A stretch of DNA of 64,000 bases, taken from assembly GCF_963455295.1 (NCBI RefSeq), contig NZ_OY734020.1, forward strand, positions 2,046,001 through 2,110,000. The letters run 5' to 3'. Source of the stretch: Candidatus Thiodiazotropha sp. CDECU1 (lineage in GTDB: Bacteria > Pseudomonadota > Gammaproteobacteria > Chromatiales > Chromatiaceae). The notes below the pieces were generated by a model. That model worked only from the letters and a program-made list of their open reading frames with translations, was not told the DNA's origin and made no database searches. This document shows, one piece after another, positions 1 to 64,000 of the stretch. Within the stretch, counting starts at the first letter, position 1; each line of letters starts with the position of its first letter. Position numbers and translations under genes: made by a program.

Positions 1-1
1 T

Positions 2-922
2 TTTGTCTGCAGCACATGCCACCAGAAAGATGGGCATGATGTGTCGGGTAGTCGCTATACCACCCAGGCCAAGGATACCCATGGCATCGATGTGCCGGGG
101 CGGGACGACAATATTCGTTCAACCTGCGAGTCCTGCCATGGTCTGAAGCCCCATGCAGCGACTGTGAATGACAAGCTTAACGATCATGCCAACAAGGTTG
201 CCTGTGCAACCTGCCACATACCCACCTACGCTCGGGGCGGCAGACCCACCAAGACATGGTGGGACTGGTCCACGGCAGGACGTATGAGCAAGGATGGCAA
301 ACATATCAAAACTAAGGATGCCCAGGGTTATGTGGACTATGTGACCAAGAAAGGATCTTTCGAATGGGGTGAGAACCTGATACCCGAATACGCCTGGTTC
401 TCAGGTAATATTCGTTATAAACAGCTGGATGAAAAGATCGATCCCAGCAGTGTCGTGGCCATCAATACCTTCGAGGGGAGCTATGCAGATCCCGATGCCA
501 GAATCTGGCCGTTCAAGGTGATGCGGGGTAAGCAGCCCTACGACAAAGGCAATAATACCCTGGTAACCACCCATCTGTTCGGCAAGGACAGTGATGCCTA
601 TTGGAAATCCTTTGACTGGAACCGGGCGATCAAGGCAGCCATGCAGGCCAGCAATGCCGACTACAGCGGTGAGTATGGTTTTATCGAAACCACCTACCAT
701 TGGCCATTGGCGCATATGGTGGCACCCAAGGAGGAGGCCCTCGGTTGTGAGGCTTGTCACGCGAAAGAGGGGCGGCTGAGTAAACTCACCGGGTTCTATA
801 TCCCCGGACGGGACAGTTACTACTGGCTCGATCTGATCGGTTGGCTGGCTGTTTTAGGTACTGTGGGGGGCGTCTCCATCCACGGACTGGGCCGGCTCCT
901 CTCGAAATCCAAGCGGGGATAA
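2..922 (+). CDS. Octaheme tetrathionate reductase-type cytochrome c, C-terminal part
   Basis: The reading frame is open from the first bases of the window, so the 5' end lies outside it. Four CXXCH heme-binding motifs are visible, at nt 8, 125, 203 and 746 (CSTCH, CESCH, CATCH, CEACH). The end carries one hydrophobic segment (DLIGWLAVLGTVGGVSIHGL) and a basic tail, so the protein should be anchored with its hemes in the periplasm. Spacing and the long heme-free middle part resemble the octaheme tetrathionate reductase family, which reduces tetrathionate, nitrite or hydroxylamine in vitro; the physiological substrate is not known. A cytochrome b gene follows after 4 bp and probably links it to the quinone pool. 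The substrate assignment is weak, the multiheme assignment strong. Confidence 0.8.
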   Translation, partial: FVCSTCHQKDGHDVSGSRYTTQAKDTHGIDVPGRDDNIRSTCESCHGLKPHAATVNDKLNDHANKVACATCHIPTYARGGRPTKTWWDWSTAGRMSKDGKHIKTKDAQGYVDYVTKKGSFEWGENLIPEYAWFSGNIRYKQLDEKIDPSSVVAINTFEGSYADPDARIWPFKVMRGKQPYDKGNNTLVTTHLFGKDSDAYWKSFDWNRAIKAAMQASNADYSGEYGFIETTYHWPLAHMVAPKEEALGCEACHAKEGRLSKLTGFYIPGRDSYYWLDLIGWLAVLGTVGGVSIHGLGRLLSKSKRG

Positions 923-926
923 GTCA

Positions 927-1529
927 ATGAGTGAAACCTACTATTTTACGCTGTTCGAACGACTCTGGCATTGGTCCCAGGCCCTGCTGATTATCGGCAT
1001 GTTGATCACCGGATTTGAAATCCATGGTAGCTATCATTTATTGGGATTTGAACAGGCAATCGACCTGCATACGATCATGGCATGGGTATTGATCGGTCTC
1101 TGGCTGCTTGCGCTATTCTGGCACACAACAACCGGGGAGTGGCGCCAGTATGTACCGAGCGATCCCGACTCTATGCTGGCATCGGTCAAGTACTATGCCA
1201 TCGGTATCTTTCTTGGAGCACCACACCCCTTTCACCGCAGGCGGGCGGAGAAACACAATCCTGTACAAAGGATGGTTTATCTGATGTTGACCATGGTCAT
1301 AACGCCCATCATTTGGATCAGCGGTTTGCTTTATCTGTTCTATCAATACTGGGCAATGATCGGTATTCAAGGTGTGCCACTGGGATTCGTGGCTGTGATA
1401 CACACCATTGGTGCCTTTGCCATGCTCTGCTTTATACCTGTACATCTCTACATGTCTTTAACAACCAGTGAGAAGCCATTTGGTTATCTGTTTGAAATGA
1501 TATTCGGTCATGAAGCCAACAAAAACTGA
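927..1529 (+). CDS. Cytochrome b561-type membrane subunit, partner of the multiheme cytochrome
   Basis: A 200-residue integral membrane protein with four or five hydrophobic segments and histidines placed as in the di-heme cytochrome b family of hydrogenases, formate dehydrogenases and thiosulfate reductases (FERLWHWSQ near residue 10, DLHTIMAWV near 47, IHTIGAF near 155, PVHLYMSL near 170). It starts 4 bp after the octaheme-type cytochrome and is surely cotranscribed. The likely role is electron exchange between quinol and the periplasmic multiheme protein. Direction of electron flow cannot be told from sequence. Confidence 0.8.
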   Translation: MSETYYFTLFERLWHWSQALLIIGMLITGFEIHGSYHLLGFEQAIDLHTIMAWVLIGLWLLALFWHTTTGEWRQYVPSDPDSMLASVKYYAIGIFLGAPHPFHRRRAEKHNPVQRMVYLMLTMVITPIIWISGLLYLFYQYWAMIGIQGVPLGFVAVIHTIGAFAMLCFIPVHLYMSLTTSEKPFGYLFEMIFGHEANKN

Positions 1530-1582
1530 TACCTGAACCTGGCAATGGATAAGAAAGAGAAAATCAGCAATAAATAGCTTAT

Positions 1583-1618
1583 TTCATATAGGGTGCGGTA
1601 AGCCGTACCCTATATGAA
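1583..1618. repeat. Palindromic REP-like hairpin (GTGCGG type), terminator-like
   Basis: A 16-bp imperfect inverted repeat around a TAAG loop, with core GGGTGCGGTAAGCCGTACCC flanked by TATATGAA/TTCATATA. The single mismatch would still pair as G-U in RNA. It lies 54 bp after the cytochrome b stop and could end that transcript. The core is a diverged member of the repeat family seen at 37.7, 57.0 and 63.1 kb. Confidence 0.7.
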
Positions 1619-1665
1619 CTACCGGTATCAATCCGTGGAATACTTTTTTACCGGGTTGATCAGGT

Positions 1666-1829
1666 TCATTCTCTTGATGCGGGCACAACGCGTAGAGATA
1701 CAGATTTCCCACTTCTTAATACCCTCATCTCAGTCTCTTCTCCAGGCTTCAAATCCGCCAGTGCATTCATGAAGTCGTGGATCGTCTCTATCTGAACACC
1801 ATAAAGCCCACACAATTCTGTGCCGGCGA
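1666..1829 (-). pseudogene. Duplicated 3' end of the M28 peptidase gene (PDZ tail relic)
   Basis: This stretch matches the last ~165 bp of the peptidase gene at 4322-7243 almost base for base (roughly 1645-1815 against 4300-4470). The peptidase frame is kept and still closes with a stop (TGA instead of TAA) after VPASRE. Towards its N-terminal side the match breaks up, with about four residues missing and a stop soon after. No start or catalytic part exists, so it is a relic. It lies in the same orientation as the intact gene, so the two copies form direct repeats around the 1.8-4.3 kb segment. Confidence 0.85.
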
Positions 1830-1925
1830 GTTGGAAGTGACCATCTTATCTTGGAGTCCGGCCGCGATGTTCTATCCGTCGGTTCTGGGAACTGGAGCCA
1901 AATGCGTGGCTGTTGTTTGATCACT

Positions 1926-2615
1926 TCAGGGTAATACACATTTATCCAGGTTCTTTTGGTAAGGACGATTACATATCCATTTTGTGCCGGTAAAATCAAG
2001 GTGAGCTTGCGGAGGTATTTTTACAGCGAGACACTGCTCTCTCTTCGCCAGGTAACCTCGATGGCACTTCCAGCCAGGTCCATATGGAGACTCTGTCAAG
2101 TATCCGTTGGTAGGTACTTTAATCGCCGCACATGCCTTACCGACCGCTCGATACCCACGCTCGCACTTCCAGCCAGAATCGTTTGAGGAGTCTGTCAAAT
2201 AACCGTGTTGGGGTACCTTGATGGCAACGCAAGCCTGTTTAACTGATCGGTATCCTCTATTGCAATCCCACCCGGATCCATATGCAGAGTCTGTCAGATA
2301 CCCATTTGTGGGTACCTTGATAGCAATACAGGATCGGTCTAGTTTCCGATATCCCCAATCGCATTCCCAACCTTGCCCGTAGGACTTATGTGTCAGGTAT
2401 GCGTTAGCAGGTAGATTGATGGCAATACAGTTATTGTCTACCTCGCGGTAGCCTTGATCACATGCCCATCCATATCCATATTTCGATGCACTTGCATGTT
2501 CTGGTATCTCGGGAGAACTTTCCAAAGCAACTACTTGGTTGGGAACCACTACGATAAATAAGATGACCATCAGAAACTGAATTCCACTGGAATTTAGTCG
2601 TCGATTAGGATTCAT
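1926..2615 (-). CDS. Secreted Cys-rich tandem-repeat protein
   Basis: A 229-residue protein with a signal peptide (hydrophobic run FLMVILFIVVVPNQVVA). The mature part is five tandem 33-residue units plus a degenerate sixth. Each unit follows G-x-G-W-x-C-x-x-G-Y-R-x6-C-x-A-I-K-V-P-x-N-G-Y-L-T-x-S, giving two cysteines per unit that probably form a disulfide. The period is 99 bp in DNA. No catalytic motif is seen; a periplasmic or extracellular binding or adhesin-like role is possible but is only inference. It lies inside the accessory segment flanked by the duplicated peptidase tail. The repeat reading is certain, the function unknown. Confidence 0.75.
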   Translation of the reverse strand: MNPNRRLNSSGIQFLMVILFIVVVPNQVVALESSPEIPEHASASKYGYGWACDQGYREVDNNCIAINLPANAYLTHKSYGQGWECDWGYRKLDRSCIAIKVPTNGYLTDSAYGSGWDCNRGYRSVKQACVAIKVPQHGYLTDSSNDSGWKCERGYRAVGKACAAIKVPTNGYLTESPYGPGWKCHRGYLAKREQCLAVKIPPQAHLDFTGTKWICNRPYQKNLDKCVLP

Positions 2616-3318
2616 GAGCTATTCTCTGATTAATCAGTGTGTATTGAAGTTTGTATTCCAATGAGTCGGAATCAATGGAAGCCGGAATTAAAAGTAATAA
2701 CCAACGACTGAAGGAGAAATGATCTCAGGAAGGCAGTCAGGGGGTGGTTATCTAACTTGTGTAAAGTATACATGAAATTCTGGTAAAAAGCCCTGACGTC
2801 TTGTGACAAAGGAAATCCAGTAGAAAAACTTATACATTGTGTTCAGCAAATATGATTAAAACGCTCGCCTATGGGTTGATCGAACTAGTAGGGGAGATCT
2901 CACTTCATTAGCTGAGTTAATTTGCTTGACAGATACAATGAGAGGATACTGTCTTTTCCCTGCTGGCCCAGTTGCGCAGGGTAGCCGGTTTGCCAACCTG
3001 GTTAAACTGTAGACACTACCAACACTTCGTCTGACAGCAACTGTTTAGATAAAACTGCTACAGGATTCACGATGAATCCCCCGTCTGTGTCTATTAAAAA
3101 GACCAATATCAGAATAGCGACTGGGAAATATGTTCTTCATGAGGTGAATGCCATATTACTAAAATTATTAGCTCTGTGACCTGTTTTTTTTCAAGCTGTA
3201 TCAAGTCACTGCGAGAAAAAATAAAAATATAATTAGCATAACTTCAACTATACTGAGTTATATTCCTCTCCGTCTGATTGCAAAGGAATCTGCCCTCTTA
3301 CACAATAAGGAAACAGTA
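2616..3318. other. Gene-free stretch of about 700 bp
   Basis: No ORF with a convincing ribosome binding site is visible on either strand. The DNA is richer in A+T than its surroundings, as in the whole 1.8-4.3 kb segment. A short GC-rich patch near 2960-3000 contains small inverted repeats but no match to a riboswitch I know. Promoters for the genes at 2615 (leftward) and 3319 (rightward) must lie here. Confidence 0.5.
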
Positions 3319-3528
3319 ATGTACCGTCTGATGAAGTCAGAAAAGTTCACCCTAAACTACTTGCTCTCCGGATCCTCGTCACTATATCGCCAAATTCCTG
3401 TCAACCAATTCCTTCAATTCAGTAAAGCAGTGGATGCTTGCAATGTTGCTAACAGGAGCGGTGAATCCCGTTTCTACATTCTCAATGATTATGGTAAGGA
3501 ATTATACGAGGATTCGTGGATTGACTGA
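3319..3528 (+). CDS. Small hypothetical protein, 69 aa
   Basis: ATG preceded by AAGGAAACAGTA, a reasonable ribosome binding site at normal spacing. The product is a soluble, mixed-charge 69-residue protein without signal peptide or membrane segment (starts MYRLMKSEKF, ends YEDSWID). I recognise no family. It is the first of three short rightward genes in the accessory segment. Confidence 0.5.
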   Translation: MYRLMKSEKFTLNYLLSGSSSLYRQIPVNQFLQFSKAVDACNVANRSGESRFYILNDYGKELYEDSWID

Positions 3529-3750
3529 GCAGGTTTTGTGAGTCATGGGGAAATGATTTTCACTCGGAGAGAATCACCTTCTTTCATCTCGTTTTCGTAG
3601 GTTGCTCACTGACAAAAGAGCACGCCGTATAAATCTCCTGAGAGCAGGAAAATGATTACAACACATGCCAAAGGTCGTTTACCAAGCTTGGTTGCAGCCG
3701 CGGCTCAGATAGAGCTATACCATGTCCATTTAAAATAAGGAGCTATACCC

Positions 3751-3879
3751 ATGAGCAAGAACCGGCTAAGCAATAGAGAGGCGAAAAAGAAACCGACCAT
3801 GACTCTCCGTGAGAGACGGGCGGCGAAGAAGTCTAAGAAGGAAACTAAAACGTTCTTAGGGGATGAACGGTCACGATGA
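3751..3879 (+). CDS. Very small basic protein, 42 aa
   Basis: An ATG 8 bp after AAGGAG opens a 42-codon frame ending TGA. The product is highly basic (MSKNRLSNREAKKKPTM..., with RERRAAKKSKKE) and has no hydrophobic part; it could bind nucleic acid or the ribosome, but nothing proves it. The strong Shine-Dalgarno sequence is the main support. Confidence 0.5.
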   Translation: MSKNRLSNREAKKKPTMTLRERRAAKKSKKETKTFLGDERSR

Positions 3880-3944
3880 GTTTTATTAAACTGAGAGTTT
3901 ATAACTATATTGATCTTAAATCATACCAGTGAACAGGGTTTGAC

Positions 3945-4247
3945 GTGAAATTAACCACCCACAGAACAGTTGATTCAGGAAACACAGGGGTTTCCTTTCC
4001 GCGACTTGAGTGTTGGAATAGTATGACAAAAATGGCTACCATTGCAGCGCAATTCAAAAAACAACGTGTGCTTTGCAGGATCTCACAGAAAACCTTGAGA
4101 GATAAGTTCTGCGCCTCAGATGAGGATCCCATGCACTCTGTCGCTCAGCACCGAATAGCTATACATAAAGCGGCGGCAATGCTCATCGAAAACGAGACCT
4201 ACGAAGAGGATGGCTCCGTTCTTATCCTCGCATGTCATCTTTCGTAG
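3945..4247 (+). CDS. DUF1488 family protein
   Basis: 100 residues from a GTG start. The pattern V-S-F-P-R-L-E-x-W, a middle part with V-L-C-R-I-S-Q-K-T-L, then HRIAIHKAAAMLI and a closing DGSVLILACHL fits the DUF1488 family of small proteobacterial proteins of unknown function. No membrane segment. The GTG start has no strong ribosome binding site; an ATG at 4023 would remove the conserved N-terminal strand, so GTG is preferred. It lies just downstream of the convergent peptidase gene. Confidence 0.6.
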   Translation: MKLTTHRTVDSGNTGVSFPRLECWNSMTKMATIAAQFKKQRVLCRISQKTLRDKFCASDEDPMHSVAQHRIAIHKAAAMLIENETYEEDGSVLILACHLS

Positions 4248-4321
4248 GAGTAAGTAAGTACAAATTACTTTATGACCGCTCTTGGCTGAGACCATGTAAA
4301 TTTTTACCAGGTTGGTGATAC

Positions 4322-7243
4322 TTACTCTCTTGATGCGGGCACAACGCGTAGAGATACAGATTTCCCACTTCTTAATACCCTCATCTCAGTCTCTTCTCCA
4401 GGCTTCAAACCCGCCAGCGCATTCATGAAGTCGTGGATCGTCTCTACTTGAACACCATCAAGCCCAATCAGTATGTCACCGTTTTGTATGCCGGCCTTTT
4501 CGGCAGGTCCGCCCTTGACCGCGCCTTGCAGTTTTACACCTTTCACCGCTTCATCCTGACCATAAGCGGGGATCGTACCCAGATAGGCGCGCAGATGTTT
4601 TCTGGAGAGTCCACTCTGCTTGCGGGTAACCTCCAGATAGTCGGGGTCCGTATCGGATCGAGCCAGGGAGCGGGTGATACCAGACATTAGTCGGGTGATC
4701 TTCTGCATCCCCTCATAGTTGAGCTGTTCGGCCCTGTCTCTGGGTGTGGAATAGTCTTCATGGGCGCCCGTGAATGCATTCAGGACAGGTACCCCTTGCA
4801 TGTAAAAAGGGGTCGAGTCCGTGGGTAGATAGGGATCCGCTTTGGTGGCGATGGCAAGGCCCACCGGCACATTCCTGCGTTCAATCTCCCGGGACCAGGT
4901 GTCACTCGAACCGGTTCCCTGCAGATAGAGCTTCTGCCGAAGATGCCCAATCATATCCATGTTGAGATAGGCGCTCACCTTGCCACTCAGGGTCTTGCCG
5001 GCAGCAAGCTGATCGACAAAATGGGCAGAGCCGAGGGTGCCTAGTTCCTCACCGGACCAGGCGGTGAAAAGAATATCCCGCTTACTCCCCAACTTGCCTG
5101 ACCTTTTCAGGCCAGTCAGATATTGGGCACTCTCCAGCAGGGCGGCCACCCCCGAGGCATTGTCATCCGCACCATAGTGGATTTCACCCTGTTCATCACT
5201 ACCTGCCAGGGAACCCGATACCTCCCCACGTCCCAGGTGATCGAGATGGGCGCCCAGGATGACGGGCGCCATCTGCGAGGGTTTGTCTGCAGGCAGTCTG
5301 GCGATAACATTCCGGCCCTGGCGTTTTTCCCGCAGGATCGCCAGCTCGGTGGATAGGGTGACACCGGGGATGGTAAATCCCTCTACCGACTCCCCGGTAT
5401 CGAGTTGGTGTTGAAGCTGCTTTAGTTCCTTTCCGACTGCAGTCAGGATACGCGAAGCAAGATCGTCACTGATGGAGATGGCCGCTATGGAGCTACTGGC
5501 GCTATTCGCCTCCATCTCCAGATCGATCAACTGTTGTTTCGCTTCCGCCCCGGGTCCGGTCACCACGATCACGCCTAACGCACCCCGGCGTTTCGCCACC
5601 GATACCTTATAGTCCAGATCGGAGTAGTGCAGCAGATGACGTCGCCATTCCGCTGTTACCGATTCCGGTTGAAACCGAAACAGCATGACCCACTTGTTCA
5701 TAACATCCAGATCACCATAGGAGTCATAGTCGGGTATGTTGTCCAGGCCAGGTGCGTCAATACCATAACCCGCGAAGACGATGCCGCCATTTGATACTTG
5801 ACCGTTTCGGGAGAGGGCCAGGGGACGCCAATCCTGATGCAATCTGATTGGATCTGATTCCTCCAGCCCGGTAATTTGAAGACTGTTTCCATCGCCCAGG
5901 CTGGCGCCGGCACTGAAGGAGAAAACCTGGATATAGTCATTGTCACCCCCAGGCTCGAGGCCCAATTGCTGGAAAACAGATGCTATATAACGGGTGGCGC
6001 GTAGTTCGCCTTCACTTCCGGTGAGTCGTCCCTCCATCTCAACACTGCTCAACCGGGTGACATGTTGGCGCAGGTCCTCGCTGCTGATGGCATCTGATGT
6101 GGTGGGCAGATTGACAGCGGATTGATCCTTGTCATCACCCTTTCCAGGACTATCCAGTCCCAACAGGTGACGTGCATTGTCGTCATCCCAATCGGCAATG
6201 AAGATCTGGCTTGTCTTGTTGGTACTGCGCTTCGATGTCCACGAGAGCCGGTTACCGTCTGGTGAGAATACCGGGAGTCCATCAAATCCCATGGTATGGG
6301 TGACCCTGACCGGTTTCTGTTTACCCTGCGCGTCCACCAGATAGAGCTCGAAATTGGCAAAGCCTTCGAGATTGGAGGCGAAGATCAGATAGTCGCCGCT
6401 GGGATGGAAGAAGGGTGCCCAGGACATGACGCCCATATGGGTGAGTTGCTGCTCTTTACCACTGGCGAGATCCATGCTGTAGATCTCGGCCTGGCTGCCA
6501 TCCTCGGAGAAGCGGCGCCAGGTGATTTTAGTGCCGTCGAAACTGAAAAAGGGGCCGCCGTCATAACCGGGTGAACGGGTCAGTTGGCGGACTTTTGATC
6601 CGTCGGCATTCATCAGATAGAGATCCATCATGAACGATTTGTCGTGTTCGAAGATCTTCTTCTCAGCCTCACTCATCTCACCCGAGTAGGCGCGTCTGTT
6701 GGAGGCAAAGACTATCTGCTCTCCGTCGGGTGAATAGGCGGCCTCTGCATCATAGCCAATGGTATGGGTCAGATTCTTACGTTCACCGGTGGCGACAATC
6801 TGTTGGTAGATATCGAAGTTCCGGTCGTAGTCCCAGCTGTAGCGGCGCTGTTGACCAGATGCCCTGAAATCAAGCTCCTGCTGCATCTTGTCTCGAGCAT
6901 CCGGATCATGGTGAGTGGAGGCATAGAGAACCTTGCTGTTGGATGGATGTATCCAGGCGCAGGTGGTCTTGCCATAGCCGGGGGATATCCGCTCTACATC
7001 GCCGTTCTCCAGATCCATCAGGTAGATCTGGTAGAAGGGATTGGTGTCATCACGCTCGGATTGAAACACCATGCGACTGCCGTCGGCACTGAAATAGCCT
7101 TCACCGGCGCGACGCCCCTCAAAGGTCAGCTGACGAATATTGGATAACAGGCGCGCTTCTGATTCCGCAGGCGTATCAGCATTGAGGGGAAACACAGTAC
7201 AGAGCGATAACAAACAGACAGCTGTGATCAGACGCTTCGACAT
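4322..7243 (-). CDS. Secreted TolB-propeller / M28 aminopeptidase / PDZ protein
   Basis: 973 residues from the ATG at 7243, chosen because AAGGAG lies 7 bp upstream and a clear signal peptide follows (MSKRLITAVCLLSLCTVFPLNA). The order is: WD40/TolB-like beta-propeller repeats (residues ~40-400, with SPDGEQIVFASNR and SPDGNRLSWTSKR blades), a PA-like insert, the M28 zinc peptidase core (LGAHLDHLG, GADDNASGVAALLE, WSGEELGTLGS, LNMDMIGHL, and a final His in TGAHEDYSTPRD), and a C-terminal PDZ domain (GGPAEKAGIQNGDILIGLDG). All metal ligands expected for two zinc ions are present. It should be a periplasmic or exported aminopeptidase. A longer in-frame start at 7381 would bury the signal peptide and is rejected. 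The last ~165 bp are duplicated at 1.65-1.83 kb. Confidence 0.9.
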   Translation of the reverse strand: MSKRLITAVCLLSLCTVFPLNADTPAESEARLLSNIRQLTFEGRRAGEGYFSADGSRMVFQSERDDTNPFYQIYLMDLENGDVERISPGYGKTTCAWIHPSNSKVLYASTHHDPDARDKMQQELDFRASGQQRRYSWDYDRNFDIYQQIVATGERKNLTHTIGYDAEAAYSPDGEQIVFASNRRAYSGEMSEAEKKIFEHDKSFMMDLYLMNADGSKVRQLTRSPGYDGGPFFSFDGTKITWRRFSEDGSQAEIYSMDLASGKEQQLTHMGVMSWAPFFHPSGDYLIFASNLEGFANFELYLVDAQGKQKPVRVTHTMGFDGLPVFSPDGNRLSWTSKRSTNKTSQIFIADWDDDNARHLLGLDSPGKGDDKDQSAVNLPTTSDAISSEDLRQHVTRLSSVEMEGRLTGSEGELRATRYIASVFQQLGLEPGGDNDYIQVFSFSAGASLGDGNSLQITGLEESDPIRLHQDWRPLALSRNGQVSNGGIVFAGYGIDAPGLDNIPDYDSYGDLDVMNKWVMLFRFQPESVTAEWRRHLLHYSDLDYKVSVAKRRGALGVIVVTGPGAEAKQQLIDLEMEANSASSSIAAISISDDLASRILTAVGKELKQLQHQLDTGESVEGFTIPGVTLSTELAILREKRQGRNVIARLPADKPSQMAPVILGAHLDHLGRGEVSGSLAGSDEQGEIHYGADDNASGVAALLESAQYLTGLKRSGKLGSKRDILFTAWSGEELGTLGSAHFVDQLAAGKTLSGKVSAYLNMDMIGHLRQKLYLQGTGSSDTWSREIERRNVPVGLAIATKADPYLPTDSTPFYMQGVPVLNAFTGAHEDYSTPRDRAEQLNYEGMQKITRLMSGITRSLARSDTDPDYLEVTRKQSGLSRKHLRAYLGTIPAYGQDEAVKGVKLQGAVKGGPAEKAGIQNGDILIGLDGVQVETIHDFMNALAGLKPGEETEMRVLRSGKSVSLRVVPASRE

Positions 7244-7423
7244 CTCTCGACTCCTTGATCTTACGACATGTGCGGATGAGCACAATTTAACAGATGCTGG
7301 TGGATCAGGGAGCATACTCGGAGTGAGGTATTTTTTCACACTCAATGTGTGATGTGCGTAGCTATCCTTGTGCGTCAGCAAGATCCAGACTTAGGGCATA
7401 TAACATAGCACGGGGGTGAGGAG

Positions 7424-8113
7424 ATGGGTGATTACACACTGGGTGCAAGAGGGTCGCGCTTCAACCTGGGTAATTTTCAATTGCGGCTTGATCCTGAAAT
7501 CGAGGCACAGATGTCACAGATAAGGGCAGGCAGCCTTCCGCCACGTATACAACGCCTGTTTCTGCAGCCAAATTGGCGCAGCTTCGATCGTAATCTGCTC
7601 AACTACATGATGTTACAGACACCCGCTTCGACAGCACCTTCGACACCACCAGCAGCGGGTCCGGCAACACCCAGACCGGGGCAGGTTGGTGACGTCATGC
7701 GCGCGGTGTGGCTGTTACCGCCAGTTCAGCAGACCGCAAATCGACTATTGCAGGATAGTCAAAGAAGACTGCGACGAGAGTGGAATCAGGGCGGTGTCGG
7801 AACTCAGATCATGATGGTTACCGCGGCAGCTACGGTTGTCGGTACATCCCTTACCGCACTGCTGATCAATCAGCAAACGAGGGAGCTTGTACTCGGATTT
7901 GTTAATGGGCGACAGCTCCCTGTACCCGGGTTACGGGGTTTCTCGGTGCAGTTGAGAGGACGCGGCCGTGGAGGCGGTGCGCAGTTGCGCAATATTGGTG
8001 GTAGCGGTGTGAGTGTACGTGGTGGCGCGTCTCATTCCGCAACAACGGGGAATATCGATTGGGATGTAGGTATGACGCTCGATCTAACCCAATTGGTTCC
8101 GGCACTGCGTTAG
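7424..8113 (+). CDS. Hypothetical protein with Gly/Arg-rich tail
   Basis: 229 residues, ATG directly after a purine-rich GGTGAGGAG. A Pro/Thr/Ala-rich linker lies at ~65-90, a weakly hydrophobic helix at ~130-145 (MMVTAAATVVGTSLTALLI), and a Gly/Arg-rich tail with alternating short strands (SVQLRGRGRGGGAQLRNIGG) ends in DWDVGMTLDLTQLVPALR. The end resembles an outer-surface beta strand pattern. No family recognised. It stands alone between the peptidase and the convergent dsrE2. Confidence 0.5.
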   Translation: MGDYTLGARGSRFNLGNFQLRLDPEIEAQMSQIRAGSLPPRIQRLFLQPNWRSFDRNLLNYMMLQTPASTAPSTPPAAGPATPRPGQVGDVMRAVWLLPPVQQTANRLLQDSQRRLRREWNQGGVGTQIMMVTAAATVVGTSLTALLINQQTRELVLGFVNGRQLPVPGLRGFSVQLRGRGRGGGAQLRNIGGSGVSVRGGASHSATTGNIDWDVGMTLDLTQLVPALR

Positions 8114-8148
8114 TGCATCCCCCCATGTGGGGGGAGTCATTCCAAGCC

Positions 8149-8754
8149 TCAGATAAACAGATTGACGTCAGCCTTCATGGCGCGCGGTAGAAAACTTGCC
8201 GCGCCGACCCACTCTTCAATCTCGGTGATGAAATCATCCTTACCGTAATCGAACAGATCCACGGTCATCTGGCAGGCGACCAATTTGACTTCAGCCTCCA
8301 CGCACATCTCACGCAGCACTTCGATACTGGCGATGCCTTTATTGTTCATGGTCTTTTTCATCAGGCCGGTGGCCATGGATTCAAAACCCGGCACGAGTGT
8401 CATCACCGATGTCGGCATGGGCAACTCCTTGCCTTTGATCCAGGTGGGGCCCTCCGGTAGTTTCATCGGCATGGCGGGGTTACCCAGGGGGCTCACTTTG
8501 AGATCCAGGGTCTGCTTCAACAGGTTCAGTCCATAGAAGGTAAAAAAGATGGAGACATCCCAACCCAAGGCGGCTGCCGTGGAGGCGAGTATGAAGGGTG
8601 GATAGGCCATATCCAGGGTTCCCTTAGTGGCGATGATCGTCATCGAGGGGATATGCGCCGCTTCCCGTTCCGCCATCTTTTCGGCAAATCGTTGATCAAA
8701 CCAGTTGTCCAGATCCTTGCTCGGGATATCGATCAGTGATGCAGTATTACTCAT
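8149..8754 (-). CDS. dsrE2: DsrE2-like sulfur-carrier/peroxiredoxin-fold protein
   Basis: 201 residues of the DsrE/DsrF-like fold, large DsrE2 subtype. Hallmarks are TIIATKGTLDMAYPPFILASTAAALGWDVSIFFTFYGLNLL, a hydrophobic stretch that may be membrane-associated, and a conserved cysteine in LVACQMTVDLFDY near residue 170. DsrE2 proteins in sulfur oxidisers take part in sulfur transfer with TusA and rhodanese. Here tusA lies 20 bp upstream on the same strand, the classic partner. The pair is probably one operon driven from the operator-bearing promoter at 9044. No rhodanese gene is adjacent. Confidence 0.85.
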   Translation of the reverse strand: MSNTASLIDIPSKDLDNWFDQRFAEKMAEREAAHIPSMTIIATKGTLDMAYPPFILASTAAALGWDVSIFFTFYGLNLLKQTLDLKVSPLGNPAMPMKLPEGPTWIKGKELPMPTSVMTLVPGFESMATGLMKKTMNNKGIASIEVLREMCVEAEVKLVACQMTVDLFDYGKDDFITEIEEWVGAASFLPRAMKADVNLFI

Positions 8755-8774
8755 GATAGCCTCCTATGGGATTC

Positions 8775-9005
8775 TCAAGCCTTGCGAATTCTGAAAAAGA
8801 ATCCGTCTTCGATCTCTTCACTGGAGACCATCTCATGACCGGTTTGACTACAGAATGAGTCCAGGTCCTTTACGGAACCGGGATCGCTTGCAGTGATCTC
8901 CAGAATCTCCCCCGATGAGAGGGCTGCAATCGCCTTTTTGGTCCGGAGTATGGGCAAGGGACAGTTCAGACCGCGGGCGTCGAGGGTGTGTGTTGTCTGA
9001 TTCAT
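8775..9005 (-). CDS. tusA: TusA-type sulfur carrier protein
   Basis: 76 residues with the defining N-terminal motif LDARGLNCPLPILRTKKAI; the cysteine of the CPxP motif (Cys15) carries the persulfide. Length and fold match TusA. In sulfur oxidisers TusA passes sulfane sulfur to DsrE-type proteins or the sHdr/Dsr pathway, and its partner dsrE2 follows directly. The 70-bp gap upstream holds a TetR-type operator. Confidence 0.92.
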   Translation of the reverse strand: MNQTTHTLDARGLNCPLPILRTKKAIAALSSGEILEITASDPGSVKDLDSFCSQTGHEMVSSEEIEDGFFFRIRKA

Positions 9006-9043
9006 CTCATTTCTCCTTTACATCATTTAAACAGCTAAAAGAT

Positions 9044-9060
9044 GACCGGTCGGTCAAGTC
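9044..9060. promoter_or_regulatory. TetR-type operator upstream of tusA-dsrE2
   Basis: GACCGGTCGGTCAAGTC; the core GACCGGTCGGTC contains overlapping dyads (GACCGGTC, ACCGGT). The same 17 bp recur at 9702-9718 in front of the tetR gene. Such GACCGNNCGGTC sequences are typical operators of TetR repressors. It lies 39 bp before the tusA start, between tetR and tusA. Confidence 0.75.
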
Positions 9061-9075
9061 GAAACTCAAAAAAAC

Positions 9076-9684
9076 TCAATTCGGTGGCCTTTGCTCGATA
9101 CGTATGCTTTTGATGGCCGGCCCCAGGGATCTCACCACCTCGGGGTCGTTGCGTGTCTTGGCGAGCAGTATCACGCCTTCCAGATAGGCCAGCATTGCGG
9201 TAGCGGTGGCTTCAGTGTCCAGGGGTGGAATCTCACCTTTCTCAACCGCCTCATCAAGGGCTTCGTGAAAACGGGCGCTGGCCTTTGCGAATACCGCATT
9301 CAGCCGGGCCCTTATCACCTCGTCACGGGTACTGACTTCAAGGGCAAGATTGCCAAACAGGCAGCCGGGCATACGCCCCTCCATGTTTTTCGCCGCCTTC
9401 TGCCAGAAATAGACGGCATCCACCATATAATCGAGCCGCTCGATGGGGGGGAGGGCCTCGTCAAAGGCCTCGGCGACAAAGCCGTTCGCCCACTCATCGG
9501 ACATGCTGTCGATGACCGCCATGGCCAGGTCACGCTTGGAGGGAAAGAAGTGGTAGAAGCTTCCCTTCTGTACCTTGGCCATGGTGCAGATCTCTTTAAT
9601 GCCCACATCCGCATAGCTGCGCCCATGGAAGAGGTCGCGGGCGGTGGCCAGGATGCGGTCTTTGGTGTCAGGGGCGATAGTCAT
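9076..9684 (-). CDS. TetR/AcrR family transcriptional regulator
   Basis: 202 residues. An N-terminal helix-turn-helix of TetR type (residues ~8-55: KDRILATARDLFHGRSYADVG...VQKGSFYHFFPSKRDLAMAVI) is followed by an all-helical ligand domain with a cysteine in GRMPGCLFGNLALE, a pattern typical of TetR_C subfamilies with the GCLxGNLA motif. It ends 70 bp before tusA in the same direction. Identical operators before its own start and before tusA argue for autoregulation and control of tusA-dsrE2. The inducer is unknown. Confidence 0.88.
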   Translation of the reverse strand: MTIAPDTKDRILATARDLFHGRSYADVGIKEICTMAKVQKGSFYHFFPSKRDLAMAVIDSMSDEWANGFVAEAFDEALPPIERLDYMVDAVYFWQKAAKNMEGRMPGCLFGNLALEVSTRDEVIRARLNAVFAKASARFHEALDEAVEKGEIPPLDTEATATAMLAYLEGVILLAKTRNDPEVVRSLGPAIKSIRIEQRPPN

Positions 9685-9701
9685 GGTAGATAATTATATT
9701 A

Positions 9702-9718
9702 GACCGGTCGGTCAAGTC
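9702..9718. promoter_or_regulatory. TetR-type operator upstream of tetR
   Basis: A perfect second copy of the 17-bp sequence at 9044-9060, 17 bp upstream of the tetR start codon and next to an AT-rich stretch (ATAATTATATT) that could be a -10 region. The position suits autorepression. Confidence 0.75.
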
Positions 9719-9942
9719 AAGTTTGATTGAGTTTTCCCTGTTCAATCCAGATCTGTTCAGCTCCTACAGGCGTGGGTACCTTCAAGAGATAACCCCAGCC
9801 GATTAATGGATATAGGGCGGTTTTTTTTTCAGCCTGACATGACTTTTTCGATTCTCATTGCATGGCATGCCGCATAGTCCATTGATAACCACATACCTGA
9901 CCAAGTTGAAATACAAGATAGTCATCTTAGTTGTATCCCAAT

Positions 9943-9971
9943 CTTGAAAAACCAACTGGTCATCCCTATCT
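9943..9971 (+). promoter_or_regulatory. Sigma-32 (heat-shock) promoter for the hsp20 genes
   Basis: CTTGAAA (9943-9949), 14 bp, CCCTATCT (9964-9971). This fits the RpoH consensus CTTGAAA-N11-16-CCCCATNT with one mismatch. It lies 50 bp before the first small heat-shock gene. The stretch 9719-9942 upstream shows no gene. Confidence 0.7.
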
Positions 9972-10021
9972 AAAAGGCAAGCTAACGATTTGTTGCATAT
10001 CAATGCAAGGAGACGAGTGAG

Positions 10022-10465
10022 ATGTTGCCAAGAATACACGGCTTGAATTCAAGCCTGTTTAATGAATTCAGACGCCTTGAACAGGAGATGGATCAACTAT
10101 TCGACGCAGGTTTCTGGCCGAATACCATGCGCTCTGTTGTAAGTGAAAACTATCCGCCGATCAATGTCGGTGTAACCACCGATCAGGTGGATGTCTACCT
10201 GTTTGCCGCAGGCATGGATCCAGAGAAGTTGGATATCTCTATCAATGAAAACCGCTTGTCCATCAAAGGTGAACGTAGCATAGCGCGGGAAGAGGAGACT
10301 GACTACTTCAGAAAAGAGCGCTATGACGGCGCTTTTCACAAAGTGGTCTCGTTGCCCGATGATGTGGATGCGGACAAGGTGGAAGCCCGTTACGACAATG
10401 GTGTGGTGCATATCGTTATCCAGCGTCGTGAATCTTCCAAACCACGACAGATTACCGTGCAGTAA
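10022..10465 (+). CDS. Small heat-shock protein (Hsp20/alpha-crystallin)
   Basis: 147 residues with an alpha-crystallin domain from ~45 to 140: PPINVGVTTDQVDVYLFAAGMD, the KLDISINENRLSIKGERS strand pair, and the A-x-x-x-N-G-V signature as ARYDNGVVHIVIQRR. It acts as an ATP-independent holdase for unfolding proteins. AAGGAGACG precedes the ATG. A second Hsp20 gene follows after 20 bp, so the two form an operon under the sigma-32-like promoter. Confidence 0.92.
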   Translation: MLPRIHGLNSSLFNEFRRLEQEMDQLFDAGFWPNTMRSVVSENYPPINVGVTTDQVDVYLFAAGMDPEKLDISINENRLSIKGERSIAREEETDYFRKERYDGAFHKVVSLPDDVDADKVEARYDNGVVHIVIQRRESSKPRQITVQ

Positions 10466-10485
10466 GTTGGCAGGAGGTATACAGA

Positions 10486-10881
10486 ATGAGTAGCAGCAAA
10501 GAGATAACCAAACGCGATGTGCAAGCGCAACGGCGTCGTGAGTTGCCACAACGCAGTATCCGACCTGATGTGGATATCTTTGAAGATGAGTCGGGTATCA
10601 CCCTCACGGCGGACCTTCCCGGTGTGACTAAAGATGGGCTTGATATCCAGGTGGACAACGAGACCCTCTCCATAGACGGTAAGGCGGGGATTGACATGCC
10701 GGAGGCGATGCAGGCGGTATATGCCGACGTGCGCGCAACCCGCTACCAGCGCAGCTTCTCTCTGAGCAGCGAGTTGGATGGGGACAAGGCTGAAGCAAGT
10801 CTAAAAGATGGTGTATTGTCACTGCGGATTCCGAAGCGTGAGCAGTTTCAACCCCGTAAGATTGAGATTCGCAACGGATAA
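10486..10881 (+). CDS. Small heat-shock protein (Hsp20/alpha-crystallin), second copy
   Basis: 131 residues, alpha-crystallin domain ~25-130 (RPDVDIFEDESGITLTADLPGV, then LKDGVLSLRIPKRE as the closing signature). AGGAGG stands 9 bp before the ATG. The N-terminal arm differs from the upstream copy, so the two may form mixed oligomers; that is inference. A strong terminator follows. Confidence 0.92.
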   Translation: MSSSKEITKRDVQAQRRRELPQRSIRPDVDIFEDESGITLTADLPGVTKDGLDIQVDNETLSIDGKAGIDMPEAMQAVYADVRATRYQRSFSLSSELDGDKAEASLKDGVLSLRIPKREQFQPRKIEIRNG

Positions 10882-10912
10882 ATTCCCCTCTACTTTTCAT
10901 TGCGGAAACCCC

Positions 10913-10941
10913 AACCCGGACAGCTAATGTCCGGGTTTTTT
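10913..10941 (+). terminator. Rho-independent terminator after hsp20 pair
   Basis: Ten-base stem AACCCGGACA / TGTCCGGGTT around the loop GCTAA, followed directly by a run of T. It starts 32 bp after the second hsp20 stop. Confidence 0.92.
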
Positions 10942-11248
10942 CTATCTTTAGTAAAGCTGTCGGTTGTAAACTTTTCCTTCTGCAGAGTAAGAAGGTCACT
11001 CTTAATTCGTATTTCGTCAGAATGAAATTCTGAAATCGTCGATATGTTTTACAAGTCAAAAGTGGCCTGTAGCTAAGCATTTGTTTTTCATAGCATGGCA
11101 TAAATACTGCAGGAATTAACCTGTGCGGCTTGCTATGCAGAACAGCAAGAGAAGCATAGCGTAGTAAGCCCATGCGTTTAATTCTTCTCTTGAGTTTGAG
11201 CGGCTTGTTTAGCCATACTGACGATAACGACTATTTGGAAAGTACATT
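10942..11248. other. Intergenic stretch without recognised gene
   Basis: About 300 bp between the hsp20 terminator and the next small gene. ORFs in it are short, lack ribosome binding sites or run antisense into hsp20. No repeat of the REP families is present. Confidence 0.45.
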
Positions 11249-11554
11249 ATGAATGGTTTAGCATCATCTTCTCTTTCCGCAAAGAAAAACTGTGAATACT
11301 ACAGTCAAAAGATTGCAGAACACTCCCCACCAAAAACAGAGAATGACGAACGTCTGATTCGCAGCTATCAGCGTATTTTAATAAGGGATCGTTCGCTTCT
11401 CTATAATCTCGAACTGCTCGAGATGGTCGAGACGATGCGTAAGGATGCTACGGCAGGTGTAACCGGTATCTCATCCAATCTATCCATGTCTTCTACATCC
11501 CTGGATCTGGATGAACTTAGGGTTTTGCTTGACGAAAACTCTGATAAAGCCTGA
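11249..11554 (+). CDS. Small hypothetical protein, 101 aa
   Basis: Opens with ATG after GGAAAG. The product is soluble, largely helical and charged (KKNCEYYSQKIAEHSPPKTENDERLIRSYQRILIRDRSLLYNLELLEM), with a Ser-rich C-terminal third. No known domain. Coding-like composition and a weak ribosome binding site give moderate support. Confidence 0.45.
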   Translation: MNGLASSSLSAKKNCEYYSQKIAEHSPPKTENDERLIRSYQRILIRDRSLLYNLELLEMVETMRKDATAGVTGISSNLSMSSTSLDLDELRVLLDENSDKA

Positions 11555-11719
11555 ATATTTTCGGTTAGCAATAGTCTCTGACTCAGTGTGGCGAGATCTC
11601 TTCAATAAGATCCGGCTGTCTACATCTGTCGATCCTTTGATGGCGCCAGTAACTCAAGAATATCATCCGAGTATTTTTTGAGATTGACTAATCTATGCGT
11701 AAATCGCGGATGCCTTATA

Positions 11720-12769
11720 TTATGCCACTTGCGATAGCAGTTCTTTCAAGGTGTTGTCGATAAAATCCTTGTCTTCAGCTGCTACCCCAAGCATGCCAAA
11801 ATGACCCCATAGGGTAGGGATGGGACGCATTTCACTATTGGGAGTCAGTTGGTGTTCAAACTTACATTCGTCGACGGTAAACATAAGGTCTTTCTCAAAC
11901 GGCATGTTGTAAACCAATGCTTTGATCCTTCCCATAGCGGAAGCTAGATCTCCATCGGTATGTTTGGACACATCGGCTTGCTGCCACTTACGTAAGCTGG
12001 CCAGCAGTGCATTCGGATCCATCGGTGTAAACCATGCTTCCCAAAAATTAGTCTCAAACTCTTCCAACGAGTTAAAGCCGGCAGCGCGCCAGGTTTCCTG
12101 GGCATAGAATTCTTTGCTTAAGCCAATCATGGAAAAATATCGTGCAAGATTTTTCAGGCCTTCACTAACAGCATTGGGCTGTTTGTAATTACCGTTTTCC
12201 CAGGCTGAGTCAGATCGAATCTGGCGCATGGCGTTTTCAACCAGAATGTGGTTGTGTGCGGTACCTTTTGCAGTTCCACCGATTGGTGCTACGCGCTTTA
12301 CCAGGTCTGGATAGCGCACGGCCCACTCAAATGCTTGTTGTGCACCCATCGACCATCCGAGTACCAACTGAACGGAAGTGATCCCAAATTTCTCCGTGGC
12401 CAAGCGATGTTGTGCGCGAATATCGTCGCCAATTGTAACATTCGGAAAATTTGCCATGGCGATTGAATTTGGAGAGTTGTGGGGAGAAGTTGAGAGTCCG
12501 GCACCGATCATGTTCGGTAACAATATGAAATATCTTGTCGGGTCCAGTGCCATTCCCTCACCGACGTACATTTCCATGTGTTTGCTGGTGCCGGAGAACA
12601 TGTGGGGAAAAATAATTGCATTATCTTTAGTGGTATTTAGCTCGCCAAAGGTTGCGTAAGCAACTTGACAGTCGGGTATGGTACTGCCTTCTTCTAAATC
12701 GAAATCTCCAAGATCATAGAATTGGTAGGGGCCGTGTTGTTCTTGAGAATAAAAAGGATTGTCTAGCAT
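11720..12769 (-). CDS. MetX-like alpha/beta-hydrolase
   Basis: 349 residues of the alpha/beta-hydrolase fold. The nucleophile elbow GWSMGAQQ places the catalytic Ser at residue 140, and GHFGML near residue 325 supplies the His. The N-terminal part (CQVAYATFGELNTTKDNAIIFPHMFSGT) and GAGLSTSPHNSP resemble homoserine O-acetyltransferase/MetX-like proteins. However, the substrate-binding Arg and the TRFNR-type region of true MetX are not evident, so it is better called a MetX-related hydrolase or acyltransferase of unknown substrate. Stands alone. Confidence 0.75.
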   Translation of the reverse strand: MLDNPFYSQEQHGPYQFYDLGDFDLEEGSTIPDCQVAYATFGELNTTKDNAIIFPHMFSGTSKHMEMYVGEGMALDPTRYFILLPNMIGAGLSTSPHNSPNSIAMANFPNVTIGDDIRAQHRLATEKFGITSVQLVLGWSMGAQQAFEWAVRYPDLVKRVAPIGGTAKGTAHNHILVENAMRQIRSDSAWENGNYKQPNAVSEGLKNLARYFSMIGLSKEFYAQETWRAAGFNSLEEFETNFWEAWFTPMDPNALLASLRKWQQADVSKHTDGDLASAMGRIKALVYNMPFEKDLMFTVDECKFEHQLTPNSEMRPIPTLWGHFGMLGVAAEDKDFIDNTLKELLSQVA

Positions 12770-13202
12770 GGTTGGAATTCCCCTGCTTCACAGTTAATCA
12801 AATTACCTGGACACATACCTGTGTAGAGGATTATAGACATGCTAGTAATAGTTGGTCTCCACGTAGTACTACGTAGTTTTTGATTCAATCAGGTAATCAC
12901 ACTTCCTCTGATTGGTTGTCAATCTTGTGGGTAGTATCGACAGATATAACCGGCATCTCAGCCAATCCAGGTGGAATGGCTTAGTTAGAGATTGAAGAGT
13001 ATTCAGGATTTATCTTATTCGATTAAAAGATAAGATAATCATCATGAGATTGCATTAACAGCCTATTGTATAGGAATCATTCGCTGCTTCTCAGGGCAGG
13101 GTCTTCGACATAAATCTAAAATAAGTATGGCGGATACAAAATCCGCCTGGTAATCTTATGTGTTAGGTATTATTTATAAGTAAATGATAAATATAAATAT
13201 TA
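12770..13202. other. Divergent intergenic region with a 14-bp palindrome
   Basis: About 430 bp between the leftward hydrolase and rightward rsgA. A perfect palindrome ACGTAGTACTACGT lies at 12861-12874, about 90 bp upstream of the hydrolase start, where an operator would be expected. A 7-bp-stem hairpin (GGCGGAT / ATCCGCC) is at 13129-13147. No gene is seen. Confidence 0.45.
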
Positions 13203-14276
13203 ATGACTGATCTGAGAGATATAGGATATAGCGACTGGTTTAAGAGCCGAGTCGATGATGAAGCGATTTCTGCGCATGATGTTGCTCGGGTGGTCTCTGT
13301 ACATAAAGATAGCTACACCGTGACAAAAGGCGCTGGAGAGGTATTCGCTGAGTTGTCAGGCAACCTTCTCTACTCCACTGAATCTTCCAGTGATCTTCCT
13401 ACGACCGGTGATTGGGTGTATGCCGATTTTTATGATGACGAAACCCATGCAATTATTTATGGCGTGTTCCCAAGAAAAACACTTCTGAAGCGAAAAACCG
13501 CCGGCAAGCTGGTGGATTACCAGCTGATAGCTGCGAATATAGATGTTGCCTTTATCATTCAATCACTGAACGATAATTTTAATCTGCGCAGATTGGAACG
13601 CTACTTGGTTATGGTCAATGAAAGTGGTATCGAACCTGTAATTCTACTGAGTAAGTGCGATCTTCTGCCAAATGTAGAGGTTGATGAAATAAAGAATAAA
13701 GTATCGGGGATTGCACCTCAAGCTACCGTGATGGAGTTCAGCAATTTAAACCGAAACAATATTACTTCAATTATTGGCTTATTGAAGAGTGGATCTTCCT
13801 ATTGTTTGCTAGGTTCGTCTGGTGTCGGTAAAACCACCTTACTCAATACCATAATAGGTAGTGATAAATTCGACACGCAGCCGGTCAGTAAAATCCAAAG
13901 TAAGGGGCGTCATACAACCACAAGCCGGCAATTGGTTCGCTTGGACAATGGGGCGATGATAATAGATACGCCGGGAATGAGAGAGCTTGGCAGTATGTTC
14001 GTGGATGAAGGCCTGGAGGAGACTTTCTCTGAAATAGTGGAGCTATCGCAAGGCTGCAAATTTTCCAACTGTTCCCATACCAATGAAAAAGGCTGCGCCA
14101 TCTTGGCTGCGATAGGGGCAGGAGATCTATCCGCACGCCGTTATCAAAACTATCTGAAGATGAAAAAAGAGTCCGAATTCAATCAGATGTCCTATCTGGA
14201 GAAAAGAAAGAAGGATAGGGATTTTGGCAAGCTCGTTAAAACAACCCTCAAGGGTAAGCAGAAGTATGACAACTAG
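13203..14276 (+). CDS. rsgA: Ribosome small-subunit GTPase RsgA
   Basis: 357 residues with an N-terminal OB fold, then a circularly permuted GTPase: the G4 motif (LLSKCDLL) comes before the P-loop (GSSGVGKTTLLN) and G3 (DTPGMREL). A zinc-binding C-terminal part follows (C-x4-C-x-H-x5-C in CKFSNCSHTNEKGC). RsgA helps late 30S maturation and its GTPase is stimulated by the ribosome. The domain arrangement is complete. No strong Shine-Dalgarno sequence precedes the ATG in the AT-rich leader. Confidence 0.93.
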   Translation: MTDLRDIGYSDWFKSRVDDEAISAHDVARVVSVHKDSYTVTKGAGEVFAELSGNLLYSTESSSDLPTTGDWVYADFYDDETHAIIYGVFPRKTLLKRKTAGKLVDYQLIAANIDVAFIIQSLNDNFNLRRLERYLVMVNESGIEPVILLSKCDLLPNVEVDEIKNKVSGIAPQATVMEFSNLNRNNITSIIGLLKSGSSYCLLGSSGVGKTTLLNTIIGSDKFDTQPVSKIQSKGRHTTTSRQLVRLDNGAMIIDTPGMRELGSMFVDEGLEETFSEIVELSQGCKFSNCSHTNEKGCAILAAIGAGDLSARRYQNYLKMKKESEFNQMSYLEKRKKDRDFGKLVKTTLKGKQKYDN

Positions 14277-14437
14277 TGTACCTCGTCATAGATTCTGTAC
14301 CATTCAGAGCCACCCCAATACGCCAGACCAAGGCGTGGCTCGCAGTCAATGGCGCGCCCTTAACAAGGGCCACAACCACCCACAACTCTCCACGGCATGG
14401 CTTGTCCAGGTTAGTCAGAATGGGGATCTGTACGGTG

Positions 14438-14572
14438 TTAGGCCTGGGATCTCTTCTGCATGAAATTTCGCACTTGGCTGATGCCCACACCAAGGATGGT
14501 GGCGATACTCAAAGCTGTTAGTGCAAATACAAATACGGCTGATGCCATGATCAAGATGGGTGCTACATTCAT
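14438..14572 (-). CDS. Small single-span membrane protein, 44 aa
   Basis: GGAG stands 6 bp before the ATG. The product is one hydrophobic helix (MNVAPILIMASAVFVFALTALSIATILGVG) with a short basic tail (ISQVRNFMQKRSQA). Such peptides often are accessory subunits of respiratory complexes, but no family is recognised. It is divergent from the nine-heme cytochrome gene. Confidence 0.55.
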   Translation of the reverse strand: MNVAPILIMASAVFVFALTALSIATILGVGISQVRNFMQKRSQA

Positions 14573-14679
14573 GATGATCTCCAACTAGCAATCTGAAATT
14601 GATAACATCTGCAATCTCGGGGGTAATATTAGCATCTTATGAAATAGTTTTAAACTATATATTTGTAATTTATTTTTTA

Positions 14680-14693
14680 TTGATCAAGATCAT
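14680..14693. promoter_or_regulatory. Possible FNR/ANR-type site
   Basis: TTGATCAAGATCAT matches TTGAT-N4-ATCAA except for the last base. It lies between the divergent small membrane protein (108 bp) and the nine-heme cytochrome gene (198 bp), a sensible place for oxygen-responsive control of electron transport genes. The rest of 14573-14890 is AT-rich and holds no gene. Confidence 0.4.
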
Positions 14694-14890
14694 TACAAGC
14701 TTGTTGAATTTCTCTTAACTTGGTGTGCATCGAAGAATCAATAATGATGTTTAACTAATACTGGACGAGATATTCGACCCACCTGGATGGTCGGTCCGTT
14801 CGGCACTGTAGTTCCGCTTTTGGCTCTGTTTGTCTATAACCTATAAGCCTCGTTGTAGCGGTTGTGCACTTGACCAGCGAGGAAATAATA

Positions 14891-16879
14891 ATGAAGTATT
14901 TGGCAGTCAGATTGCCAGTCTGGATTTTCTCTTTTCTTCTAGCCCTATGTTTTGTCGCTCCCGTGCAGAGTGCAGAGGGGGAGGGCGTATTGACTATCTT
15001 GGGGGAGACACCTCCTCCGGGTTTTGATCCGGTCACCGGCGATCGGATCATCCCGAACAAACGCTGCCTGAAGTGTCATGGCGATGCCCACGAGAAGACC
15101 GATACCCGGGATGATGGCAGCATTGTCAATATCTATGCCGACCCGGAAATGATCAAGGATAGCGTACATGGCGAACAGTACTGCACCAACTGTCATGCCA
15201 CCATTGACCGGGTACCGCACCGTGAATCCCCAGAGGTAGTGGTCGGTTGCGTGGAGTGTCACCAGGAAACCTGGGATAAGCACCGCAACGACCCCGATGA
15301 GAAGTACGAACGTCTCGGGGTAGTGATGGAAAGCATCGACGCCTACTACGACTCGGTGCATGCACTGCCCAACAAGCAAGACCAGTCGGAGACCAACGCC
15401 ACCTGCTACGATTGCCACGAAGCCCATGATATCGGTACCCTGGGCAGCCACCAGCGCGCCGAGAAGCGCCTGAAGAATCCCGAGGTTTGTGGCGAGTGTC
15501 ACAGAAAACAACTCAACGAATACCGTGAGTCCGACCACGGCAAGGCAGTATTGGAAGAGGGCGACAGCGAATCGGCCGTCTGCTCAGACTGCCACACAAC
15601 CCATCAGATCGCCTCACCCGAGACGGATCAGGCCAAGCTGGCCATCACCAAGAACTGCGGTGATTGCCACGAGGAGGCCCAGCGCACCTACTTCGACTCC
15701 TACCACGGCCAGGTGCACCGACTCGGTTACACCAATACCGCCAAGTGTCACGACTGCCACGGCAGCCACAAGATCAAGGGCGAAGATGATCCCACGTCGG
15801 AGATCCACGCTGACAATCGCCTGGAAAACTGCAGGGTCTGTCACGAGGATGCCAATGAGAACTTTCTCACCTTCTGGCCCCACGGTGATGCGGACGACAG
15901 GGAGAAATACCCGGGTCTGTGGTTCTTTAAGATATTTATGCAGATACTGATCTTCTCGGTCATGGCCTTTTTCTGGGTACATGTGGTGCTGTGGCTCTAC
16001 CGCGAGGTGATGGACCGCATCCAGGGCAAGGGTTTCATCGAGGATCTGGATCACCCCGATGTGATCTATTTCCGCCGATTCCCGGTTGTTTGGACATGGA
16101 TCCACGCACTCTTCGCCATCGCCACCATGGTCCTGATCCTGACCGGTACCACCTTGCTCTTTTCCCATACCGGTTGGGCCAAGGCAGTGGTGATATTCCT
16201 CGGTGGCACCGAGATGGAGGGCATTATCCATCGCACCGCCGCCGTTATCTGGCTGGGAATATTTCTGGCTCACCTCTCCTTTGCGATCAGTAACATCTGG
16301 AGCAATCGCAAGTCCTTCAAGTGGTTTGGCAGCACCTCTATGTTGCCCAACTGGAAGGATTGGGATGATCTGAAGCGCATGTTCAGGTGGTTCCTCGGTC
16401 AGGGCGAGCGGCCTGATTTCACCCATTGGACCTACTGGCAGAAGTTCGACTACTGGGCACCTTTCTGGGGTGCGGCGGTGATCGGATCATCGGGTATCAT
16501 GTTGTTCGCACCGGAGACGACTGCCATCATCCTGCCTGGCTGGATGTTCAATATCGCCACCCTGGTGCATGCCGAGGAGGCGCTGCTGGCGGCCATCTTC
16601 CTCAACTCAGTACATTTCTTCAATGTGCACTTCCGGCCCGAGCGTTTTCCCATGAGTACCACCATCTTCACCGGTAAGATTCCCATCGAGGAGTTCAAGC
16701 ACGACCACCGTCTCGAATACGACCGGTTGGTTGAGTCAGGTGAACTGGATAGGCATCTGGTCAGGCGCCCTTCGCGCCGTGCCGACCTGGCGGCCTCCTT
16801 CATCACCACAGTGCTGATCATGAGCGGTCTGGCCCTGCTGACCCTGGTGTTGATCGGTGTGATGACCTCGCCAAGCTGA
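14891..16879 (+). CDS. Nine-heme cytochrome c fused to a membrane cytochrome b
   Basis: 662 residues from the ATG at 14891, preceded by GAGGAAATAATA and starting a signal peptide (MKYLAVRLPVWIFSFLLALCFVAPVQSA). Nine CXXCH motifs lie between residues ~59 and 318 (CLKCH, CTNCH, CVECH, CYDCH, CGECH, CSDCH, CGDCH, CHDCH, CRVCH). From ~345 follow six membrane segments with histidines placed as in di-heme cytochrome b (WTWIHALFAIA, IIHRTAAVIWLGIFLAHLSF, LVHAEEALLAAIFLNSVHFF). The single chain would pass electrons between quinone and periplasmic hemes. It overlaps FccA by one base, so it probably serves the sulfide dehydrogenase or a related periplasmic oxidoreductase. An upstream GTG (14864) would spoil the signal peptide. 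Confidence 0.85.
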   Translation: MKYLAVRLPVWIFSFLLALCFVAPVQSAEGEGVLTILGETPPPGFDPVTGDRIIPNKRCLKCHGDAHEKTDTRDDGSIVNIYADPEMIKDSVHGEQYCTNCHATIDRVPHRESPEVVVGCVECHQETWDKHRNDPDEKYERLGVVMESIDAYYDSVHALPNKQDQSETNATCYDCHEAHDIGTLGSHQRAEKRLKNPEVCGECHRKQLNEYRESDHGKAVLEEGDSESAVCSDCHTTHQIASPETDQAKLAITKNCGDCHEEAQRTYFDSYHGQVHRLGYTNTAKCHDCHGSHKIKGEDDPTSEIHADNRLENCRVCHEDANENFLTFWPHGDADDREKYPGLWFFKIFMQILIFSVMAFFWVHVVLWLYREVMDRIQGKGFIEDLDHPDVIYFRRFPVVWTWIHALFAIATMVLILTGTTLLFSHTGWAKAVVIFLGGTEMEGIIHRTAAVIWLGIFLAHLSFAISNIWSNRKSFKWFGSTSMLPNWKDWDDLKRMFRWFLGQGERPDFTHWTYWQKFDYWAPFWGAAVIGSSGIMLFAPETTAIILPGWMFNIATLVHAEEALLAAIFLNSVHFFNVHFRPERFPMSTTIFTGKIPIEEFKHDHRLEYDRLVESGELDRHLVRRPSRRADLAASFITTVLIMSGLALLTLVLIGVMTSPS

Positions 16880-17490
16880 TGGGGGTGGAGAAGATGATGA
16901 GAAAAAATAGCATGAGCAATAAAGTTCGCAATCTACTCCTGGCCGTGTTGGCATCACTGCCGTTGGTTGCCCAGTCAGGACCCTCTGGTCAGGCGCTGGC
17001 CTTCACCTGCGCCGGCTGCCACGGTACCGATGGCTCCAGCGTCGGCCCCTCTAGCCCCTCCATCGCGGCGATGGACCCGGATATCTTCATCGATGCCATG
17101 GATGCCTACAAGCGTGATCAGCGCAACTCCACCATCATGAACCGCATCGCCAAGGGCTACAGCGACGAGCAGATCAAGGCCATGGCCTGGTTCTTCGCCA
17201 AGCAGAAGCTGCGGTTGCATGTGCAGACGACGGATCAGCAGATGGTTGAACTGGGTAAGCAGCTGCATGACACCCATTGCGAGAAGTGCCATGAAGAGGG
17301 TGGTCGCGCGGGGGACTCCGGTACCCTGGCGGGACAGTGGATACCCTATCTCGAGTTCAGCATGGAGGATTTTCTCGAAGGCAGGCGCCCCTACCCAAGA
17401 AAGATGAAACGCAAGGTGGAGGCCGTCATCAAGGAGCAGGGCGATCAGGCGGTGCCTGCGTTGATCCACTACTACGGCAGCAAGCACTGA
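16879..17490 (+). CDS. fccA: Di-heme cytochrome c subunit of flavocytochrome c sulfide dehydrogenase
   Basis: 203 residues, signal peptide (NLLLAVLASLPLVAQSG), then two cytochrome c domains with CAGCH and CEKCH. This is the build of FccA, which accepts electrons from the flavin subunit and passes them to the respiratory chain. Its ATG overlaps the preceding stop in TGATG, suggesting translational coupling; ATG codons at 16894 and 16897 behind GGTGGAG are alternatives. The flavin subunit gene follows after 17 bp. Confidence 0.85.
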   Translation: MGVEKMMRKNSMSNKVRNLLLAVLASLPLVAQSGPSGQALAFTCAGCHGTDGSSVGPSSPSIAAMDPDIFIDAMDAYKRDQRNSTIMNRIAKGYSDEQIKAMAWFFAKQKLRLHVQTTDQQMVELGKQLHDTHCEKCHEEGGRAGDSGTLAGQWIPYLEFSMEDFLEGRRPYPRKMKRKVEAVIKEQGDQAVPALIHYYGSKH

Positions 17491-17507
17491 TCGCGGAGAA
17501 GGAAACA

Positions 17508-18803
17508 ATGAACAAAATCAATCGCAGAGACTTCATCCGCGTCGGTGGCGGCCTTACCCTGGCGGGCAGCTCGCTGCTGTTTCCCACCCTTGCCCTGGCC
17601 AACAGTCCCAAGGTGGTGATCGTGGGTGGCGGAGTAGGGGGCAGCACCGCCGCCAAATACCTGCGCAAGCTGAATCCCGATATGAAGGTGACTCTGATCG
17701 AGGCCAAGAAACAGTACACCTCCTGTTTCATGAGCAACGAGGTATTGAGCGGTGACCGCAGCATCGACTCCATCACCTTCGATTACGAAGGCCTGAAGCG
17801 CCATGGAGTGGAGATCGTCATCGACCGGGTCAGCGCCATCGAAGCGGATAAGCGACAGGTCGTCACCGAGCAGAGCGGTAACTTCGAATACGATGCCTGT
17901 GTGGTCTCCCCCGGGATCGATTTCAAATGGGATGCCATCGAAGGCTACAATCCAGAGGTGGCCGAGACCATCCCTCATGCCTGGAATGCCGGTCCACAGA
18001 CGGTCACCCTGCGCAAGCAGATCGAGTCCATGCCGGAAGGGGGCAAGGTGATCATCGTTGCCCCACCCAATCCCTACAAGTGTCCACCTGGACCCTACGA
18101 ACGGGCCGCGCAGATCGCCATGTACTGCAAGCACCATAAGCCGAAGGCAAAGATCCTCATCCTCGATCCCAAGGACGCCTTCTCCAAACAGGGGCTGTTT
18201 CGGCAGGGCTGGTCCCAGCTCTACGGTTTCGGCACCGAGAACGCCATGATCGAATGGGTTGGCGCCGCGGGGGGTGGCGTGGTGGAGGAGCTCTATCCTG
18301 ACACCCGCACCCTGCAGGCCGAGATCGAGGAGTTCACCGCCGACGTGATCAACATCATTCCGCCCCAGAAGGCGGGCAAGGTGGCTTTCGCCTCCAACCT
18401 GACGGAGGGCGACTGGTGTCCGGTCAACAAGCGCACATTCGAATCGACCCTGCACCCCGATATCTATGTCCTGGGGGACGCCTCCAGCGCCGCCAAGATG
18501 CCGAAATCGGCCTATGCCGCCAACTCCCAGGCTAAGGTCGCCGCCGCCGCCATCGTCGCCAAGTTCGCCGGCATGGATCCCGGTGATCCCACCTACGTCA
18601 ACACCTGCTACAGCATCCTCGGCGAGGCCCACGGCATATCGGTGGCCGCGGTCTACAAGCTTGACGAGGCGAACAATACCATCCTGCCCATCAAAGGGGC
18701 GGGGGGGCTTTCACCCATGGATGCTTCGGCCGAGCAGCGCAAGCGCGAGGTGAGTTTCGCCCATAGCTGGTTCAAGAACGTCATCAACGACATGCTGGGG
18801 TAG
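17508..18803 (+). CDS. fccB: Flavoprotein subunit of sulfide dehydrogenase
   Basis: 431 residues from the ATG at 17508, behind GGAGAAGGAAACA. A twin-arginine signal (NRRDFIRVGGGLTLAGSSLL) leads to an FAD-binding Rossmann motif (VVIVGGGVGGSTAAKYL). Cysteines in KCPPGPYER and DWCPVNKRTF match the redox-active pair of FccB. A second nucleotide motif (YVLGDASSAAKMPKSAYAAN) and the C-terminal FCSD flavin-binding domain are present. Function: periplasmic oxidation of sulfide to sulfur or polysulfide with electrons to FccA. The longer frame from 17337 overlaps fccA and has no Tat signal at its start. Confidence 0.92.
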   Translation: MNKINRRDFIRVGGGLTLAGSSLLFPTLALANSPKVVIVGGGVGGSTAAKYLRKLNPDMKVTLIEAKKQYTSCFMSNEVLSGDRSIDSITFDYEGLKRHGVEIVIDRVSAIEADKRQVVTEQSGNFEYDACVVSPGIDFKWDAIEGYNPEVAETIPHAWNAGPQTVTLRKQIESMPEGGKVIIVAPPNPYKCPPGPYERAAQIAMYCKHHKPKAKILILDPKDAFSKQGLFRQGWSQLYGFGTENAMIEWVGAAGGGVVEELYPDTRTLQAEIEEFTADVINIIPPQKAGKVAFASNLTEGDWCPVNKRTFESTLHPDIYVLGDASSAAKMPKSAYAANSQAKVAAAAIVAKFAGMDPGDPTYVNTCYSILGEAHGISVAAVYKLDEANNTILPIKGAGGLSPMDASAEQRKREVSFAHSWFKNVINDMLG

Positions 18804-18939
18804 GGAATAGCTTAGTGGCTGCCATGGATGGCATTCCTATCCAGCAATTGTATTGATCTTTAGATCGAGCCATATCCCACTTCAGTTGGCTTGTCATGTA
18901 TCTGCATGACGACTGCAAAGCGCTGTTGCAAGACATTTG

Positions 18940-19152
18940 TCAGCGCCATCGGTATCTGGACACATCTTCTCCGCAGTCACAGGGATGCTTTCCGGAATGG
19001 AACAGAAGAACAGGGTAATTCCAGTCAAGGTAGCTTTTCTCGGTGTTTGGAGAATAATCAGAAACTCTCATGAAAATCAGATATTTCCGGTAAATATCCG
19101 GGTATATCCTCGCCAATCTGTTGGTGGGATCCTTCACCGCCTTCTCGATCAT
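18940..19152 (-). pseudogene. Remnant of a tyrosine recombinase N-terminal domain
   Basis: A short frame contains the SAM-like N-terminal domain typical of integron or phage-type integrases (YLIFMRVSDYSPNTEKSYLDW, FHSGKHPCDCGEDVSRY). The same pattern in the intact integrase at 19463-20464 reads [18 protein letters not shown] and [18 protein letters not shown]. It ends in a stop right after this domain; no catalytic R-H-R-Y part follows. So it is a broken second recombinase next to the integron. Confidence 0.7.
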
Positions 19153-19238
19153 TTCGTAGCGTCTTGCCAGGGTAGGATGATCTTTCCCAAGCGTTTTGGA
19201 ACCGGAAATCCAATGATCCTTGAGTCCCGTATCGGGAT

Positions 19239-19466
19239 GGTCGTCAATGAAGGACTCTGCAACTGGCGAAGATGGGTGAGGTCTCCATGAGCCTGAATCG
19301 CTTGATCGCCGAACAACGCAAGGCGCAGAAGCGGGTGAATGCGTTGCGTTATAACATCATTCCCCAGTATCGCAATACGATTCGGTTTATTGAGAATGCG
19401 CTTGAAGAGGAAGAGAGGAATGCGTTGTTTCAGGTGAAGGTGTTGCGGGATCAGGAGAAGATTTAA
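19239..19466 (+). pseudogene. Truncated V/A-type ATPase subunit D, C-terminal fragment
   Basis: The frame TLQLAKMGEVSMSLN...AQKRVNALRYNIIPQY, then IRFIENALEEEERNALFQ and KVLRDQEKI, has the RVNAL-x4-IP-x6-I-x2-I-x3-LEE-E-R pattern of V-type ATP synthase subunit D (the central stalk). Only the C-terminal third exists. The frame is closed by TGA just upstream of 19239, and fragments in another frame upstream may be frameshifted remains. No other V-ATPase gene is near, so it is a stranded relic that abuts the convergent integrase stop. Confidence 0.75.
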
Positions 19467-20464
19467 CCCGCTGCCTTCTCTTCACCTTGCAAGACCTCCC
19501 CTAAAGGACTGCGAACTGCAGACCCGCCACGATTGAGCACGTGAGTATAGATCTGAGTTGTGCGAACATCCTTATGTCCAAGTTGCTCCTGTACCGTCCG
19601 AATATCCTGACCACGCTCCAGGAGATGCGTTGCAAACGAGTGACGCAATGTGTGACAACTGGCCTTTTTATTTATACCGGCCGCATGCACCGCACATTTC
19701 ACCGCTTTTCTTACGCTGCTCTCATCGAGATGGTGGCGACGGGTGACCTCTGAGCGTGGGTCGATGCTGCGCTGGGTGGCGGGAAACACATATTGCCATT
19801 TCCATTCCCGGTTTGCGTTGGGATACTTCTTCGACAGAGCAAAAGGCAGATAAACCGACCCGAACCCTTCCGCCAGGTCACGCTCGTGCAAAGTACGTAC
19901 AATTTCAAGATGGCGCTTCAAGGGTACAACAACTTCATCCGCGAGGGTCACCACACGATCCTTACCCCCTTTACCACTCCGCACATAGATCGCACGGTGA
20001 TCAAAATCGAGATCCATGACCCTTAGCCTGACACTCTCAATCAACCTGAGCCCCGAACCGTATTGCAGACAGCCGATCAACCATTGTTGTCCATTCAGGT
20101 TATTGAGAATCCGCGCCACTTCCTGCCTGTTCAGAACAACTGGAAGTCTTTTCGGTCTTTTGGCGCGGACAATACCATCGATTTCATTCAGAGGTCGTTC
20201 CAGCACATAACGGTACATAAAGACCAATGCATTCAGTGCGACATTTTGCGTACTTGCTGAAACATTACCATTGACTGCCAAATGGGTAAGAAATTGAGAG
20301 ACTTCTCGTTCCCTCATATCCTTTGGATGACGCTTTTTGTGATAATAAATAAAACGTTTGATCCAATGAATATAGGTATCTTCAGTTCGCCTGCTGTAGT
20401 GACGCACACGTATCTGGTTAATAACTTCTTGAAGAAAAGGTGATTTCTGGCAGGTACCATCCAT
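19463..20464 (-). CDS. intI: Integron integrase
   Basis: 333 residues from the ATG at 20464 (AAGAGAAAG upstream). It is a tyrosine recombinase with catalytic Arg in [37 protein letters not shown] carrying His and the nucleophile Tyr. The extra patch that separates IntI from other Xer-like enzymes is present ([25 protein letters not shown]). It is transcribed away from attI and the cassettes, the usual integron arrangement. It recombines attI with attC sites of cassettes. Starts further upstream (20557) have no ribosome binding site. Confidence 0.93.
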
Positions 20465-20540
20465 GATTACTTTCTCTTTATGTTCTCCCTTAAAATAATA
20501 GTATTTTAGTTCCTGGAAAAAGTCAATCAAGAAAAGATGC

Positions 20541-20838
20541 TTAGATATAAGGAACATTTCCCGAATTGCACGATGACCGCTCTACTTATTCGTCTTAGTC
20601 ATCCAGGTCACACGATTGGTAAAATCATGAATTATGGTATAAATAAGGTGTTAACAGGGAGGTTAAGTCACTTCTTCATCACCACCTCTCGTTATTTAGA
20701 TATAAGGCAACTTGCCCGTTTAAACAGGTTCATTTGGCCCGCTATCCAGCATAAATTGCGGGATAGTGGGAAGATTGCACTTTGAAGTGGGTAAATTGAC
20801 GGGATATAAGGCAATGTGCCTTTGAATATATGTTATGT
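20541..20838. other. attI: attI region with three hairpin repeats and crossover GTTATGT
   Basis: The region between intI and the first cassette. The probable crossover core is GTTATGT at 20832-20838; the same heptamer follows the first IS, where cassette 2 begins. Three related imperfect repeats lie upstream: ATATAAGGAACATTTCCCG (20544-20562), ATATAAGGCAACTTGCCCG (20700-20718) and ATATAAGGCAATGTGCC (20804-20820). Each is a fixed ATATAAGG leader entering a 4-5 bp hairpin. They may be integrase-binding repeats. Short ORFs in the region have no ribosome binding site and are ignored. Cassette promoter(s) should also lie here. Confidence 0.65.
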
Positions 20839-20845
20839 GTAAAAG

Positions 20846-21157
20846 ATGAAAATAAATAAAGCGCAAATAATGCAGCTTGAGAGCTGGAAAAGAATCAAAG
20901 ATAAAGAAAAATTATCTTTATCTGCATTTTTGAGTGCACAGCCTAAAACGTGGTGGGTTATGTTCGTCATCGTATTTGGAATATGGCTTGTATCTGAACT
21001 TACTAATACTAGCAGTGTTATTTTAAGGGCTTTTGGTATTGGCAGTATCCTGTTTACAGTAATGCTTTACATTCGAGTAAAACTTTACTGGCCTATTACT
21101 CGCCACTGCATAAACTGGGAAAAAGTAGATGAATTGCTCAGAAATAAGAACACATAA
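20846..21157 (+). CDS. Cassette 1: two-span membrane protein, unknown
   Basis: 103 residues, ATG 8 bp after the attI crossover. Two adjacent hydrophobic segments (WVMFVIVFGIWLVSEL, AFGIGSILFTVMLYIRV) flanked by charged ends. Its stop codon TAA is the first triplet of the attC site, which is typical for a gene cassette. No family recognised. The AT-rich composition differs from neighbouring housekeeping genes, as expected for an acquired cassette. Confidence 0.65.
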   Translation: MKINKAQIMQLESWKRIKDKEKLSLSAFLSAQPKTWWVMFVIVFGIWLVSELTNTSSVILRAFGIGSILFTVMLYIRVKLYWPITRHCINWEKVDELLRNKNT

Positions 21158-21235
21158 CAAGCCGGTCAAGTACACTCCGGGCCTGCGGCCCTGCGCGGGA
21201 CCTCGGCTTCGCCTCGGCCCCTTACCGTAAACGTT
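21155..21235 (+). other. attC1: attC site of cassette 1
   Basis: Begins TAACAAGCCGGTCAAG and ends CTTACCGTAAACGTT; CGGTCAAG can pair with CTTACCG leaving one unpaired base, as in attC outer stems. The inner part is a GC-rich palindrome (CCGGGCCTGCGGCCCTGCG, CCTCGGCTTCGCCTCGGCC). Right after the GTT of the right-hand core an IS element begins, so the site is interrupted exactly at the crossover triplet. Confidence 0.8.
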
Positions 21236-22969
21236 GAGGCTGTCGGAAAACCCCATAATCCGATAAAATCACATAGACAATAACGGTGCATGGAGAAAGG
21301 AAGATGGCACGTTATAAGGATTACAACTACGATCAGATGAAAATGCTGCCCGTGTCCTATGAGAAACAAATCCTGCCGGGCAGTTTCGAATACTCCCTCT
21401 CCTACCTGATCGATAACGAGCTTGATATAAGCGCATTTGACCAACAGTATCAAAACGACAGCACAGGCCGGCCTGCCTATGATCCCAAACTGCTGTTAAA
21501 GATCATCATTCTTGCCTATTCCAAGGGCATTACCAGCAGCCGTCAGATCGAACGCCTATGTCGCGAGAATATCGTGTTCATGGCGCTGTCGGCAGACCTG
21601 CAACCCGACCACAGTACAGTAGCAGATTTCATCTCCCGCGCCCCTGATACGATAGCCGACCTGTTTGGACAAGTCGTATTGGTGTGTGATCGGTTAGGCC
21701 TGATCGGTAAAGAGATGTTCGCCGTTGATGGCTGCAAGCTGCCCTCAAACGCGTCCAAGAGCTGGAGCGGCACACATGCTGAACTGAAGAAGAAACGACA
21801 GAAGATCGATCGCGCGGTGCGACGCATGCTGCAACGCCATCGTGAGCAGGATACAGCGGAACAACAACCGGATATCTACGAGCGAGAGCAAGAGCAGATC
21901 AAAAAGCTGCGAGCAGCCTCACGTAAGATCAAACAGCACCTGGACACCGAGCCCGAGCGCAAGGGCACAAGCGGGAAGAGGGTCAAAAGCAACATCACCG
22001 ACAACGAAAGCGCCAAGATGAAGACCAGCCACGGGGTTATCCAGGGCTACACCGGCGTTGCCGCCGCCGACAGTCTACACCAGGTGGTCGTGCACGCCGA
22101 AGCCTTTGGGCAAGGCCAGGAACATGGTCTGCTCAAGCCCGTAATAGAAGGGATCAGGGAGACCTTCAAAGAGAGCAGCCCCAAAGAAGAGAGGAAACTG
22201 CAAAAGACCAAGATCACTGCCGACTCGGGATACCACAACCGGGATACCCTGGAATACCTGGAAGCCGAAGGCATAGACGGCTATCTGGCGGACACCGGCT
22301 TTCGCGCCCGCGACCCCCGGTTCAAGGATCACAAGGCATCGAAAGAGAGAAACAAGCGTAAAGAGAAGGAACGGTTCAGCCAGAGCGAGTTTAAGGTTGA
22401 CCGCAATAACGAGACTTGCCGGTGTCCTGCCGGAAAGGCAATGTGGCTAAAAGCCCGTCGGGCAAGAATCGGCCATCACCTGTTCATGCAGTTCCAGGGC
22501 TACGAACAAGACTGCGACAACTGCGGCTTGAGGAAACGCTGCCTGAGAAACGAGGCCCAGCATACACCAAGGCAGATCAATGTCACACTGGATATCACGC
22601 AGGAACAGAAGGCGGGAATCCTCGAACGGATGAAGCGTAAGATCGATAGCCCAAGAGGCCGCCATATCTACAGTCAACGATTAGGTACGGTTGAACCGGT
22701 GTTTGGCCATCTCACTGATGCCATTGGGATCAATCGGTTCAGCTATAGAGGCAAAAGGAAAGTTGACGGTCAATGGAAATTGATGATGATGTTACACAAT
22801 ATCCTGAAGATCCACCGGTATGGATGGGAATGGACTTAGAATCGAGAATGAAACAAAGTTTGGTGCAACAATTAAAGAAGTTGATTAATCAGTAAAACAA
22901 TGAAAAAGCTTTGTCAAAAATTGATCATAGGGAAATCTATTTTCCGAAATCAGGTTTTTCGACAGGCTC
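21236..22969 (+). mobile_element. IS1182-like insertion sequence, complete, inserted in attC1
   Basis: 1734 bp. Left end GAGGCTGTCGGAAAACCC (21236-21253); right end AGGTTTTTCGACAGGCTC (22952-22969), its inverted copy with a few mismatches. The element is bordered by GTT on both sides (21233-21235 and 22970-22972). Removing it restores AAACGTTATGTGG, a normal attC crossover like that in attI. One transposase gene fills it. Confidence 0.85.
21304..22839 (+). CDS. IS1182-family transposase (DDE, IS4/5-like)
   Basis: The longest frame opens at 21286 with 517 residues; I prefer the ATG at 21304 (MARYKDYNYDQMKMLPVSYE) because GGAGAAAGGAAG lies just before it. N-terminal DUF772 domain (PAYDPKLLLKIIILAYSKGITSSRQIERLC), DDE Asp in FAVDGCKLPSNASK, second part KITADSGYHNRDTLEYL, and the final acidic region near RLGTVEPVFGHL. 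Everything expected of an active enzyme is present, including a Cys-rich zinc-like stretch (CDNCGLRKRC). Confidence 0.9.
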   Translation: MARYKDYNYDQMKMLPVSYEKQILPGSFEYSLSYLIDNELDISAFDQQYQNDSTGRPAYDPKLLLKIIILAYSKGITSSRQIERLCRENIVFMALSADLQPDHSTVADFISRAPDTIADLFGQVVLVCDRLGLIGKEMFAVDGCKLPSNASKSWSGTHAELKKKRQKIDRAVRRMLQRHREQDTAEQQPDIYEREQEQIKKLRAASRKIKQHLDTEPERKGTSGKRVKSNITDNESAKMKTSHGVIQGYTGVAAADSLHQVVVHAEAFGQGQEHGLLKPVIEGIRETFKESSPKEERKLQKTKITADSGYHNRDTLEYLEAEGIDGYLADTGFRARDPRFKDHKASKERNKRKEKERFSQSEFKVDRNNETCRCPAGKAMWLKARRARIGHHLFMQFQGYEQDCDNCGLRKRCLRNEAQHTPRQINVTLDITQEQKAGILERMKRKIDSPRGRHIYSQRLGTVEPVFGHLTDAIGINRFSYRGKRKVDGQWKLMMMLHNILKIHRYGWEWT

Positions 22970-22985
22970 GTTATGTGGTTTAGCA

Positions 22986-23468
22986 ATGGCTACAATGAAA
23001 GTGCACAAAAGTGAAATCGTTCGTAATCAACTTGAAACTGCTGTCAGGCTTTTTCTAAATGGAAGAGATCGCTCATCCGTCATTACACTTGCAGGTGCTG
23101 CTACCGGCATTCTCGACACTTTAGTTCGTAATGCGGGGCACGAGCCTTTTGTTGACTATGCTCGAAGAGTGCATCGCGAATTAGTTGGGCACACCCCTAA
23201 GCGACAATCATATTTTCATCACATAAGTAAAAAAATCGGTGTTATTGTTCACAGGCATATGTCAAAGAATGATCCTGAAATTGTAGAACTGGATCTCGAA
23301 AAGATGGCATCTGATGCTCTTGCTCGTGCGCTTGCCGATTATATAAAGATTAACGGCCAGGACGAACCCTTTGTCAAAGCTTACTTTCAGTGGGCGTGGA
23401 ACAATATGGATGGACAAACTCTTATGGATGAGTACTTGAAACTACCTGAAAACATGAAGCCCGAATGA
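22986..23468 (+). CDS. Cassette 2, first paralog: conserved cassette protein
   Basis: 160 residues from ATG 22986 (the frame extends back to 22911, but that part is IS sequence). The motif NQLETAVRLFLNGRDRSSVITLAGAATGILDTLV is shared with the next gene and with a widespread family of bacterial proteins of unknown function that carry an N-x-L-x-x-A-I-x-L-F...S-V-x-T-L-A-x-A-A pattern. Helical, soluble, no catalytic signature. The stop overlaps the next start (ATGA). Confidence 0.75.
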   Translation: MATMKVHKSEIVRNQLETAVRLFLNGRDRSSVITLAGAATGILDTLVRNAGHEPFVDYARRVHRELVGHTPKRQSYFHHISKKIGVIVHRHMSKNDPEIVELDLEKMASDALARALADYIKINGQDEPFVKAYFQWAWNNMDGQTLMDEYLKLPENMKPE

Positions 23469-23941
23469 CATTAGAAAAACACAACAAATTTAATCTCGCA
23501 GAAAATCAGTTGGAGGCCGCAATTGGGCTATTTGTTAGTGGAGGTGATAAATTTTCAGTAGTTACATTAGCAGGCGCAGCTGATGTTATATTGTGCCAAC
23601 TGGTATTGAATCGAGGAGAAGAAAATTTCACCCAAATTTCTTTGAAGAATGAGATGGAGCGGTGTGATACAACTGGCACTATTAAGTCTCATGGTAAAGA
23701 AATCAATGATCTTTTTTTTATCAATCACCTAAAACACATGGATAAAGGTGAAGACGGTTATATTGAACTGGACCCTGATGAGTGTGCAGTAGGGGCAATA
23801 CTAAAAGCGTTGGCTAATTACGTAATAATTGGGAGTCGTGAAAAAGACTTCGTACAGGCATTTATGGCCTGGGTTCAAATAAACCTTGATCCTAAAAAAT
23901 ACAATATATACGGCGATCCTGAATGGAAACCAACCACATAA
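23465..23941 (+). CDS. Cassette 2, second paralog
   Basis: 158 residues; NQLEAAIGLFVSGGDKFSVVTLAGAADVIL aligns with the preceding protein, and both have a late acidic stretch before ADY/ANY (ALADYIKINGQDEPFVKAYFQW against ALANYVIIGSREKDFVQAFMAW). The start lies in the overlapping stop/start of the first gene, so both are cotranslated. The TAA stop is the beginning of attC2. Two similar proteins in one cassette may form a heterodimer; this is inference. Confidence 0.75.
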   Translation: MTLEKHNKFNLAENQLEAAIGLFVSGGDKFSVVTLAGAADVILCQLVLNRGEENFTQISLKNEMERCDTTGTIKSHGKEINDLFFINHLKHMDKGEDGYIELDPDECAVGAILKALANYVIIGSREKDFVQAFMAWVQINLDPKKYNIYGDPEWKPTT

Positions 23942-24004
23942 CAAACGCATGCAGCCGGATTGCCAAAAGGCTACGCCTTTTGTCAACCGCTGATGCGAGG
24001 CGTT
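23939..24004 (+). other. attC2: attC site of cassette 2
   Basis: TAACAAACGCATGCAGCCGG ... CCGCTGATGCGAGGCGTT. The arms CGCAT(g)CAG(c)CGG and CCGCTGATGCG pair with two unpaired bases, the extrahelical bases typical of attC. The centre is AAAAGGC-TAC-GCCTTTT. Again an IS begins immediately after the GTT. Confidence 0.88.
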
Positions 24005-24996
24005 GAGGCTGTAGAAAAACCCTATTTTTTGCTTAATTAATGATAGAATGGAGATAAAGGAAAGGGAGTCATTCAATGCCTAAATTCATCCCTTACGATT
24101 ACAACCAAAACAGTATGGTTGTCATCAATTATCTCGATCAACTCGTCCCCGGCACGTTCGAATACGCGATCCATTACCTGATTGATAACAAGCTTGATCT
24201 ATCGGTGTTTTACCCAAAATTCAAGAATGATGATGGGGGTCGGCCGGCCTATGATCCAGCAATTCTGCTAAAGATTATCCTGTTTGGTTATTCACGGGGC
24301 ATCACCTCCAGCCGAGATCTTGAGTGGCAGTGCCACCATAACATCCTATTCAAAGCCTTGTGCTGCGATAAAGCACCTCACTTCACCACAATTGCAGATT
24401 TTATCAGTAGTCGTAGTGTAGAGATCGAATCACTTTTCGAACAGATACTATTGATTTGTGATGAGCAAGGCCTGCTCGGACATGCGTTATTTGCCATAGA
24501 TGGTTGCAAGATGCCATCGAATGCCTCAAAGGAGTGGTCCGGGACCTTTAAGGAGTTGGAGCAAAAGCGAACCAAGATCAAGCGCCAGATCCGTTACCAT
24601 CTGGAGGCGCACAAACAACAGGACAAGCACCAAAATCGCGATGATGAAAGGGATCAACGCCGAAAACAAACCATCGAAACGCTCAACCAAGCCTATGAGA
24701 GGATCGATCACTTTTTAAAGTCGCAAAGCCCACGGATGGGCCAAGGCAAGATACAAAAGGAAGTAAAAAGTAATCTCACCGACAACGAAAGCGCCAAGAT
24801 GACCACCTCGAAAGGCACAATCCAGGGCTACAACGGCCTCGCAGCGGTCGACAAAAAGCACCAGATCTTCATTGACGCGCAAGCCTTTGGAGAGGGTCAG
24901 GAGCACCACACATTACAGCCAATCCTTACATCAGTAGAAGCGCGCTACAAACGCCTACGGATTAATGAAGCACTATACGAGAGTGGAGATATCTAG
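24005..24996 (+). mobile_element. Second IS1182-like element, 3'-truncated, inserted in attC2
   Basis: Left end GAGGCTGTAGAAAAACCC (24005-24022) is closely related to the left end of the first element and starts right after the attC GTT. The transposase frame stops at 24996 well short of full length, and no matching right end was found up to 26.5 kb. So the 3' part is lost. Confidence 0.8.
24076..24996 (+). pseudogene. Truncated IS1182-family transposase
   Basis: 306 residues against ~500 for the family. The N-terminal domain (PAYDPAILLKIILFGYSRGITSSRDLEWQC) and first catalytic region (FAIDGCKMPSNASKEW, GYNGLAAVDKKHQIFIDAQAFGEGQEH) are clear. Similarity to the neighbouring IS ends near residue 290, after which YESGDI and a stop follow. 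It lacks the last two thirds of the DDE fold and should be inactive. Sequence divergence shows it is a different element, not a copy of the first. Confidence 0.85.
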
Positions 24997-25212
24997 GACA
25001 GGCACCATTTGAAGGAAGAAAATGTGCTCCCCAGCTTCCATTTATTTCTGTTGGAATGAAATTATGACCACCATCGACTAATCCAGGAGGTTTAATCGAT
25101 TATCATCTTCAAATTGAGTGGCCTAGATGAGGATTTCCAGAACAAGGCACAAGAAGCTTCCTGCCAATACGCTTTGATTGGCATACATGACCCAGGCTGG
25201 GTTTGAAAGATA

Positions 25213-26241
25213 TCAGGCGGGCGATGTCTGATAGATCTGCAACGAATACCCACTCGCGCAGAACCACTTTCTACCGCTACCTATAGCTTGCGTGAACTGC
25301 TTGATCCCTTCCCTTGTTCCGATGACTGTGTTGTAGTTTTTGCCATAGTTTTTGACGCTATCCAGCCAGGCTTCCGGGGCGATATTCAAGCGCTCCAGGA
25401 TTGGTGCCAGTTCTGAAGGAATGGCGCCGGATTTATCTTCTCTGATGGCTCGCCCTGCCCAGTCGGTCAGTGCCAGGTAGTCTGGCAGGCTAAAGTTCAA
25501 GCCTGTGGGTTTGTCTTGGTGCTCACCACCCACAAACGGCACTAAATGCGCTGGCGCTGTGCTTGCGGCTTCTGTGCGGCTCCCTGTCTGCTCAAGTATT
25601 TTTTGATAATGTCTGATACGATCCTGGATGGAGGTGAAGTCTGATGCTTCCGGTCGATCGGCTATCTTTGCCCGGATCGGGTTGAGGTCAACGTAACTCA
25701 TGCAGGTCAATAGGGCTGCATCGTCAAGCAGGGCCTGACTTTTGAATCGGCCTTCCCAAAACTTCCCGGTACAATTGTCCTCCTCATTGGCCTGTCTTGC
25801 GATACTTTCATTGAGATTGCGCATGAACCAGCTGACATCGTAGAGTCTGTGCCGCCACTTTTCGATATCTTCGGCAACCACATCCAGTTCGGCCTTTGTT
25901 AGCTTTATGCCACTCAGATAGCGGCTTACGATAGGGCTTGGTTTGTAGAGCTTGGTCCATCGGGCTATTACTTCTTCATCATGCCAGTTTAAAGCAGCTT
26001 CCCGGTCGATCTTCAGCACCGTATGGGTGTGATTGTGCATCACGGCATAAGCGCAGATCGAGATTGAGAATACCCCATCCAGCTGCTTGAGCTTTTCCAC
26101 TATCCAGTCTCTACGGTGTTCGTAGCTACGACCGGTTAATTCATCCTCTCCGCACAGGAAGGCGCGGCGCACACAGCGCGATACACAATGGTAATAGGGG
26201 GTTTCTTCAAGACAGATCTGTTGCTTGCGCGATATCGTCAT
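25213..26241 (-). CDS. Y1 (HUH) transposase of the REP-associated type
   Basis: 342 residues from the ATG at 26241 with GGAG 6 bp upstream. TnpA/IS200-like domain: YYHCVSRCVRRAFLCG at the N-terminus, the HUH motif in AYAVMHNHTHTVLKI (~residue 85), and RWHRLYDVSWFMRNLNESIARQANE, KFWEGRFKSQALLDDAALLTCMSYVDLNP before the long C-terminal extension. The nucleophile Tyr lies probably in the helix MSYVDLNPIRA region or before it. Such single genes are often linked with REP repeats; here the flanks show none, but REP-like palindromes are common elsewhere in the window. The gene is intact. Confidence 0.82.
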   Translation of the reverse strand: MTISRKQQICLEETPYYHCVSRCVRRAFLCGEDELTGRSYEHRRDWIVEKLKQLDGVFSISICAYAVMHNHTHTVLKIDREAALNWHDEEVIARWTKLYKPSPIVSRYLSGIKLTKAELDVVAEDIEKWRHRLYDVSWFMRNLNESIARQANEEDNCTGKFWEGRFKSQALLDDAALLTCMSYVDLNPIRAKIADRPEASDFTSIQDRIRHYQKILEQTGSRTEAASTAPAHLVPFVGGEHQDKPTGLNFSLPDYLALTDWAGRAIREDKSGAIPSELAPILERLNIAPEAWLDSVKNYGKNYNTVIGTREGIKQFTQAIGSGRKWFCASGYSLQIYQTSPA

Positions 26242-26512
26242 GGCCGGCTCCGTGGCATGGTTACATTCCTTGTGCCGCCTGACTTTAATGCACCTGAATG
26301 CTCTTTTCAAATGGTGACTGTCTTAATATACTATAGTAGTGATGTTTTTGTTGATAATTCTTCTGGTCGATCATGGTGTGATTTAATATGGAATCGAGTA
26401 CAATTTTTAGATGGATCTGGCGTGTCAATGGTGTCCTGGTTTTACGAGTCTTGCCAAGTATTGCAGACATCCATTCATGAGGTCGCCAGATTGAAAGGTA
26501 GTGCCAAGAATC

Positions 26513-26905
26513 TTATTTGCTGTTCTCTGTCAGAACCCCAACTGATGCAATCATGTAGTCTACCGCCTGTCTGATCTGTTCATCCTTGAGCCGGTTGTTC
26601 CCACCCCGGGGCGGCATGCGAAACTTGTCGTCGCTTCCCTTGATGCCGTTCAGGGCACTTTGGTAGAGGCTGGGGGCGCCTTTTTCGATTCGTGGTGCCC
26701 ATGCAGTTGCATCTGTCACCGCAGGTGCACCCGAGACGCCCATCAGGTGGCAGTTGCGACAGGTCCCCATCCAGATGCCGCGTCCCTTTGCCAGGTGCTC
26801 TTCCGCGAAACGTGGCATATCCACAACAGATTCCTCTTGAGGCGCCTGCTCACTGCACCCGCCAAGCAGATAGAGACAAATTGCAATGGGTAAGATTCGT
26901 GACAT
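26513..26905 (-). CDS. Lipoprotein cytochrome c5-like
   Basis: 130 residues, lipobox LLGGC at ~16-18, one heme motif CRNCH, and a distal Met ligand in KFRMPPRGGNNRL with the c5-type C-terminal helix (IRQAVDYMIASVG). It is a single-heme, membrane-anchored periplasmic electron carrier. An 8-bp gap separates it from the upstream small membrane protein gene on the same strand. Confidence 0.85.
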   Translation of the reverse strand: MSRILPIAICLYLLGGCSEQAPQEESVVDMPRFAEEHLAKGRGIWMGTCRNCHLMGVSGAPAVTDATAWAPRIEKGAPSLYQSALNGIKGSDDKFRMPPRGGNNRLKDEQIRQAVDYMIASVGVLTENSK

Positions 26906-26913
26906 GGCTACGC

Positions 26914-27216
26914 TTAGTGGGACATGGTTCCCAGTGTGCCAATGGTGAAGATGCCTGTAACAATGCTAAAGGGGAGTGCTGTTACCACCAAAGAGAGAAA
27001 ATGCCAGCCGCTGAATCCTGAACGTATCCATGCATAGGCAGCGAGCACTGCGCCGAGCAATCCCAAAGCGCCTGCCGCGAAATAGTAAGTCTTTACGCAG
27101 TCTGTCAAACATGTGCGCTCTTCGAAATAACCCGACAACAGGTTGGCAAAGGTCAATCCGAGAAAGGCCCAGGAACCGACTGATACTAAGAGTGCGAGGG
27201 TAATGATTATCTTCAC
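26914..27216 (-). CDS. Small three-span membrane protein
   Basis: 100 residues with three hydrophobic segments (IIITLALLVSVGSWAFLGLTFA, YYFAAGALGLLGAVLAAYAW, FLSLVVTALPFSIVTGIFTI) and two cysteines in the first loop (RTCLTDCVKT). Cotranscribed with the cytochrome c5-like lipoprotein 8 bp downstream, so perhaps its membrane partner. No family recognised. Confidence 0.65.
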   Translation of the reverse strand: MKIIITLALLVSVGSWAFLGLTFANLLSGYFEERTCLTDCVKTYYFAAGALGLLGAVLAAYAWIRSGFSGWHFLSLVVTALPFSIVTGIFTIGTLGTMSH

Positions 27217-27627
27217 GCTAATCTCCGATTAACACGACATACTTAATCGTCGGGTAAATAGAAGTATATGGAGCAGCAAGCATGGCTTTCAACTAGGTTT
27301 AGTCTGGGGTTATTAATCTGCCGAGAATCACAACTCTTCCACTGTCTCATGCATCGGGTTTCGATACGCATAAAAGGATTGGGGCAGATCACCCTTCAGC
27401 ATGTTTTTTGGCAAGTTTGAAGTAAATATTCAACAAGCAGGCTTGTGTCCTTTGTTCTCTCCAAAAACTCAATCTTCAATATCGTCGGATTAATTTACAC
27501 GAATATTTTCGGGTATTTTATAACTCGCTGATTTTATTGTGCGGCATGAATAGTGCTCTATTTCCTATTCATCGGAGAAATGGATGTTAAGTGTAAGAAA
27601 TAATCAAAGGAGAAAGGAGATATTGAT
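27217..27627. other. Divergent intergenic region with one hairpin
   Basis: About 410 bp without genes. A hairpin ATGAATAG / CTATTCAT lies at 27546-27572, about 55 bp before the PEP-CTERM gene, a place for an operator or leader structure. No sigma-54 or REP-type sequence is seen. Confidence 0.4.
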
Positions 27628-28149
27628 ATGAAACGGATACTCAAAACAGTTCTTACGGGTTTGCTTGGGCTCCCATTCACCGCACAAGCAATAATGATAG
27701 GCGATACGATCAATGGGTCAGGAAACACACTGACACCGGGTACTGCCATAATTGGTGCGGGAATTGAGTTTGAGGCACATGGTGGTTATATGGATTTCGA
27801 TTTTGACGAGAACCTTTTAACCGTCTCTGTCACGAACCTGATTTCCTGGAGTGGATTTGGTGATTACATATTTAGTGATTTTAATGATGTCATCACAGGC
27901 GTGACAATGACTTCAAACACCTTTGTGTCTGGATTGACAGACTTTTCGTTTGATGATCACAGCATTACCCTGGATATAGATAGTGGTGAGCGCCAGCTTG
28001 ACATGAGTCGTGCGGAAGCGGTCTTTGCCATCCAGACATATACAGGTACAAATACAAATTCGAATGTACCTGAACCCTCTACACTACTTCTTCTGGGAGC
28101 AGGTATAGTCGGTATAGGCGTTGCTCGTATTCGTCGATCAACAATTTAG
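27628..28149 (+). CDS. PEP-CTERM sorting-domain protein
   Basis: 173 residues with signal peptide (KTVLTGLLGLPFTAQA) and a C-terminal sorting signal VPEPSTLLLLGAGIVGIGVA followed by RIRR: PEP motif, hydrophobic helix, basic end. The acidic body lacks cysteine apart from none visible and probably forms a beta structure. EpsH/exosortase systems cleave such signals during export of extracellular polysaccharide-associated proteins. AAAGGAGAAAGGAG precedes the ATG. No exosortase gene lies in this window. Confidence 0.9.
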   Translation: MKRILKTVLTGLLGLPFTAQAIMIGDTINGSGNTLTPGTAIIGAGIEFEAHGGYMDFDFDENLLTVSVTNLISWSGFGDYIFSDFNDVITGVTMTSNTFVSGLTDFSFDDHSITLDIDSGERQLDMSRAEAVFAIQTYTGTNTNSNVPEPSTLLLLGAGIVGIGVARIRRSTI

Positions 28150-28163
28150 CACCTCCATGCACT

Positions 28164-28191
28164 GAGGGGGGCTCACGCCCCTCTTTTTTTT
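28164..28191 (+). terminator. Rho-independent terminator after PEP-CTERM gene
   Basis: GAGGGG / CCCCTC stem, loop within GGCTCACG, followed by eight or more T. Starts 15 bp after the stop. Confidence 0.88.
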
Positions 28192-28380
28192 TACCAATCT
28201 ATAAATCCCATTTAACAGTTTATTTCACCAGTTTATTTCCGTTTACTATGCTTTTATAAATTGCACTATAGATCTATAACCATCGATAGGATATATAAAC
28301 CGAGAATATGCAGGGATTATAAATGGCATTGGTTCGGAGAGTATATCCAAACGTAAGGCAAACAGATAAGGAGTGGCAGA

Positions 28381-29214
28381 GTGAACACAATATCAAATAC
28401 TGCTTACTACTGCTGTGGCATACGGATGGAGGATGCCAGGAAAAATCGCTCAATCTGCAAGGATGTCTATGCAGAAAGATTCATGGATGAGAGGGGCAAA
28501 CAGATATTCGAGCCGTTCAAGTCGGAGAAAATGCCTAACATATCGAATATCGTGAGGTGCCGACTTATTGATGATTATCTTGCTACCGAATTAGCTGAAA
28601 ATAATAAGCTGACGATTATCACTGTTGGTGCAGGATTCGATACTCGACCGTATCGATCAAAGGGAGGCATATGGATAGAAATTGATGAACCACAGATAAT
28701 CAACTACAAAAATGAAAGGTTGCCAGTGCAGGAGTGTTCTAACCCACTAAGTCGGATTTCAATTGACTTTACCCATGATTCTTTGTCTGAGAAGCTTAGA
28801 GAAGAAAGTAGCGAGAATTTAACAGTTATTATTATTGAAGGCGTATTCATGTATCTGGAACCGGAGGCGATCAGAAAAACAATTTGTAGCATCCAAGGAT
28901 TGTTTCCCAGGCACGTACTCTATTGCGATTTGATGACAAAGCGTTTTTTTACAAAGTTTGCGCAGAGTGTTCATTCAAAACTCGTAGCATCCGGTGGTAG
29001 ATTCACGGAAAGACCCGATTTGCCGGAGAAGATTTTCTTTGAGCATGACTATAAAGAGATTGAACGCACTCCAATGTTCAAACGGGCAGGAGAGCTGGGT
29101 CTCCTTTGGGATGAAGTGAAAATACCGAAATTTGTCAGCTGGTTGATGCTGAATCTATTTGCAAGAGACCTGAATGGTTATGCAGTGTATCGTCTGAATT
29201 TTGAAAAAATCTGA
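28381..29214 (+). CDS. Ppm1/Tcmp-family (leucine carboxyl methyltransferase-like) SAM methyltransferase
   Basis: 277 residues from GTG behind AAGGAG. The N-terminal part (TAYYCCGIRMEDARKNRSICKDVYAERFM) and SAM motif VGAGFDTRPYR followed by EIDEPQIINYK are typical of the Ppm1/Ppm2/Tcmp family of O-methyltransferases, which in bacteria include polyketide-modifying enzymes. IIIEGVFMYLE is the matching motif III. Substrate cannot be told. It ends 7 bp before the convergent pst operon end. Confidence 0.85.
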   Translation: MNTISNTAYYCCGIRMEDARKNRSICKDVYAERFMDERGKQIFEPFKSEKMPNISNIVRCRLIDDYLATELAENNKLTIITVGAGFDTRPYRSKGGIWIEIDEPQIINYKNERLPVQECSNPLSRISIDFTHDSLSEKLREESSENLTVIIIEGVFMYLEPEAIRKTICSIQGLFPRHVLYCDLMTKRFFTKFAQSVHSKLVASGGRFTERPDLPEKIFFEHDYKEIERTPMFKRAGELGLLWDEVKIPKFVSWLMLNLFARDLNGYAVYRLNFEKI

Positions 29215-29221
29215 AAATTCA

Positions 29222-30001
29222 TCACCCATAACGCCCCTCAATATAATCCGCAGTCTCTTTCTTATCCGGCGTAACAAACAAGTCTTCAGTTGCCTGGTGC
29301 TCCACAACCTTGCCCATCAACATGAAGATACACTCTTCACTGGCACGCCTGGCCTGCGCCATGTTGTGGGTGACGATGAGGATGGTGTATTTGCCACGCA
29401 GTTCCCAGATAAGTTCCTCGACGGCGGCGGTACCTTTAGGGTCGAGGGCGGAGCAGGGCTCATCCATTAACAGTACACTCGGCTTTACCGGCAGAAGCCG
29501 CGCGATGCATAGCTTCTGTTGCTCTTCCAGGGAGAGTTCGGTTCCCTTCTGGTTGAGCCGGTCTTTTACCTTGTCCCATAACAGCACCTGCTGCAGTGCG
29601 GATTCGACAATCTCATCCTCGTCGGAGTTCGATGATCCTGCTTTTTTGGCATGGATGCGGTGACCGAACAGAATATTGTCGCGTATCGACATAGGTAAGG
29701 GGTTCGGCCGTTGGAATACCATGCCGATCTGTTTGCGTACCTGGACGAGTTCCACGTCCGGATCGTAGATGTTCTTGTCCATGACATCGATGTTGCCTTC
29801 GATACGCACATAGCCGAGTCGTTCGTTAATGCGGTTGACGCTGCGCAGGAAGGTCGACTTGCCACAACCGGAGGGTCCAATCATCGAGGTGATCATACCG
29901 TTGCGGATATTGAGATCGACATCGAAGAGGGCCTGGAAGGTCCCATACCATAGGTTGAGCTTGCTGGTTTTGATGGCTAACTCGGGTGCTTGTTCATTCA
30001 T
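29222..30001 (-). CDS. pstB: Phosphate ABC transporter ATPase, degenerate signature motif
   Basis: 259 residues. Walker A GPSGCGKST (42-50), Q-loop VFQRPNPLPMSI, Walker B LLMDEPCSALDP and the H-loop THN are all consensus. The ABC signature, normally LSGGQQQR, reads LSLEEQQKLCIAR, so the site this protein offers to the partner's ATP is damaged. The neighbouring second PstB has the opposite pattern, suggesting a heterodimer. Last gene of the pst operon; a 260-bp gap with a palindromic element precedes it. Confidence 0.88.
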   Translation of the reverse strand: MNEQAPELAIKTSKLNLWYGTFQALFDVDLNIRNGMITSMIGPSGCGKSTFLRSVNRINERLGYVRIEGNIDVMDKNIYDPDVELVQVRKQIGMVFQRPNPLPMSIRDNILFGHRIHAKKAGSSNSDEDEIVESALQQVLLWDKVKDRLNQKGTELSLEEQQKLCIARLLPVKPSVLLMDEPCSALDPKGTAAVEELIWELRGKYTILIVTHNMAQARRASEECIFMLMGKVVEHQATEDLFVTPDKKETADYIEGRYG

Positions 30002-30091
30002 TGTATTAGCTTGTGTTTGTTTGTAACTGGCAGAAGTTTCTCAGTATTTGCAGTTTTCAATTCTGTAACAAGGAGTACTTTTCTGACCCTC

Positions 30092-30222
30092 GGCACCTGA
30101 CGGTTGTCTTTCTCCGACGCACCGACAGCAGTTCCATGCGCCCGAAGGAAGTGCCCTTGGGGTATGCTGACGGGGCTTACGCGGCGTCCTTGCCGCTACT
30201 GCGAAAAACAACCGTCAGGCGC
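30092..30222. repeat. Palindromic element inside the pst operon
   Basis: Outer arms CCTGACGGTTGT (30096-30107) and ACAACCGTCAGG (30208-30219) are perfect inverted repeats, extended imperfectly by GGC.. and ..GCC. Inside, 30138-30163 contains the complement of ACCCCAAGGGCACTTCC..., a motif present three times in the MITE-like element at 46.5-46.8 kb. It lies between the two pstB genes; in RNA it would form a long hairpin that could dampen expression of the last gene. Confidence 0.7.
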
Positions 30223-30264
30223 CACCAACGTTCAAATTGTGACTTTTTTGACAGTTGTTGCTGA

Positions 30265-31086
30265 TCAACCGAATTTACCTTCTACATAGTCACGGGTTCT
30301 CTGGTCCTCTACTTCGCCTGTGAAGAGATCCTCGGTTTCACCGATCTCCACACATTCACCTTCGAGAAAAAAGGCTGTTCGATCCGCAAGTCGTCTCGCC
30401 TGCTGTACCAGGTTGGTGACCAGGATGATGGTCATGTCATGCTTCAGCTCCTTCAACACATCCTCGATGCGCATGGTGGTTACCGGGTCCACGGCGATGG
30501 AGAACTCGTCCAGCATCAATAGGTCCGGCTCCTGGGAGAGGGCGCGGGCGATGGTCAAGCGCTGTTGCTGGCCACCGGAGAGAAGACTGCCCAGGGAGTA
30601 GAGCCTGTCCTTGACTTCGTCCCACAATGCGGCCCGGGTAAGGCAGCGTTCGACGATGATGTCCAGATCGCTTTTATTGTTGATGCCGCGCAGGCGGGGT
30701 GAGAGAGCGACGTTTTCATAGATCGTCAGGGGCAGGCCGACGGGAAGCGGGAAGACGACGCCGATACGGCTGCGCAGGGCATAGATGTTTTTCAGCTTAT
30801 GCACATCGAGGCCGTTGAACAGAATCTGACCTTCAACACTCATGTTGGCGTTGAAGGTGTCCATGCGGTTGAGGGCCTTGAGAAAAGATGTCTTGCCGGC
30901 GTTGGCCGGACCGATGATGCCGAAGATCTCGTGCTCGCGAATCGTCAGATTGACATTGCTCAGGGCAGGTGTCTCGCCATACTTGATGGTCAAGTCATTG
31001 ACCCCGAGTTTGACAGGGGCGGTGGCTTCGACCGCCTCTTCCGGTATAACGTCGGCCGCTGCGGTATTGAGGCTCATGTCTACCAT
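30265..31086 (-). CDS. PstB-like ATPase with altered catalytic residues
   Basis: 273 residues; the first ~20 form an acidic extension. Signature LSGGQQQRLTIARAL is perfect, but Walker A is GPANAGKTS, the Walker B region reads LLMLDEFSIAVDP (Pro and Cys/Ser of DEPxSALD changed, Glu kept), and the switch histidine is replaced by Asn in LVTNLVQQARR. Together with the other PstB it would give one complete and one degenerate ATP site. It overlaps pstA by 7 bp. Confidence 0.85.
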   Translation of the reverse strand: MVDMSLNTAAADVIPEEAVEATAPVKLGVNDLTIKYGETPALSNVNLTIREHEIFGIIGPANAGKTSFLKALNRMDTFNANMSVEGQILFNGLDVHKLKNIYALRSRIGVVFPLPVGLPLTIYENVALSPRLRGINNKSDLDIIVERCLTRAALWDEVKDRLYSLGSLLSGGQQQRLTIARALSQEPDLLMLDEFSIAVDPVTTMRIEDVLKELKHDMTIILVTNLVQQARRLADRTAFFLEGECVEIGETEDLFTGEVEDQRTRDYVEGKFG

Positions 31087-31949
31087 TTCTTTTTACCTCG
31101 CAGATACATGCGGAAGGCGATGGAGATGCTGTTCATCAACAGCACCATGGCGATCAGCACCAGGGCGACACCGAACGGCAGGTTATCCGGTACCCCGGGT
31201 ACTTGGGTGGCGACCACGAACAGGTGCAGCGAAAGCGCCATGGTCTGATCGAAGACGCCTTGGGGCAGGAAGGGCAGAAAGAATGCCGCGCCGGTGAACA
31301 TGATGGGGGCGGTTTCGCCGGTGGTGCGTGACACCTCCAGGATTACGCCGGTGAGGATGCCGCTGACCGCATTCGGCAGCACTACTCGTCGTATGGTCTG
31401 CCAGCGGGTGGCGCCCATGTTCCAGCAGGCCTCTCTGAATGCCTGGGGGACGGCACGTAACGACTCCCGGGTGGAGACGATCACCACCGGCAGGGTCATG
31501 ATGGCCAGGGTCAGGCTGGCTGCCAGGATGCTGGTGCCAAATCCGAAAAAGATAACGAAGGCGCCGACACCGAACAGGGCATGCACGATGGATGGAACCC
31601 CTGCCAGATTGATGATGGCCAACTGGATAATTCGGGTGAACCAGTTGTCACCGGCATACTCATTGAGATAAATGGCTGCTGCCACGCCAAGTGGAACCGA
31701 TGCCAGCAGCGCAACCGCCACGATCCAAATCGTCCCCAATAGCGCGGGGAAGATGCCGCCCTCTGTCATGCCGTTGGTGGGGTCGGTAAACAGAAAATCG
31801 ATGGAGATGATACTTCCGCCCTTGATGATCAGCGTGGCCAGGATAATGACAACCGGAATGATCAATAGAACGGTCATCATGAGAAACAGGATACGGAACA
31901 GGTTCTGAACCCTTTTATTTCGTACATTCAATGCAGATTCGGCGAACAT
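31080..31949 (-). CDS. pstA: Phosphate ABC transporter permease PstA
   Basis: 289 residues, six membrane segments, with the permease EAA-type loop in SLRAVPQAFREACWNMGATRWQTIRRVVLPNAVSGILTG and TRTTGETAPIMFTGAAFF characteristic of PstA. It forms the channel with PstC for phosphate import. It lies 6 bp after pstC. Confidence 0.92.
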   Translation of the reverse strand: MFAESALNVRNKRVQNLFRILFLMMTVLLIIPVVIILATLIIKGGSIISIDFLFTDPTNGMTEGGIFPALLGTIWIVAVALLASVPLGVAAAIYLNEYAGDNWFTRIIQLAIINLAGVPSIVHALFGVGAFVIFFGFGTSILAASLTLAIMTLPVVIVSTRESLRAVPQAFREACWNMGATRWQTIRRVVLPNAVSGILTGVILEVSRTTGETAPIMFTGAAFFLPFLPQGVFDQTMALSLHLFVVATQVPGVPDNLPFGVALVLIAMVLLMNSISIAFRMYLRGKKKW

Positions 31950-31955
31950 TGCGAT

Positions 31956-32888
31956 TTAACCCTTACGAATACCACGGACGATGAGATCCGCGGTGAGGTT
32001 GATCAGGAAGGTGATGATGAAGAGAAAGATGCCGATGGTGAACAGCGCTTGATAGTGAGGTGATCCCACCGCGGTCTCACCCAGTTCCGCAGCGATGGTC
32101 GCGGTCAGCGCACGTACCGGATCAAACAGGCTGCCGGGGATGTTCACCGCATGCCCGGTGGCCATCAATACCGCCATGGTCTCGCCAAAGCCACGCCCCA
32201 CGCCCAACAGGACTGCCCCGAGCAGACCGTTCTTCGCAGCAGGAAGAACTGTCTTGAAGATGACTTGCCAACGGGTAGCACCCAGTGCTTCCGCCGCCTC
32301 ACGATAACGGTCGGGTACCGCTTTCAAGGCATCCTCCGCAATTGAGGTCATGATCGGTGCCGCCATCAAACCGAGTATGATGCCGGCATTGAGCACATTT
32401 AAACCCACAGGCACATCAAACAGATCGATAATCAACGGATTCATGATGGAGAGACCGATGAATCCCCAGACCACCGAGGGGATGGCAGCCAACAATTCCA
32501 CCAGGACCTTTAGCGACTCTCTCAGCTTGCCGGTGGCAAACTCACCGATAAAGATAGCGGCGCCGAGGGAGAAGGGGATGGCCACCACCATGGCAAGACC
32601 GGTAACACTGGCTGTACCTGCCACCAAGGCGAGAATGCCATACTCAGGGTCGTCCTCATCAGAGGGTTCCCAAAATGGCGAGAGGAAAAACTCTCTGAAG
32701 CTGAAGTCCTCCAGCAGAAAGCCCATACCTTCCATGGTGATAAATACAAATATACCTATGATGAAGATGATTGCCGAGATGCCCGCGACAAAGACCAGGG
32801 ACTGCACAAGCTTGTCGATATACCAGTCCAGGTTCCGGCTGTCGAAATCCGCAGGTATCGACTGTTGGATGTTTTCGACCTCTGACAT
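31956..32888 (-). CDS. pstC: Phosphate ABC transporter permease PstC
   Basis: 310 residues from ATG 32888, one base after the phoU stop, with GGAG inside phoU as ribosome binding site; a GTG at 32909 is possible but less likely. Six membrane segments; EAA loop in ALKAVPDRYREAAEALGATRWQVIFKTVLPAAKNGLLGA and GRGFGETMAVLMATGH typical of PstC. A periplasmic loop rich in acid (EPSDEDDPEYG) lies near residue 80. Confidence 0.92.
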   Translation of the reverse strand: MSEVENIQQSIPADFDSRNLDWYIDKLVQSLVFVAGISAIIFIIGIFVFITMEGMGFLLEDFSFREFFLSPFWEPSDEDDPEYGILALVAGTASVTGLAMVVAIPFSLGAAIFIGEFATGKLRESLKVLVELLAAIPSVVWGFIGLSIMNPLIIDLFDVPVGLNVLNAGIILGLMAAPIMTSIAEDALKAVPDRYREAAEALGATRWQVIFKTVLPAAKNGLLGAVLLGVGRGFGETMAVLMATGHAVNIPGSLFDPVRALTATIAAELGETAVGSPHYQALFTIGIFLFIITFLINLTADLIVRGIRKG

Positions 32889-32889
32889 C

Positions 32890-33966
32890 TCAGTTTGCTC
32901 CCTCACCACGAAGCAATTCCATCAGGTCCTTAATCAGTATTGCCAATTGACGATAGATCGAATCGTATTCATGGATATCCTCATCCTCCGGTGCCTCACC
33001 CAGGCCCCACTCGACTACCGATGTGTGAAAGGGTACGCGTGGCAGGTAAGAGGAGATCTCTCCCTGCAGGCTAACGACCACATGCTGATCAGATATCTCT
33101 TTAGGGGTTAACTTTTCAATGGAGGTCGGCTCGGCATCGCTGTAATCGATACCCTTTTCCTGCATGAACTTGACCAGGTTGGAATTGAGCGCTTGGGCCT
33201 CTATTCGTCCGGCGCTTGTATAGTTGCCTATAGTCGGATGATTGATTCTGGCGATGGCCTCCGCCAGTTGACTCAGGCTGCTGTTGTCTTCGTCGACAAA
33301 GAGGATGTTGAAGGTCTTCGGCTGTTTCTGCTCTCCTGTAACGGCGAACACAGTATCTTCACAAAGATTTTTAGCCTGGTCGGATACACGTTTGAGTTGG
33401 GTGAATATGACGAAAATCGCAAGCACCTCTTCGACCTTGGCGCGATCGTCATTCTCCATCATCTCGGTATAGACAACATCCAGATTGTGCTCCATCTCAC
33501 TTGCCATCTGCATGGTGCTCTTGGCGCTGTCGGCATTCAGCTCCGTAAAGGCATTGATGGCCAGTTGCAGCATATTCATGGTTTCATTGGCGATACGATC
33601 GAGTTCCCTGCCCAAACCACCACTGGGGGGTTGAGATAGCTGTGCCGCTTCCCGGGCGATGGTGACGGCATAGTCACCAATACGTTCCAGTTCGATATTC
33701 GCGCGTATCACTGAGGAGAGAAGTCGTAAGTGCCCGCCGCTAGGGATATGGACGGCGAAGAAGCGGTGACAGATGCTGTCGATATCACGCATACAGCGAT
33801 TGATCGGGTTGTCATTCAACACCGTGATGTAGGCGAGTTTATTATCCCCTGTCTGCAAAGCCTTAACGGCATTTTTGACAGCTTCCTGTACCTGCGCACC
33901 CATTTTTGCCACCCGGTCGTGGATATTATTGAGGTCGCGTTCCAGTCGTTCTTCGAGGTGGCCCAT
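32890..33966 (-). CDS. phoU: PhoU fused to a catalytically dead LMW-phosphatase/ArsC-like domain
   Basis: 358 residues from ATG 33966 (GGAG 9 bp upstream; the TTG at 34005 is less likely). Residues ~1-215 are the two three-helix PhoU bundles, with the metal-binding E-x-x-x-D-Y pattern in IELERIGDYAVTIARE. From ~218 follows TFNILFVDEDNSSLSQLAEAIAR, aligned with the P-loop of low-molecular-weight tyrosine phosphatases/arsenate reductases (NILFVCxxNSxRSQMAEA). The nucleophile Cys is Asp and the Arg is Leu, so it cannot act as a phosphatase. It may bind phosphate or a partner protein. PhoU normally damps PhoR/PhoB and Pst. Confidence 0.85.
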   Translation of the reverse strand: MGHLEERLERDLNNIHDRVAKMGAQVQEAVKNAVKALQTGDNKLAYITVLNDNPINRCMRDIDSICHRFFAVHIPSGGHLRLLSSVIRANIELERIGDYAVTIAREAAQLSQPPSGGLGRELDRIANETMNMLQLAINAFTELNADSAKSTMQMASEMEHNLDVVYTEMMENDDRAKVEEVLAIFVIFTQLKRVSDQAKNLCEDTVFAVTGEQKQPKTFNILFVDEDNSSLSQLAEAIARINHPTIGNYTSAGRIEAQALNSNLVKFMQEKGIDYSDAEPTSIEKLTPKEISDQHVVVSLQGEISSYLPRVPFHTSVVEWGLGEAPEDEDIHEYDSIYRQLAILIKDLMELLRGEGAN

Positions 33967-34168
33967 TGTTAGATGCTCCGCTTTGCATGCCGTCACTGAT
34001 GACAAAGGCTTTTCTTATATAGAATCAGTAATGTTTAGATGGCATAAATGCCCATCTGGTGCTCGTCTATGAGATCCAAATCCTATTCGATAAGTTTATT
34101 ACGTCGGGCAGAGGGTGGATATCCCGATCCAGGCGCGCAATACGTACCTGGACCGGAAAATCGTCATC

Positions 34169-35044
34169 TCAATTACAGCTTACGCCGCGTATCGGTGCGT
34201 ATCCCTTTTTCAGCAGAATACATTGACCGGTGTCGCTTTTGACCCAGTCAAGATAGGTTTTGATGGCTCCCGTTGGTTCACCATTGGTATACATGAATAG
34301 TGGTCGTGCAATAGGGTAACTGCGGTCACTGGCCGTCTCGACACTGGGACTGATGCAAGTAGCGCCTTCCTTAGAAACGCAGGCCATTTTGATATGGTCG
34401 GTGGCATAGGCCAATCCGCTGTAGCCAATCGCGCATGGGGTCTTCTCAACAAGATCGACCACATCCTTTGAGCCATGCATGTCAAGTGTACCCTGGCGAT
34501 ACTTGCCTTTTTTGCCGAGGACTTCCTTTTTGAAATAGACGTAGGTACCGGAGTTGTTCTGACGACTCACAACGACGATCTCTCCACCCTTACACCCTGG
34601 CACTTCCAAACCTAAATCGGACCATTTCGTGGATTTGCCACCGCGCCCGAATATGGATTTCAGCTGTTCATAGTTGAAGGTATCTGCCGGATTGTTCTGA
34701 TGGATAAAAACAGCGAGGGCGTCGTAACCAACCACATGCTCAATGGGATCCTGCCCCTTGGATTTCGCCAGCTTTAACTCTTTCTTCTTCATCTGTCGAC
34801 TGGCATTGGCGATGTCTACCGTACCGTTGATCATGGCGGCGATGCCTGTACCCGAACCGCCTCCTGACACGGCAACCGCCACATTGGCGTCAACCTTACC
34901 GTATTCCTCAGCCCAGGCCTGGGCAACATTGACCAGTGTGTCAGAGCCCTTGTTCTGAATGACGGTGCGATCCGCCGCCTGTGCGGAGAGAAGACAAAAC
35001 AGGCTGCTGGCTGCCACTGAAATGACAATTGAGATTTTCCTCAT
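34169..35044 (-). CDS. pstS: Phosphate-binding protein PstS
   Basis: 291 residues from ATG 35044 (AAGGGTGTTCATA upstream), signal peptide MRKISIVISVAASSLFCLLSAQAA. Phosphate-binding loops: NKGSDTLVNVAQAW, VSGGGSGTGIAAMINGTVDIANASR, VVVSRQNNSGTYVYF. Periplasmic receptor for the Pst importer and first gene of the operon; the other genes follow after 160 bp. Two Cys pairs (CKGG, CVSKEGATC, GQC..VSC) may form disulfides. Confidence 0.92.
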   Translation of the reverse strand: MRKISIVISVAASSLFCLLSAQAADRTVIQNKGSDTLVNVAQAWAEEYGKVDANVAVAVSGGGSGTGIAAMINGTVDIANASRQMKKKELKLAKSKGQDPIEHVVGYDALAVFIHQNNPADTFNYEQLKSIFGRGGKSTKWSDLGLEVPGCKGGEIVVVSRQNNSGTYVYFKKEVLGKKGKYRQGTLDMHGSKDVVDLVEKTPCAIGYSGLAYATDHIKMACVSKEGATCISPSVETASDRSYPIARPLFMYTNGEPTGAIKTYLDWVKSDTGQCILLKKGYAPIRGVSCN

Positions 35045-35171
35045 TATGAACACCCTTAAATAGTTGTATTCGATTATCCGAAAAAGCACAAAAAACGAAA
35101 ATGGATGGTTGAACTGGTAACCTAAATCAACGTCAGGTACCTTGTTATTTTTTTCTGTCCCGCAATCAATG

Positions 35172-35222
35172 ATTACAGAAAGATTACAACTATATGTAAA
35201 TAATATTACAGTTTCGTGACAA
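35172..35222 (-). promoter_or_regulatory. Two tandem Pho boxes upstream of pstS
   Basis: On the minus strand TTGTCACGAAACTGTAAT (35205-35222) matches the Pho box CTGTCATAWAWCTGTCAY at about 14 of 18 positions; TTGTAATCTTTCTGTAAT (35172-35189) at about 13. They are 33 bp apart, three turns of the 11-bp PhoB repeat, and 130-180 bp upstream of pstS. The rest of 35045-35465 is AT-rich and gene-free. Confidence 0.7.
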
Positions 35223-35465
35223 GAAAAGGTTATTTATTTATTTATTTTTTTTCAGCGCAGTGAAAATTACATGCTGCCAGCCAAACTGACCCGTCCGACA
35301 GGGACCTGGTGTGATGATTGCGTAGATCTGACTGTTTGGTAAACATATTTATAACTAATTGATATTTCACTGTTATATATGCGGCACCCTGGTGGGCATT
35401 GTGCAGCTGAAGGCAGTGATTTCCCAAGAGTCTAGAATTAAGGTAGTTACATTGTGAGGTGGATT

Positions 35466-36833
35466 GTGTCTCGATATGTGATGTCCCTTCTGTTGTTCAG
35501 CTGTTTTGCTTTCCTATGTTTTGGTCAGCCATCTGCGGATCCGCCAAGCAACAAGGGTCTTCTTCTCCAGGTCTCTGGTGCCATAGGACCTGCCACTGCG
35601 GATTATCTTGATCGGGCCTTGGATAAGGCTGAACAGGAAGCCGTGGAGTTGGTTGTCCTGCAGATGGATACCCCGGGCGGTCTGGACACTTCGATGCGGG
35701 CCATGATCAAACGCATCATCGCCTCCCAGGTGGCTGTGGTCACCTATGTGGCGCCTGGTGGTGCGCGTGCCGCGAGTGCCGGTACATATATACTCTATGC
35801 CAGCCATGTCGCGGCAATGGCACCGGGCACCAATCTGGGGGCTGCCACCCCTGTGTCCCTGGGTGGAGTTCCGAAAGCGACACCAGACAAAACCAAGGCA
35901 GAAGATGAGAGGGAGGATGATCGAGTCCCGGCGACAGATGCCAAGACAAGCAAAGTCGTCAATGACGCAGCCGCCTATATACGCAGCCTGGCAACTTTAA
36001 GAAAGCGCAATGGGGATTGGGCCGAAAAGGCGGTTAGGGATGGGGCCAGTCTCTCCGCTGAAGAGGCGTTGAAACAGGGTGTGATCGATCTGATTGCAGC
36101 AGACATCAACAGCCTGCTCTCTGCACTGAACGGCACCGAGGTGGAGCTACCCCTGGGCGGTAAGACCCTGAATACCGAGCATCTGGTTTTGCAGAAACAC
36201 CTGCCAGATTGGCAGAGTCAGTTGTTGAGCATTATCAGTAATCCCAATCTGGCATATATCCTCATGCTGGTGGGCATCTATGGCCTGATATACGAGTTTG
36301 CCAATCCCGGTTCCATTGTCCCCGGTACGGTGGGCGCCATCTCCCTGCTGCTGGCGCTCTATGCATTCCATCTGCTGCCTATCAACTATGCCGGTGTTGC
36401 ATTGATCCTGCTTGGACTCTCTTTGATGGTTGGGGAGGCCTTCGTGCCCAGTTTCGGTACCTTGGGCATAGGCGGTGTGGTTGCCTTCACCATCGGCTCA
36501 TTGATCCTCATCGATACCGACCAGGCGGGATTCGGTATATCGCTGCCACTGATCCTGGTTGTAGCCGTGAGCAGTGCCTTCCTCATGGTCTTCGTCATCG
36601 GCATGGCCCTTAAATCCCGTAACCGCCCTGTGGTGAGTGGACGTGAGGAGATGTTGACCAGCGAAGGTGTGGTAGTGGAAGATTTCACCGGTGATGGTGA
36701 TATCAGGGTGCATGGTGAGATTTGGCGGGCCCGCTCCGAGCAACCTGTTAAAAAAGATCAGCTGGTAGAGATTACCGGCAGAGAGGGCCTGGTATTAAAG
36801 ATTATGCCGGTTGATAAGGAGAAGGGATCATGA
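35466..36833 (+). CDS. nfeD: NfeD-type membrane serine protease (ClpP-like)
   Basis: 455 residues from the GTG at 35466 (GAGG 6 bp upstream); GTG 35454 and ATG 35481 are alternatives. Signal sequence, then a ClpP-class protease domain with [20 protein letters not shown] and the Ser in [33 protein letters not shown], then at least four membrane segments ([17 protein letters not shown] to [11 protein letters not shown]) and a C-terminal NfeD OB fold. It cleaves stomatin-like proteins; the slipin gene overlaps its stop by 4 bp. Confidence 0.9.
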
Positions 36834-37585
36834 CGCTCTATTTCTATGCGGTTATTCTGTTTCTGGTCATCGCGTTTCTCACCTCGGCACTCAAGATATT
36901 GCGTGAGTATGAACGGGGTGTGGTGTTTTTGCTGGGGCGCTTCTGGCGGGTCAAGGGGCCAGGACTGATCATCATCATCCCGATAATCCAGCAATTCGTC
37001 AGAGTCGATCTACGCACCATCGTGCTCGATGTGCCCTCCCAGGATGTCATCTCCCGCGACAATGTCTCGGTCAAGGTCAATGCAGTGGTCTACTTCCGTG
37101 TACTGGATCCTGAGCGGGCGATAATTCAGGTAGAAGATTACATGGCCGCCACCAGCCAACTGGCTCAAACCACACTGCGTTCCGTGCTTGGGCAACACGA
37201 ACTGGATGAGATGCTGGCAGAACGCGACCGCCTGAATAACGATGTGAGGAACATCCTTGACCAACAGACCGATACCTGGGGGATCAAGGTATCCAATGTG
37301 GAGATCAAGCATGTCGACCTGGATGACAGCATGATCCGGGCGATCGCCCGCCAGGCCGAGGCAGAGCGGTCGCGGCGGGCGAAGATTATCCATGCTGAAG
37401 GCGAACAGCAGGCTGCTGAAAAGTTGGTTGAAGCGGCCAGTATCCTGGCCAAACAGCCGCAGGCGATTCAACTCAGGTACCTGGAGACCCTGACAGAGGT
37501 CGCCGGGGATAAGAGTCATACCCTGGTTTTTCCGCTGCCAATGGATCTGCTGGAACCGCTACTCAAAAAGAAGAGCAGCAGCTAA
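36830..37585 (+). CDS. Slipin (SPFH/stomatin family)
   Basis: 251 residues, one N-terminal membrane segment ([17 protein letters not shown]), then the SPFH domain ([63 protein letters not shown]) and a coiled-coil tail ([31 protein letters not shown]). Forms oligomeric scaffolds in membranes; the adjacent NfeD protease is its standard partner. Start overlaps the nfeD stop (ATGA). Confidence 0.93.
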
Positions 37586-37596
37586 CAGCTGTACAT

Positions 37597-37781
37597 TTGG
37601 TGGGGCAGGGCCCCACCCTACGCCCTAATGTCCGGGTCGAGAATAGGTGGGTGCTTGCAATGCATTTTGGTGGGGCAGAGCCCCACCCTACACCATATCT
37701 GACAACTGGATAAGCCATGCACTGGTGCGGTAAACCGCACCCTACACTTCGCTTACATGTAGGGTGCGGCTTGCCGCACCG
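37597..37781. repeat. Cluster of four REP-like palindromes
   Basis: Two copies of GGTGGGGCAGRGCCCCACC followed by CTAC (at ~37599 and ~37669) and two of GGTGCGGTAAACCGCACC / GGTGCGGCTTGCCGCACC (37724-37745 and 37759-37780), the last pair in inverted orientation. Each has a five-letter head (CCTAC or GTAGG) on one side only, as in REP elements. They fill the gap between slipin and the convergent flavoprotein gene and may end both transcripts. Confidence 0.8.
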
Positions 37782-37786
37782 TTGAC

Positions 37787-38329
37787 TCAATCCAGCTCTT
37801 CAAGGGTGGAGAGAAGCTGTGCATAGCTGGTTACCACCGAGGTGTATTCAAAATCCTGCAATCGTTTGACATTATCCAGGTCAACCTGTCTTGGATAGAC
37901 CATGACCATGCCGCCTGGCGCCTCTGTCTCCATTTCCGGCTCGGTATCGCAGGCGAAGACAATGCTCGGAATCCGGCACTTTCCGGCCTGGGCGTAAATG
38001 TTGGTTACCAAGCTATCGGCTATCCCCCAAACCATCTTGGCAATGGTATTGGATGTGGCAGGGGCGATTACCAGGCGCCTGTAACGACCCTGATAGAAGA
38101 GTCCCACCGGGGAGGCGCTGGCAGTGGTATCACGGAAACAGGTGAAGCGCTCTTTAAGTGTTTTTACATCGAAGTCGTACATTGGCAGCACTTCCGCCGC
38201 CGCCTTGCTCAGGAACAGGTCCACGTCGGATCGATGTTGTATCAGTTCAAGACACTCTTTGAGATAGTGACCGGATCCGGTGATCGCCCATGCTTCGCGC
38301 AACTTTGATTTCGAGGATGATTCATTCAT
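37787..38329 (-). CDS. HFCD-family flavoprotein (dihydromethanopterin-reductase/AfpA-like)
   Basis: 180 residues, cytosolic. Pattern AWAITGSGHYLKECLELIQ at the N-terminus, LVIAPATSNTIAKMVWGIADSLVTNIYAQAGKCRIPSIVFACD in the middle: the FMN-binding fold of the homo-oligomeric flavin-containing Cys decarboxylase family, closest in pattern to the archaeoflavoprotein/DmrB group. In methylotrophs relatives reduce dihydromethanopterin. Neighbouring C1 genes make such a role attractive, but it is inference. The catalytic His of Cys decarboxylases is not obvious. Confidence 0.7.
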   Translation of the reverse strand: MNESSSKSKLREAWAITGSGHYLKECLELIQHRSDVDLFLSKAAAEVLPMYDFDVKTLKERFTCFRDTTASASPVGLFYQGRYRRLVIAPATSNTIAKMVWGIADSLVTNIYAQAGKCRIPSIVFACDTEPEMETEAPGGMVMVYPRQVDLDNVKRLQDFEYTSVVTSYAQLLSTLEELD

Positions 38330-38437
38330 AGTGAACGTATAGTAAAAGATACCGGCACGCTTTTCAGTCGTAAAGGATAGAGAATTCGTCAGATAGGATG
38401 TTATGCAGGACTAGGACCATCCATGGTCTGGGAATTA

Positions 38438-40402
38438 TCAACGGGGCGGCGAGATTCCGAACCGTTTCATGCGCCGATAGAGAGTATTTCGACTGAGGGC
38501 GAGCTTTTTGGCGACCCTGCTGATATTCCAATGCATCTCTTCGAGCTCGCTCAAGAGTGCGTCGCGTTCAGCAATCGCCAGGGCATTGAGATTGGCTTCC
38601 GCTGCGTCTGGAAATTCATCGTCATAGACAATATTACGGATTTCCTCAGGCAGATCGTTGATTGTCACCAAGTTGTTTTCACACAGTGCCGTGCAGGTGC
38701 GAAGCACATTCCGCAGCTGGCGAATATTGCCTGGCCAGGGGAAGTTTTCGAGCAATTTCAGGGCTTCGGGTTCCCAGGTCAATTCCGCCGAGGAGCCTGC
38801 CTCCAACTGGGCGATGTGTTTGATCAGTTCAAGCTTGTCAGTGCGTTCCCGCAAGGGAGGCATGGTCATCGAGACGCCATGCAGCCGATAGTAGAGGTCC
38901 TCGCGGAAATCACCATCCTCCACCATGTCCTTGATGTTATGGTGGGTGGCGCTGACCAGCTTGAGGGAGACCTTGATCGGTTTTTCTCCGCCCAGGGGTG
39001 TCACTTCACGCTCCTCGAGCACCCTCAGCAGGCGGGCCTGCAGGTGCAGGGGCATATCGCCGATCTCATCAAGAAACAGGGTGCCGCCGTCTGCCTGTAC
39101 GATCTTGCCGCGGCTGCCCTCCCGGCTGGCCCCGGTGAATGCGCCAGGTCTGTAACCAAAGAGTTCACTCTCGATCAGGGATTCAGGCAGGGATGCGCAG
39201 TTCACTGCAATAAAGGCTTTTTCGTGTCGGGAGCTGGCCTGGTGCAATGCCCGGGCAAACATCTCCTTACCGGTGCCGGTCTCACCGAACAACATGCAGG
39301 GGACATCTCTTTCGATCAGTTTGATGGCGGTCTTCACGTTGCGCTTCATGCGTGGCTCATCGAAGTGCAGTGCGTCCAGGGAATCGGAACTCCCCAGGTA
39401 GTCATTCTCGTCACCCTTGTTGCTGTAAGGTGTTTTAGCCTTGGATTGGGAGACGTTGCTGCGGCAGCTCTTCTCCGGCGCCTGGAGGGTTGCAAAGAAA
39501 CGTTTGCCGTGTTGCGATTCCCGAATCGGGAAGGCATGGGTGTGGACGTTATTCAGCAGGGAGCCGAGGGAGGTGGTGAAGAGTTGCTGAATCGGGTGTC
39601 CCACGATCTGTTGTGGCGATTCCAGGTTGAGTTGGAATATGGCGCTACGATTGATGGCCAGTATCTTACCTTCTGCGTCGAAGGCGATGGCGCCCTCGCC
39701 AAGCGTGCTGATGAACTCTGAACGGGAATGAAAGCGCAGCACGAAGGCCTCTTTCATGGCACAGAAGAAAACCCGGTTTTCAATCACCTGGGCGGACATG
39801 TTCAACAGCACCATGGTGTGCTGCTGAGCCATCTGCGACTCGCTGGAGGCATCGAGTACCGCCAGGATGTCTCCATGGGGATCGAATATGGGTGCGGCGG
39901 CGCAGGTCAGGGTGGCATTGCGGGAGAAATAGTGTGACTGTTTGTGGATAACGAGGGGTTTCTGCTCAACCAGGCAGGTGCCCATGCCATTGGTGCCCTG
40001 AACAGACTCGCTCCACACGGCGCCCAGTTGCATACCGGCGTGTGCGGCAGCATCGGTGAATTGGGGATCACCGATGAAATTGAGCAGGATTCCGTCCTTG
40101 TCTGTCAGCATAATGGCATGACCGGAACCGGCCAGCTGCTGATAAAGATCGGTCATCTCGACCCGGGCGATGTCCAGCAGACGATCATACTTTTGCAGGC
40201 GGTCGCGCAGATCCTGTCGATCGATAATGACAGGCTTGGGTGACACGCCGGGATCGAGTCCGTATTCATCACGGCAGCGACGCCAGGACCTGAGTGTCAG
40301 GTCGTCTATATCGGAAGAGTGGATGATATGGCTGCCGTCAAGGGCGGCGCGTACGAACTCTTCGTGATTGGATATGTCGTTGTGAAGGATGGCTTTGTCC
40401 AC
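38438..40402 (-). CDS. Sigma-54-dependent activator, AcoR type (GAF-AAA+-Fis)
   Basis: 654 residues. The N-terminal sensor region has SWRRCRDEYGLDPGVSPKPV and a GAF domain (SVQGTNGMGTCLVEQKPLVIHKQSHYF, as in AcoR/AcoK activators), followed by a PAS-like part (EGAIAFDAEGKILAINRSA). AAA+ domain ~340-570: GETGTGKEMFARALH, GAFTGA sigma-54 contact loop, GGTLFLDEIGDMP. C-terminal Fis helix-turn-helix (NISRVAKKLALSRNTLYRRMKRFG). All residues for transcription activation are present. Likely controls C1 or alcohol oxidation genes through the sigma-54 promoters found here. Confidence 0.92.
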   Translation of the reverse strand: MDKAILHNDISNHEEFVRAALDGSHIIHSSDIDDLTLRSWRRCRDEYGLDPGVSPKPVIIDRQDLRDRLQKYDRLLDIARVEMTDLYQQLAGSGHAIMLTDKDGILLNFIGDPQFTDAAAHAGMQLGAVWSESVQGTNGMGTCLVEQKPLVIHKQSHYFSRNATLTCAAAPIFDPHGDILAVLDASSESQMAQQHTMVLLNMSAQVIENRVFFCAMKEAFVLRFHSRSEFISTLGEGAIAFDAEGKILAINRSAIFQLNLESPQQIVGHPIQQLFTTSLGSLLNNVHTHAFPIRESQHGKRFFATLQAPEKSCRSNVSQSKAKTPYSNKGDENDYLGSSDSLDALHFDEPRMKRNVKTAIKLIERDVPCMLFGETGTGKEMFARALHQASSRHEKAFIAVNCASLPESLIESELFGYRPGAFTGASREGSRGKIVQADGGTLFLDEIGDMPLHLQARLLRVLEEREVTPLGGEKPIKVSLKLVSATHHNIKDMVEDGDFREDLYYRLHGVSMTMPPLRERTDKLELIKHIAQLEAGSSAELTWEPEALKLLENFPWPGNIRQLRNVLRTCTALCENNLVTINDLPEEIRNIVYDDEFPDAAEANLNALAIAERDALLSELEEMHWNISRVAKKLALSRNTLYRRMKRFGISPPR

Positions 40403-40583
40403 CTTTATTTACCTCTGGTCGCAATCAGTCCCTGTAAGAAAGATGCCTCCTTGCCACCACATTTTATTTATTATTCAGGGGAATTTATAAATATTATCAA
40501 TATACTTTATTTATCGTGCTGAGTTTATGCCAATATGGCTCGATTGACAAATCGCAATCTGTCTGGTTATTAGGGGTAACCCT

Positions 40584-41414
40584 ATGGTAATGCTTAGTTT
40601 TTCACGCCCTCTCATCATGGGAATTCTAAATTTGACCCCGGATAGCTTTTCCGATGGTGGGCGTTACGAAACGACATCGGCAGTCAATCGCGCAATGGAG
40701 ATGGTGGCAGAGGGGGCAGACATCATTGATATTGGTGGGGAATCAACCCGTCCACAGGCATCCAGGGTCAGCGCCGCCGAGCAGAAACGTCGGGTCTTGC
40801 AGACCATACAGATATTGCGGGAGCGCCTGCCCGAAGGCTTTCCTATCAGCATCGACACCACCCTGAGTGAGGTTGCCCGAGATGCGATCGACGCTGGAGC
40901 CAGTATGATCAACGATGTATCAGCTGGGCGCGAGGATCCCGAGATGCTCGGGTTGGCAGGATCGGCTGATATTCCACTCGTGCTGATGCATATGCAGGGA
41001 ACACCGGAAACCATGCAGCATGCACCGGTGTACCGGGATGTGGTTTCAGAAGTGAAGGCGTTTTTGGAGCAGCGGATTGAAGCGGCACTGCGGGCTGGGG
41101 TGAAACCCGAAGCGCTATTGCTGGACCCGGGAATTGGGTTCGGCAAGCAAAAGCGACATAACTTGGAGTTGCTGGCTGATCTCCAGCAGATCGGTGAACT
41201 GGGTTATCCCCTGTTGCTCGGTGTGAGTCGTAAGCGTTTCATGGGCGCCATCAGCAATCAGACACAGCCTGAACAGTTGATACCCGCCACCTGTGCCTGT
41301 ACCGCCTTGGGAGTCATGGCCGGGGTGAAGGTGTTTCGGGTGCATGATGTGTGGCAGAATCGACAAGCGCTTGATGTGGCCTGGGCCATCCGTAATAACA
41401 ACTCATTCCAATGA
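40584..41414 (+). CDS. folP: Dihydropteroate synthase
   Basis: 276 residues, TIM barrel. Signatures IMGILNLTPDSFSDGGRY, DIIDIGGESTRPQA, NDVSAGREDPEML, LLLDPGIGFGKQKRHNLELL, LLLGVSRKRFMG. It joins p-aminobenzoate to the pterin in folate synthesis; a few members serve tetrahydromethanopterin. Its position between a sigma-54 activator, a flavoprotein and formate dehydrogenase, not beside ftsH/glmM as usual, hints at a C1-linked copy. AGGGG precedes the ATG. Confidence 0.88.
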   Translation: MVMLSFSRPLIMGILNLTPDSFSDGGRYETTSAVNRAMEMVAEGADIIDIGGESTRPQASRVSAAEQKRRVLQTIQILRERLPEGFPISIDTTLSEVARDAIDAGASMINDVSAGREDPEMLGLAGSADIPLVLMHMQGTPETMQHAPVYRDVVSEVKAFLEQRIEAALRAGVKPEALLLDPGIGFGKQKRHNLELLADLQQIGELGYPLLLGVSRKRFMGAISNQTQPEQLIPATCACTALGVMAGVKVFRVHDVWQNRQALDVAWAIRNNNSFQ

Positions 41415-41737
41415 TGTTGTGGTATGGTTAAAAAAAATGCCCCCTGTGGCTAGGGGATAGCCACTAGAAGGGCATTAAGGGTGGAGGAAATCTTTTCAAC
41501 AATCGAAGCAGAATCGATGGTAATCCATACGATTCAGGTCTGGCTTCTGTCTTTTCCTAGGCAGAATGCGGGCCAAGATGCGAAAATAATTTATAACATA
41601 CTGAAAAATATACAAAATAATTGATATATTTATATGAGCAACTGAGCCGTATGTGATTGGTTGCTACATATCTCGGAAAACTGTTACAGATGTGTCACAC
41701 CTTCTGTAACCATTCTCAAATTTGACATTTACCGACT
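41415..41737. terminator. Convergent intergenic region with two hairpins
   Basis: About 320 bp between folP and the convergent fdhA. Hairpin one, 41436-41476, pairs AATGCCC with GGGCATT and TGTGGCTA with TAGCCACTA; it follows a run of A and can stop transcription in either direction. Hairpin two, near 41680-41710, is GTTACAG..TGTGTCACA..CTGTAAC. No gene is seen. Confidence 0.6.
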
Positions 41738-44497
41738 CTATATAGGGTTGGAATCCTGACCAGGTTCTATCCGCACGGCACAGAACTTGAACTCTGGTAT
41801 TTTCGCCGCCGGATCCAGTGCTTCATTGGTCAACAGGTTTGCCGCCGCTTCGTGGTAACAGAAGGGGAGGAATACCTGGCCGGGAGAGACACCTTCGTCG
41901 GCTCGGGCATACGCGGTTACCACCCCTCGTCTCGATTGCAACATGATCGGGCCACCAGGTTCTATATCGATGCGTGCGAGTTCCTGGGGATGGAGGCTGG
42001 CAACCGGGATCGGTTCGATCTTGTCGAGCACCTCCGCACGTCGGGTCATGGCTCCGGTGTGCCAATGTTCCAACTGGCGACCGGTGATCAGTACCCAGGG
42101 ATACTCATGATCCGGCAGCTCGTCGGCGTTGGTAAAGGGTGCGGGTGTAAAGCTCGCCCTGCCGGACGGGGTTGGAAATGTATCGGTGAAAATAACCGGC
42201 TGTCCCGGATCGTCTTCATTTTCACAGGGGTAGGTTATGGCACCCTCCTGCTCCAGGCGCTCCCAGGAGATACCGGCGATACTCGGCATTGCCTGACGCA
42301 TCTCGGCAAACACCTCCTTGGGATGATCGTAGTGCCAGTCCAGGCCTAACCTGCGTGCCATCTCCTGGATGATCTCCAGGTCCTGTCTGGCCTCGCCCGG
42401 TGGATCGATAGCCTGGCGCCCCAACTGTACCCTCCGATCGGTGTTGGTGAAGCTGCCGTCCTTTTCGGCAAAGGCGGAGGCGGGCAGAATGACATCCGCG
42501 TACCAGGCAGTCTCGGTCATGAAGATGTCCTGCACCACCAGATGTTCCAGACTGGCCAGGGCCTTGCGGGCATGGTTCAGGTTGGGATCTGACATGGCCG
42601 GGTTCTCGCCCATGATGTACATGCCCCGGATGGTGCCTTCGGTGATGGCATGCATGATCTCGACCACGGTCAGGCCCGGTTTAGCATCCAGGGGTGTCCC
42701 CCACAGGGCTTCGAATTTGGCGCGGATCTCCGGGTTGTCCACCCGCTGATAGTCGGGGAAGACCATAGGTATCAGCCCTACATCGGAGGCCCCTTGTACG
42801 TTGTTCTGCCCCCGTAGAGGGTGCAGCCCGGTGCCCGGACGGCCGATCTGTCCGGTCATCAGGGCCAGGGAGATGAGTGCCCGGGAATTGTCGGTGCCAT
42901 GCACATGCTGGGAGACCCCCATGCCCCAGAAGATAATTGAGGCCTTGGATGATGCATACAGATGCGCCACTTCTCGAATGGTTTCAGCGTCGATGCCGCA
43001 GATAGGCTCCATGGCTTCCGGCGTGAAGGCGCGCAGGTGCTCCGCCAACACCTCATAGCCGTTGGTGCGGTTGTTGACGAATTGCTCATCCACAAGCCCC
43101 TGTTCGATCACCGCATTCATGATGGCGTTGAGCAGGGCCACGTCGGTATCGGGCTTGAACTGGAGGAAATGGGAGGCGTGTCTGGCAATGGTGGTGCGTC
43201 GTGGGTCCATCACAACCAGGGTCTTACCGGCCTTGACCTGATTCTTGATAAAGGTTGCCGCCACCGGGTGGTTATCGGTGGTATTGGAACCGATGATCAG
43301 TATCAGCTCTGCCTGGTCCACGTCCGCCACCGGGTTGGAGACAGCGCCTGAGCCGATCATCTCCAGCAGTGCCACTACGGAAGAGGCATGACAGAGGCGG
43401 GTGCAGTGATCCACATTGTTGCTGCCAAAGCCTGTACGGACCAGCTTTTGAAACAGATAGGCCTCCTCGTTGGAGCCCTTGGCGGAGCCGAAGCCCGCCA
43501 ACGCGGCAGCTCCCCGCTCATCCCTCATCTTAACCAGTCCGCCAGCGGCAAATGTCAGGGCCTCCTCCCAACTCGCTTCGCGGAAACCGGCGAAGGGGTT
43601 TTTGTGATCGAGGGCCAGCTCGGCCCGTTTGGGGGCATCATCACGGCGAATCAGCGGCACGGTCAGACGGTGTTTATGGTGTACATAATCGAAACCGTAA
43701 CGTCCTTTGACACACAGGCGGGAGTTGTTGGCCGGCCCGTCGCGCCCGGTAACATAGCGTATGCGGTTATCACTCACATGGTAGGTAAGCTGGCAGCCGA
43801 CGCCGCAATAGGGACATACCGAATCGATCTGTTTCTCGGTCTGCTCCAATCCCAGGCCGTTGGCCGGCATCAGCGCCCCCGTGGGACAGGCCTGTACACA
43901 CTCGCCACAGGCGACACAGCTGCTCTCGGCCAGGCTCTCTTCCGCATCGAAGACGATACTCGAGGCGCCACCTCGCCAGGCATAGCCGATCACATCGTTG
44001 ACCTGCTCTTCGCGACATGCGCGCAGACAGCGGGTGCACTGGATACAGGCATCCAGATTAACCGCGATGGCTGGATGAGAACTGTCCGCCACCGGTTGGC
44101 GGCGGCTGGGGAAGCGGGGCTTGCCCAGATCCATCTTTTGCGACCACTGGTCAAGCTCATTGTGGTGGCTGTAGCAGGTCTCGGCCATGTCGGATTGAAG
44201 CAGCTCCAATACCAGCTGTTGTGCCTTGCGAGGTCGTTCGCCCTGGCTATTCACCACCATCCCGTCGCTTGGTGCCCGGCAACAGGAGGCGGCCAGGGTG
44301 CGCTCACCCTCGATCTCCACCACACAGGCCCGGCAGTTGCCGTCGGGTCGCAGACCCTCCTTGTAACAGAGATGGGGGATTTCGACCCCGGAGCGTTTCG
44401 CTACCTGCAACAGGCTCTCCCCTGGCATGGCGCTTTGTGGCTTGCCATCCAGGGTGAAATTGATGCTGCCTTGGGGGGGCTGAGGATCATTCGCCAT
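41738..44497 (-). CDS. fdhA: NAD-linked formate dehydrogenase, molybdo/iron-sulfur alpha subunit
   Basis: 919 residues. Order: [2Fe-2S] domain (YKEGLRPDGNCRACVVEIEGERT), ferredoxin-type clusters CIQCTRCLRACREE and CVACGECVQACPTGAL, cluster near the catalytic domain CPYCGVGCQLTYH, then the bis-MGD molybdopterin domain with the metal-ligand Cys in NVDHCTRLCHAS (Cys, not selenocysteine), and C-terminal molybdopterin-binding domain (YPWVLITGRQLEHWHTGAMTRR). It oxidises formate to CO2 in the cytoplasm and passes electrons to the NuoEF-like partner encoded upstream with an 11-bp overlap. Members of this FdsA-like type are reversible. Confidence 0.93.
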   Translation of the reverse strand: MANDPQPPQGSINFTLDGKPQSAMPGESLLQVAKRSGVEIPHLCYKEGLRPDGNCRACVVEIEGERTLAASCCRAPSDGMVVNSQGERPRKAQQLVLELLQSDMAETCYSHHNELDQWSQKMDLGKPRFPSRRQPVADSSHPAIAVNLDACIQCTRCLRACREEQVNDVIGYAWRGGASSIVFDAEESLAESSCVACGECVQACPTGALMPANGLGLEQTEKQIDSVCPYCGVGCQLTYHVSDNRIRYVTGRDGPANNSRLCVKGRYGFDYVHHKHRLTVPLIRRDDAPKRAELALDHKNPFAGFREASWEEALTFAAGGLVKMRDERGAAALAGFGSAKGSNEEAYLFQKLVRTGFGSNNVDHCTRLCHASSVVALLEMIGSGAVSNPVADVDQAELILIIGSNTTDNHPVAATFIKNQVKAGKTLVVMDPRRTTIARHASHFLQFKPDTDVALLNAIMNAVIEQGLVDEQFVNNRTNGYEVLAEHLRAFTPEAMEPICGIDAETIREVAHLYASSKASIIFWGMGVSQHVHGTDNSRALISLALMTGQIGRPGTGLHPLRGQNNVQGASDVGLIPMVFPDYQRVDNPEIRAKFEALWGTPLDAKPGLTVVEIMHAITEGTIRGMYIMGENPAMSDPNLNHARKALASLEHLVVQDIFMTETAWYADVILPASAFAEKDGSFTNTDRRVQLGRQAIDPPGEARQDLEIIQEMARRLGLDWHYDHPKEVFAEMRQAMPSIAGISWERLEQEGAITYPCENEDDPGQPVIFTDTFPTPSGRASFTPAPFTNADELPDHEYPWVLITGRQLEHWHTGAMTRRAEVLDKIEPIPVASLHPQELARIDIEPGGPIMLQSRRGVVTAYARADEGVSPGQVFLPFCYHEAAANLLTNEALDPAAKIPEFKFCAVRIEPGQDSNPI

Positions 44498-46274
44498 GTT
44501 CCAACTCCTGAGGAAAATATTTCAGCACGCTCAACATGGGGTTGGGTGCGGCCTGACCCAGGCCACAGATGGAGGCATCGATCATGACACTCGAGAGCTC
44601 CTGGAGCAGATCCTTGTCCCATTCACCCTGTTGCATAAGCGCCACTGCCTTCTCGGTACCCACCCGGCAGGGTGTGCACTGTCCACAGGATTCATGGGCA
44701 AAGAAGCGCATGGCGTTGAGGGCCGCATCGCGAGCGCTGTCGTGCTGGGAGAGAACGATAATGGCGGCCGAACCGATGAAACAGTCATAGGGTTGTAAGG
44801 TGTCGAAATCGAGCGGAACGTCGGCCAGGGAGGCGGGGAGGATGCCCCCTGAGGCGCCACCAGGGAAGTAACCATAGAGTTCATGACCTTGCGGCATGCC
44901 CCCACAATATTCATCGATGAGTTCACGCATGGTGATGCCGGCGGGGGCCAGATGCACGCCCGGTTGGTTGACCCGGCCACTCACCGAGAAGCTGCGCAGG
45001 CCATGGCGGCCGTTACGCCCCTGTTGGGCAAACCAGTCGGCACCCCGTTCCAGCAGTTCACGCACCCAGTAGAGGGTCTCCATGTTGTGTTCCAGGGTGG
45101 GACGGCCGAAGAGTCCAACCTGGGCCACGTAGGGGGGGCGTTGCCTGGGCATGCCGCGCTTCCCCTCGATCGATTCGATCATCGCCGATTCCTCGCCGCA
45201 GATATAGGCACCGGCCCCTCTGCGCAGATGAATGGGCGGTAGCGGACAGGGAGGGTTTGACTGAAGAGCCTTCAACTCCCTCTCCAGCAGCCTGTGGATA
45301 GCTGCATATTCGTCACGCAGATAGATGTAGATCTCACTGATACCGACCACCCGTGCGGCGATAAGGGTCCCTTCGAGAAAACGGTGTGGATCCCGTTCCA
45401 GATAGTAGCGATCCTTGAAGGTACCCGGTTCGCCTTCGTCGATATTCACCGCCAGCAGACGCGGTGCCGGTTGTTCACGCAAAATGCGCCATTTACGACC
45501 GGCGGGGAAACCGGCGCCTCCCAGGCCTCTGAGATTTGAGTCTTCCAGGCATTGAATCACATGTTCCACTGACAGCTGCGTCGGGTGACTGCCGTTACCA
45601 TCATCTGCTTCGATCCTTTTCAGCAGTTCATAGCCGCCGCCATTCTGATAGCCTTTGTAATCCAGATAGTCGGGTAACTCCGGTTCGCCATCACTCGCTT
45701 CAAGCCGTTGCATCACTTTAGCGGGATCGGCTTGGGGGATCGGTTCTCTACCTATCACGGCCAGGGGTGCCTCCTGGCAGCGACCCACACAGGGCACCCG
45801 TTGCAGTCGAATTCCATGACCCAGACTCGCCTGCAGGTCACTGATCAGAGTCTCTGCACCGGCCAGGTTGCAGGAGATGGAGTCGCACACCCGGATTGTC
45901 AGTGGCGGTGGCGGTGTCTGACCCTGTTTAACCAGATCGAAATGGTGGTAGAAACTGGCCACTTCAAAGATATGCGCGGAAGAGAGGTCCATCTCCTGGG
46001 CAAGCGCCGCTATATGATCCACTGAAATATATCCCATGCGATCTTGAATACGGTGCAGTATTTCGATCAATAGGTCAGGTCGGCGCGGCGTCTCTCCCAG
46101 CAGTAGTCGAATTTCGCTTAATACCGCTGGCTTAATGTTGCGGCCTTTTTTGCGGCCACGCCGGCGATTGTCTTGTTTCACATCTGAGGACAAGTGAGTA
46201 TCCATTGATAAATAGTGGTTGGGTGTCGGTTTTTTTAGTTGATGCTTAATTATGTTTTGCAAATCGTGTGCCAT
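44487..46274 (-). CDS. fdhB: Formate dehydrogenase NADH-reducing subunit (NuoE-NuoF fusion)
   Basis: About 595 residues from the ATG at 46274; other in-frame ATGs (46205, 46346) exist and none has a strong ribosome binding site. N-terminal NuoE-like [2Fe-2S] part (CDSISCNLAGAE, VPCVGRCQEAP), then NuoF-like FMN/NAD region (LRGLGGAGFPAGRKW, NIDEGEPGTFKDRYYLERDPHRFLEG, GAGAYICGEESAMIESIEGKRG) and the [4Fe-4S] motif CGQCTPCRVGTEKA. The one-chain fusion of the NuoE and NuoF parts is known in FdsB-like dehydrogenases. It passes electrons from FdhA to NAD. Confidence 0.9.
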   Translation of the reverse strand: MAHDLQNIIKHQLKKPTPNHYLSMDTHLSSDVKQDNRRRGRKKGRNIKPAVLSEIRLLLGETPRRPDLLIEILHRIQDRMGYISVDHIAALAQEMDLSSAHIFEVASFYHHFDLVKQGQTPPPPLTIRVCDSISCNLAGAETLISDLQASLGHGIRLQRVPCVGRCQEAPLAVIGREPIPQADPAKVMQRLEASDGEPELPDYLDYKGYQNGGGYELLKRIEADDGNGSHPTQLSVEHVIQCLEDSNLRGLGGAGFPAGRKWRILREQPAPRLLAVNIDEGEPGTFKDRYYLERDPHRFLEGTLIAARVVGISEIYIYLRDEYAAIHRLLERELKALQSNPPCPLPPIHLRRGAGAYICGEESAMIESIEGKRGMPRQRPPYVAQVGLFGRPTLEHNMETLYWVRELLERGADWFAQQGRNGRHGLRSFSVSGRVNQPGVHLAPAGITMRELIDEYCGGMPQGHELYGYFPGGASGGILPASLADVPLDFDTLQPYDCFIGSAAIIVLSQHDSARDAALNAMRFFAHESCGQCTPCRVGTEKAVALMQQGEWDKDLLQELSSVMIDASICGLGQAAPNPMLSVLKYFPQELEHGE

Positions 46275-46480
46275 TGTTAAGGTGTTATCAGGGATCACCT
46301 TAAGATCCAATACGAAGCAAAGCAGTGCCCCAGATTTCTGGCACATTGAGCACTGGCTGTGTCTTCAGCAAGACAATGATTCACTAACTGTGGTCTAACA
46401 GAATAACCATTCAGTGCCCCATAGATGGCTATATAAGGTTTGATAGCTGTTGGCAGTAAAAGTGCATATGTCAGTAAACA

Positions 46481-46829
46481 TAGGGCCTGTTAACACTAAT
46501 CCAATGCACTCTGTTGTGCCTGAAAAAACGCCAATCAAGGCGCACCCCAAGGGCACTTCCTACGGGCGCGAGGAGAGAAGTTTGGTCACTCCAAATGAAC
46601 GACGAGCAACGCTGAGTGGCGCTTTTTCAGGCGCACCCCAAGGGCACTTCCTTCGGGGCGCAACCCGAAGGGCTGGGGCTGTTTTTGCACCCAGCGGCGT
46701 TATCATTCGCTCATGTAGCCGGGCTACACCACGCTCATTCTGCCTTGCTGGGCGCAAAAACAGTCCCAGCAGAGCGCACCCCAAGGGCACTTCCTTCGGG
46801 GCGCATTGGATTAGTGTTAACAGGCCCTA
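46481..46829. mobile_element. MITE-like element, 349 bp with 27-bp perfect inverted ends
   Basis: Ends TAGGGCCTGTTAACACTAAT... (46481-46507) and its exact reverse complement (46803-46829). TA lies at both outer edges. Inside are three copies of GCGCACCCCAAGGGCACTTCC with a variable tail (46540, 46631, 46774), and nested inverted repeats (CCTGAAAAA / TTTTTCAGG; GGCTGGGGCTG / CAGTCCCAGC). No transposase frame fits. It sits between the divergent fdhB and the zinc hydrolase gene, whose start is ~20 bp from its right end. Confidence 0.85.
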
Positions 46830-46850
46830 GGCGAAGAGGTGAATATACCA

Positions 46851-47885
46851 GTGATATCATGCTTTCCAGGTCGCCCTATCATTCAGGCGGCTATCAATCT
46901 CCCGCTAATCCCATACCTGCGAAACCTGGCGCTGATTGTGGCATTGTTTGTATGCGTGGACGGACTTCAGGCGCGGTCAGCTGCGGTGATGGAGATAGCG
47001 CCAGGGATCTTCATGTGGCCAGGACATCAGGAAGAATTCTCTTCACACAATCAGGGGCATATCGCCAATATTGGATTTATTGTTGGTAGCGAGCGGGTGG
47101 CCGTGATCGATACCGGCAGCAGTTATCAGGAGGGGTTGGCACTACGTAAAGCGATTCGTGAAACGACACAACTTCCCATCGAGTTTGTGATCATTACCCA
47201 TATGCATCCCGACCACTCGCTCGGTGCCGCCGCCTTCAAGCAGGATAAGCCGGCATATATCGGCCATGCACAGCTGAGTGATGCCTTGGCAAGACGCCAA
47301 TCGGTCTACCTGAAGCGGATGCAAGAGATACTGGGAGCAGTGGCAGAGGGTACAGAAATGGTGTTTCCGACCCAGACGGTTGCTGTTGATAGCAGCTTAA
47401 CCCTGGATCTTGGTGCAAGGATGCTCCATCTGCATGCCTATCCGACGGCGCATACCAATAACGATCTGAGTGTATATGACCAGAAGACTGGAACATTGTG
47501 GCTCTCGGACCTGCTCTTCATAGAGCGAACCCCGGTGGTTGATGGCAGCCTGTTGGGATGGTTGAAGGTCATGGATGAGATCAGCCGCCAGCCCTGCATA
47601 GCGATGGTTTCTGCAGAGACAGGGGGTAGTGGACAGTGCGGTGAAGTCAGACGAATTGTGCCCGGTCATGGCCCTGTTACAACCCAATGGCAGAAGGCGC
47701 TGGCCGATCAGCGCCGATATCTCGATTTCGTTGCGGCGGGTATCAGAAAAGTCATCAGCAAGGGGGGTAGTATCTCCCAAGCAGTGGAGAATGTGGGTTG
47801 GGAGGAACGGGAAAACTGGCTCTTGTTCGATGAATTCCATGGTCGAAATGTCACTGCTGTATTTGCGGAATTGGAATGGGAGTAG
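46851..47885 (+). CDS. MBL-fold hydrolase of quinoprotein systems (SoxH-related)
   Basis: 344 residues from GTG 46851 with AAGAGGTG upstream (a GTG at 46839 sits on that sequence). Signal/anchor segment, then metallo-beta-lactamase motifs: THMHPDHSLG, AHTNND, and VPGHG near the C-terminus. Of the type found next to PQQ-dependent dehydrogenases as 'quinoprotein relay system zinc metallohydrolase'. Substrate unknown. A SoxYZ-like carrier gene follows, the usual companion. The promoter region is occupied by the MITE-like element. Confidence 0.85.
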   Translation: MISCFPGRPIIQAAINLPLIPYLRNLALIVALFVCVDGLQARSAAVMEIAPGIFMWPGHQEEFSSHNQGHIANIGFIVGSERVAVIDTGSSYQEGLALRKAIRETTQLPIEFVIITHMHPDHSLGAAAFKQDKPAYIGHAQLSDALARRQSVYLKRMQEILGAVAEGTEMVFPTQTVAVDSSLTLDLGARMLHLHAYPTAHTNNDLSVYDQKTGTLWLSDLLFIERTPVVDGSLLGWLKVMDEISRQPCIAMVSAETGGSGQCGEVRRIVPGHGPVTTQWQKALADQRRYLDFVAAGIRKVISKGGSISQAVENVGWEERENWLLFDEFHGRNVTAVFAELEWE

Positions 47886-48126
47886 ACGATAGACCCCATG
47901 AAAACTGGTGAAAGACGATCACTAAAGTTATACATTTTTTGTGGTAGAAGGGATTCGCGATCTTGTATATACCCTATCAGGCCTTTTGCAGGCCAGAGAC
48001 TGGCGTTGACGCATCAGTTTGTTTTACTCACTGGAACGCTTGTTAAGAATCTTGATCTAACACTGAATGATTGGCAATGATTTACTGGTGCCAGCAAATT
48101 ATTTTTATCATATGAGGATAATTGCT

Positions 48127-48975
48127 ATGACAGCTGTCTCGACGATGAAACGCAATGGCTGGTTATGGAAGGCCGGGCTTAAATTCACCATCAGCTTGAT
48201 GTGTATGTTCGTTGCCGTGAACACTGCATGGGCAAATGATGATGGCAATCGCTGGTTTCAGATAAAGACCTCGCTTTTTGGGGATAAAAACATCCAGAGT
48301 GGTGGAGAGATCCTTGGATTGGAGACCCCAGGCAGGGCCATGGACGCAGCCATCGTCCCCATCTCCATCGATTCGAAGATCGAGCAGACACCACAGCGCT
48401 ATATAAAGAGTCTCTATCTGGTGATCGACAACAATCCTTCTCCGGTTGCTGCTGTTTTTCATTTTCCTGGTAAACACAGTTGGGAAACCTTGTCGACCCG
48501 GGTGCGTATCAACGCCTATACCGACCTGCGAGCCATTGCCGAACTCAACGACGGCAATCTCTATATGGTTAACAATTATGTCAAGGCGTCAGGCGGGTGC
48601 TCCGCGCCGTCACTTAAGGATCCCGCAGCTGCCGCGGCACAGTTGGGCAAGATCAAATTCCGTCTGCCAGAGGACTACAATCAGGGAGATCTCATTCCGA
48701 CCCAGCTGATGATCAAGCATCCGAACAACTCGGGCCTGCAGTTCGATCAGGTATCACGTTTTTATATACCGGCGGATTTCATCAGAACCATACAGGTCAC
48801 CTACAATGGTGATGAAGTATTCACCGCTGACACCGATATCTCCATCAGTGAGGACCCGAATATACGTTTTGGTTTCACACCGAATGAGACGGGTGTCCTC
48901 GAGGTCCACGTGAAAGACTCCAAGGGGAGAACCTTTTCCCACAGCGTGGACCTGCAGTCAAACAGCAAAGGCTGA
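48127..48975 (+). CDS. Quinoprotein-associated SoxYZ-like carrier protein
   Basis: 282 residues from ATG 48127 (GAGGATAATTGCT). Signal peptide (FTISLMCMFVAVNTAWA), SoxY-like domain with a single conserved Cys in VKASGGCSAPSLKDP (SoxY has GGCGG at its end), then SoxZ-like beta domain from ~190 (IPADFIRTIQVTYNGDEVFTADTDIS, ISEDPNIRFGFTP). This fusion is known near PQQ-dependent dehydrogenases; it may carry a covalent intermediate for the adjacent zinc hydrolase. Function is inferred from context. Confidence 0.85.
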   Translation: MTAVSTMKRNGWLWKAGLKFTISLMCMFVAVNTAWANDDGNRWFQIKTSLFGDKNIQSGGEILGLETPGRAMDAAIVPISIDSKIEQTPQRYIKSLYLVIDNNPSPVAAVFHFPGKHSWETLSTRVRINAYTDLRAIAELNDGNLYMVNNYVKASGGCSAPSLKDPAAAAAQLGKIKFRLPEDYNQGDLIPTQLMIKHPNNSGLQFDQVSRFYIPADFIRTIQVTYNGDEVFTADTDISISEDPNIRFGFTPNETGVLEVHVKDSKGRTFSHSVDLQSNSKG

Positions 48976-48977
48976 GT

Positions 48978-49349
48978 TCAGAAGCACTGCAAGGTTGAGT
49001 CGGCCTGTACGTCGCGTAGTCTAGCCACCGCCTTTTGCGACCAGGTGGAACTTTTGTACACCGCATTTCTTCCCGCGGCGGTCATCTGTTGCAGACTCAA
49101 AAGCGTCGAAATATGCACATACTCTTCGTAAGGAATGGCCTTGGCTATGAGATCGATGCTACACGAGCACTTCTGCATCATCTCATGTGACTGGCCGTTT
49201 GAAGCCATGCACCCGATCACATAGTCGACCCTGGCGGAGGTTGGATAGTCGCTGCTGATCGAGGCATCGTTGCACTCCTCAGCTATGGCATGGTTACTAC
49301 AGATCAGGCCGAACAAGAGCATGGCCGGGAAAAACTTTGTTTTAATCAT
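48978..49349 (-). CDS. Secreted Cys-containing hypothetical protein
   Basis: 123 residues from ATG 49349 (GGAGG 12 bp upstream; a TTG directly abuts GGAGG and is unlikely). Signal peptide MIKTKFFPAMLLFGLICSNHAIA, then five or six cysteines (EECNDAS, GCMASN, KCSCSID, LQCF). It ends 3 bp from the convergent carrier gene. It is the last gene of the minus-strand run and may be an accessory protein of the alcohol oxidation system. Confidence 0.6.
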   Translation of the reverse strand: MIKTKFFPAMLLFGLICSNHAIAEECNDASISSDYPTSARVDYVIGCMASNGQSHEMMQKCSCSIDLIAKAIPYEEYVHISTLLSLQQMTAAGRNAVYKSSTWSQKAVARLRDVQADSTLQCF

Positions 49350-49398
49350 GGTTGAAGTCAACCTCCAATAAATTCCACTTTGATGTGCAAGGCTTCCA

Positions 49399-50088
49399 CT
49401 ATATCGCCGGCGTGATGTTCCGGAAAGTCATATCTTCGTCGATAAGCACACCATCTCCTTTTTCGTTGGGCACCTTGGTATGGATACGATATACACCTCC
49501 TGGGACCTGCTCAGAGAAGATGAATTCATAACGTTTATTGACATACAGTTCGAAGTTTTCAGCGTACGGATCATCAACAAAGGGGGTAACAACAATTTCG
49601 GTGCCGCTAATCTCCTTGCCTTTGAACTGAAATTTTATATCGCGTAGTTCGGCAGGCTTTTTAAACGAATCACGAATCCGATTGCGAAAAAAGCCGATGT
49701 TTCCACCGGTACTTTTAGCCATTAAGGATATGTCCCGCTCCAGAAAATGAATGATGACCGGATTCCCTGAATATGACTTGGCAGGGCTGAAATCGATGTG
49801 ATTTGAGCCGCTCAGGAAGTTGAATTCCAAGTCTCGCTTACCTTCGGCAATTACGTCGATGACCTTGATTTCGATTTTATCTGAAAAACTGTCCGCATCC
49901 TTGGTCATGCTTTTGAAAGCGTAATCGATTTGACTGCCTTTGGGCACGCCCATGAGATGGTCTTTGAAAAAAATTATTTTCTGCGCTTGATTCAGCTTCG
50001 GTGGTGGTAAAACCTTGGTGGCAACCGAAACTGCGGGGATGAAAAGCAGTGCAAACTGAAAAGCGCGAATAATACTACGTCTGAGCAT
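49399..50088 (-). CDS. Exported protein of unknown function
   Basis: 229 residues, AGGAG 8 bp before the ATG. Signal-like N-terminus (RAFQFALLFIPAVSVATKVLP). The mature part seems beta-rich (EIKVIDVIAEGKRDLEFNFL, NPVIIHFLERDISLM) with GISGTEIVVTPF-type strands near the end. No cofactor motif. Found in a minus-strand run with quinoprotein-associated genes. Confidence 0.6.
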   Translation of the reverse strand: MLRRSIIRAFQFALLFIPAVSVATKVLPPPKLNQAQKIIFFKDHLMGVPKGSQIDYAFKSMTKDADSFSDKIEIKVIDVIAEGKRDLEFNFLSGSNHIDFSPAKSYSGNPVIIHFLERDISLMAKSTGGNIGFFRNRIRDSFKKPAELRDIKFQFKGKEISGTEIVVTPFVDDPYAENFELYVNKRYEFIFSEQVPGGVYRIHTKVPNEKGDGVLIDEDMTFRNITPAI

Positions 50089-50161
50089 GTAAGCTAACTC
50101 CTAAAACATATTTACCTGTGCATTAGACTAAGCGTCTATCCGGAATATCCCGAATTCCTGA

Positions 50162-50422
50162 TCATGCGCTACGAAACAGGTCGAAAAACCAGGATAGAAA
50201 ACCTTTCTTATCCTCATTCACCTGGCGTGCTCGCATCGTTGCGGCATTGTTTCTTGCTGCTGTGCCTGGACGAACTGAAGGGTGGTTGCTCAGACTCATT
50301 GCATGTCTATGCAGGATCGAATCCGTCGGTGGGGTCTGAAGCCACATCTGGCGCTTCATCTCAACAGTTGCATCGAAATGGCGTTTGAGGATGGAATCCT
50401 CTGGGTGCTGTGTGTGGTACAT
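50162..50422 (-). CDS. Small soluble hypothetical protein
   Basis: 86 residues with a strong GGAGGAG 5 bp before the ATG. Two similar short segments (DSILKRHFDATVEMKRQMW and DSILHRHAMSLSNH) form an internal repeat, and a hydrophobic WFFDLFRSA ends it. No known family. It follows the beta-propeller gene by 95 bp. Confidence 0.6.
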   Translation of the reverse strand: MYHTQHPEDSILKRHFDATVEMKRQMWLQTPPTDSILHRHAMSLSNHPSVRPGTAARNNAATMRARQVNEDKKGFLSWFFDLFRSA

Positions 50423-50517
50423 GGTTCGCTCCTCCTGCCTCTTGATTATTCACAAGACACTATCTTATATGATTTCAAATTCCCACAGGGCGCATGGCTA
50501 GGCATATCATCCTGTAC

Positions 50518-51513
50518 TTATGACCCACCGGCCACAAATACCCCGAAGGCCCGTGGACTTTCACCAGTCGGGATCTGCTTGATTATTTCCAGTTTTTCCG
50601 AATCGAGCACGACCAGTTCATTGTCAAACCAGTTGGCGATGTAGACTCGCCCATGGCTCGGATCAGCAATGATACCTTCAGGAAATTCACCGATATCCAA
50701 GCGACGAATCTCTCGCAATTCAACGCAGTCGATAACGGAAATTGTATTTTCATGCTGATTAGTCACGAAGACACGCTTGTTATCAGGTGTGACCGCGACA
50801 CCGTAGGGGGTACTGCCGACGGGAATCGTGGCAATGACCGACAGACTCTCCAGGTCGATGACACTCAGGTCATCGCTCGCCACATTGGCGATATAGAGTC
50901 GCCGGCCATCGGGTCCCATGCGGATGCCGAAGGGGCGATTGCCAACCGGTATGCGTTTTGTGACTCGATTGCTGAGGGTGTCGACTACTGAGATCATATT
51001 GTCGTCCCTGTCCGCAACATAGAGGGTTTTACCATCCTTGCTCACCTCCAGACCGGATGGCGAGTCACCCACTGCTATCTTTGTCACTATCGAGAGATCG
51101 AAGGCATCGAGTACATACACCAGGTCCTCGTACCAGTCGGCAACATAGACCCGGCGGTCATCCGGGCTGAGGGCAATCCCCAGCGGACCTTTTCCCACCT
51201 CTTTATGGCTTAGTGTTTTAAAGGCCACACCGTCGAGCAGATAGACATCACGGCTTTCCGGATTGGTGACATAGATGCGGCTGCCGTTGCTGGATACCGC
51301 GATACCAGCTGGCTTGGAGCCGACCTTGATGGTTGCGGTGGTGCTTAGGTCCGCCAGATCAATCACTGAGACAGAGTCATCACCCTGATTGGTGACGAAG
51401 GCGAATGGTGCAGCACTTACCTGCATGCTCCCGGCGAGCATGGATAGCAGCAGGACCAGATAGATCGCCCCGGGTCTCAATCGCATGTATTTTGATTCGG
51501 TTGTGCTGCTCAT
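50518..51513 (-). CDS. YVTN beta-propeller of the PQQ-associated type
   Basis: 331 residues from ATG 51513 (start inside the end of the upstream gene; ATG 51486 is an alternative). Signal peptide (IYLVLLLSMLAGSMQVSAA), then seven YVTN/NHL-like blades (FVTNQGDDSVSVIDLADL, IYVTNPESRDVYLL, VYVADWYEDLVYVLDA, LYVADRDDNMISVVDT, LYIANVASDDLSVID, VFVTNQHENTISVID, VYIANWFDNELVVLD). Periplasmic; probably a scaffold or accessory of PQQ-dependent oxidation. A second such protein is at 53799-54800. Confidence 0.88.
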   Translation of the reverse strand: MSSTTESKYMRLRPGAIYLVLLLSMLAGSMQVSAAPFAFVTNQGDDSVSVIDLADLSTTATIKVGSKPAGIAVSSNGSRIYVTNPESRDVYLLDGVAFKTLSHKEVGKGPLGIALSPDDRRVYVADWYEDLVYVLDAFDLSIVTKIAVGDSPSGLEVSKDGKTLYVADRDDNMISVVDTLSNRVTKRIPVGNRPFGIRMGPDGRRLYIANVASDDLSVIDLESLSVIATIPVGSTPYGVAVTPDNKRVFVTNQHENTISVIDCVELREIRRLDIGEFPEGIIADPSHGRVYIANWFDNELVVLDSEKLEIIKQIPTGESPRAFGVFVAGGS

Positions 51514-51526
51514 CGTCAATCTATGA

Positions 51527-52066
51527 TCAGGAACCCTGTTCAAGCAATTTCTTCAAGTTGCCCAGTCCGCCCTCATAAACCCCTTTCACTGCATCTTTGG
51601 CAGCCTGATCGCTAAGTTCCGGTGGTGGTTCATTGTTCGGGTAGCCTCGATAGAATGCACCCTTCCAGGTAACCAGGCTTCCTCCATCGTCAGAAGGTTT
51701 GATGCTGAACCATGAGGAGTAGTTGGTAACAGGCAATACTTTTACATCTACTGATTCTATGCGATAGAAAAAGGAGTGTTTTTCAGGCTCATATTTCTCC
51801 AGCTTTTCATGAATCTGTCCGCCGTTACCAAGGGTCAGTATCCGGGTTGCGCCAATAGTATTGCCACCATCACCTTCGGTTTTTGCCACTGCTGGATGCC
51901 AGCTCATATCTTGAAAATTCTTGACCAACTCCCAAACCGCCTGCGGTGGGGCGGAGATCTGTTGCTTCACGACCATCTTTTGCCGGGTCGGGCCATGGGC
52001 CTGGGCTATAACGGTAAATAGCAGCAGTGTGAGCATGGAGGAGAGGAGGACGATATTTTTATTCAC
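51527..52066 (-). CDS. MxaD-like SRPBCC protein
   Basis: 179 residues from GTG 52066 (GAGG 9 bp before). Signal peptide (IVLLSSMLTLLLFTVIAQA), then an SRPBCC (START-like) fold: VWELVKNFQDMSWHPAV, GATRILTLGNGGQIHEKLEKYEPEKHSFFYRIES, SWFSIKP, a final long helix. MxaD proteins of methanol oxidisers have this fold and help electron transfer from the dehydrogenase to its cytochrome. A strong sigma-54-type promoter lies 70 bp upstream. Confidence 0.8.
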   Translation of the reverse strand: MNKNIVLLSSMLTLLLFTVIAQAHGPTRQKMVVKQQISAPPQAVWELVKNFQDMSWHPAVAKTEGDGGNTIGATRILTLGNGGQIHEKLEKYEPEKHSFFYRIESVDVKVLPVTNYSSWFSIKPSDDGGSLVTWKGAFYRGYPNNEPPPELSDQAAKDAVKGVYEGGLGNLKKLLEQGS

Positions 52067-52134
52067 TTACATTTACCTCTGTGGGGTTTCTCATACAGGG
52101 CTGATTACTCCTTTCGGATAGCCATATGCTAACG

Positions 52135-52150
52135 AGCAATAATCGTGCCT
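52135..52150 (-). promoter_or_regulatory. Sigma-54 promoter for the mxaD-like operon
   Basis: Minus strand AGGCACGATTATTGCT fits TGGCACG-N4-TTGCW at all fixed positions but the first. The distance from the -12 element to the GTG at 52066 is about 70 bp. Confidence 0.75.
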
Positions 52151-52339
52151 GAGCAATTGGGAAAAACTCCTTGGGTATGTTAATTACGCTATTATATTTT
52201 TCCCAGACCTGGAACCGCACGAAGTATGTGGACAAAACCTATTATCTGGCTATTGTAAATTGGGCTAAGATGAGATGAAGCTGGGTAGTGCACCTAGGCC
52301 TATCCAAAGATCATTGCAAGAGATCCGAATTGATACAGT

Positions 52340-52355
52340 GTGTCACCATTGACAC
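52340..52355. promoter_or_regulatory. Inverted repeat, likely activator site between divergent sigma-54 promoters
   Basis: GTGTCA-CCAT-TGACAC, perfect 6-bp arms. It lies ~190 bp from the left sigma-54 promoter and ~75 bp from the right one, the usual range of an enhancer. A similar, longer palindrome is at 61701. Confidence 0.55.
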
Positions 52356-52427
52356 TGAGTGATTCAATCAAATTGGCTGATGCCCCGTTTCTGAGCCCGG
52401 GTCACGGCTGGTTGGAACCCCATTCCA

Positions 52428-52443
52428 TGGTATGGAACTTGCA
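52428..52443 (+). promoter_or_regulatory. Sigma-54 promoter for the binding-protein operon
   Basis: TGGTATGGAACTTGCA keeps GG (-24) and GC (-12) at the proper 10-bp spacing and differs from TGGCACG-N4-TTGCA at two positions. It ends 47 bp before the TTG start at 52491. Confidence 0.6.
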
Positions 52444-52490
52444 AAAATAATCTCTGAACCTTAATTCTTGAGCCTAATATTGGAGCTGTT

Positions 52491-53717
52491 TTGAGTAGAT
52501 TGGACCCTGATTATAAAAATAAGCCCTTGTGTAAAATCCCTGTTGTCCTCTTTCTCATGTTCAGCGGGTTGATCGCCTACGGCATCAGCTGCAGCGCAGC
52601 GAATCTCGAAATATCGATCGCTCTGCTGGGTGTGGATGAGGAGAAACATATACCCTTGTCCCTGTTGCAACCGGTTATCGACGATAGCGGTATGGCGGGG
52701 GCCGAACAGGGGATAAACGACAATAACACCACCGGGCAATTTACCGGACAGTCTTTTAAGCTCGAGGCAGTGAAAGTCAAAGCCGAACAGAGTGTGCGTG
52801 AGAACTTTCTTGAATTGTATGCGCAGGGCACCCGCTTGTTCCTGCTCAATCTACCCCTCGATAAGCTGAAGGAAGTTATAACCACACCCGAGGCGAAGCA
52901 GAGCCTGCTCTTCAATATCGGCGCCATGGATGACGCGTTGAGAACCCATATCTGTTATCCCAACCTGCTGCATACAATCCCAAGCCGGGCCATGTTGGCT
53001 GATGCCTTGGCCCAGTACCTGACATGGAAGCGCTGGAACGAATGGTTTCTCGTGGTGGGCCGGCATCCGCAGGATAAAGCCTTTGCGGATGCCCTCAAGC
53101 GTGCGGCTAAACGATATGGCCACAAGATTGTCGAACAGAAACAGTGGACCTTTGAGCCAGGCGCGAGGCGTACCGACTCCGGACACACCAGAGAGCAGGA
53201 AGAGGTGAATGCCTTCAGCCAGGTGGGCGATTATGACATTCTGATCGTGGCCGATGAGCAGGATGAGTTCGGAGAGTTTTTGAGTTATCGAACCTATCTG
53301 CCACGCCCGGTGGGCGGTTCTCAGGGACTCTCTCCCACAGCCTGGAGTGGTGTCCATGAACAGTGGGGGGCGACCCAGTTTCAACGTCGCTTCCATGAAA
53401 AGAATGGCCGCTGGATGACCGATCGTGACTACGCGGCCTGGTTGGCTGTACGCAGCATCGGTGAGGCCACGACACGCACCACCAGTAACCAGGCGGACAA
53501 ACTGAAGAGTTTTATCCTCAGTGCGGATTTTAACCTGGCTGCCTTCAAGGGCAGGCCGGTTACCTACCGGGACTGGAATGGCCAGTTACGCCAACCCCTG
53601 CTTATCTCTTCGCCACGGCTGACGATCTCTGTTTCGCCGCAGAAGGGATTTTTGCACCAGTTTTCCACCCTGGATACCCTGGGTTACGATCGGGCGGAAA
53701 GTAAATGTGGTAAATAG
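52491..53717 (+). CDS. PQQ-dehydrogenase-associated ABC transporter substrate-binding protein
   Basis: 408 residues from TTG (GGAG 5 bp before); an ATG at 52557 would cut the signal peptide. The protein resembles branched-chain amino acid type periplasmic binding proteins (LEISIALLGVD, then LFLLNLPLDKLKEVITTP, WNEWFLVVGRHPQDKAFADALKRAAKRYGHKIVEQKQW), a type repeatedly found with PQQ-dependent alcohol oxidation genes. It is the first of a plus-strand operon including a beta-propeller and an ABC exporter. Confidence 0.85.
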   Translation: MSRLDPDYKNKPLCKIPVVLFLMFSGLIAYGISCSAANLEISIALLGVDEEKHIPLSLLQPVIDDSGMAGAEQGINDNNTTGQFTGQSFKLEAVKVKAEQSVRENFLELYAQGTRLFLLNLPLDKLKEVITTPEAKQSLLFNIGAMDDALRTHICYPNLLHTIPSRAMLADALAQYLTWKRWNEWFLVVGRHPQDKAFADALKRAAKRYGHKIVEQKQWTFEPGARRTDSGHTREQEEVNAFSQVGDYDILIVADEQDEFGEFLSYRTYLPRPVGGSQGLSPTAWSGVHEQWGATQFQRRFHEKNGRWMTDRDYAAWLAVRSIGEATTRTTSNQADKLKSFILSADFNLAAFKGRPVTYRDWNGQLRQPLLISSPRLTISVSPQKGFLHQFSTLDTLGYDRAESKCGK

Positions 53718-53798
53718 GGTCCCGGTAAAACTGACCTACAGCAATTGTTCTCGGTCTGATTGGTATTCATAGGCGATAAAAACGCAGGAGTATTAAAC

Positions 53799-54800
53799 AT
53801 GTTTCCCCCATCTTTTCACTGTCGTCTGGACGCCAGGCCCACAATCTATCCACTCATATTGACTATCTGCATGATAGTGAGCAGCGGAGCACAGGCCTAC
53901 ACCGTCTATGTGAGCAGTGAGAAGGACAACAACATCACGGTAATTGATGGAGAGAGTCTCAAGGTACTGGAAACGGTATCGGTAGGGGAACGTCCTCGAG
54001 GCATTGCACTCAGCAAGGATGGCAATACCCTGTATGTTTGTACCAGCGACGCGGATCACATCGAAGTGCTGGATCTGAAGAGCCTCAAGGTCACCCATAT
54101 CCTGCCATCCGGCCCCGATCCGGAACTGCTGGTGCTTGGTCCCAAGGGTAAATATCTTTATGCCGCCAATGAGGATGACAACATGGTGACCATGGTGGAT
54201 ATCCAGAAGCGGGAGAAGGTGACGGAGATCCAGGTCGGGGTGGAACCTGAAGGGATGGGAATCAGCCCAGATGGCAAGTGGCTGGTGAATACCTCGGAGA
54301 CCACCAACATGGCCCACTTCATCAACCTCGAGACACTCAAGGTGGAAGACAATGTGCTGGTCGACCAGCGGCCCCGTGTGGCCCAGTTCACCAATGACGG
54401 CAAACAGGTGTGGGTCTCATCGGAGATCGGTGGCACGGTGAGCGTGATCGATACAGCGAGCCGCAAGATCATAAAGAAGATCGGCTTCGAGATCCCTGGC
54501 ATTCACAAGGAGTCCATCCAGCCTGTGGGGATCAGGATCAGTAAAGACGGTAAGTTGGCATTTGTCGCCCTGGGGCCGGCCGCCCGGGTGGCAGTGATCG
54601 ACACCGCCTCTTTTGAGGTGGATAAGTATCTGCTGGTTGGACAACGGGTCTGGAATCTCGACTTCTCACCCGACGAAAAGCGCATCTTTACCACCAACGG
54701 GGTGAGTAACGATGTCTCGGTGATCGATGTCGACCGGCTGAAGGTCAAAAAGTCGATCAGGGTAGGGCGTCTTCCTTGGGGGGTCGTGGTCCGTCCATGA
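53799..54800 (+). CDS. YVTN beta-propeller, PQQ-associated, second copy
   Basis: 333 residues from ATG 53799 (AGGAG 8 bp before). Signal peptide (ILTICMIVSSGAQA), blades with YVSSEKDNNITVIDG, LYVCTSDADHIEVLD, LYAANEDDNMVTMVD, VWVSSEIGGTVSVID, AFVALGPAARVAVID, IFTTNGVSNDVSVID. Its stop overlaps the ABC ATPase start (ATGA). Forms a module with the exporter downstream. Confidence 0.9.
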   Translation: MFPPSFHCRLDARPTIYPLILTICMIVSSGAQAYTVYVSSEKDNNITVIDGESLKVLETVSVGERPRGIALSKDGNTLYVCTSDADHIEVLDLKSLKVTHILPSGPDPELLVLGPKGKYLYAANEDDNMVTMVDIQKREKVTEIQVGVEPEGMGISPDGKWLVNTSETTNMAHFINLETLKVEDNVLVDQRPRVAQFTNDGKQVWVSSEIGGTVSVIDTASRKIIKKIGFEIPGIHKESIQPVGIRISKDGKLAFVALGPAARVAVIDTASFEVDKYLLVGQRVWNLDFSPDEKRIFTTNGVSNDVSVIDVDRLKVKKSIRVGRLPWGVVVRP

Positions 54801-55534
54801 GTGCAGCCGCCCTTGCATTGAAAGCTGTCAGCTTCTCCTACACCAAGCGACCGGTGCTGGATGACGTCAGCTTTTCCCTGGAGCCGGGTGAATTCTGTGT
54901 GCTGCTGGGGATCAACGGCGCAGGCAAGACCACCCTTTTTTCGCTCATCACCCGACTCTTCGTCAGTCGAGGTGGATCTATCCATATCTACGGCCATGAT
55001 CTGCAGAGCCAGACCCGCAAGGCGTTGGCTCAACTGGGGGTGGTGTTTCAGCAGCCGACCCTGGATCTGGATCTGTCATTGATACAGAACCTTCGCTATC
55101 ACTGTGCGCTGCAGGGCTTGAAAGCCGATGAATTAAAAAAACGCATGCAGGCCGTGCTGGATGAAATCGAACTGGGAGATCGTGCCGATGAGAAGGTCAG
55201 GGCGCTCAGTGGTGGTCAGCGTCGTCGTGTGGAACTGGTTAGGGCCCTACTGCATCAGCCACGTCTCTTACTGGCTGATGAACCAACCGTAGGACTCGAT
55301 ATCCATAGCCGCCAGGCAATCCTGCAGCAGGTACGCAAACGCTGTCGAGAAGACGGTATCGGCGTGTTGTGGGCCACCCACCTGGTTGATGAGGTAGAGC
55401 CGGAAGATCGCCTGGTAGTGCTCCATGCTGGAAGGGTGCTTGCCCATGGCAGCGCCAGTCAGATCATGCAAGAGACCGGAACGGATAGTGTGAAACAGGC
55501 ATTCAACCACCTGACACGAAGTGATGCATCATGA
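54797..55534 (+). CDS. ABC exporter ATPase (PQQ-associated)
   Basis: 245 residues. Walker A GINGAGKTT, Q-loop VVFQQPTLDLDLSL, signature LSGGQRRRVELVRALLHQP, Walker B LLLADEPTVGLD, H-loop WATHLVDE. Of the two-component ABC-2 exporter type found with PQQ-dependent alcohol dehydrogenases. Overlaps the propeller stop (4 bp) and the permease start (4 bp). Confidence 0.93.
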   Translation: MSAAALALKAVSFSYTKRPVLDDVSFSLEPGEFCVLLGINGAGKTTLFSLITRLFVSRGGSIHIYGHDLQSQTRKALAQLGVVFQQPTLDLDLSLIQNLRYHCALQGLKADELKKRMQAVLDEIELGDRADEKVRALSGGQRRRVELVRALLHQPRLLLADEPTVGLDIHSRQAILQQVRKRCREDGIGVLWATHLVDEVEPEDRLVVLHAGRVLAHGSASQIMQETGTDSVKQAFNHLTRSDAS

Positions 55535-56337
55535 ACTTTGTGCAGTATCTTAATTGCCTGTTGGGTATCACGACACGTGAGTCGCTGCGATTTCTCCATC
55601 AACGGGAGCGCTTCTTCGGCGCCCTGGTCCGTCCACTGGTATGGCTGTTTATCTTTGCCGCCGGCTTCCGCTCTGTGCTGGGTGTCTCCATCATTCCACC
55701 CTATGAAACCTATATCCTCTACGAGGAGTATATCGTGCCTGGTTTGACCGCGATGATCCTGCTGTTCAGCGGCATGCAGAGTTCGCTCTCCATGGTGTAT
55801 GACCGGGAGATGGGCAGCATGCGGATGCTGATGGTCAGTCCCTTTCCGCGCTGGTATCTGCTGCTGAGTAAATTGACAGCCGGCACCCTGGTCGCGATCG
55901 CCCAGGTCTATCTGTTTTTGGCCATTGCTTGGTTTTGGGATGTGCAGCCGCCACTGATGGGTTATCTCCTGGCATTTCCGGCCCTGTTCCTGTCGGGGCT
56001 GATGCTTGGGGCATTAGGCCTATTGCTTTCATCCGCAATCAAGCAATTGGAGAATTTTGCCGGGGTGATGAATTTTGTCATTTTCCCCATGTTTTTTGCT
56101 TCGTCCGCACTCTATCCCTTATGGCGCATCAAGGACTCCAGTGTTTTATTGTATGAAATCTGTCGCTTCAATCCCTTCACCCATGCCGTGGAGTTGATCA
56201 GGTTTTCCCTATATGAACAGATCAGCTGGATCGCCCTGGCGGCTGTTACCGGTTCTCTGCTGCTATTCCTGGCAGGCGCGCTCTATGGTTACGATCCGGC
56301 ACGCGGACTGATGACTCGTAAACAGGGTGGAGGTTAA
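55531..56337 (+). CDS. ABC-2 type permease (PQQ-associated)
   Basis: 268 residues with six membrane segments, ABC-2 permease pattern (LFIFAAGFRSVLGVSIIPPYETYILYEEYIVPGLTAMILLFSGMQSSLSMVYDREMGSMRMLMVSPFPRWY shortened here; core DREMGSMRMLMVSPFPRWYL). Forms the exporter with the preceding ATPase. Transported substrate unknown; a toxic aldehyde, a cofactor or a metallophore are possibilities. Confidence 0.92.
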   Translation: MNFVQYLNCLLGITTRESLRFLHQRERFFGALVRPLVWLFIFAAGFRSVLGVSIIPPYETYILYEEYIVPGLTAMILLFSGMQSSLSMVYDREMGSMRMLMVSPFPRWYLLLSKLTAGTLVAIAQVYLFLAIAWFWDVQPPLMGYLLAFPALFLSGLMLGALGLLLSSAIKQLENFAGVMNFVIFPMFFASSALYPLWRIKDSSVLLYEICRFNPFTHAVELIRFSLYEQISWIALAAVTGSLLLFLAGALYGYDPARGLMTRKQGGG

Positions 56338-56341
56338 AAAG

Positions 56342-56971
56342 GTGTATTCAAAGATGAAAAAGATCGGATGTTTTCTCTGCTTGATAACCGGTTGTGGCCT
56401 GGCGCAGGCCCTGGTTGCGGAAGATCGCCCCCCCGACTGGCCCTGCGAGCAGATCCTGGTAAAAGAAGTGCCTGCGGCTGTGGTATGGGCAGGACCGTCC
56501 ATCGACGGCTTGGGAGACGCCTGGGAAAAGGACAAGGCGGTGAAAAAACTGGTAGAGCAGTTTGTCTCGCCCTATTACGATCTGGATGCAGCCGATGCGG
56601 TAGTTGCGGATTTTTCCTCGAAACAGGATCCCTCACAGAAGGATCACAAGCTTACCTTGCTGTTTGCGGGTGTCTTACAGACACTGAATGAAGAGCGTAA
56701 GAAAAAACTCGACGGTATAATGCGCTATGCGCGGGGACAGGCGGCACGCGCGAATAAATTGAGTGGGGAGCTGGATGAAATGGTGCAGCTGCAGGAAGAT
56801 CCCTCACAAGCCGCGCAAGAACGCCTGGCACTGATGCAGAAAGAGATGGAGATCAAGCAGCGTATGTTCGATGAACGTGAAGACTTCATTCAGCATCTCT
56901 GCACCCGCCCGATGGTTGTTGAAGAGCGACTGGGCGTCTTGGCTCGGAGTATTGCTTATTATCTCGACTAG
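56342..56971 (+). CDS. Exported helical protein, unknown
   Basis: 209 residues from GTG 56342 (GGAGG 8 bp upstream); ATG 56354 follows in frame. Signal peptide (KKIGCFLCLITGCGLAQALVA). A proline/tryptophan-rich mature start (DRPPDWPCEQILVKEVPAAVVWAGPSIDGLGDAW) leads into an alpha-helical part with coiled-coil character (~120-190). Last gene of the plus-strand operon, so it probably works with the exporter. REP-like palindromes follow. Confidence 0.7.
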   Translation: MYSKMKKIGCFLCLITGCGLAQALVAEDRPPDWPCEQILVKEVPAAVVWAGPSIDGLGDAWEKDKAVKKLVEQFVSPYYDLDAADAVVADFSSKQDPSQKDHKLTLLFAGVLQTLNEERKKKLDGIMRYARGQAARANKLSGELDEMVQLQEDPSQAAQERLALMQKEMEIKQRMFDEREDFIQHLCTRPMVVEERLGVLARSIAYYLD

Positions 56972-56979
56972 CAATTTAT

Positions 56980-57037
56980 GGTGCGGCAAGCCACACCCTA
57001 CGCCAGATATTTAATCTGGGGTACGGCTTGCCGCACC
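56980..57037. repeat. Inverted pair of REP-like palindromes
   Basis: GGTGCGGCAAGCCACACC with head CTAC (56980-57001), and GGTACGGCTTGCCGCACC in opposite orientation (57020-57037). They fill the gap between two convergent genes. Confidence 0.75.
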
Positions 57038-57044
57038 GTATTGG

Positions 57045-57662
57045 TTATTCGGCGTTTTCCATCGGAATCGGCGAACTGTTCTCAACCGCCAGCCCCGCCG
57101 CCTCCCATCCTGTCGTGCCATCCGGGTACCAGTAGGTGTTGGTGTAACCGTACTCCGTCGCTGCCCGTTTTGCCGCATTCCAGGACATCCAGCAATCGGC
57201 AAGACAATAGATCACTATCATTCTACTCTTGTCACCCTCGGTAAGCCGCTGCAGATTCTCTTTGAAATAACTGTCCAGTTCCATGGAAAGGGCGCCGTAA
57301 CCCACATTGGGTAGCCAGTGGGATCCTGAAATGTTTTGTCTCGCTGGCGGTAGCCATAACAGGTTGTCGGGACGATCCTTGGGTTTGACGGGTGCCGGTA
57401 AGACGTCGATCAGAAGCGGCTGATGTTGCTTGATCAAGGCGTGCAATTGCTCAGTATCGATCGTGGTTCCAGCCGGCACCGAGTCGGGTACGGGGGCGCG
57501 AAACAGGGATATGCGATAGCCGTCGGATGAAAAGTGTTCGGCCTCATCTTCCGTGGCGAAGGAGTGTGAGCAGTATCCTGTGGGAACCATTAACAACAAC
57601 CAGACCAACACCATGGCAGAGAGTGTTTGCATGTGCGGTCTCTGTTTGCTTGTCTGTTTCAA
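57045..57662 (-). CDS. PQQ-associated CXXCW-motif protein (rhodanese-like)
   Basis: 205 residues; start either TTG 57662, overlapping the upstream stop, or ATG 57632, which gives a cleaner signal peptide (MQTLSAMVLVWLLLMVPTGYC). The motif CLADCW with SWNAAKRA after it and GYTNTYWYPDGTTGWEAAGL define the CXXCW type found with PQQ-dependent alcohol dehydrogenases. The rhodanese-like fold is suggested; sulfur transfer is not shown. Confidence 0.85.
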   Translation of the reverse strand: MKQTSKQRPHMQTLSAMVLVWLLLMVPTGYCSHSFATEDEAEHFSSDGYRISLFRAPVPDSVPAGTTIDTEQLHALIKQHQPLLIDVLPAPVKPKDRPDNLLWLPPARQNISGSHWLPNVGYGALSMELDSYFKENLQRLTEGDKSRMIVIYCLADCWMSWNAAKRAATEYGYTNTYWYPDGTTGWEAAGLAVENSSPIPMENAE

Positions 57663-58537
57663 GGTTTTATCAGTCTGTCATTTCTATCCAGCAAGGGTAT
57701 CTTGTATTCAAGCAATATCTTCTGAATGCTTGGGGTGAGTTTTTCCAACTCCATGTTGAGTTGATGTTTCCAATTGGATTCGCGCCGGCGGATGCCCATC
57801 GAGACATTGAATGCCATTGGAACGGAATCGACTTTTGCCGGCAGGGGAATGATAGAGAGAGGGGTCTTTTGCTGGGTCGATGCATAGCCTGCGATAGGGC
57901 CCCAGATTACAGCGATATCGAGATTGCCTTCCGCCACATCCTCGATGGCCCGTGTGGCAGGTGAGTAGAGACGGGTATCCACGGTGCGCTGGTAGGGTCT
58001 GACCTGATCCATCAATCCATACTTGCTCAATAGGGTGGCTGGCGGGGTGCCCGCGACAACGCCAATTTTAAGCTCCTTCAGTGTCGGGTCATCCAGGGAC
58101 TGGATCTGTAAACCGGCATTTTCGCGGTATACCAGTGTGTAGACGGAACGGTAGTAGGGATTGGTGTTCTGGAGCAGCTCGTTGACTGATGTAACCCCCA
58201 TCACCAAATCGCAAAGGCGAACGCTGAGGGTGTTGCGGACGAATCCTACGGTCTGGGGCCACCAGCGATAACGCAGGGTGCGATTGAGATCATCGGCGAT
58301 CAGTTGGGCGATCCGGTTTTCGAATCCCTCCATTGCCTTGTTGGAGAAGGGCATGTGGTTGGGATCGCCGCAGACGGTCAGGTAGTCCTTGTTTCTGGCT
58401 TCGTAGGTGGTTTTGGCCCAAGAGGATGGAGGGCCAAGCAACAGAATCAATGGCAGGAGGTAAAAAAACAGGTTCAGCGCTTTATTAAAAAACGTTGAAC
58501 CTGTTATTGGCATTTTACTTGGACCCCGGCCACTCAT
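57659..58537 (-). CDS. Quinoprotein-associated periplasmic binding protein (XoxJ/MoxJ-like)
   Basis: About 292 residues from ATG 58537 (58513 and 58564 are possible). Signal peptide (FFYLLPLILLLGPPSSWA), family 3 solute-binding fold: YLTVCGDPNHMPFSN, LRYRWWPQTVGFVRNTL, DLVMGVTSVNELLQNTNPYYRSVYTLVYRE, LDIAVIWGPIAGYA. MoxJ/XoxJ proteins help activate methanol dehydrogenases. It follows the cytochrome c gene after 94 bp. Confidence 0.85.
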   Translation of the reverse strand: MSGRGPSKMPITGSTFFNKALNLFFYLLPLILLLGPPSSWAKTTYEARNKDYLTVCGDPNHMPFSNKAMEGFENRIAQLIADDLNRTLRYRWWPQTVGFVRNTLSVRLCDLVMGVTSVNELLQNTNPYYRSVYTLVYRENAGLQIQSLDDPTLKELKIGVVAGTPPATLLSKYGLMDQVRPYQRTVDTRLYSPATRAIEDVAEGNLDIAVIWGPIAGYASTQQKTPLSIIPLPAKVDSVPMAFNVSMGIRRRESNWKHQLNMELEKLTPSIQKILLEYKIPLLDRNDRLIKP

Positions 58538-58631
58538 GAAATCGATAGATATTCGGTTTGACATCTATTCCAATACTGCTGTTCCCTGTTGTGGGTTTTA
58601 TCACCGCAGTTGTGGTGTTGCTCGATGTCAG

Positions 58632-59102
58632 CTAATTGTCTGCAATCAGTTTTTTAACCTTGGGAAACTTTGCAGGTCTGGTTGCTCCGATGACACCATC
58701 AGCGCGAGCCTTCAGATAGGCATATATATCGGCAATATTCTTGATCACGTCAATATTCTTCGCGAAAGAGGGCATTACTCTGGTGTCCAATCCCTCCTGT
58801 CCGGTAACGACTGCGTTAACGAATTCACCATAGCTCATTACTTTCAAAGACTCTAGCAGCGCCGGTGCATAGGAACTCCCAAGGCCGGCCGGTCCGTGAC
58901 AGACATGACAGTCGGCATGATAACGACGAAAGCCATTATAGGTACCGAAGTCAACTTTACCGTCTTCAAAGTAGTAGGGCTGTTCGGGGGAAGGTACGAA
59001 ATCTCTGTAATCGGCTTTGGATGCAGCTGAATAGCCTGAGATGGAATAGGTGAGGGCGATGGTCGCCACAATTAAAAATTTACTGAATTTATAATGCTGC
59101 AT
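58632..59102 (-). CDS. Cytochrome c electron acceptor of the XoxF dehydrogenase
   Basis: 156 residues from ATG 59102 (GAGG 8 bp before; 59114 sits on it). Signal peptide (LIVATIALTYSISGYSAA). One heme motif CHVCHG, with Met ligand in RVMPSFAKNIDVIKNIADIYAYLKARA. Fits XoxG/PedF-type cytochrome c-550 located next to lanthanide-dependent alcohol dehydrogenases. 108 bp after the dehydrogenase gene, behind a hairpin. Confidence 0.88.
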   Translation of the reverse strand: MQHYKFSKFLIVATIALTYSISGYSAASKADYRDFVPSPEQPYYFEDGKVDFGTYNGFRRYHADCHVCHGPAGLGSSYAPALLESLKVMSYGEFVNAVVTGQEGLDTRVMPSFAKNIDVIKNIADIYAYLKARADGVIGATRPAKFPKVKKLIADN

Positions 59103-59150
59103 GTTTAGCCTCATGGAAACTAATAGTGTGAACTATCTTTATTGGGATTT

Positions 59151-59184
59151 TGCCGCCACCCTCCTCCAGGGATGGGTGGCGGCA
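59151..59184. terminator. Strong hairpin between xoxF and its cytochrome gene
   Basis: TGCCGCCACCC / GGGTGGCGGCA, 11-bp perfect stem with 12-base loop. On the minus strand no T-run follows at once, so it may act more as an mRNA-stabilising or attenuating structure than a full terminator, leaving xoxF more abundant than the genes below. Confidence 0.7.
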
Positions 59185-59209
59185 TTTCTAGTGAAGGGCA
59201 ATCAACCCA

Positions 59210-61012
59210 TTAGTTAGGCAGTTCAAATACAGTCAGAGTGCCGCCCAGCTGGGTATAGTCGCTGAGAGATGCATAGGCACCCACCGCACCCAGACCGGCT
59301 GTCGGATCGGTCAAGCCTGCGGCCATGCCGATACCGGCCCAGCCACCGAGTCCGGAGAGGACAGCGATGTATTGCTTGCCGTTATGCATGTAGGTATTGA
59401 CGTTGCCGATGATGCCGGATGGGGTCTTGAACTTGTACAGCTCTTTACCCGTCTTGGCGTCCACCGCCTTCAGGTAACCCTCCAGGGTACCGTAGAAGAC
59501 CACGTCACCAGCCGTGGCGAGTGCGCCACTCCATACCGAGAAAGGCTCAGGGTTGGACCATACGATCTTGCCCTTGTCAGCATCCCAGGCAATGAAGTTA
59601 CCCAGATGGTTGCCGCCAGGTGCCGGATACATGGAGAGGGTTGCACCCACGTAGGGTTGACCCGCGGTATACGAAACCTGGAACGGCTCGTAGTCCATGC
59701 AGACATGGTTGGTGGGTACATAGAAGAGACCGGTGCGTGGCGAGTAGCTCGCGGGTTGCTGATCTTTCGAACCCAGGGCCGCCGGGCAGATGCCGGTGGA
59801 GTTCACGTCTTCGCCGTTCTGATGGGTAGAGTACTTCGCTACCACCTGTGGACGACCTGTCTTCATGTCGACATGGGTGGCCCAGTTGACTGCCGGGTCA
59901 TACTTCTCGGCGACCAACAACTCACCGGTTACACGATCCATGGTATAGCCGAAGCCGTTACGATCAAAGTGCACCAGGACCTTGCGCATCTTGCCTTTGA
60001 CCTTCTGGTCGACCAGGATCATCTCGTTGATACCATCGTAGTCCCACTCATCATGGGGGGTCATCTGGTATAACCATTTAGCCATGCCAGTGTCGGCATC
60101 GCGGGCGAAAACGGTCATCGACCAACGGTTGTCGCCAGGACGCTGAACCGGATTCCAGGTGCTAGGGTTACCAGATCCGTAGTAGATCAGATTCAGATCA
60201 GGATCATAAGAGTACCAACCCCAAGTGGCGCCACCGCCAATCTTCCACTGGTCACCTTTCCAGGTGTTGATGCCGGAATCCTTACCTACCGGCTTGCCAA
60301 GATGGGTGGTCTTCTTCGGATCCAACAGGGTGTCGCTGTCGGGTCCCATGGAGTAGCCACGCCAGACCATGCTGCCATCTTTGAGGCTGTAGGCGGTCAT
60401 GGAACCACGCACACCGAACTCACCACCGGAGATACCGATAAAGACCTTGTCCTTGACTACCATCGGAGCTGCGGTAGAGGTTTCACCCTTGGACGGATCG
60501 CCATTCTTCACTGACCAGACCTTCTTGCCGGTCTTCGCATCCAGGGCCACCAGGGTGGTGTCCGCTTGGGAAAGAATGATCTTGCCGTCGCCGTAGGCCA
60601 GGCCACGGTTGACAGTGTCACAACACATAACAGGAATAACGCTGGTGTCCTGTCTCGGTTCGTATTTCCAGATGATCCTGCCGTTATCGTTCAGATCGAG
60701 GGCGAATACCTTGTTGGGAAACGGACTGTGGATGTACATCACATCGCCAAGCACCAGGGGACCACCCTCATGACCACGGAGAACGCCGGTGGAGAAGGTC
60801 CAGGCAACCTTCAGGTCTTTAACGTTACTCTTGTTGATTTGGTCCAGCTTGCTATAGCGGGTACTTCCATAGTCACCGTTAGGCATTACCCAGTCGTTTG
60901 GGTTATTTTGCATCTTCAACAGTTCTGAATTTGCCGACACCCCACCTGCAGCACTGAGCATTGCAGAGGCGGTGAAGCAGATCGCCAGAACTTTGCGTTT
61001 TGCTTTTACCAT
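59210..61012 (-). CDS. xoxF: XoxF-type lanthanide-dependent methanol dehydrogenase (PQQ)
   Basis: 600 residues, signal peptide ([27 protein letters not shown]). PQQ propeller with vicinal Cys130-Cys131 ([11 protein letters not shown]), tryptophan docking motifs, and the active-site motif [10 protein letters not shown]: the base Asp at ~324 is followed two residues later by a second Asp (~326), the lanthanide ligand that calcium-type MxaF lacks. C-terminal [14 protein letters not shown] is typical of XoxF. It oxidises methanol (perhaps other alcohols) in the periplasm. Cytochrome c, XoxJ-like and CXXCW genes follow; pqqE lies 2 kb away. Confidence 0.92.
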
Positions 61013-61176
61013 AGTTTGAATCCTCGGGTTTTATTCGTTAGTGGGACTGCCTCAACAAGGGAAATACACTCGATTTAGCTTCTCCATCGCTATGCTTAAA
61101 CTCCTCTCAATTGGTAAATAAATAATTATCTTGTCGCGCTATTACAGGCAGTCTTCATGAGCGACAATGACTAAAG

Positions 61177-61192
61177 AGCAACATGTGTGCCA
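61177..61192 (-). promoter_or_regulatory. Sigma-54 promoter of xoxF
   Basis: Minus strand TGGCACACATGTTGCT matches TGGCACG-N4-TTGCW with one mismatch. It lies about 165 bp before the xoxF start, giving a leader of ~150 nt. Confidence 0.75.
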
Positions 61193-61700
61193 AACGAAAT
61201 TCATCGAGTTGCCGTTGCTTCTTCCATGTGTGAATACTGGTTCAGGGAGAGGGGCAGTCCGTGGCGGCTGCAGGGGTAAGCGGTGAGTTTGGCACTCTTC
61301 TACAGTTAGATCGCCGCCCATGTAGAAATTCAACATTTCATAGGACAACTATATTTTTGCTTCATTTACCATATTATTATTAAAATTATTCTATAAAAAC
61401 CTTATAAGACACTGAATACAAAAGATTAATGATTGTAAAAATAGGTGTATACTGGCTCATGACACAGTTCGGCAAACTCTCATCATTTCTGAGATAGGTG
61501 TCTCTATTGCTAATCTATTCAATGAGTTACCAAGCTGTTTTCGATCTGGATTAGCGGAATAGCGGATTTGCGAAGGTTGCCAATCACAAATCCAAGCAGG
61601 TCCTGGGCAACGCTTGTGTGTTTGATAATTGTTTTGAAATGGAGGGGGCCTGATTAGGGGAAACGATGTGATTCATTTTTTTAGTGTGGAATTATGTTGT

Positions 61701-61718
61701 GTGTCACCGGTGTGACAC
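61701..61718. promoter_or_regulatory. 18-bp inverted repeat related to the site at 52340
   Basis: GTGTCAC-CGGT-GTGACAC, perfect 7-bp arms. It shares the half site GTGTCA(C) with the repeat between the divergent sigma-54 promoters at 52 kb. It is ~510 bp upstream of the xoxF promoter and ~90 bp upstream of pip, so which gene it serves is open. Confidence 0.5.
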
Positions 61719-61809
61719 TTTCCAGAAGACCTAAGTGGTAGATTCACGAGTGAATTGATCCAGGAATCGATCCCGATTTGAATATTGTTCAAGCTCAGTC
61801 AGGTGACCA

Positions 61810-62790
61810 ATGAGATCTCTCTATCCATCCATTGAACCTTATGCCGTACACCATATAGACGTGGAAAATCCCCATGTAATATATGTGGAAGAGTGTGGCA
61901 ATCCCAGTGGGATCCCTGTGGTATGTCTCCATGGCGGACCTGGGTCGGGTTGTTCGGTGGAGCACCGGCGCTTTTTCGATTCCGGTTTCTACAGAATCAT
62001 CCTTTTCGACCAACGTGGTTCAGGCAGGTCTCAGCCCCTGGGAGAGACTGCAGGAAATCGTACCCTGGATCTTATCTCAGACATGGAGGTGATACGGCAT
62101 CGCCTGGATATTCCTCAATGGATGCTGTTTGGCGGCTCCTGGGGGGCGACATTGTCACTCCTGTATGCCCAGTCTCATCCGGAATCTGTACTGGGCATGA
62201 TCTTAAGAGGAACGTTTCTGGCCCGGGCATCAGATCTGGATTGGTTTTTCGTGGGCCTCAAGCGCCTCTTTCCCCAGGCCTGGGAAAGGCTGTCGAAGGA
62301 GATACCGGATTGCGAACATGCACGGGATATCATCGATTGGTACTATTCCGCGTTGCAGGGTGAAGACCCCGCCATCTCACTGGGTGCCGCATGCAACTGG
62401 TCCGGCTGGGGTACCCTGATGGTCAACTGGCATAAGTCAGGGTCTGGAAACCACCTGGAGGAGAAGCCGGCAACGGATGCGCAGCGGGAGCGACTGCTGG
62501 CAAAGGTCGGCATCGAGACTCACTATGCCCACCACCGCTACTTCATTGAAGATAACGAGATACTCTCCCGCATCGGTTCACTCCCCGCCATGCCTGTCAC
62601 ACTCGTGCATGGCCGCTACGATCTCACATGCACTATGGAATCTGCCTGGCTGCTGCACAAGGCGATCCCCGATTCACGCCTGGTCCAGGTACCCGACGCC
62701 GGTCATCTCATCGACGAACCCGCCATGATTTCGGCCCTGGTGGGGGAGACCGACCGAATGCGGGAGTTGTTGCAGGAAAAGAGTTCGTGA
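61810..62790 (+). CDS. pip: Proline iminopeptidase
   Basis: 326 residues, alpha/beta-hydrolase of peptidase family S33. LHGGPGSGCSVEHRRFFDSGFYRIILFDQRGSGRSQPLG is diagnostic, GGSWGATLSLLYAQSHPE carries the nucleophile Ser, HGRYDLTCTMESA the Asp and GHLIDEP the His. It removes N-terminal proline from peptides in the cytoplasm. GGTGACC precedes the ATG. Unrelated in function to the quinoprotein genes around it. Confidence 0.93.
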   Translation: MRSLYPSIEPYAVHHIDVENPHVIYVEECGNPSGIPVVCLHGGPGSGCSVEHRRFFDSGFYRIILFDQRGSGRSQPLGETAGNRTLDLISDMEVIRHRLDIPQWMLFGGSWGATLSLLYAQSHPESVLGMILRGTFLARASDLDWFFVGLKRLFPQAWERLSKEIPDCEHARDIIDWYYSALQGEDPAISLGAACNWSGWGTLMVNWHKSGSGNHLEEKPATDAQRERLLAKVGIETHYAHHRYFIEDNEILSRIGSLPAMPVTLVHGRYDLTCTMESAWLLHKAIPDSRLVQVPDAGHLIDEPAMISALVGETDRMRELLQEKSS

Positions 62791-62814
62791 ATGAACGCAA
62801 TTATTGATCACAAT

Positions 62815-63125
62815 GTAGGGTGGGACCCTGCCCCACCTAACACTCTATATTCCAATTTAAATGGTGGGGCAGGGCCCCACCCTACGCTTAGCCAATCCTT
62901 TTATCTCATTCATCTCGTTTCCACGTGTGAGCGTGTGACGAGGATGTAGGGTGATCAATATTCGCGTTTATTAGCGTTCATTTGCGGACTTCATGATCTT
63001 TTATATCCATTCGCGGTATGAATCGTTTAAATCACTGGCCGCTGGCTTTAGCATAACGTAGGGTGCGGCTTGCCGCACCGTATACGTTGAACATACCTCT
63101 GTTGGTGCGGCAAGCCGCACCCTAC
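62815..63125. repeat. Four REP-like palindromes in two inverted pairs
   Basis: Pair one: GTAGGGTGGGACCCTGCCCC (62815 on) and GGTGGGGCAGGGCCCCACC with CTAC (62863-62885). Pair two: GTAGGGTGCGGCTTGCCGCA (63059 on) and GGTGCGGCAAGCCGCACC with CTAC (63104-63125). In each pair the GTAGG/CCTAC heads point outward. The gap between pip and pqqE holds nothing else. Confidence 0.85.
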
Positions 63126-63167
63126 ATAAAGAGCATTTACATCTATTGGCGGCATCAATCATGGCTG

Positions 63168-64000
63168 TTACTGGCCGCTTGCCTTGGGCCATTTCTCGGC
63201 TGTGAGTTTTTTCGAATTGCGCATATTGCGGAACACCAGGGGTGCGGTACCGGGTTCTTGCTCGATCTTGGTCGCATCGACCATCTCTACTATCTGCTGG
63301 TGCTGGGGTGATTTGCTGCAGACCGGATCGGCATTGGCGGCATCGCCGGTCAACAGGTAGGCCTGGCAGCGGCAGCCACCGTAGTCCTTCTCTTTCTCAT
63401 CGCAGCTGCGGCAGGGCTCTTTCATCCAGCCATAGCCGCGGAACATGTTGAAGTCGGAGGATTCGTTCCAGATCCACTCCACACTGTGGTCACGCACGTT
63501 GGGAAAGGTGAGCCCTGGCAGTTCGCTGGCGGCGTGGCAGGGAAGGGCGGTGCCGTCCGGGGCCACTGTCAGAAACAGAGAGCCCCAGCCGCTCATGCAG
63601 GCCTTGGGACGCTCTTCGTGATAGTCGGGCACCACGTAGAAGATGCGCATCTTACCCTTGTATTTCTCCTGGTATCGATGGGCCACCGCCTCCGCCGCCT
63701 CTACCTGTTCCCGGGATGGCAATAACTGTTCACGATTGTGCAGGGCCCAGCCGTAGTATTGGGTGGTGGCAAGCTCCACGTAGTCTGCCTCCAGGGCATG
63801 GGACATCTCCAGGATCTGTTCCACCTGGTCTTCGTTATGCCGATGGAGGACGAAGCAGAGCACCATCGGATAGTCGTACTTCTTCACCAGTCGCGCCATC
63901 TCCAACTTGTGCTCAAAGGAGTTGTTGCCGGCGATGAAGTTGTTGAGCTCTTCACTGCTGGCCTGGAAGCTGACCTGGATATGGTCCAGCCCCGCCTTCT
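63168..64000 (-). CDS. pqqE: PQQ biosynthesis radical SAM protein PqqE, C-terminal part
   Basis: The frame runs off the right edge; 277 residues are visible, beginning [19 protein letters not shown]. The C-terminal SPASM region shows [25 protein letters not shown] and [32 protein letters not shown], the ligands of auxiliary iron-sulfur clusters. PqqE links Glu and Tyr of the PqqA peptide in PQQ synthesis. The radical SAM CxxxCxxC lies outside the window. It supplies the cofactor of the XoxF dehydrogenase nearby. Confidence 0.93.

Follow-up and report, generated by a model that had tools for sequence, protein, structure and literature searches.

Why do two different insertion sequences (IS) of the IS1182 family lie at exactly the same base of two attC sites in one integron? 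The window, the whole 64-kb stretch of DNA analysed, holds an integrase gene, cassette ORFs and the two interrupted attC sites in the following arrangement.

19463..20557, minus strand: intI, integron integrase gene (TIGR02249, 470.3 bits; cut-off 265).
20832..20838, plus strand: GTTATGT opening the first cassette, a putative attI-side junction read off the sequence.
20846..21157, plus strand: first cassette ORF, 103 aa, without family match.
21152..21235, plus strand: attC 1, through GTT of R'' (R' = ACATAAC, 21152-21158); passes the attC score (own_L003).
21233..21235, plus strand: GTT, the duplicated target triplet on the left side, read at the flank of element 1.
21236..22969, plus strand: element 1, complete IS1182-family IS of 1734 bp, one of six identical genome copies.
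21236-21252 and 22953-22969: ends of element 1, inverted repeats GAGGCTGTCGGAAAACC / GGTTTTTCGACAGGCTC.
21304..22839, plus strand: element 1 transposase (NF033551, 295.3 bits; cut-off 270; also Pfam).
22970..22976, plus strand: GTTATGT, the right GTT copy plus the rest of R'', where the next cassette starts; read from the sequence.
22986..23468, plus strand: ORF of the cassette after element 1, without family match.
23465..23941, plus strand: second ORF ahead of attC 2, without family match.
23936..24004, plus strand: attC 2, through GTT of R'' (R' = ACATAAC, 23936-23942); bottom-strand hairpin, z -5.59.
24005..24979, plus strand: element 2, the left portion of another, distinct IS1182-family element, placed in attC 2 just as element 1 is in attC 1.
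24076..24996, plus strand: element 2 transposase frame, truncated, 306 aa (NF033551, 161.9 bits; cut-off 270).

The initial annotation had placed an IS1182-like element directly after the GTT of each attC, and both starts (21236 and 24005) were confirmed. Element 1 is complete, as had been claimed, with GTT on its left (21233-21235) and on its right (22970-22972), the latter continuing as GTTATGT. Its terminal inverted repeats were confirmed at the ends of the six identical copies, and its transposase belongs to the IS1182 family by the profile NF033551, with the Pfam domains DDE_Tnp_1_6, DUF772 and DDE_Tnp_1, not the DEDD domain of IS110 type. Residues D142, D307 and E464, invariant in 50 aligned rows and aligned with the sister elements too, are predicted from these alignments to be the catalytic DDE residues; alignment A3 excludes L061 and L064, which contain stops. 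Compared with the sister elements, the clade has just inserts of 5-11 alignment columns of its own. A search for solved structures related by sequence to the transposase found none, and a fold search with the transposase model gave nothing at E 0.001, the nearest fold being Tn5 transposase (E 5e-3, TM 0.34-0.36). Element 2, described beforehand as a diverged and truncated relative, shares 49% protein identity with element 1 and begins with GAGGCTGTAGAAAAACC directly after the GTT of attC 2. It aligns with relatives over about 970 bp, at 81-82% DNA identity to the elements of two congeners (G127 and G134), and its score under the NF033551 cut-off is as expected for a fragment. The right end of element 2 was not found in the window with the patterns used.

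The attC 1 homologues are uninterrupted in three congeners (G127, G134 and G136, read at three of the four locations detected), where the sequence runs on as GTT-ATAGGC, GTT-AGGTTT and GTT-AGCTCT, respectively. Since these sites carry no IS end, the left flank of element 1 is attC and not IS, and the reservation that GAGGCTG might itself be part of attC is answered by its absence there, as well as by the paired non-GTT triplets described below.

Except for one copy (L011), which lies in coding DNA with an ATT/ATT duplication, the identical copies in the host genome are flanked by GTT on both sides, the right side reading GTTATGT, GTTATGC or GTTAGGC. By eye, four of them have entered a full attC at its GTT, and one lies at a cassette-junction GTT with an IS110-type element upstream. 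Over the 30 positions that precede CGTT, these four full attC match at just 7-14. For the copy in coding DNA, no empty site was found among 22 congeners.

The related copies were then collected and their flanks inspected, using as genome loci the best 80 of 570 relatives. One further locus set added 11 to the flank set, with fragments, host copies counted before and L026 (the L050 locus) left out, and removal of two duplicates reduced the flank records from 98 to 96. Equal 3-bp flanks were observed in 78 of the 82 copies with both ends located, and GTT on both sides in 74. The non-GTT triplets mostly change on both sides together, as ATT/ATT (L108 and the host copy L011), TTT/TTT (L089) or AAC/AAC (L115), and thus behave as a target duplication. 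The copies with GTT form a single clade within IS1182 (SH-aLRT 100).

Upstream DNA was examined with our own two-arm attC score, with p-values from dinucleotide shuffles and with training attC taken from the same loci as the tested sites, IS targets excluded. With one duplicate removed and flanks shorter than 143 bases left out, 49 of 79 copies scored as attC, compared with 30 of 304 other CGTTR sites at the same loci (p = 7e-21); removal of the second duplicate gave 49 of 78. A further 17 sites, two from the host family (L164 and L166) and 15 from the class sample, remained of 23 loci after subtraction of the repeats L173, L176, L040 and L175 (= L095) and of two without a left end; all 17 read CGTT and nine passed the score. 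The targeting of attC, proposed at the outset from two cases, is therefore supported, and most related copies do not lie in unrelated targets. There is virtually no chance that ordinary IS1182 elements merely came to rest amid many attC: other IS1182 elements also make short duplications, but they lack the GTT pattern, only 2 of 23 of their flanks scoring as attC, and the matched CGTTR control already refutes coincidence, as do the GTT pairs in five of the six host copies and in the relatives.

Three other tests were set aside. A strict test of agreement between R' and the right-hand 7-mer separated targets poorly from controls, probably because the next cassette supplies the right part of R'', and was replaced; a simple stem score was dropped as its null set holds real attC, and a covariance model because the alignment of 18 attC made with MAFFT seemed of insufficient quality.

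The preference for attC is strong and not absolute, as about 30 of the 79 target sites fail the attC score, some being clearly not attC. As a group, the failing targets fold hardly better than the null sites (p 0.053); the attC-positive targets fold better than the null sites (p 9e-9). In the G100 branch, five copies with GTT duplications passed the score at only one site. The copy L011 in coding DNA also passes (p 0.02), so an individual pass can be due to chance. A rival idea is that the transposase reads only a short (C)GTT|R, attC being favoured through its CGTTR and through harmless, surviving insertions at cassette junctions. The non-attC sites are mostly (C)GTT too, with C before the triplet in 21 of the 30, and CGTTR is common, at 174 sites on both strands of the window. 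We consider this unlikely, however, since the attC score separates targets from CGTTR sites of the same loci, controls that are not confined to intergenic DNA, so that survival bias may still contribute, and since one attC was hit repeatedly at three loci (L077, L162 and L127), where two elements are stacked.

Integron recombination at attC is established, with the crossover triplet at G|TT. The insertion position coincides with this triplet, and if the IS were excised as a circle closed by GTT, its recombination with attC by the integron integrase, in the manner of a cassette, would yield attC-GTT-IS-GTT. Placement of the elements by the integrase is nevertheless very improbable: the ATT/ATT and TTT/TTT duplications lack the crossover G, the G100 genome has GTT duplications although its sole integrase match is a fragment scoring under the cut-off, L115 is inserted in the opposite orientation, and by eye there is no attC at the 3' end of element 1, which reads ...GACAGGCTC and then GTTATGT.

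We regard it as quite likely that elements 1 and 2 belong to a distinct IS1182 clade that prefers attC as its target, inserting immediately behind the R'' GTT, duplicating this 3-bp triplet and nearly always taking the same orientation. The clade, its position and duplication, its enrichment at attC and the repeated hits on one attC are documented at the level of sequence. In the class sample, intI was found in 15 of 19 genomes with the clade, compared with 133 of 351 (p 5e-4), which favours this reading; the other four of the 19 had no intI above the cut-off, which counts against it. As a mechanism, the DDE transposase would require a short (C)GTT|R core and would be attracted by the folded shape of attC, a bottom-strand hairpin or cruciform; we infer this attraction because the attC holding the identical copies share little sequence. 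As single-stranded DNA, attC 2 folds strongly (z -5.59 against shuffles); the bottom strand of attC 1 (z +0.34) shows no better folding than its shuffled versions, a point against this mechanism. Insertion would leave G|TT on both sides, so that the upstream attC loses just the last four bases of R'' (now GTTGAGG). The interrupted attC may remain a substrate of the integrase, and the IS would head the cassette that follows it.

A wider reading is offered only tentatively. The DDE transposase may have acquired the ability to recognise the folded hairpin of attC, like the integrase, inserting at the crossover triplet and leaving attC working; the IS would ride as a cassette head, cassette arrays would be both refuge and vehicle, and IS1182 and IS1111 would have reached this niche independently. 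No movement of an IS plus cassette by the integrase was seen.

The IS1111-attC group was reportedly described by Tetu and Holmes in 2008 and by Post and Hall in 2009, with ISKpn4 and ISPst6. Its members combine a transposase of DEDD type with a guide (seek) RNA. Guide-RNA targeting was set aside for the clade, as its right non-coding ends measure about 135-215 bp, compared with 66-199 bp in 13 sister elements, and the targets share little sequence. Group IIC-attC introns depend on a ribozyme and a reverse transcriptase. In contrast, the elements here encode a DNA transposase, and the 64-kb window gave no Rfam match at gathering score. Excerpts of the respective papers describe the IS1111-attC group as targeting attC of integron cassettes (PMC11187229) and the group IIC-attC introns as mobile elements settling at attC (PMC8876359). 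The clade shares insertion into attC with the IS1111-attC group as excerpted; what sets it apart is that its transposase is of the DDE type and belongs to a different family, that it ends in terminal inverted repeats and that it duplicates 3 bp of the target.

Within the IS1182 family, IS1272, TnSha1 and TnSha2 target inverted repeats able to form hairpins, according to excerpts of PMC5678879 and PMC4923244, and the former states that IS1272 deletes its target hairpin without duplication. The clade resembles IS1272 in family and in a target that is able to form a hairpin; the low sequence agreement among its targets and the better folding of the attC-positive ones are at most indirect signs that the hairpin may be what is recognised. 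Unlike IS1272 as described there, the clade keeps attC on its left and duplicates GTT. The other IS1182 elements of the class (L131, L133, L136, L139, L145, L157, L158 and others) share NF033551 and similar inverted ends with the clade, but make duplications of about 4 bp where seen (6 elements), compared with 3 bp in 78 of 82 copies of the clade. Duplication length was not taken as defining for the family, because it varies within it (none in IS1272, according to the excerpt of PMC5678879).

No report of IS1182 in attC was found in a search of open-access papers. Among insertion sequences, attC targeting has so far been described in an RNA-guided family with a DEDD transposase. The same habit in a DDE clade that is old and widespread would be a case of convergence, and would provide a system for testing hairpin recognition by a DDE transposase on a well-understood target. 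Environmental cassette arrays hold such elements; cassettes may be capped or shuffled by them or carry them along, and transposase genes adjoining attC need not be cassette genes. Among viral contigs, 71 pattern matches included one relative; relatives on plasmids were found in two records, each a Pseudoalteromonas replicon larger than 1.2 Mb.

The integron of the window contains two attC sites, each broken directly after CGTT by an IS end of the sequence GAGGCTGT, and its cassettes run away from the integrase gene. The features are as follows:

19463-20557, minus strand: intI, the integron integrase gene
21236-22969: element 1, complete IS1182-family element of 1734 bp with GTT at both flanks
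24005 to about 24979: element 2, left part only of a different relative

The two elements share 49% protein identity, and no right end of element 2 was found in the window. Three congeners have homologues of attC 1 without an interruption, in which the sequence continues as GTT-A; the border between attC and IS is thus confirmed where the initial annotation had placed it. Just past element 2, a minus-strand reading frame (25213-26310) scored 19.7 bits against IS200-like Y1 transposases, a weak match that stays under the cut-off of 23. In the whole 4.46 Mb genome of CDECU1, four integron integrases exceed the family cut-off.

Element 1 is present in this genome in six copies, identical across 1734 bp. 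By eye, a full attC lies at the left of four of the six (the window copy L003, L008, L009 and L010), the right flanks of which are GTTATGT, GTTATGC or GTTAGGC. The copy L012 is followed by GTTATGT and bordered at the left by an IS110-type element (PF02371, PF01548). The remaining copy, L011 (around positions 7546-10251 of its locus), is an off-target insertion with an ATT duplication (ATT-IS-ATT), disrupting reading frames and interrupting a gene, of which the product presumably resembles abortive-infection proteins. The IS110/IS1111-type element is itself represented in this genome by seven copies of 88-100% protein identity (L195-L201; positions 7737-8762 of the L012 locus). In six of these, the sequence ahead of the transposase start side finishes in YAAC or CAAC, resembling an attC R' (or, reversed, GTTRRRY), and the seventh adjoins the IS of L012; the attC body seems absent beside these copies.

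For the flanks of relatives, the best 80 of 570 genome loci, one viral contig, the six own copies and 11 host-family loci were combined, leaving 96 distinct records after removal of duplicates. In this set, which includes the best 80 of 570 loci, GTT was found at 80 of the 86 left ends and 84 of the 92 right ends that could be located; among the 82 copies with both ends, the 3-bp flanks were equal in 78 and GTT on both sides in 74, and GTTR opened 79 of the 90 seven-base right flanks. The flanks were unequal in four of the 82 copies (L056, L075, L095 and L119). Non-GTT triplets mostly change at both flanks together, as for ATT (L108 and L011), TTT (L089) and AAC (L115). The AAC flank, also found at the left of L123 and the right of L117, represents insertion in reverse orientation. 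One further CGTT-IS-GTT site was identified on the Pseudoalteromonas replicon NZ_CP074588.1, and on NZ_CP022523.1 the right end alone was located, followed by GTTAGAG.

The targets were then scored for R' and pairing of both attC arms against 100 dinucleotide shuffles per flank, after training on array attC from the same loci with the IS targets left out. The score reached p 0.05 for 49 of 79 targets, in a set including the best 80 of 570 loci, versus 30 of 304 control sites, which are sampled CGTTR occurrences away from IS targets in the same loci (at most four per locus, possibly with genuine array attC among them; odds ratio 15, Fisher 7e-21), and p 0.01 for 34 of 79 and 16 of 304, respectively. 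The flanks of related copies, to which the initial annotation had pointed as a check of attC targeting, therefore agree with it. Among 17 further sites, nine passed and all 17 carried CGTT; for 13 other IS1182 elements, outside the clade of elements 1 and 2 in which GTT duplications prevail, two of 23 flanks passed. By eye, some failing targets are attC-like with damaged R' (L079), and others lie plainly elsewhere. Five of the six own copies passed (L003, L008, L009, L010 and L011) and L012 did not; since L011 sits in coding DNA, its pass (p 0.02) is taken as chance.

These analyses demonstrate the position, duplication, orientation bias and preference of the clade insertions. Upstream of CGTT, the four full attC targeted in the own genome agree at only 7-14 of 30 positions, which makes recognition of a long linear sequence unlikely. 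Folding is stronger for attC-positive targets than for null sites (median z -1.78 versus -0.03, p 9e-9), and attC-negative targets hardly differ from null sites (median z -0.52, p 0.053); attC 1 of the window itself does not fold better. Given the little agreement among own-genome attC and the better folding of attC-positive targets, the clade transposase would need a (C)GTT|R core and in addition be drawn by the shape of attC. In a structural model of the transposase (mean pLDDT 81.6, pTM 0.71), the closest fold is that of Tn5 transposase, a weak match. Hairpins are reported as targets of other members of the IS1182 family, but in those cases the hairpin is deleted and no duplication is formed, in contrast to the clade (PMC5678879; PMC4923244). 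A search of open-access papers found no description of IS1182 insertions at attC, and a survey of plant-associated cassettes lists array transposases mostly of IS5, IS3 and IS110 (PMC11089894).

After insertion, the upstream attC would end with GTTGAGG instead of GTTRRRY, while the downstream cassette would still start at G|TT, within the integrase crossover triplet. The integrase may still act on the interrupted attC, in which case the IS and the downstream cassette would move as one unit. Stacked IS1182-type pairs, joined by single GTT, were observed within single attC at three loci. L077 is organized as attC-GTT-IS-GTT-IS-GTT, its two complete elements being 84% identical across 1840 bases; L162 is stacked in the same manner, its second element being 95.8% identical over its first 567 bases; and in L127 the first element is followed by another left end, for which BLAST detected no similarity to that element. 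An attC with its GTT can therefore stay a target after the first insertion.

When 110 transposases were placed in a quick maximum-likelihood tree, 93 rows were separated from 17 other IS1182 by a branch of SH-aLRT 100; the 93 include one misplaced row with a very long branch (L132), and the program warned of long branches meeting. Six of the 17 have duplications of roughly 4 bp whose borders are uncertain, and for most of the remainder none was found. Closest to the root among the 93 are L032 and L047 (both of genome G100) and L034 (G030), all with GTT duplications, without a pass of the attC score and in genomes without integrase above the cut-off, which weakly suggests that the GTT triplet is earlier than attC targeting. 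The protein identity of attC-positive members to element 1 ranges from about 86% down to about 43%. The taxa named in the best 80 of 570 records are gamma-, beta- and deltaproteobacteria, Nitrospirota and single metagenome bins of other groups. An intI above the cut-off was detected in 19 of 24 genomes with clade copies or fragments and, in a class sample of 370 genomes, in 15 of 19 with the clade versus 133 of 351 without (p 5e-4). G100, with an integrase fragment only, carries five complete copies of the basal relative (L032, L041, L045, L046 and L047), all with GTT duplications and one of the five passing the attC score.
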